NCBI GenBank assembly: GCA_025356695.1
Contig: JANXSE010000297.1
Coordinates: 1 to 18,221, forward strand
Length of the DNA: 18,221 nucleotides
Direction of reading: 5' to 3'
From: Betaproteobacteria bacterium
GTDB lineage: Bacteria > Pseudomonadota > Gammaproteobacteria > Burkholderiales > SG8-41
Shown here: positions 1 through 18,221 of the stretch, in pieces
How the letters are laid out: each line of letters begins with the position of its first letter
How positions within the stretch are numbered: the stretch's first letter is position 1
Notes under the pieces: generated by a model
Told to the model about the DNA's origin: nothing
Database searches by the model: none
Seen by the model: the letters and a program-made list of their open reading frames with translations, nothing else
Made by a program: the position numbers and the translations under genes

Positions 1-1
1 G

Positions 2-1159
2 GAAATCATGTCGGCCGGCCTGCCGATGAAGGTGCTGGTGCAGACCGACGACATACTCGAAGAAGCCACACTCGGCGGCGACGCGCATCTCGCCTTCGGT
101 CTGCGCAGCAAGCAACTGGCGAACATGGCGATCGGGCTCAACGACGTCTACGTGCTGCAGGCAACCGCCTCGCACCTCTACCAGTTCCGCGAGCGGATAC
201 TTAAGGGGCTGAATTTCGCGGGCCCGGCGTTGTTCAGCGTGTTTTCCGGCGCCGGCGCCAAGGCGCGCGATCTGCCGCCTTATCTGGTGGCCGCGGCCGC
301 CATGGAGTCACGCGCCTTCCCCGCATTCACATTCGACCCGTCGGCGGGGGCAAACTGGGCGGCGCGCTTTTATCTTGAGGCGAATTCACAGGTCGAAGCC
401 GACTGGCCGCTGCAGCGTTTCGAATACGAGGACGAGAACCAGCAGCGCGTGGCGGAAAACGTCGCTTTCACGGTGATCGATTTTGTCGCCGCCGACCAGC
501 GTTATGCCAGGCATTTTTCGGCGGTGCCGCGGTCGCAGTGGGGCGGCAAACTCGCGTCGGTCAGCGACTGCCTCGGCCGCGAACTCAAGGGCATGCCGGA
601 TCAACTGCCCTGCGTGCTGATGGTCGATCGCGGCAATCTGCTGCAGAAACTGGTCGTCGACGACAAACTGATGCGCGCAGCCCTGCGCTGCCGCGATGCC
701 TGGCACAGCCTGCAGGAACTCGGCGGCATCCACAATTCGCACGCCGAGCGACTGCTCGCGCGCGAGCGTAAAGTCTGGGAAGAACAGCAGCAGGAGGTCG
801 CCGGGCGCGCACAGCCTGGCGCAGTCGCGGTCACAGCCGCAACAACGCCGGCCGCTGCAGTGGCGGCGGTCGAGGCCGCGCCCGCCGTTGCCGAGGAACC
901 GGCGCGTTCGCCCGACGAGACTTATATTGAAACCGAGCGTTGCACGACCTGCAACGAATGCACGACGATCAACGGCAAGCTGTTCATGTACAACGAAAGC
1001 AAGCAGGCCTATATCGCCGACGTCAACGCCGGCACTTTCCGCCAGCTTGTCGAGGCGGCGGAGAGCTGCCCGGTCGCCATCATCCATCCGGGCAAACCGC
1101 GCAATGCGGGCGAGGCCGGGCTCGACGAACTGCTCAAACGCGCCGAATCGTTTCCGTAA
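2..1159 (+). CDS. 2-oxoacid:ferredoxin oxidoreductase-like protein, C-terminal part with ferredoxin module (5' truncated)
   Basis: The frame is open to the left edge, so the true start lies outside and the internal ATG at 8 is probably not the start. The first ~100 visible residues resemble the end of the thiamine-diphosphate domain of pyruvate:ferredoxin oxidoreductases: a 'GLPMKVLVQTDD' strand, a 'KQLANMAIGLNDVYV' helix/strand and a 'GPALFSVFSGA' strand where NifJ has its 'GPSLIIAYSPC' element. An Ala/Pro-rich linker follows (about residues 265-300, counted from the ATG at 8). A single-cluster ferredoxin module closes the protein: Cys312, Cys315, Cys318 (CxxCxxC) and Cys354 followed by Pro. 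By family knowledge such proteins oxidatively decarboxylate a 2-oxoacid and reduce ferredoxin in the cytosol. The substrate is unknown, and the catalytic core is not visible. It converges on the HupE-like gene 45 bp away. Confidence 0.75.
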   Translation, partial: EIMSAGLPMKVLVQTDDILEEATLGGDAHLAFGLRSKQLANMAIGLNDVYVLQATASHLYQFRERILKGLNFAGPALFSVFSGAGAKARDLPPYLVAAAAMESRAFPAFTFDPSAGANWAARFYLEANSQVEADWPLQRFEYEDENQQRVAENVAFTVIDFVAADQRYARHFSAVPRSQWGGKLASVSDCLGRELKGMPDQLPCVLMVDRGNLLQKLVVDDKLMRAALRCRDAWHSLQELGGIHNSHAERLLARERKVWEEQQQEVAGRAQPGAVAVTAATTPAAAVAAVEAAPAVAEEPARSPDETYIETERCTTCNECTTINGKLFMYNESKQAYIADVNAGTFRQLVEAAESCPVAIIHPGKPRNAGEAGLDELLKRAESFP

Positions 1160-1186
1160 TCTGCCGCGCCGTCGATGGATGTGGTA

Positions 1187-1218
1187 CGCCGCTGCCGGCG
1201 CGCATTACGGCAGCGGCG
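1187..1218. terminator. Possible hairpin between convergent genes
   Basis: There is an 11-bp perfect inverted repeat (CGCCGCTGCCG at 1187-1197, CGGCAGCGGCG at 1208-1218) with a 10-nt loop. It lies 28 bp after the ferredoxin-module gene, and its loop contains the stop codon of the HupE-like gene (1205-1207). No T-tract follows on either strand, so intrinsic termination is doubtful. It may instead be a chance product of GC-rich sequence. Confidence 0.3.
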
Positions 1219-2590
1219 CGCGTTCGTCCGGCGCAGTGTCGCGCCGCGCCGCATCCTGCGGCAGGTAACGCCGCAGCCAGCCATTGGCGAGCCACAGCAG
1301 CGCCACCAGCACCAGTGCCGCCATCGCCCAGCGCAGCAGGCCCGCCAGTGCGGCGGCGTCCGGCGCCGGCCACGGAAATTGCGCGAGCGTGTCGGCGCGT
1401 TCGAGCATCCAGTGCCATCCGGTATGCGCGACCAGTACCGAGAGAATGATGGTGCCGATGCGCCCGGCCACCGCGTAACGGAACAACAGCGCCAGCGCCG
1501 GCAGCAGCATGGCGAGCACCGCCAGCTGGCCGAGTTCGACGCCGAGGTTGAACGACAGGAGAGAGGTCAGCAGATGACTGCCGGCAAATTGCAGCGTATC
1601 GCGCAGCGCGAATGAAAAACCGAAACCGTGGATGAGGCCGAAGCCGAAGGCGATCATCCAGCGCCGCGTCAGGCTGCCGCCGATGATGTTTTCGATTGCC
1701 ATGTAGACGATCGACACCGCGATCAGCATCTCGACCAGCGGCGGAAACCACAAGGCATCGGGCGCGTAGCCGAAGGCCGAAGCGATCAGCGTGACCGAAT
1801 GGGCGACGGTGAAGGCGGTGACGATCAGCACCAGCGGGCCGAAGCGCCGGAACGGAATCACCAGGCAGAAAATGAACAGCAGATGATCGATGCCGTCCAT
1901 GATGTGTTTGAAGCCTTCAACGACGAAACGCGCCGCCGCCTGGTGCCAGCGCGGATCGAGACGCAGCAGGCCCTGGTCGCCGTGCAGTTCGTAGGCGCGC
2001 ACACTGCCGTCGGGTGGCAGATAACGCAGTGAGGTGACGACGCTGCGGCCGAGGCGCGCGAACCCGGGGTTGATCGAGAATTCAGCAGTGTCGGCACGGA
2101 TCGGATATTCGAACAACACGTCGAGCAGGCCCTGGCTCCAGATGAAATCCATGGCCGGCGGCAGCGGCGCGCCGGTGACGTGCGCGAGTGCTTCTTCGAA
2201 CGAAGTAAAAGAACGGTCCGACGGCAGCGAGGCGCGCACCGCGACGAGCTGCGGAGCGCCGCTGCGGGTTTTACCCTCGACGATTTCGATGTTGTCGGCG
2301 AACCACAGCAGGGCGGCGGTGCGCAGCGCCGGTTCGGCGCGCGCGAGGTCGAGCAGTCCGACGCCGCGGCGCGGGAACTCGACCTCCTGCATGGCCTGCA
2401 GCGGCACGCGCAGCAAAAGCTGCAGGCGTTCGCCGGCCGGTTTGACGAACAGTTGCACTGTGACGTCGGCGGGAATTTCATGCGCGCGCGCCGCCGGCGA
2501 CGACAGCGTCGCGACGGCGAGCAGCGTCGCCGTCATCGCGTATTGCAGTGCGGCAACCGTGCTTTTGAAGAGCGTAGGAGTTTTTTTCAC
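1205..2590 (-). CDS. HupE/UreJ-family membrane protein (putative Ni/Co or other metal transporter)
   Basis: 461 residues from a GTG start at 2590. This start gives a good signal peptide (KK, then a hydrophobic stretch) with likely cleavage at ARA-HE after residue 36. The mature protein would then begin with His37, as is common for metal-handling proteins. Residues ~37-225 form a soluble, probably periplasmic domain. From ~229 there are about six to seven membrane segments carrying the family's His motifs: GIDHLLF (His236), TVAHSVTL (His264), GLIHGFGFS (His321) and AHTGWHW (His389/His393). This is the long HupE/UreJ_2 architecture. HupE/UreJ proteins are nickel/cobalt permeases linked to hydrogenase or urease, but no such enzyme is visible here, so the metal is inferred only. 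The Shine-Dalgarno is weak (an AGG ~5 nt upstream). It is divergent from the NHL gene. Confidence 0.85.
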   Translation of the reverse strand: MKKTPTLFKSTVAALQYAMTATLLAVATLSSPAARAHEIPADVTVQLFVKPAGERLQLLLRVPLQAMQEVEFPRRGVGLLDLARAEPALRTAALLWFADNIEIVEGKTRSGAPQLVAVRASLPSDRSFTSFEEALAHVTGAPLPPAMDFIWSQGLLDVLFEYPIRADTAEFSINPGFARLGRSVVTSLRYLPPDGSVRAYELHGDQGLLRLDPRWHQAAARFVVEGFKHIMDGIDHLLFIFCLVIPFRRFGPLVLIVTAFTVAHSVTLIASAFGYAPDALWFPPLVEMLIAVSIVYMAIENIIGGSLTRRWMIAFGFGLIHGFGFSFALRDTLQFAGSHLLTSLLSFNLGVELGQLAVLAMLLPALALLFRYAVAGRIGTIILSVLVAHTGWHWMLERADTLAQFPWPAPDAAALAGLLRWAMAALVLVALLWLANGWLRRYLPQDAARRDTAPDERAPLP

Positions 2591-2619
2591 GCGCCTAGGT
2601 TAGCGGGTTCGCGCGTGGC

Positions 2620-2649
2620 ATGACAAGAGAAAATGACTGCGCGTATACT
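2620..2649 (+). promoter_or_regulatory. Sigma-70-type promoter for the NHL/heme/selenoprotein operon
   Basis: The -35-like ATGACA is at 2620-2625, followed by an 18-bp spacer and the -10-like TATACT at 2644-2649; each hexamer matches consensus at 5 of 6 positions. The start of transcription would be near 2656, leaving a leader of roughly 105 nt before the ATG at 2764. The call rests on motif and placement only. Confidence 0.5.
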
Positions 2650-2654
2650 CGAAC

Positions 2655-2685
2655 CGGCGTCAAACCAGCGTCGATGCGGCGTCAA
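2655..2685 (+). repeat. Direct repeat CGGCGTCAA x2 at the predicted transcription start
   Basis: Two identical 9-mers, CGGCGTCAA at 2655-2663 and 2677-2685, are spaced 22 bp start to start, about two helical turns. They sit just downstream of the predicted -10 box. That placement would suit a regulator binding one DNA face, but no regulator gene is adjacent and the function is unproven. Confidence 0.4.
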
Positions 2686-2763
2686 TCCGTCGCACGCGGC
2701 GCAAAAAAAGACCGGGCAATCCGGCGGTGCACACAGCGGCCAATTCACCGGCAAGGGGAGAAC

Positions 2764-3957
2764 ATGAAAACCAAACAACGCAATGTTGTCGTCGGCGTAG
2801 CGTTTGCCGCCGTTATGATCGCGCTCGGTGTCGGTCAGGCGGTCGTGCAGAACAAGGCTGACGCGCAGGCGCGCACGGTACAGGCGCCGATGTTCGAAGT
2901 CGATCCCCTGTGGCCGAAGCCGCTGCCGAATCACTGGCTGCTCGGCTGGACCATCGGCATCTGGGTCGATGAGCAGGATCATGTCTGGGTCGTGCACCGC
3001 GGCGCCAGTGGTCTGCACGACAACGAGCGCGGCAACGAACTCAATCCGCCGATCGCCGAATGCTGCCGCACCGCGCCGCCGGTGCTTGAGTTCGACCAGG
3101 AGGGCAATCTGCTGCGCCACTGGGGCGGGCCGTCGAAAGACAAGGAATACGAATGGCCCGATTCGAACCACGGCGTGCACATCGATTACAAGGGCAATGT
3201 CTGGATTGGCGGCAACGGCGAAAAGGATTCGCACATCCTGAAGTTCACCAAGGACGGTAAGTTCCTGCTGCAGGTCGGTCGTTACAACAGCAACGCCGGC
3301 AGCAACAGTCTTGAACACTTCGGGCGCGTGGCGAAAATCTGGGTCGATCCGAAATCCAACGAGGCCTACGTTGCCGACGGCTACAAGAACAAACGCGTCG
3401 CCGTGCTCGATGCCGACACCGGCAAGATGAAGCGTTACTGGGGCGCCTACGGCAACAAACCCGACGATACGCCGCTCGCCAAGTACGATCCGAAGGCGCC
3501 GCCGGCGCAGCAGTTCCGCAATCCGGTGCATTGCGTCGAGCGCAGCAACGACGGTTTCATCTATGTGTGCGACCGCCAGGGCGACCGCGTGCAGGTGTTC
3601 ACGCCCGAGGGCAAGTTCGTCAAGGAGCAGTTTTACGCGAAAGACACGCTGGCCTCCGGTTCGGCCTGGGACGTGGCGTTCTCGAAAGACCCGCAGCAGC
3701 GCTTCATGTTCCTCGCCGACGGCCAGAACGAAAAAGTGCGCATCATCCTGCGCGAAACGCTCGAAGAGATTTCCAGTTTCGGCGACGGCGGCCGCCAGCC
3801 CGGCCAGTTCTACGGCGTGCACAGCATCGCCAGCGATTCGAAGGGCAACCTGTATACGACCGAAACCTATGAAGGCAAACGTATCCAGCGTTTCGTCTAC
3901 AAGGGGGTGGGCGCGGTGCGCGCCGGTCCGCAGGGCGTGTTGTGGCCGAAGAAATAG
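2764..3957 (+). CDS. Secreted NHL-repeat six-bladed beta-propeller protein
   Basis: 397 residues. The ATG at 2764 is chosen because AGGGGAG sits just upstream and because it opens a signal sequence: basic MKTKQR, hydrophobic residues ~8-27, possible cleavage near ADA-QA (~34). The in-frame extension upstream to 2620 lacks such features and overlaps the promoter. The body shows repeated NHL/SMP-30-like blades with the pattern 'hydrophobic-D-x-x-G-N-hydrophobic' (VDEQDHVWVV, IDYKGNVWIGG, FTKDGKFLLQVG, FTPEGKFVKEQFY, SDSKGNLYTTE). Cys-Cys occurs in 'IAECCRTAPP'. NHL propellers are binding scaffolds, and some are hydrolases or lyases; no catalytic assignment is possible here. It is the first gene of an operon with the heme/propeller fusion (37 bp before the chosen start) and the selenoprotein gene. 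Confidence 0.85.
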   Translation: MKTKQRNVVVGVAFAAVMIALGVGQAVVQNKADAQARTVQAPMFEVDPLWPKPLPNHWLLGWTIGIWVDEQDHVWVVHRGASGLHDNERGNELNPPIAECCRTAPPVLEFDQEGNLLRHWGGPSKDKEYEWPDSNHGVHIDYKGNVWIGGNGEKDSHILKFTKDGKFLLQVGRYNSNAGSNSLEHFGRVAKIWVDPKSNEAYVADGYKNKRVAVLDADTGKMKRYWGAYGNKPDDTPLAKYDPKAPPAQQFRNPVHCVERSNDGFIYVCDRQGDRVQVFTPEGKFVKEQFYAKDTLASGSAWDVAFSKDPQQRFMFLADGQNEKVRIILRETLEEISSFGDGGRQPGQFYGVHSIASDSKGNLYTTETYEGKRIQRFVYKGVGAVRAGPQGVLWPKK

Positions 3958-3994
3958 TTTTCGCGCGTGTTTTAAACCAGACGAGGGCATGACG

Positions 3995-6127
3995 ATGATG
4001 AGATTGTTTGTGGCCGCCATTGCATTCGCACTGGCGGCGCCGGCCGCCCACGCGCAAAACGCGGCGAAAGCGGCGCCGCGCGCGACGGCGGAAATCAGCG
4101 GTGTCGTCACCAGTGCGCACGGCGCCGAGGCCGGCGTGTGGGTGATTGCGGAAACGACCGAACTGCCGACCAAGTTTGCCAAGATCGTCGTCACCGACGA
4201 GCGCGGACGCTATCTGATTCCGGAGTTGCCGAAGGTGAACTACAGCGTGTGGGTGCGCGGTTACGGGCTGGTCGATTCGCCGAAGGTGAAGGCGGCGGCC
4301 GGCAAAACGCTCAACCTCAAAGCCGTGCTCGCGCCCAACGACGCGGCGGCCGCCGAATATTATCCGGCGATCCACTGGTACTCGATGCTGAAGGTGCCGG
4401 AAAAAAGCGAATTTCCCGGCAAGGGCGTGCCTAACGGCCTGCCTGAACGGCTCGTAAGCCAGGCGCAATGGCTCGACATGGTGAAAACCAACGGCTGTTA
4501 CGCCTGCCACCAGATCGGCAACAAACTCACGCGCACGCTGCCGAAGGGCCTGGGTCCTTTCAATACGTCGGTCGAGGCGTGGACGCGTCGCGTCTTGTCC
4601 GGCCAGGCGATGACACAGATGGTGGATCGTCTGGGCAAGATGGATGCGCAGCGTGCGATCGGCTATTTTGCCGAATGGAGCGACCGCATCGCCGCGGGCG
4701 AATTGCCGAAGACACGGCCCGAGCGTCCGCAGGGTGTCGAGCGCAATGTCGTTGTCACCCTGTGGGACTGGGGCCGCCCCGACGCCTATCTGCACGACGA
4801 GATTTCCACCGACAAACGCAATCCGCTGATCAATGCCAACGGCCTGATCTACGGCTCGCCCGAGGACAGCACCGATTTCGTGCCGGTACTCGATCCGGTG
4901 CGTCACGTGGCGAGCGAAGTGAAGCATCCGGTGCGCGACCCGAACACGCCGACGTCAAAGAATGATCCGATGCTGCCCTCGCAATTCTGGGGCGCCAATC
5001 CACCGTGGGACAGCCAGACCGTCAATCACAATCTGATGTTCGACGAGCGTGGCCGCGTCTGGTTCACGCCGCGCGTGCGGCATCCGGACAATCCGGCGTT
5101 CTGCCGCAAAGGGTCGGAGCATCCGTCGGCGAAACTCTTTCCGATGGACCGCTCGGGGCGCCACGTTTCAATGTATGACCCGCAGACGAAAAAATTCGCG
5201 CTGATCAGCACCTGTTTTCCGACACATCATTTGCAATTTGCCGAAGACGCCGACCAGACGCTGTGGCTGTCGAGCGGCGGTGGCGGCAACGAGGTGATCG
5301 GCTGGGTCAACCGCAAGCTCTATGAAGAAACCGGCGATGAAGAAAAAGCGCAGGGCTGGTCGGCCTTTGTGCTCGATACCAACGGTAACGGCAAACGCGA
5401 CGACTACACCGAGCCCGGCAAGCCTGCGGATCCGGCAAAGGACCAGCGCATCGCCGTGAACATCTACGGCATTGCGGTCAATCCCAACGACGGTTCGGTG
5501 TGGGGCTCGGCGATTAATTATCCCGGTGCGATTGTGCGTTTCGCGCCTGGTGCGAATCCGCCGGCCACGTCGCTCAGCGAAATCTACCGCATCCCGTTCC
5601 CCGGTTATTCGCCGCGCGGCATGGATATCGACCGCGACGGCGTGGTGTGGGCGCCGCTGGCGAGCGGACATCTGGCGAGTTTCGATCGCCGCAAATGCAA
5701 AGGGCCGCTGAACGGGCCGACCGCCACCGGACAGCATTGCACCGAGGGCTGGACGCTGACGCCGTTTCCGGGCCCGCAACTCACCAACGTCACCGATTCG
5801 GGCAGCGCCGAGGCCAGCTACTACACTTGGGTCGATCAATTCGATACCGTCGGCCTTGGCCGCAACGTGCCGTTCGCCACCGGCAATGCCAATGAATCGC
5901 TGATGGCCTTCGTTGACGGGCGTTTCATTCAGTTCCGCGTGCCGTACCCGCGCGGTTTCTACGCCAAGGGCATGGATGGCCGCATCGACGATCCGAAGGC
6001 GGGCTGGAAGGGCCGCGGGTTGTGGACGACCTACGGCTCGCGCGCGCCCATGCATATGGAAGGCGGCAAGGGCACTTTGCCCAAGGTTGTAAAATTCCAG
6101 TTGCGGCCGGATCCGCTGGCGCGCTGA
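3995..6127 (+). CDS. Secreted fusion: carboxypeptidase-regulatory-like domain, single heme c site and Vgb/NHL-like propeller
   Basis: 710 residues from ATG 3995, preferred because GAGGG at 3983-3987 lies 7 nt upstream. ATG 3989 is in frame but too close to that site. A signal peptide (MMRLFVAAIAF... AHA-QN) leads to a beta-sandwich like carboxypeptidase-regulatory/CNA-B domains (about 30-110; 'TDERGRYLIPELP'). One c-type heme motif, CYACH (Cys168, Cys171, His172), follows in a small helical domain. From ~310 to the end there are streptogramin-lyase/NHL-like blades ('FDERGRVWFTP', 'MDIDRDGVVWAPL'), with an insert resembling a calcium loop ('DTNGNGKRDDYTE'). It is probably a periplasmic electron carrier or dehydrogenase partner; the substrate is unknown. 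The selenoprotein ATG comes 19 bp after its stop, so co-transcription is likely. Confidence 0.82.
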   Translation: MMRLFVAAIAFALAAPAAHAQNAAKAAPRATAEISGVVTSAHGAEAGVWVIAETTELPTKFAKIVVTDERGRYLIPELPKVNYSVWVRGYGLVDSPKVKAAAGKTLNLKAVLAPNDAAAAEYYPAIHWYSMLKVPEKSEFPGKGVPNGLPERLVSQAQWLDMVKTNGCYACHQIGNKLTRTLPKGLGPFNTSVEAWTRRVLSGQAMTQMVDRLGKMDAQRAIGYFAEWSDRIAAGELPKTRPERPQGVERNVVVTLWDWGRPDAYLHDEISTDKRNPLINANGLIYGSPEDSTDFVPVLDPVRHVASEVKHPVRDPNTPTSKNDPMLPSQFWGANPPWDSQTVNHNLMFDERGRVWFTPRVRHPDNPAFCRKGSEHPSAKLFPMDRSGRHVSMYDPQTKKFALISTCFPTHHLQFAEDADQTLWLSSGGGGNEVIGWVNRKLYEETGDEEKAQGWSAFVLDTNGNGKRDDYTEPGKPADPAKDQRIAVNIYGIAVNPNDGSVWGSAINYPGAIVRFAPGANPPATSLSEIYRIPFPGYSPRGMDIDRDGVVWAPLASGHLASFDRRKCKGPLNGPTATGQHCTEGWTLTPFPGPQLTNVTDSGSAEASYYTWVDQFDTVGLGRNVPFATGNANESLMAFVDGRFIQFRVPYPRGFYAKGMDGRIDDPKAGWKGRGLWTTYGSRAPMHMEGGKGTLPKVVKFQLRPDPLAR

Positions 6128-6146
6128 AACTTCGCAGAAAGCACAC

Positions 6147-7877
6147 ATGACACGCATCGAGTTTTACGATCCTTCGGGCGCGCTCGAAGTCACGCAGACA
6201 CACGCGCCGCGTCTTGATACGCTGGCCGGCAAACGCATCGGCTTCGTCAGCAACGAACAATGGCAGGCGTTCCGCACGCTGCCGCTGCTGAAAAAACTCT
6301 TCGAAGCCGATTTTCCCGGCATCGAAATGCTGCCGATCGATGCCTTCCCGCAGGGCAACGGCCTGATCGGCGAGGCAGATACTGCGCAGAAGGTCAAGGC
6401 CAGCGGGGTCGATGCCGTCATCATCGGCAACGCGGCCTGAGGGTCCTGCGCCACAGCGTGCGGCCGTGCAGCCGCACAAATCGAAATACTCGGCATCCCG
6501 ACGGTCACGCTGACGCGGACGGATTTCGTCGGCGTCATGAAAAACGCCATCAGCGGGCTGGGTCTGCCGCCGGAATCGGCGATGATCACCTTTCCGATCG
6601 AACTCTTTCTGCCCGGCAGCGACATCAGCGCGATCGAAACGCGCAAGCGCGAGTTCTATAACGGGCTCACGCAGTGGAAACCGGAACTCGCCCAATCTTC
6701 AGGCGATGAAGCGCCGCTGATTGCGGTCGAGGGCGCGAGCTACGAAGAAGCGCTTGAGCGCGCCAATCATCTGATGATTACCAACCTGTGGGGCGACGGC
6801 CTGCCGCTATGGCCGGCCACACCTGAACGCGTTGCGCGCATCCTGCGCGGCAGCGTATTGCCGCGCACCCATGTCATTGGCAAGTTTCCGCCGCGCGGCG
6901 GCGTGACGACGGTCGAGACCTGCGCAATTGCGCTGGCGATGGCCGGTGGCCGTGCCGAATATCTGCCGGTGCTGATTGCGGCGGTCGAAGCTTTTTTGCA
7001 ACCGGATGTGAATGCGGAGCAATTGCAGGCCGCCTCGGGCGGTGCTTACCCGGTGGTCATCGTCAACGGGCCGATCGCGAAACAGATTCGCTTGAACTCG
7101 GGCTTCGGTTGCCTCGGCCCCGATCCGCAGCGTCCGGCGGGGGCGAGCATCGGCCGTGCGCTGCGTTTGATCCAGCAGAACGTCGGCGGTGCGCTGCCGG
7201 GCATCGGCGCGATGGCCAATTACGGAAGCATGCGTTACACCAACATCGTGTTTGCCGAGGATGAAGACAATCTGCCCGCCGACTGGCCCACACACGGCAC
7301 GGAACGCCATGGTTTTGCGCGCGGCGTGAATTCAATTTCGCTGGCGTTTTCCAACAGCGCGACCAATATCCGCCGCCGCGGCGCGAAAAAAGAAACACCG
7401 GAGGAAGACACCATCCAGGGCATGCACCGCATGGCGGATTTCATGCGCACGCCCAACCTCACGAACCTGCTGGGCTATCAACACGGCACGCCGGGCATCC
7501 TGCTGATTCCTGGCGTCGTCGCCAACACGATGGCGCGCCTCGGCTGGAGCAAACTGAAGATGTGCGAATTTTTCTTTGAGCATTCGCGCATTCCGATGAA
7601 AGACCTGGTGCGCGCCGGCGGCCCGGCCTGGGTCGAGCAGGATCCCGATCCGAAAACGCGCGAGAGTCTCAAACTCGATCCGTGGCCGCTCACCGCGAGG
7701 GCGGAGAACTTTATCATCGTCGTCGCCGGCGGCGGGCACCCGACCAACAGCCACTGGCTGCAGGGCTACAGTCCGCGCGTCATCGGCCGTGAAATCCGTT
7801 TGCCGGAATGCTTCGACGATTTGCTGCGCGATGCCGACCACGATCTCGGTTGCGGCTCGGAAGCGTGCATGATCTGA
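6147..7877 (+). CDS. UGSC-family selenoprotein with in-frame TGA read as selenocysteine
   Basis: 576 residues if the TGA at 6438-6440 is decoded as Sec98. The reading frame is identical on both sides: 97 codons before, and an open frame from 6441 through 7877. Translation across it gives IIGNAA-U-GSC-ATACGRAAA, the Sec-Gly-Ser-Cys motif that names the UGSC (seleno)protein family; Cys101 is the CxxC-like partner and Cys105 is nearby. Residues ~20-175 form an alpha/beta UGSC module. Residues ~190-576 are a large conserved-looking domain I cannot name, ending in Cys569-x4-Cys574 two residues before the C-terminus. There is no signal peptide, so a cytosolic thiol/selenol redox role is likely. The ribosome-binding site is weak (AGAAAG). 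A standard caller would report two ORFs: a 97-residue protein and one starting at ATG 6537. Confidence 0.88.
6438..6440 (+). other. Selenocysteine codon (recoded TGA, residue 98)
   Basis: The TGA is in frame, at the first position of Sec-Gly-Ser-Cys, and followed by GGG TCC TGC. Coding continues in the same frame for 479 codons with protein-like sequence directly after it (ATACGRAAAQIEILGIPTVT). A nonsense mutation landing by chance exactly at the family's Sec position is unlikely. Confidence 0.85.
6458..6477 (+). promoter_or_regulatory. Bacterial SECIS-like stem-loop
   Basis: A perfect 7-bp stem, GTGCGGC (6458-6464) with GCCGCAC (6471-6477), closes a 6-nt apical loop CGTGCA. The loop starts 24 nt after the TGA, inside the roughly 16-37 nt range known for bacterial SECIS elements. 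It has G as its second base followed by T, matching the apical 'GU' contacted by SelB in E. coli fdhF. The element is entirely within the coding region, as expected in bacteria. Confidence 0.75.
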
Positions 7878-7914
7878 AACGGCTGATCGGTTCGGCGCTG
7901 ACGCCGGCAATTGC

Positions 7915-9438
7915 CTAGCCCGCAGTTTCGCGCGCGGCGCCGCCGCCGGCGATGCGGCCGAATACCACCGGATCGGCTGACGAGTTGCCGCCGATGCGTG
8001 CCGCGCCATGAATGCCGCCGGTGACTTCGCCCGCCGCGTACAGGCGCGGTATCGCGCGGCCCCAGAGGTCGATCACGCGCGCCGTGGCATCGATGCGCAG
8101 CCCGCCCATCGTGTGGTGCACCGATGGCCAGTTCGGAATCGCATACCACGGACCGCCGTCGAACAGCGCCACGTTGGCCGCAACGGGCCGGCTGAAATCC
8201 GGGTCTTTGCGCTCGCGCAGCATTTGCGCGTAGCGTTGCGCGGTTTCCTCGAGCGTTGTTGCAATGCCGGCGGCGGCCGCCAGCTCGCGCAGACTGTCGG
8301 CGCGCAGAATGCGGCGGCGTTCGATTAATTGCGGCAATTCAACACGGTTGCGTTCCGCATCCTGTTGCAGCAGCATAGCCTGATTGAAGATGGTGAAAGT
8401 CGGCCGCTCGCCGGTCGCCATTTCCATGCGCGAGACATGATCGTGCGGTGCCATTTCATTGACAAAGCGGCGGCCGTTTTTTGCTACCAGCATGGCGCCG
8501 CTGCGCCGGATCTGCAGCGCGTAAGAGGTTGCGGTGTCGAGCGCGCCGGTGGCCGGGTCGCCGTAAGGATGCACTTCGATGAATTCAAGCTGCAGCGCAT
8601 CGGCGCCGGTCGCCTGCGCCAGACGGATCATTTCACCGGTGGCGCCGCGCTGATTGGTCGTGTTGTAAGCGGCGGTGAGGATCGGCCGGAATGCAGAGCG
8701 CATGGCGACATCGGCGCCGAACCCGCCTGACGCGATGATGACCGCGCGGCGTGCGCACCATTGTTGCGTTCCCTGCGGCGTGTGCACTTCGATGCCGGTC
8801 ACCGGCCCTTCGGCATTGCGTCGCCACAGGCGCGACACCGCGTGTTCGAAATGAAAGCGCGTGTTGTGCGCGCCGGCGATGCGGCGCAACGCCTCGATGT
8901 AATCGATGCCGCGCCCGCTTGGCGCGTAGTGCATGCGGTAGTTCGATGAGCCCTGGCGGTGAATCACATCGCGCAGTTTCAGACCGCCGCGTTCGATCAT
9001 CCAGTCGAGTGCCGCCGGCGCGCCGTTGACCAGCGTATCGACCAGCGCCGGATCGCTGTAGCCGTCGCCGGCCTCGAGGATGTCGCGTGCGTGCTGCGCC
9101 GCGCTGTCGTCGCCAAGATTGAATTTGCGCCGCAGTTGCAGCGAACTGTCCCACGCCGCGTAGTCGCCGAGGTTGATCGCTGAATTACCACCGGCCGCGG
9201 GCATTTTTTCCAGCACCGCGACGGTACTGCCGCCTTCGGCAGCGGCAGCGGCTGCTGCGCAGCCGGCGAAACCGGAGCCGATAACGATCACATCGACCGT
9301 GATGTCCCAGTTGAGCGGCTGCGCGCGCCCGTCGGCGGCTTGCGCCAGCGCGCGTAACGGTGCGGCGGCAGCGATGCCGGCGCCGGCGGTGAGCAGGAAC
9401 TGCCGGCGTTGGCCGGACGGGCGGCGATCTTCAGTCAT
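7915..9438 (-). CDS. Tat-exported FAD-dependent oxidoreductase, flavocytochrome c/fumarate reductase-like
   Basis: 507 residues from ATG 9438, preceded by GAGAGG at good spacing; the in-frame TTG at 9444 is less likely. Twin arginines in 'QRRQFLLTAG' (Arg11/Arg12) plus a hydrophobic stretch and ALA-QA mark a Tat signal, implying export with bound FAD. The dinucleotide fold GSGFAG is at residues 54-59. Family landmarks are 'AAGGNSAIN', 'HHTMGGL' and the C-terminal 'GEVTGGIHGAARIGGNS' loop. 'DPDFSR' places an Arg where fumarate/urocanate reductases have their catalytic Arg. There are no heme motifs, so electrons must come from or go to a partner. The substrate is unknown: fumarate-like acids, urocanate or ketosteroids are family options. 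It converges on the selenoprotein gene (37 bp) and is divergent from the kelch gene. Confidence 0.85.
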   Translation of the reverse strand: MTEDRRPSGQRRQFLLTAGAGIAAAAPLRALAQAADGRAQPLNWDITVDVIVIGSGFAGCAAAAAAAEGGSTVAVLEKMPAAGGNSAINLGDYAAWDSSLQLRRKFNLGDDSAAQHARDILEAGDGYSDPALVDTLVNGAPAALDWMIERGGLKLRDVIHRQGSSNYRMHYAPSGRGIDYIEALRRIAGAHNTRFHFEHAVSRLWRRNAEGPVTGIEVHTPQGTQQWCARRAVIIASGGFGADVAMRSAFRPILTAAYNTTNQRGATGEMIRLAQATGADALQLEFIEVHPYGDPATGALDTATSYALQIRRSGAMLVAKNGRRFVNEMAPHDHVSRMEMATGERPTFTIFNQAMLLQQDAERNRVELPQLIERRRILRADSLRELAAAAGIATTLEETAQRYAQMLRERKDPDFSRPVAANVALFDGGPWYAIPNWPSVHHTMGGLRIDATARVIDLWGRAIPRLYAAGEVTGGIHGAARIGGNSSADPVVFGRIAGGGAARETAG

Positions 9439-9576
9439 CAGCAACCTCTCGGGATGGATGGCGCGCGCTTCGATTGCGGCGGGCGGCGCGCTGCGTCATT
9501 ATAGCGGCGGTGTGTACTGCCGCCGTCACGCAAGCGGTTGCAGCGCGCCGGGTCCGGTCTGCTATCGAGGAGAGTC
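9439..9576. promoter_or_regulatory. Divergent intergenic region between flavoprotein and kelch genes
   Basis: These 138 bp must hold promoters for both genes. The only AT-rich spot is CATTATAG at 9497-9504, a possible -10 for the kelch gene. No convincing -35 was found at normal spacing (TTGCGG at 9474-9479 is 19 bp away). No clear operator repeats were seen. Confidence 0.35.
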
Positions 9577-10626
9577 ATGAGTCATTTTTTTGCAAAAAGC
9601 GCCTTTACGGCGCTGGCTTTTGTATTGGGATTGATGTTCGCTGCTGCCGCCACGGCACAACCCTCCGGCGTGTGGAGCAAAGCCGCGCCGTTTCCGGAGC
9701 CCAGCGAGGAGCTCTATTCAATTGTCGCCAACGGCAGGATCCACGTCTTCGGCGGGTACGCCAACCGCGCGCCCAAAGGCCTGGTCTTCGAATACGATCC
9801 GGCCACCGACCAATGGACGCGCAAAAAGAACATGGTGCTGCCGGCGCACCACACGGCGCTGGCGACGTTGAACGGCAAAATCTATGTGTTCGGCGGTTAT
9901 GCCGCGTCCAATACGGCAAGGTCGGGCTGGCTGCCGATCGACAACACCTGGGAATACGATCCCGTCACCGATACATGGCGCGCACTGGCGCCGCTGCCGT
10001 TCGCGCGCGGCTCATCGGTTGCCTATGAGCACAAGGGCCGCATCTACGTGATCGGCGGCAACGGCATGCATCCGGGCGCAAAGCCGGCGCCGTTGTGGTC
10101 GGACATGGCACAACGTTCCTATCCGGATGTCGATGAATACGACCCCGCCACCAATACCTGGCGCGCGCGCACGCCGATGCCGACGCCGCGTAATCATATG
10201 TTTGGCGGCATCGTCGACGGCAAAATTTACGTTATCGGTGGACGTCTCGGCCCGTCATTTATCGGCGCCGCGACCAATGTCGATATCGTCGAGCAATACG
10301 ATCCGGAGGCGGACAAGTGGGGTGTGCCGCAACCGCGCATGCCGACGCCGCGCAGCGGCGGCGGTGCCGCTGTTTACAACGGCCGTATTTATGTCGCCGG
10401 CGGTGAACAGCAGGACCTGCGGCTGTTCGGCGCGTTTCGCGCGCTCGAAGTGTTCGATCCCAAGGCGCAAACGTGGACATCGATGCCGGTGATGCCGACG
10501 CCGCGCCACGGCTTCGCCGCGGCGTTCGTCGGCAATCGCTTCCATGTCATCAGCGGTGAAACGCAGGCAGCGGGCACCGGCGTGTCCGGCGCGACCACCG
10601 CACACGATGTGTTTGAAGTGCAGTAA
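9577..10626 (+). CDS. Secreted kelch-repeat beta-propeller protein
   Basis: 349 residues from ATG 9577, with GAGGAGA immediately upstream. The first ~27 residues are a signal peptide (MSHFFAKSAF..., cleavage near ATA-QP). Six kelch blades can be counted, each with the order 'GKIYV-hydrophobic-GG ... hydrophobic-EYDP-x-T-x-x-W' and a MPTPR-type link: HVFGGYANR, YVFGGYAAS, YVIGGNGMH, YVIGGRLGP, YVAGGEQQD, HVISGETQA. Blade six has Ser for the first Gly and lacks the final Trp. Six blades would make one closed propeller of the galactose-oxidase-like/sialate-mutarotase type. No copper or other catalytic ligands are recognisable, so binding or scaffolding is the safest reading. It probably begins a (+) operon with the Bug-type protein 37 bp downstream. 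Confidence 0.88.
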   Translation: MSHFFAKSAFTALAFVLGLMFAAAATAQPSGVWSKAAPFPEPSEELYSIVANGRIHVFGGYANRAPKGLVFEYDPATDQWTRKKNMVLPAHHTALATLNGKIYVFGGYAASNTARSGWLPIDNTWEYDPVTDTWRALAPLPFARGSSVAYEHKGRIYVIGGNGMHPGAKPAPLWSDMAQRSYPDVDEYDPATNTWRARTPMPTPRNHMFGGIVDGKIYVIGGRLGPSFIGAATNVDIVEQYDPEADKWGVPQPRMPTPRSGGGAAVYNGRIYVAGGEQQDLRLFGAFRALEVFDPKAQTWTSMPVMPTPRHGFAAAFVGNRFHVISGETQAAGTGVSGATTAHDVFEVQ

Positions 10627-10663
10627 CGCCCGTCCCCGATAATCAGGCGCGAACGCCCAAACG

Positions 10664-11626
10664 ATGATGAAACTCGCATTGCCTGCAACATTGTCTGCAA
10701 CGCTATTCGCGGTCTGTTGTCATGCACAGACGTATCCGTCGAAATCCGTGCGCATCGTCGTGCCGTTTACGCCGGGCGGGGCGGTCGATATTGTCGGTCG
10801 TACGCTGGGCGAAAAACTGTCGGCAAGCCTGGGCCAGCCGTTTGTTGTCGATAACCGGCCGGGTGCCGGCGGCATTGTCGGCGCCGAAATCGTCGCGCGT
10901 TCGGCGCCCGACGGCTACACGCTGCTGGCGGTGTCGTCGGCGCATGCCACCAACCCGACGCTGTTCGCAAAAATCTCCTACAACACCGAGCGCGATTTCG
11001 CGCCGGTGAGCCTCGTTGCCAGCAGTTCGTACATGCTGGTGGCGCATCCGAGTGTGCCGGTGCGCACCGTGCGCGAACTCATCGCTTTTGCCAAGGCGCG
11101 GCCGGGCCAGATGAATTACGCCGGTGGCGCGGTCGCCAGTCTGCCGCATCTGTCGGGTGAGCTCTTCAACCTGATGGCCGGCGTGAAATTGATTTACGTG
11201 CCGTACAAAGGCTCGGCACAGGTGACCACCGCGGTGCTCGGCGGCGAGGTGCCGTTGATGTTCAGCAACATGCTGGCGATCATGCCCTTTGTGCATGCGG
11301 GGCGCTTCCGCGCACTGGGCGTCACCGGCATGAACCGCGTGCCCGCCGCGCCGGAGGTGCCGACTATCCACGAATCGGGGCTGCCTGGATACGAGGTTGC
11401 CGGCTGGTACGGGCTGCTCGCGCCGGCCGGCACGCCGCGCGAAATCGTTCTGCGCCTGAATGCGCAGATCGTGGCGGCCATGCGCGCGCCCGATATCGTC
11501 AAACGCTATTCGAGCGAAGGCGCCGACCCGGTCGGTTCGACGCCCGAGGCGTTTGCCGAAGTCATCACGCGCGATATCGCCAAATGGGCGAAAGTGATAA
11601 AAGCGTCGGGCGCGCGCGTGGAGTAA
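10664..11626 (+). CDS. Bug-family tripartite tricarboxylate transporter substrate-binding protein
   Basis: 320 residues. The signal peptide ends near CHA-QT (~22). Family signatures are clear: 'YPSKSVRIVVPFTPGGAVDIVGR' at the mature N-terminus, 'VVDNRPGAGGIVGAEIVA' about 35 residues on, 'APDGYTLL', 'YVPYKGSAQ' and 'WYGLLAPAGTP'. Bug (TctC-type) proteins capture carboxylates or related small organics in the periplasm; most are orphans without an adjacent TctA/TctB permease, as here. The position between kelch and amidohydrolase genes suggests the ligand is linked to that pathway. There is no strong Shine-Dalgarno, and ATG 10667 is an equally possible start. Confidence 0.93.
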   Translation: MMKLALPATLSATLFAVCCHAQTYPSKSVRIVVPFTPGGAVDIVGRTLGEKLSASLGQPFVVDNRPGAGGIVGAEIVARSAPDGYTLLAVSSAHATNPTLFAKISYNTERDFAPVSLVASSSYMLVAHPSVPVRTVRELIAFAKARPGQMNYAGGAVASLPHLSGELFNLMAGVKLIYVPYKGSAQVTTAVLGGEVPLMFSNMLAIMPFVHAGRFRALGVTGMNRVPAAPEVPTIHESGLPGYEVAGWYGLLAPAGTPREIVLRLNAQIVAAMRAPDIVKRYSSEGADPVGSTPEAFAEVITRDIAKWAKVIKASGARVE

Positions 11627-11691
11627 GGTATTGCCGCGCCGGCCGCGGTCAGAATAAACAGGACTTCAAAACCGCAAACAGGGGAGACCAC

Positions 11692-12672
11692 ATGATCACG
11701 CGACGCAAATTTCTCGAATGGTCCACCGCCGCCGGCGCGGCCTTGCTGGCGCGCCAGGGCTGGGCCGTCGAAGCGCCGACGCTGCTGCCGGCGCAACCGC
11801 GCGTGAAGCCGGGTTTCGAGGTGCCGGCCGGCGCCTGCGACACGCATGTGCATATCGTCGGTGCCGCCGACCGTTATCCGTTCGTCGCCAAACGCGCCTA
11901 CACGCCGCCCGAGGCCTCGGTCGATCAATTGCGCGCTTTGCACCGCAGTCTGGGCATTGAGCGTGTGGTCGTTGTGCAGCCGAGTTTCTACGGCACCGAC
12001 AATACATGCACGATGGATGCGGTGAAGAGCATGGGCCGCACGGCGCGGGCCATCGTCGTCATCGACGAAAAAACGCCGGAGGCCGAACTCGAGTCGATGC
12101 GGCGCGCCGGCGCCTGCGGCGTGCGCCTGAACCTTGCCACCGCGGGCGTCAACGATCCGGTCGCCTCCGCGCGTTTTCTGCGCAGCGCGGTCGAGCGCAT
12201 CCGCCCGCATGGCTGGCATGTGCAGCTCAATACCGAACCGAAAATCATTGCCGCGCTGAAAAAAGAATTCGACAGCCTGCCGGTGATGATCGTGTTCGAT
12301 CACTTCGGCGGGGCCGATGCGGCACGCGGCGTCAGGGATCCGGGCTTCGATGCGCTGCTCGATCTGGTCAAGGCGGGCAAGGCCTATGTGAAGATTTCGG
12401 CGACGAATCTCTTCTTCACCGATCCGCCGCATTTTGCCGGCTACGCCGAGATGGCGAAGACGCTGATCGCCGCCAACCCCGATCGTATCCTGTGGGGCTC
12501 GAACTGGCCGCATCCGGCGGCGCGTCCGCCCGGCCATGATTTTTCGCAACTGCTGCCGTGGCGCGACATCGACGACGCGGTGGTGATGAACCTGCTGCCG
12601 CTGTGGGAGCCGAACGCCGAAGTGCGCCGGAAAATCCTCGTCGATAATCCCGCGCGTTTGTTCGGGTTCTGA
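11692..12672 (+). CDS. Tat-exported amidohydrolase_2 family hydrolase (2-pyrone-4,6-dicarboxylate lactonase-like)
   Basis: 326 residues from ATG 11692, preceded by GGGGAG. The N-terminus 'ITRRKFLEW' (Arg4/Arg5) followed by a hydrophobic segment is a Tat signal, unusual for this mostly cytosolic family. The TIM-barrel metal/substrate motif HxH is CDTHVH (His52, His54). Later landmarks are 'VVVVQPSFYGTDN', 'VFDHFGG' and the strand-8 motif WGSNWPHP (Trp268-His274). In LigI and relatives strand 8 usually carries Asp (GTDWP); here it is Asn271. The reaction is likely hydrolysis of a lactone or similar ester, possibly of an aromatic breakdown product; this is inference from the family. The cytochrome gene starts 2 bp after the stop, so the two are probably translated together. 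Confidence 0.85.
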   Translation: MITRRKFLEWSTAAGAALLARQGWAVEAPTLLPAQPRVKPGFEVPAGACDTHVHIVGAADRYPFVAKRAYTPPEASVDQLRALHRSLGIERVVVVQPSFYGTDNTCTMDAVKSMGRTARAIVVIDEKTPEAELESMRRAGACGVRLNLATAGVNDPVASARFLRSAVERIRPHGWHVQLNTEPKIIAALKKEFDSLPVMIVFDHFGGADAARGVRDPGFDALLDLVKAGKAYVKISATNLFFTDPPHFAGYAEMAKTLIAANPDRILWGSNWPHPAARPPGHDFSQLLPWRDIDDAVVMNLLPLWEPNAEVRRKILVDNPARLFGF

Positions 12673-12674
12673 TC

Positions 12675-13169
12675 ATGTCTATGAAAATCATTGTCGCTGT
12701 CGTGCTTGCATTGAGTCTGCAAATATCGGCGCTGACGGCGCGCGCCGCCGACGCCGAAGATCTGGCCGAGGGCCTGCGCCTCTTCACGCAGAAGGGCAAC
12801 TGCCAGGGCTGCCACGGCTGGGCCGGCGACGGCCGCAAGATGGACAACCAGATGCCCTCGGGGGCCAACCTGCGCGAAAGCCAGCTCGACCGCAGCAACA
12901 TGATGATGACCATCAAGTGCGGACGGCCCGGGCGCGGCATGCCGGCCTACGACCGGCTCGCTTACAGCGATGGCCGCTGCTACGGCCAGAAAAAGGCCGA
13001 TCTTCAGGGGGTGAGCCTGGAGGACCCGCCGGCGACGCTGCAGCCGCGTGAAATGGAAACGCTGGTCGATTTCCTGTTTGCAAAAATCGTCAAGCAGGGG
13101 CCGATGGACCGCGCCAAATGCGCGGCCTATTGGGGCAGCGACGCCGAGGTCTGCCGAGAGTTCAAGTAG
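12675..13169 (+). CDS. Periplasmic monoheme c-type cytochrome
   Basis: 164 residues. A signal peptide (MSMKIIVAVVLALSLQ... ARA-AD, ~24) precedes one heme site, CQGCH (Cys43, Cys46, His47). Met89 in 'GRGMPAYD' is the likely sixth ligand, giving a class I cytochrome. Four further cysteines (82, 102, 149, 160) could form two disulfides. ATG 12681 is an alternative start. It is only 2 bp from the amidohydrolase stop, with no good Shine-Dalgarno, so translational coupling is likely. It plausibly accepts electrons from a periplasmic dehydrogenase; candidates in this window are the PQQ enzyme or the flavoprotein, but the partner is inferred only. Confidence 0.9.
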   Translation: MSMKIIVAVVLALSLQISALTARAADAEDLAEGLRLFTQKGNCQGCHGWAGDGRKMDNQMPSGANLRESQLDRSNMMMTIKCGRPGRGMPAYDRLAYSDGRCYGQKKADLQGVSLEDPPATLQPREMETLVDFLFAKIVKQGPMDRAKCAAYWGSDAEVCREFK

Positions 13170-13175
13170 GCGTGG

Positions 13176-13194
13176 CGGGGGGCGATGCCTCCCG
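13176..13194 (+). terminator. Weak possible terminator after the cytochrome gene
   Basis: A 7-bp stem with one G-T wobble (CGGGGGG at 13176-13182, CCTCCCG at 13188-13194) has a 5-nt loop and is followed by only TTT. It lies just after the cytochrome stop, where a transcription boundary before the ABC genes would be reasonable. Confidence 0.3.
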
Positions 13195-13243
13195 TTTCGG
13201 TGCGGGATGTCCGGCAAAGTTCATACAACGCGGCGCCGGCTTC

Positions 13244-13252
13244 TGCTATCTT
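13244..13252 (+). promoter_or_regulatory. Possible extended -10 promoter giving a leaderless ABC operon mRNA
   Basis: TGC-TATCTT (13244-13252) has the TGn extension of an extended -10 and ends 7 nt before the ATG at 13260. There is no Shine-Dalgarno in the short gap. Transcription would start at or next to the ATG. No -35 is found at normal spacing. Confidence 0.35.
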
Positions 13253-13259
13253 CGCGCCC

Positions 13260-14182
<923 letters not shown>

Positions 14183-14186
<4 letters not shown>

Positions 14187-14944
14187 ACCTGCACGCAGTC
14201 CGCGCAATTTACGCTTTCGAGATGGCGCGCACGCGGCGCACGCTGTTCCAGAGCATCATCGCGCCGGTGATTTCCACTTCGCTCTATTTCGTCGTATTCG
14301 GTGCAGCGATCGGCTCGCGCATCTCCGAGGTCGACGGCATCAGCTACGGCGCCTTCATCGTGCCCGGGCTGATCATGCTGTCGCTCTTGACGCAAAGCGT
14401 GTCCAACGCCTCGTTCGGCATCTACTTTCCGAAATTCACCGGCACCATCTACGAACTGCTGTCGGCGCCGGTGTCGTTTTTTGAAATCGTGCTGAGCTAC
14501 GTCGGGGCCGCGGCGACCAAATCCATCTTGCTGGGTGTGATCATACTGGCCACCGCTTGCCTGTTCGTGCCGGTGCGCATCGACCATCCGGTGTGGATGG
14601 TCGTGTTTCTCGTGCTCACGGCGGTGACCTTCAGCCTGCTCGGTTTCGTCATCGGCATCTGGGCCGACAATTTCGAGAAGCTGCAATTCGTGCCGCTGAT
14701 CGTCATCACCCCGCTGACCTTTCTCGGCGGCAGTTTTTATTCGATCCACATGCTGCCGCCGTTCTGGCAGACGGTCACGCTGTTCAACCCGGTGGTTTAT
14801 CTCGTCAGCGGATTTCGCTGGAGCTTCTACGGCATTGCCGACGTCCATGTCGGCGTCAGCCTCGTCATGACGGTCGTTTTTCTGACGGTGTTTCTGGCGA
14901 TCGTGGCGTGGATGTTCAGGACCGGCTACCGGCTGAAGGCCTGA
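14183..14944 (+). CDS. ABC-2 type transporter permease (YadH-like)
   Basis: 253 residues. Its ATG overlaps the ATPase stop by 4 bp (ATGA), typical of translational coupling. About six membrane segments are visible (around residues 24-45, 55-78, 100-130, 133-160, 170-192 and 225-247), with the ABC-2 family motif '[21 protein letters not shown]' near the fifth, followed by '[13 protein letters not shown]'. This arrangement is that of YadH/NodJ/DrrB permeases, and the size fits. It would form a homodimer with two ATPase subunits. A strong hairpin follows 13 bp after the stop and ends the unit. Confidence 0.93.
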
Positions 14945-14957
14945 CGGACACGCAAAA

Positions 14958-14983
14958 ACAAGGGAGCCCGCGGGCTCCCTTGT
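14958..14983. terminator. Bidirectional intrinsic terminator between ABC permease and PQQ dehydrogenase
   Basis: A fully self-complementary 26-mer (14958-14983, arms ACAAGGGAGCCCG and CGGGCTCCCTTGT) is followed by TCATTTTGTTT on the + strand. On the - strand the stem is followed by TTTTGCG. It separates two convergent genes and can serve both. Confidence 0.85.
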
Positions 14984-15005
14984 TCATTTTGTTTGCCTTG
15001 GCAAA

Positions 15006-16775
15006 CTAGTTCAGCGCAAATACGAACAGATAGCTTGAGTTCTCGAGTTTGTCGAACTTCACCGGATGCAGGTGGCGGCCGCTCGACTGCACGGCGAGAT
15101 ATTGTTTGCCGCCGATCGAGTAGGTGACCGGCGCGCCCTTCAGAGGCGTGCCGACGTTGAAACGCCACAGTTCTTCCAGCGTCTCGTCCTGGTAGGCGAC
15201 GATCCAGCCGTCCTGCAGCGCCGAGAAGACGACGCCGCCGGCCGTGGCAATGGTGCCCGAACGCACCTCGATCTCGGTCACCGCCTTGGCGATCACCTTG
15301 TGCTTGACGGTGTCGAACGCGGTCACCGAGCCGTAATACAGATCGCTGGTGTAGGTGCGTTTATCGCTGGCCTTCTCGTCGATGTCGCCGCCGCCCTTGA
15401 TGTAGCGTACTTCCGCGCCGTTCTGCGTGAAGCAGCCCTCGGTGCCGGCGCCGTAGGCGATGTTCTTGACGGGATTGAAGGCGGTGGGTTGATGCGCGAT
15501 GCCGCCGTGCCAGGTCGGGCAGGTTTTTTTCATCGGGTCGCCGCGCAGCGAACGCGCCACGGGGTTGTAAATCTGCACGTCAAGCTTCGGATCGTACTCG
15601 ACGGGCATGCCGGTCTTCGGATTGATGCCCTTGGTCCAGTTCACGTCGTTGACGTACTGGTCGGCCTTGATGAATTTTCCATTGGTGCGGTCGAGCGTGT
15701 AGAAAAAGCCGTTGCGCGCAAAGTGCGTGACGACCTTGCGCGTTTTGCCGTCGATCACCGAGTCATGCAGCATGTGAATACCAACTTCGTCGTAGTCCCA
15801 CGAATCGTTCGGCGTGTACTGGAAGTGCCATACGAGTTTGCCGGTGTCGATGTTGATGGCGACCGCCGAGTTGGTGTACAGGTTGTCGCCGGGTCGCGCC
15901 TGCGGATCGTACTGTGGAATCGGATTGCCGGTGCCCCAGATCGTCAGCCGCGTGACCGGGTCATACGAACCCGTTTGCCACAAACCGCCGCCGCCGGTTT
16001 TCCAGGCGTCGTTTTTGTCTTTCCACGTTTCACTGCCGGGCTCGCCGGGCGCCGGCACTGCATACCAGCGCCACAGTTCGTTGCCGGTGCGCGCATCGAG
16101 TGCAGCGATCCAGCCGCGCGTCTTACCGTCGCCGGCGCCGTTGGCGATGATGACCTTGCCGTCGGCAGTGATCGGCGCGGCGTAAAAGCGCTCTTTCTTG
16201 CCGAATTCGTTAGCCACCAGAATTTTCTTGTCCCAGACGATTTCGCCGTTGTCGCGGTTGATGCCGATGACGCGGCCGTCGGGGAGGTTGGCAATGACCA
16301 GGTCTTCCCACAGCGCGATGCCGCGTGAGCGCGGCACGTTGCCCTTGTGTGCCACACCCGGATCGCAGACCCAGACGAAGTCGCCCTTGTTTGGATTACG
16401 CGCATCGATTTTGTAGATCGTGCCCCAGCCGTCGGTGGTGTAGAGGAAGCCGTTATCGATCAGCGGATTGACCTCGCTTTCGGGGCCGTTGGGGCCGACA
16501 TCGGCCATGCCGCCCAGCGCCATCGCCCACACCATGCGCAGGTTCTTCACGTTATCGCGGTTGATCTGTGTCAGCTTGGAATAACGCATCGAGCCGTAAT
16601 CGCCGTTCATCATCAGCCAGTTCTGCGGTTCGTTCTGCGCGTTGAGCAGGCGGTCGCGGTTGACGGTGATGCTGTATTGCGAGGTCGGCGCGGCGCTGGC
16701 CGCCGTGGCGGCGGCGGCATGGATGCCGCAGAGTGCAAGGGCAATTGCGGCGCAATTGCGTACGATTTGTCGCAT
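15006..16775 (-). CDS. Periplasmic PQQ-dependent alcohol dehydrogenase, lanthanide-type Asp-Tyr-Asp motif
   Basis: 589 residues from ATG 16775, with AGGGAGGA (16782-16789) at ideal spacing. A signal peptide ends near ASA-AP (~29). It is an eight-bladed PQQ propeller: 'NWLMMNGDYGSMRYSKLTQINRDN' opens it, as in methanol/ethanol dehydrogenases, and W-docking repeats follow. Active-site landmarks are Asn284 (GTGNP), catalytic Asp327 in WDYDEV, and Arg354 (RNGFFYTLDR). Asp329, two residues after the catalytic Asp, is the extra ligand of XoxF-type lanthanide enzymes. Two departures are noted: the usual Glu of the GAE motif is Asp216 (NGAGDG), and the vicinal Cys-Cys disulfide is replaced by Gly145-Asn146 near 'NVPRSRG'. 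There is no C-terminal heme domain, so an external cytochrome is needed. No xoxG/xoxJ or pqq genes are nearby. Confidence 0.9.
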   Translation of the reverse strand: MRQIVRNCAAIALALCGIHAAAATAASAAPTSQYSITVNRDRLLNAQNEPQNWLMMNGDYGSMRYSKLTQINRDNVKNLRMVWAMALGGMADVGPNGPESEVNPLIDNGFLYTTDGWGTIYKIDARNPNKGDFVWVCDPGVAHKGNVPRSRGIALWEDLVIANLPDGRVIGINRDNGEIVWDKKILVANEFGKKERFYAAPITADGKVIIANGAGDGKTRGWIAALDARTGNELWRWYAVPAPGEPGSETWKDKNDAWKTGGGGLWQTGSYDPVTRLTIWGTGNPIPQYDPQARPGDNLYTNSAVAINIDTGKLVWHFQYTPNDSWDYDEVGIHMLHDSVIDGKTRKVVTHFARNGFFYTLDRTNGKFIKADQYVNDVNWTKGINPKTGMPVEYDPKLDVQIYNPVARSLRGDPMKKTCPTWHGGIAHQPTAFNPVKNIAYGAGTEGCFTQNGAEVRYIKGGGDIDEKASDKRTYTSDLYYGSVTAFDTVKHKVIAKAVTEIEVRSGTIATAGGVVFSALQDGWIVAYQDETLEELWRFNVGTPLKGAPVTYSIGGKQYLAVQSSGRHLHPVKFDKLENSSYLFVFALN

Positions 16776-16906
16776 GGAAAGTCCTCCCTGGATGTGCAGA
16801 TCTGCGGCGGGCTCGAGCGGCCCCGGTTATTCCGCAGCTAGGCGCAATTTGCCACCCGTGGGGCGGCCTGTCAAAGTGCATTTCAAAGCGCCGGCACGCC
16901 GCCCAG

Positions 16907-16920
16907 TTGACCTGCGTCAA
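16907..16920. promoter_or_regulatory. FNR/ANR-type binding site
   Basis: TTGACCTGCGTCAA is a perfect TTGAC-N4-GTCAA palindrome and fits the TTGA-N6-TCAA FNR/FixK/ANR core. The -10-like TAACTT at 16942-16947 starts 21 bp after it, close to class II FNR geometry with the site near -41.5. This predicts activation of the stress-protein gene under low oxygen. The palindrome could also act on the divergent dehydrogenase. Confidence 0.6.
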
Positions 16921-16954
16921 TATTTTAGGCGTTGGCGGTGCTAACTTATAGACA

Positions 16955-16970
16955 TGTGGTTTTAGTCACA
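16955..16970. promoter_or_regulatory. CRP-like palindrome
   Basis: TGTGG-TTTTAG-TCACA matches TGTGA-N6-TCACA at 9 of 10 core bases. It lies at or just after the predicted transcription start of the stress gene, where a bound protein would block rather than activate. It could be chance. Confidence 0.3.
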
Positions 16971-17013
16971 CGGGGTCAAACGGGGTTATCTGCAGTCAGA
17001 TTAGGAGATTGAA

Positions 17014-17466
17014 ATGTATAAAAACATATTAGTACCAACCGACGGTTCGAAACTCTCCGGCAAGGCGACTGCCGAGGCGATCAAACTGGCGAAGACCTGC
17101 GGCGCCAAGATCACGGTCATGCACATGGTGTCGGATTTCCGCAAGGCACTGAGCGAAACCTATGCCGTGCCGGCCGCGATGGCGGCCCCGGTGCAGAAAA
17201 AATTTCAGGACGAGGCTTCGGTGCGTTCGCGCAAGATTGTCGATGCCGCCTGCGCCGAAGCGACCGCCGCCGGCATTGCCAGCGCCGGCGTCTCGGTTGT
17301 CAGCGATTCAGCCTACGAGGCGATCATCAAACAGGCGTCGAAGTCGAAGTGCGACGTCATTGTGATGGCTTCACACGGGCGCAAGGGGTTGCAGGGCTTT
17401 CTGCTCGGCAGCGAAACCACCAAGGTTTTGTGCCACACGAAAATCCCCGTGCTTGTGGTGCGCTGA
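17014..17466 (+). CDS. Universal stress protein (UspA family), single domain
   Basis: 150 residues from ATG 17014, with AGGAG 6 nt upstream. The start 'MYKNILVPTDGSKLS' is the family's first strand with the nucleotide-contacting Asp. The C-terminal ATP-binding element is ASHGRKGLQGFLLGSET, matching G-x2-G-x9-G-S/T with Ala for the first Gly. It ends on the usual 'IPVLVVR' strand. It is an ATP-binding cytosolic protein linked to survival under stress; in Pseudomonas, related genes are under ANR control, which agrees with the FNR-type site upstream. It is transcribed alone and ended by the hairpin at 17485-17512. Confidence 0.95.
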   Translation: MYKNILVPTDGSKLSGKATAEAIKLAKTCGAKITVMHMVSDFRKALSETYAVPAAMAAPVQKKFQDEASVRSRKIVDAACAEATAAGIASAGVSVVSDSAYEAIIKQASKSKCDVIVMASHGRKGLQGFLLGSETTKVLCHTKIPVLVVR

Positions 17467-17484
17467 GACGGATCTGATGCGAAT

Positions 17485-17512
17485 AAAAAAGCCCGCTTCG
17501 GCGGGCTTTTTT
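17485..17512. terminator. Bidirectional intrinsic terminator between stress protein and prepilin genes
   Basis: A 12-bp perfect stem (AAAAAAGCCCGC at 17485-17496, GCGGGCTTTTTT at 17501-17512) with a TTCG tetraloop and T-tracts on both strands. It follows the stress-protein stop by 18 bp and the prepilin stop by 26 bp. Confidence 0.93.
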
Positions 17513-17538
17513 GTTGCAAGACGACGCTGCCTTGTTTG

Positions 17539-18221
17539 TTAGAACAGGCTGGCGCCGCCGCAGTTGGTGTCCACCACCGCGGAGCTCCACGCGTTACCGA
17601 CATAGCACTGGGTGGCTGCACCGCCGACCGGGGCCACACCGCCTGCGCCGCCGCCGTCGTACGTCGAGAACTGGAAGGTGCCGCCGATCGGATTGCCGTC
17701 GTCGATCTTGCGGTCGATTTCCGCCATGATGTCCGACGGAATCTGGTTGCCGGTTTTCAGGTTGTGCCGCGCAGCCGCAGCGCCGGTGCCGTAGACGTTG
17801 TCATAGACGACGCGCAGATAACGCGCATACGGGTTGGTCGGCGCCGACGCGGTGGTTTCCGGCACCACGGCGTAGGTAAAGCTACCGTTGATGAAGCCGG
17901 CTTTCGACAGATGTTCCCAGGCGGCGATATGTTCGTCGATCGCGCCGCCGCCAGCGAGGGTTTCGATACGGCCATTATTGTTGCCATTCGAAGCTGCAAG
18001 GACGTTGGCAATGTTCGGGTTGGCCTGGCTGTAATCGCCGGGCAATGCACGGAAGCGGTCGAGGAAGCCGAAGTAGGCAGCCTTGGTGCCGTCCTGTTGC
18101 GAAATCAGGTTGCGCACGCGCGCGCTCTGGATCAGTTCCTGACCCTTCAGTACGCCGCCGAGCAGCAGACCGATGATCACGAGCACAATCGCGATTTCGA
18201 TCAGCGTAAAGCCTTGTTGTC
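17539..18221 (-). CDS. Type IV prepilin-like protein (5' truncated by window edge)
   Basis: The frame is open to the right edge and its first visible residues are QQGFTLIEIAIVLVIIGLLL, the prepilin peptidase site (cleavage after Gly, Phe +1, Glu +5) followed by the hydrophobic assembly helix. The start codon lies outside; the internal GTG at 18186 is not the start. About 226 residues are visible. The globular part is Gly/Ala/Asn-rich ('SNGNNNGR', 'YDGGGAGGVAP'), with a Cys pair near the C-terminus (QCYVG ... DTNCGG) that could close a pilin D-loop disulfide. It could be a minor pilin or pseudopilin; no pilus or secretion genes are in view, so the system is undetermined. Confidence 0.85.
   Translation of the reverse strand, partial: QQGFTLIEIAIVLVIIGLLLGGVLKGQELIQSARVRNLISQQDGTKAAYFGFLDRFRALPGDYSQANPNIANVLAASNGNNNGRIETLAGGGAIDEHIAAWEHLSKAGFINGSFTYAVVPETTASAPTNPYARYLRVVYDNVYGTGAAAARHNLKTGNQIPSDIMAEIDRKIDDGNPIGGTFQFSTYDGGGAGGVAPVGGAATQCYVGNAWSSAVVDTNCGGASLF

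Follow-up and report, generated by a model that had tools for sequence, protein, structure and literature searches.

UGSC proteins have been described since 2008 as a prominent selenoprotein family of metagenomes with unknown function, and the part of the 2008 survey covered here also proposes a thioredoxin-like fold for them and suspects redox Cys residues in the domains to which they are fused (PMC2398784). A survey of 2016 tabulated 33 UGSC selenoproteins from 26 organisms (PMC5029168, Table 3), while the largest whole bacterial selenoproteomes reported comprise 57 and 63 members (PMC13188914), both as given in the accessible sections of these papers. UGSC and proline reductase are given as separate families in the covered sections of five reports (PMC2398784, PMC13188914, PMC9312934, PMC5029168, PMC9402790). 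For the proline reductase protein PrdB, the mechanism proposed in the available portion of PMC3091704 starts from a pyruvoyl-bound substrate, which is attacked by selenocysteine (Sec) to form a selenoether that is subsequently resolved by Cys. The gene described below belongs to this known UGSC family, and what is surprising about it is the relatives of the family and its numbers.

The window, meaning the whole stretch of 18,221 nucleotides that was analysed, carries on its forward strand two open reading frames in a common frame, at 6147-6440 (97 amino acids) and 6537-7877 (446 amino acids). A sequence-only reading had claimed that nothing but a TGA separates them, and this is borne out, the break being codon 98 (6438-6440) with coding continuing to the terminal TGA at 7875-7877. 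When the internal TGA is read as Sec, a single gene at 6147..7877 results, predicted to encode a UGSC/Unknown_1 fusion selenoprotein of 576 residues with one internal TGA and the motif U98-G-S-C101, the same Sec-Gly-Ser-Cys at residues 98-101 that had been read from the readthrough translation. Scanning genome contigs turned up 64 relatives with 52-95% identity, and codon 98 is TGA in all 64, never TAA or TAG. No further in-frame stop occurs in 60 of the 63 relatives with coordinates; at two loci (L047 and L060) the frame ends a few codons early with codon 98 still TGA, the sole stop of the fragment L061 is the codon-98 TGA, and the TGA is also present in a further fragment, L064. The motif reads UGSC at 45 of the 64 loci, with UGAC, UGTC and UGRC among the remainder. 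Judged from the sequences compared, conservation of this TGA exceeds chance.

In the protein database 2365 relatives pass E 0.001 among 7997 candidates scored, and 120 of these are listed. Among those listed, 87 carry Cys at position 98 (as CGSC, CGAC or CGGC), supplying the Cys homologs that had been anticipated at this residue and indicating that Sec is not essential. The other 33 begin past the TGA and lack position 98; 22 of them start at the residue matching Met131, window position 6537, in agreement with the expectation that automatic annotation would introduce a false stop and a wrong start there. With the N-terminal part as query, 101 of the 120 listed matches are proteins of 97 residues, the length of the window frame up to the TGA. 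Together, the 97-residue matches and the post-TGA starts indicate that annotation cuts such genes in two.

Downstream of the TGA, a bacterial SECIS hairpin, GUGCGGC-CGUGCA-GCCGCAC, is predicted on the forward strand at 6458..6477, with a 5-bp core at 6460-6475, on the basis of synonymous constraint and pairing. It lies 18-37 bases past the TGA (core 20-35), with the loop CGUGCA containing a G. Synonymous sites were analysed in 26 orthologs thinned from 61, and codons 102-109 (bases 10-33 past the TGA) show the top excess of synonymous-codon identity among 522 eight-codon windows. Within them Arg107 is written CGT in 25 of the 26 thinned sequences, whereas at other positions of these genes CGT accounts for 94 of 890 Arg codons. 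All five pairs of the core GCGGC-CGUGCA-GCCGC are kept in 56 of 56 distinct sequences (from 64), and the two outer pairs of the window hairpin are unpaired in 36 of these 56. The stability of the window hairpin against shuffled sequence, calculated with RNAfold, is not significant (z -0.27), and folding energy was dropped as proof of a SECIS. Covariation among the 56 distinct sequences gives the hairpin no support, a slid pairing scoring higher, because the core is nearly invariant. Rfam models at gathering scores found nothing in the window. Reading of the TGA as Sec through a SECIS hairpin located just downstream is, as a prediction, well supported.

The Sec machinery of the window organism was deduced from the genomes of relatives with up to 95% protein identity, and the sel genes that the sequence-only reading had proposed to look for are present there. 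Over the model cut-off, selB is found in 15 of 17 genomes, the exceptions being G005 and G009, the latter holding selB as pieces only, on two contigs; tRNA-Sec is found in 15 of 17, missing in G005 and G013, and selA in four of five, G005 being without it. The draft of G005 measures 3.0 Mb against 4.6-5.0 Mb for G001-G004, and as it is smaller its lack of sel genes may reflect incompleteness. Among 14 control genomes the tRNA-Sec cut-off was passed by five and the selB cut-off by two, which makes selB the more telling of the two tests. Within G001, which belongs to the 94% relative L001, selA, selB and tRNA-Sec stand together on one contig, C149. Eleven of the loci studied (L001, L007, L008, L010, L012, L014, L015, L023, L051, L056 and L060) come from drafts titled Bordetella parapertussis and L004 from one titled Chitinophaga pinensis; these titles look wrong, and the loci under them resemble records of ‘uncultured beta proteobacterium’. 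That the window gene encodes a Sec protein is, from the comparisons above, almost certain.

The UGSC domain comprises residues 1-165 (6147..6641, forward strand), with residues 7-142 covered by the Pfam family UGSC (PF24696); it was delimited with the help of profile comparison and of family-model matches among its paralogs. The search against UGSC family models that had been recommended was successful for PF24696, which the window protein passes at 66.2 bits (cut-off 25). The score against the NCBI equivalog NF041046 (UGSC_fam) is 42.5 bits, below its cut-off of 125 bits, and all ten paralogous UGSC domains scanned, as domains only, likewise fall below this cut-off, the best reaching 112.9.

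Comparison of a profile of 57 UGSC domains with a profile of ten PrdB-like sequences and one GrdB-like sequence gave a probability of 95.6 and a score of 49, against 3.3 for a reversed profile and at most 11.4 for 60 column shuffles. Masking the Sec motif in the two profiles lowers the score to 32 and the probability to 70, and across the N-terminal half of the domain the alignment is poor. The PrdB model TIGR04483 matches three of ten UGSC paralogs around the Sec (1.4e-4 to 5.1e-4), with a best score of 21.4 that lies below its 300-bit cut-off. GrdB-type models match four of the ten at 0.011 to 0.16, and since unrelated models score as well in the same scan (NAD kinase 0.0066, QueC 0.0078), only the PrdB matches stand out; the Pfam GRDB model (PF07355) has no match at E 1 in any of the ten. 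The window protein itself has no match to PrdB or GrdB models in the Pfam and NCBI model scans, so the link holds at the level of the family. The surroundings of the Sec are alike, reading VDAVVLTPV-U-P-N-C-T in the PrdB-like protein L076, close to VDAVIIGNAA-U-G-S-C-A in the window. The loci L076-L084, from the genomes of the relatives, are PrdB-like selenoproteins with U-P-x-C-T, most of them with an added C-terminal stretch of more than 150 residues. From these similarities it is very probable that the UGSC domain and the Sec domain of D-proline reductase (PrdB), glycine/betaine/sarcosine reductase (GrdB) and their kin descend from a common ancestor. The pyruvoyl partner of those enzymes, PrdA/GrdE (PF09338), is above its cut-off in just one of 14 relatives’ genomes (G013). 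Neither this kinship nor the paralog expansion to 29 domains described below was found in the covered portion of the UGSC literature, with Haft and Tolstoy 2025 lying outside it.

The remainder of the protein, about residues 186-576 (6702..7874, forward strand), forms the Unknown_1 domain, in which no Pfam, NCBIfam or PDB family is recognised; searches with 39 diverse members gave only scattered weak matches, in single or few members. The positions that are invariant across these 39 domains carry D, A, M, G, P, R, N, E or W, and include D217, R337, N345, E371 and W380 in window numbering. Cys is nowhere invariant or nearly so; the close long-form group taken by itself keeps Cys259, Cys322 and Cys574. 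Profile comparison of Unknown_1 with PrdB found no relation, and the candidate identity as a relative of PrdA/GrdE was rejected for lack of similarity to the one GrdE-like sequence compared. Two weak Pfam matches of the long-form proteins were set aside: Asparaginase_C, seen in 30 of 61 members (best 0.0019), and Gly_reductase, seen in 9 of 61 (best 0.076).

Both domains recur many times within some genomes. A profile of the long form at 1e-10 gives 1 to 36 matches per genome across 17 genomes, where one gene may match more than once, and G001, G002, G003, G008 and G009 give 24-36 each. The genome studied most closely, G004, is a draft metagenome genome of a 95% relative (L004), in which 28 regions were read in detail. 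It holds 29 UGSC domains with exactly one TGA in each, the motifs being UGSC (15), UGAC (7), UGGC (3), UGNC (2), UGSS (1) and UGTS (1), together with 32 Unknown_1 domains. The UGSS and UGTS paralogs, at L166:7639-8055 and L167:311-697, are without the second Cys. For 28 of the 29 UGSC domains an Unknown_1 domain lies within 1.2 kb, in 13 cases in the same frame and in 15 as a neighbouring gene, in either order. One UGSC domain (L182, beside a contig end) and four Unknown_1 domains (three at contig ends) are unpaired; the Unknown_1 gene at L179:7801-8832 stands alone, the 7.8 kb to each side of it containing no UGSC domain. Homologs with the two parts as separate genes devoid of Cys and Sec, the pattern named beforehand as speaking against a selenoprotein, were not met, as the split paralogs keep the Sec TGA in their UGSC gene. 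The nearest pair of UGSC domains in G004 is 80% identical, and for 23 of the 29 the nearest other is 43-65% identical, too low for strain duplicates. Contamination of the G004 draft is not excluded, and the five other genomes named above give comparable numbers of 24-36 matches. At E 1e-100 the long form is present in one of 114 genomes of the class of G004 (G004 itself, with the TGA) and in three of 385 genomes of the class of G016 (G016 included, all with the TGA). A heme-copper oxidase of the COX1 family is encoded in 11 of 11 relatives’ genomes tested.

The gene immediately upstream of the UGSC gene, at 3992..6127 on the same strand, weakly matches CarboxypepD_reg and encodes a CxxCH haem motif. 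Its stop is 19 bases 5' of the UGSC start codon, and it is probably on the same transcript; its counterpart occupies the same place in L003, L004 and L005 and was undetected at the other ortholog loci. A flavocytochrome c-type FAD oxidoreductase (7915-9444, reverse strand) is convergent with the UGSC gene; a relative of it was seen near the ortholog in L005 and was undetected in L003 and L004. Further away are a TctC solute receptor at 10664..11626 on the forward strand (PF03401, 2.9e-72; 2.8 kb downstream of the UGSC gene), a HupE/UreJ_2 membrane protein (1205-2590, reverse strand), an Amidohydro_2 enzyme (11584-12672, forward strand) resembling 4-sulfomuconolactone hydrolase at a score below the cut-off of that model, and a PQQ-type dehydrogenase (15006-16775, reverse strand). 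The HupE/UreJ_2, Amidohydro_2 and PQQ genes lend the window a degradation-like setting. No conserved operon was found around the orthologs, the gene order of the window being limited to close relatives, and a search of PLSDB plasmids in near mode gave no match.

Solute receptors are the neighbours that recur. In G004, the density of TctC-like genes less than 4 kb from UGSC/Unknown_1 genes is 29.3 per 100 kb (61 genes, in 26 of 28 regions); it is 15.1 at greater distance and 7.4 across 20 control regions picked by contig number. One representative of this family was checked (PF03401, 5.6e-70). A second neighbour family has 11 genes near, one further out and five in the control regions. Pfam scanning, restricted to neighbours, identified MmgE/PrpD in 11 of 94, these being 93 of the 98 near non-TctC reading frames of at least 200 amino acids (five short ones omitted) plus the one TctC representative. 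Around 63 direct orthologs the excess is modest, with 19.8 TctC genes per 100 kb within 2.5 kb and 12.2-13.6 beyond. TctC is also the sole neighbour family common to many ortholog loci, 32 of 63 having it inside 2.5 kb and the runner-up family reaching nine, in bacteria where, as the control regions of G004 illustrate, TctC genes are common generally.

The whole is, on balance, best read as a Sec-dependent reductase of the UGSC family, which may break C-N bonds, or similar ones, in organic acids that the cell imports. That reductive bond cleavage in particular is the chemistry of UGSC proteins is suggested by analogy, and is put forward tentatively, with the chances close to even. The steps would be modelled on the mechanism proposed for PrdB. 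The selenolate of Sec98 would attack a carbon-heteroatom bond, probably C-N, in a small organic acid that the C-terminal Unknown_1 domain would hold; Cys101 would then resolve the selenoether to a Se-S bridge, which a cellular thiol system would reset. The paralogs might be variants for different imported substrates, with TctC receptors as suppliers. Against this mechanism stand the lack of a pyruvoyl partner and the two G004 paralogs without the resolving Cys.

An unlikely alternative, although the best placed of those considered, is a Sec thiol-disulfide oxidoreductase of thioredoxin-like fold, as the 2008 proposal would imply, with UxxC swapping disulfides on a protein or small-molecule partner recruited by Unknown_1. 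The UxxC motif, along with the three Unknown_1 Cys residues conserved in the close long-form group, agrees with such a function. However, the profile and family-model matches point to PrdB, with a single Redoxin match at 0.11; the residues invariant across the 39 Unknown_1 domains include D, R, N, E and W rather than Cys, and tens of partnered paralogs near solute receptors better fit enzymes acting on small substrates. More improbable still is a Sec/Cys enzyme working by acid-base chemistry, a racemase, isomerase or decarboxylase akin to aspartate/glutamate racemases, in which U98 and C101 would serve as proton donors and not for reduction. A shortened relative, P0170, is named Asp/Glu/hydantoin racemase by one source, MmgE/PrpD and other organic-acid enzymes are among the neighbours, and one racemase group resembles the UGSC profile weakly (score 15.7), yet this is far under the PrdB score of 49, and the CNT-motif racemase group scores 1.6; 15 of 16 fetched loci were used in the racemase comparison. 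A UxxC pair is moreover a redox arrangement, which counts against proton transfer. Two separate genes or a pseudogene, with the TGA as a real stop and the downstream frame starting at 6537, can be rejected as highly improbable, since the splitting by gene callers and the listed matches that start past the TGA (33 of 120) or end at 97 residues (101 of 120) are outweighed by a TGA, never TAA or TAG, at the exact codon of all 64 loci, by full-length Cys homologs and by codon constraint right past the break.

With a Sec-dependent reductase retained as the preferred reading, the tie to proline and glycine reductases gives UGSC a concrete chemical hypothesis. A wider proposal, which we regard as a possibility somewhat short of even, is that UGSC and Unknown_1 together make up a large class of Sec-dependent reductases built of two parts; this class would be a branch of the PrdB/GrdB superfamily that has Unknown_1 in place of the pyruvoyl subunit, with about 30 paralogs per genome in some free-living proteobacteria capable of respiring O2, each for a different imported carboxylate. 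The 29 UGSC domains of the single draft G004 compare with the 33 in 26 organisms tabulated in the available section of PMC5029168, and, if true, one family would be about half the size of the largest bacterial selenoproteomes, as the accessible part of PMC13188914 reports them. Since gene callers tend to split such genes, the UGSC/Unknown_1 class is easily overlooked. Cytochrome oxidase in the hosts is contrary to the view, expressed in the accessible part of the same paper, that aerobes rarely keep selenoproteins (PMC13188914).

Among known systems, the UGSC/Unknown_1 fusion of the 2008 survey, in the part covered, shares with the window protein a UGSC domain fused to a conserved uncharacterised domain and Sec in UxxC, the Unknown_1 of that survey being taken as the same domain by assumption; here, unlike in that fusion, the partner is also a separate neighbouring gene and copies run to tens per genome (PMC2398784). 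The families PF24696 and NF041046 share with the window protein the UGSC motif and Cys counterparts, and while it passes the former it falls below the cut-off of the latter and has an additional domain of roughly 390 residues. PrdB and GrdB/GrdH/GrdF (PF07355, TIGR04483, TIGR01917) appear to have a related Sec domain, their UxxC standing at the equivalent position. In contrast to these enzymes, the UGSC family scores below their family cut-offs and is without the PrdA/GrdE pyruvoyl partner, having instead Unknown_1 beside it or fused to it, in hosts that encode heme-copper oxidases.
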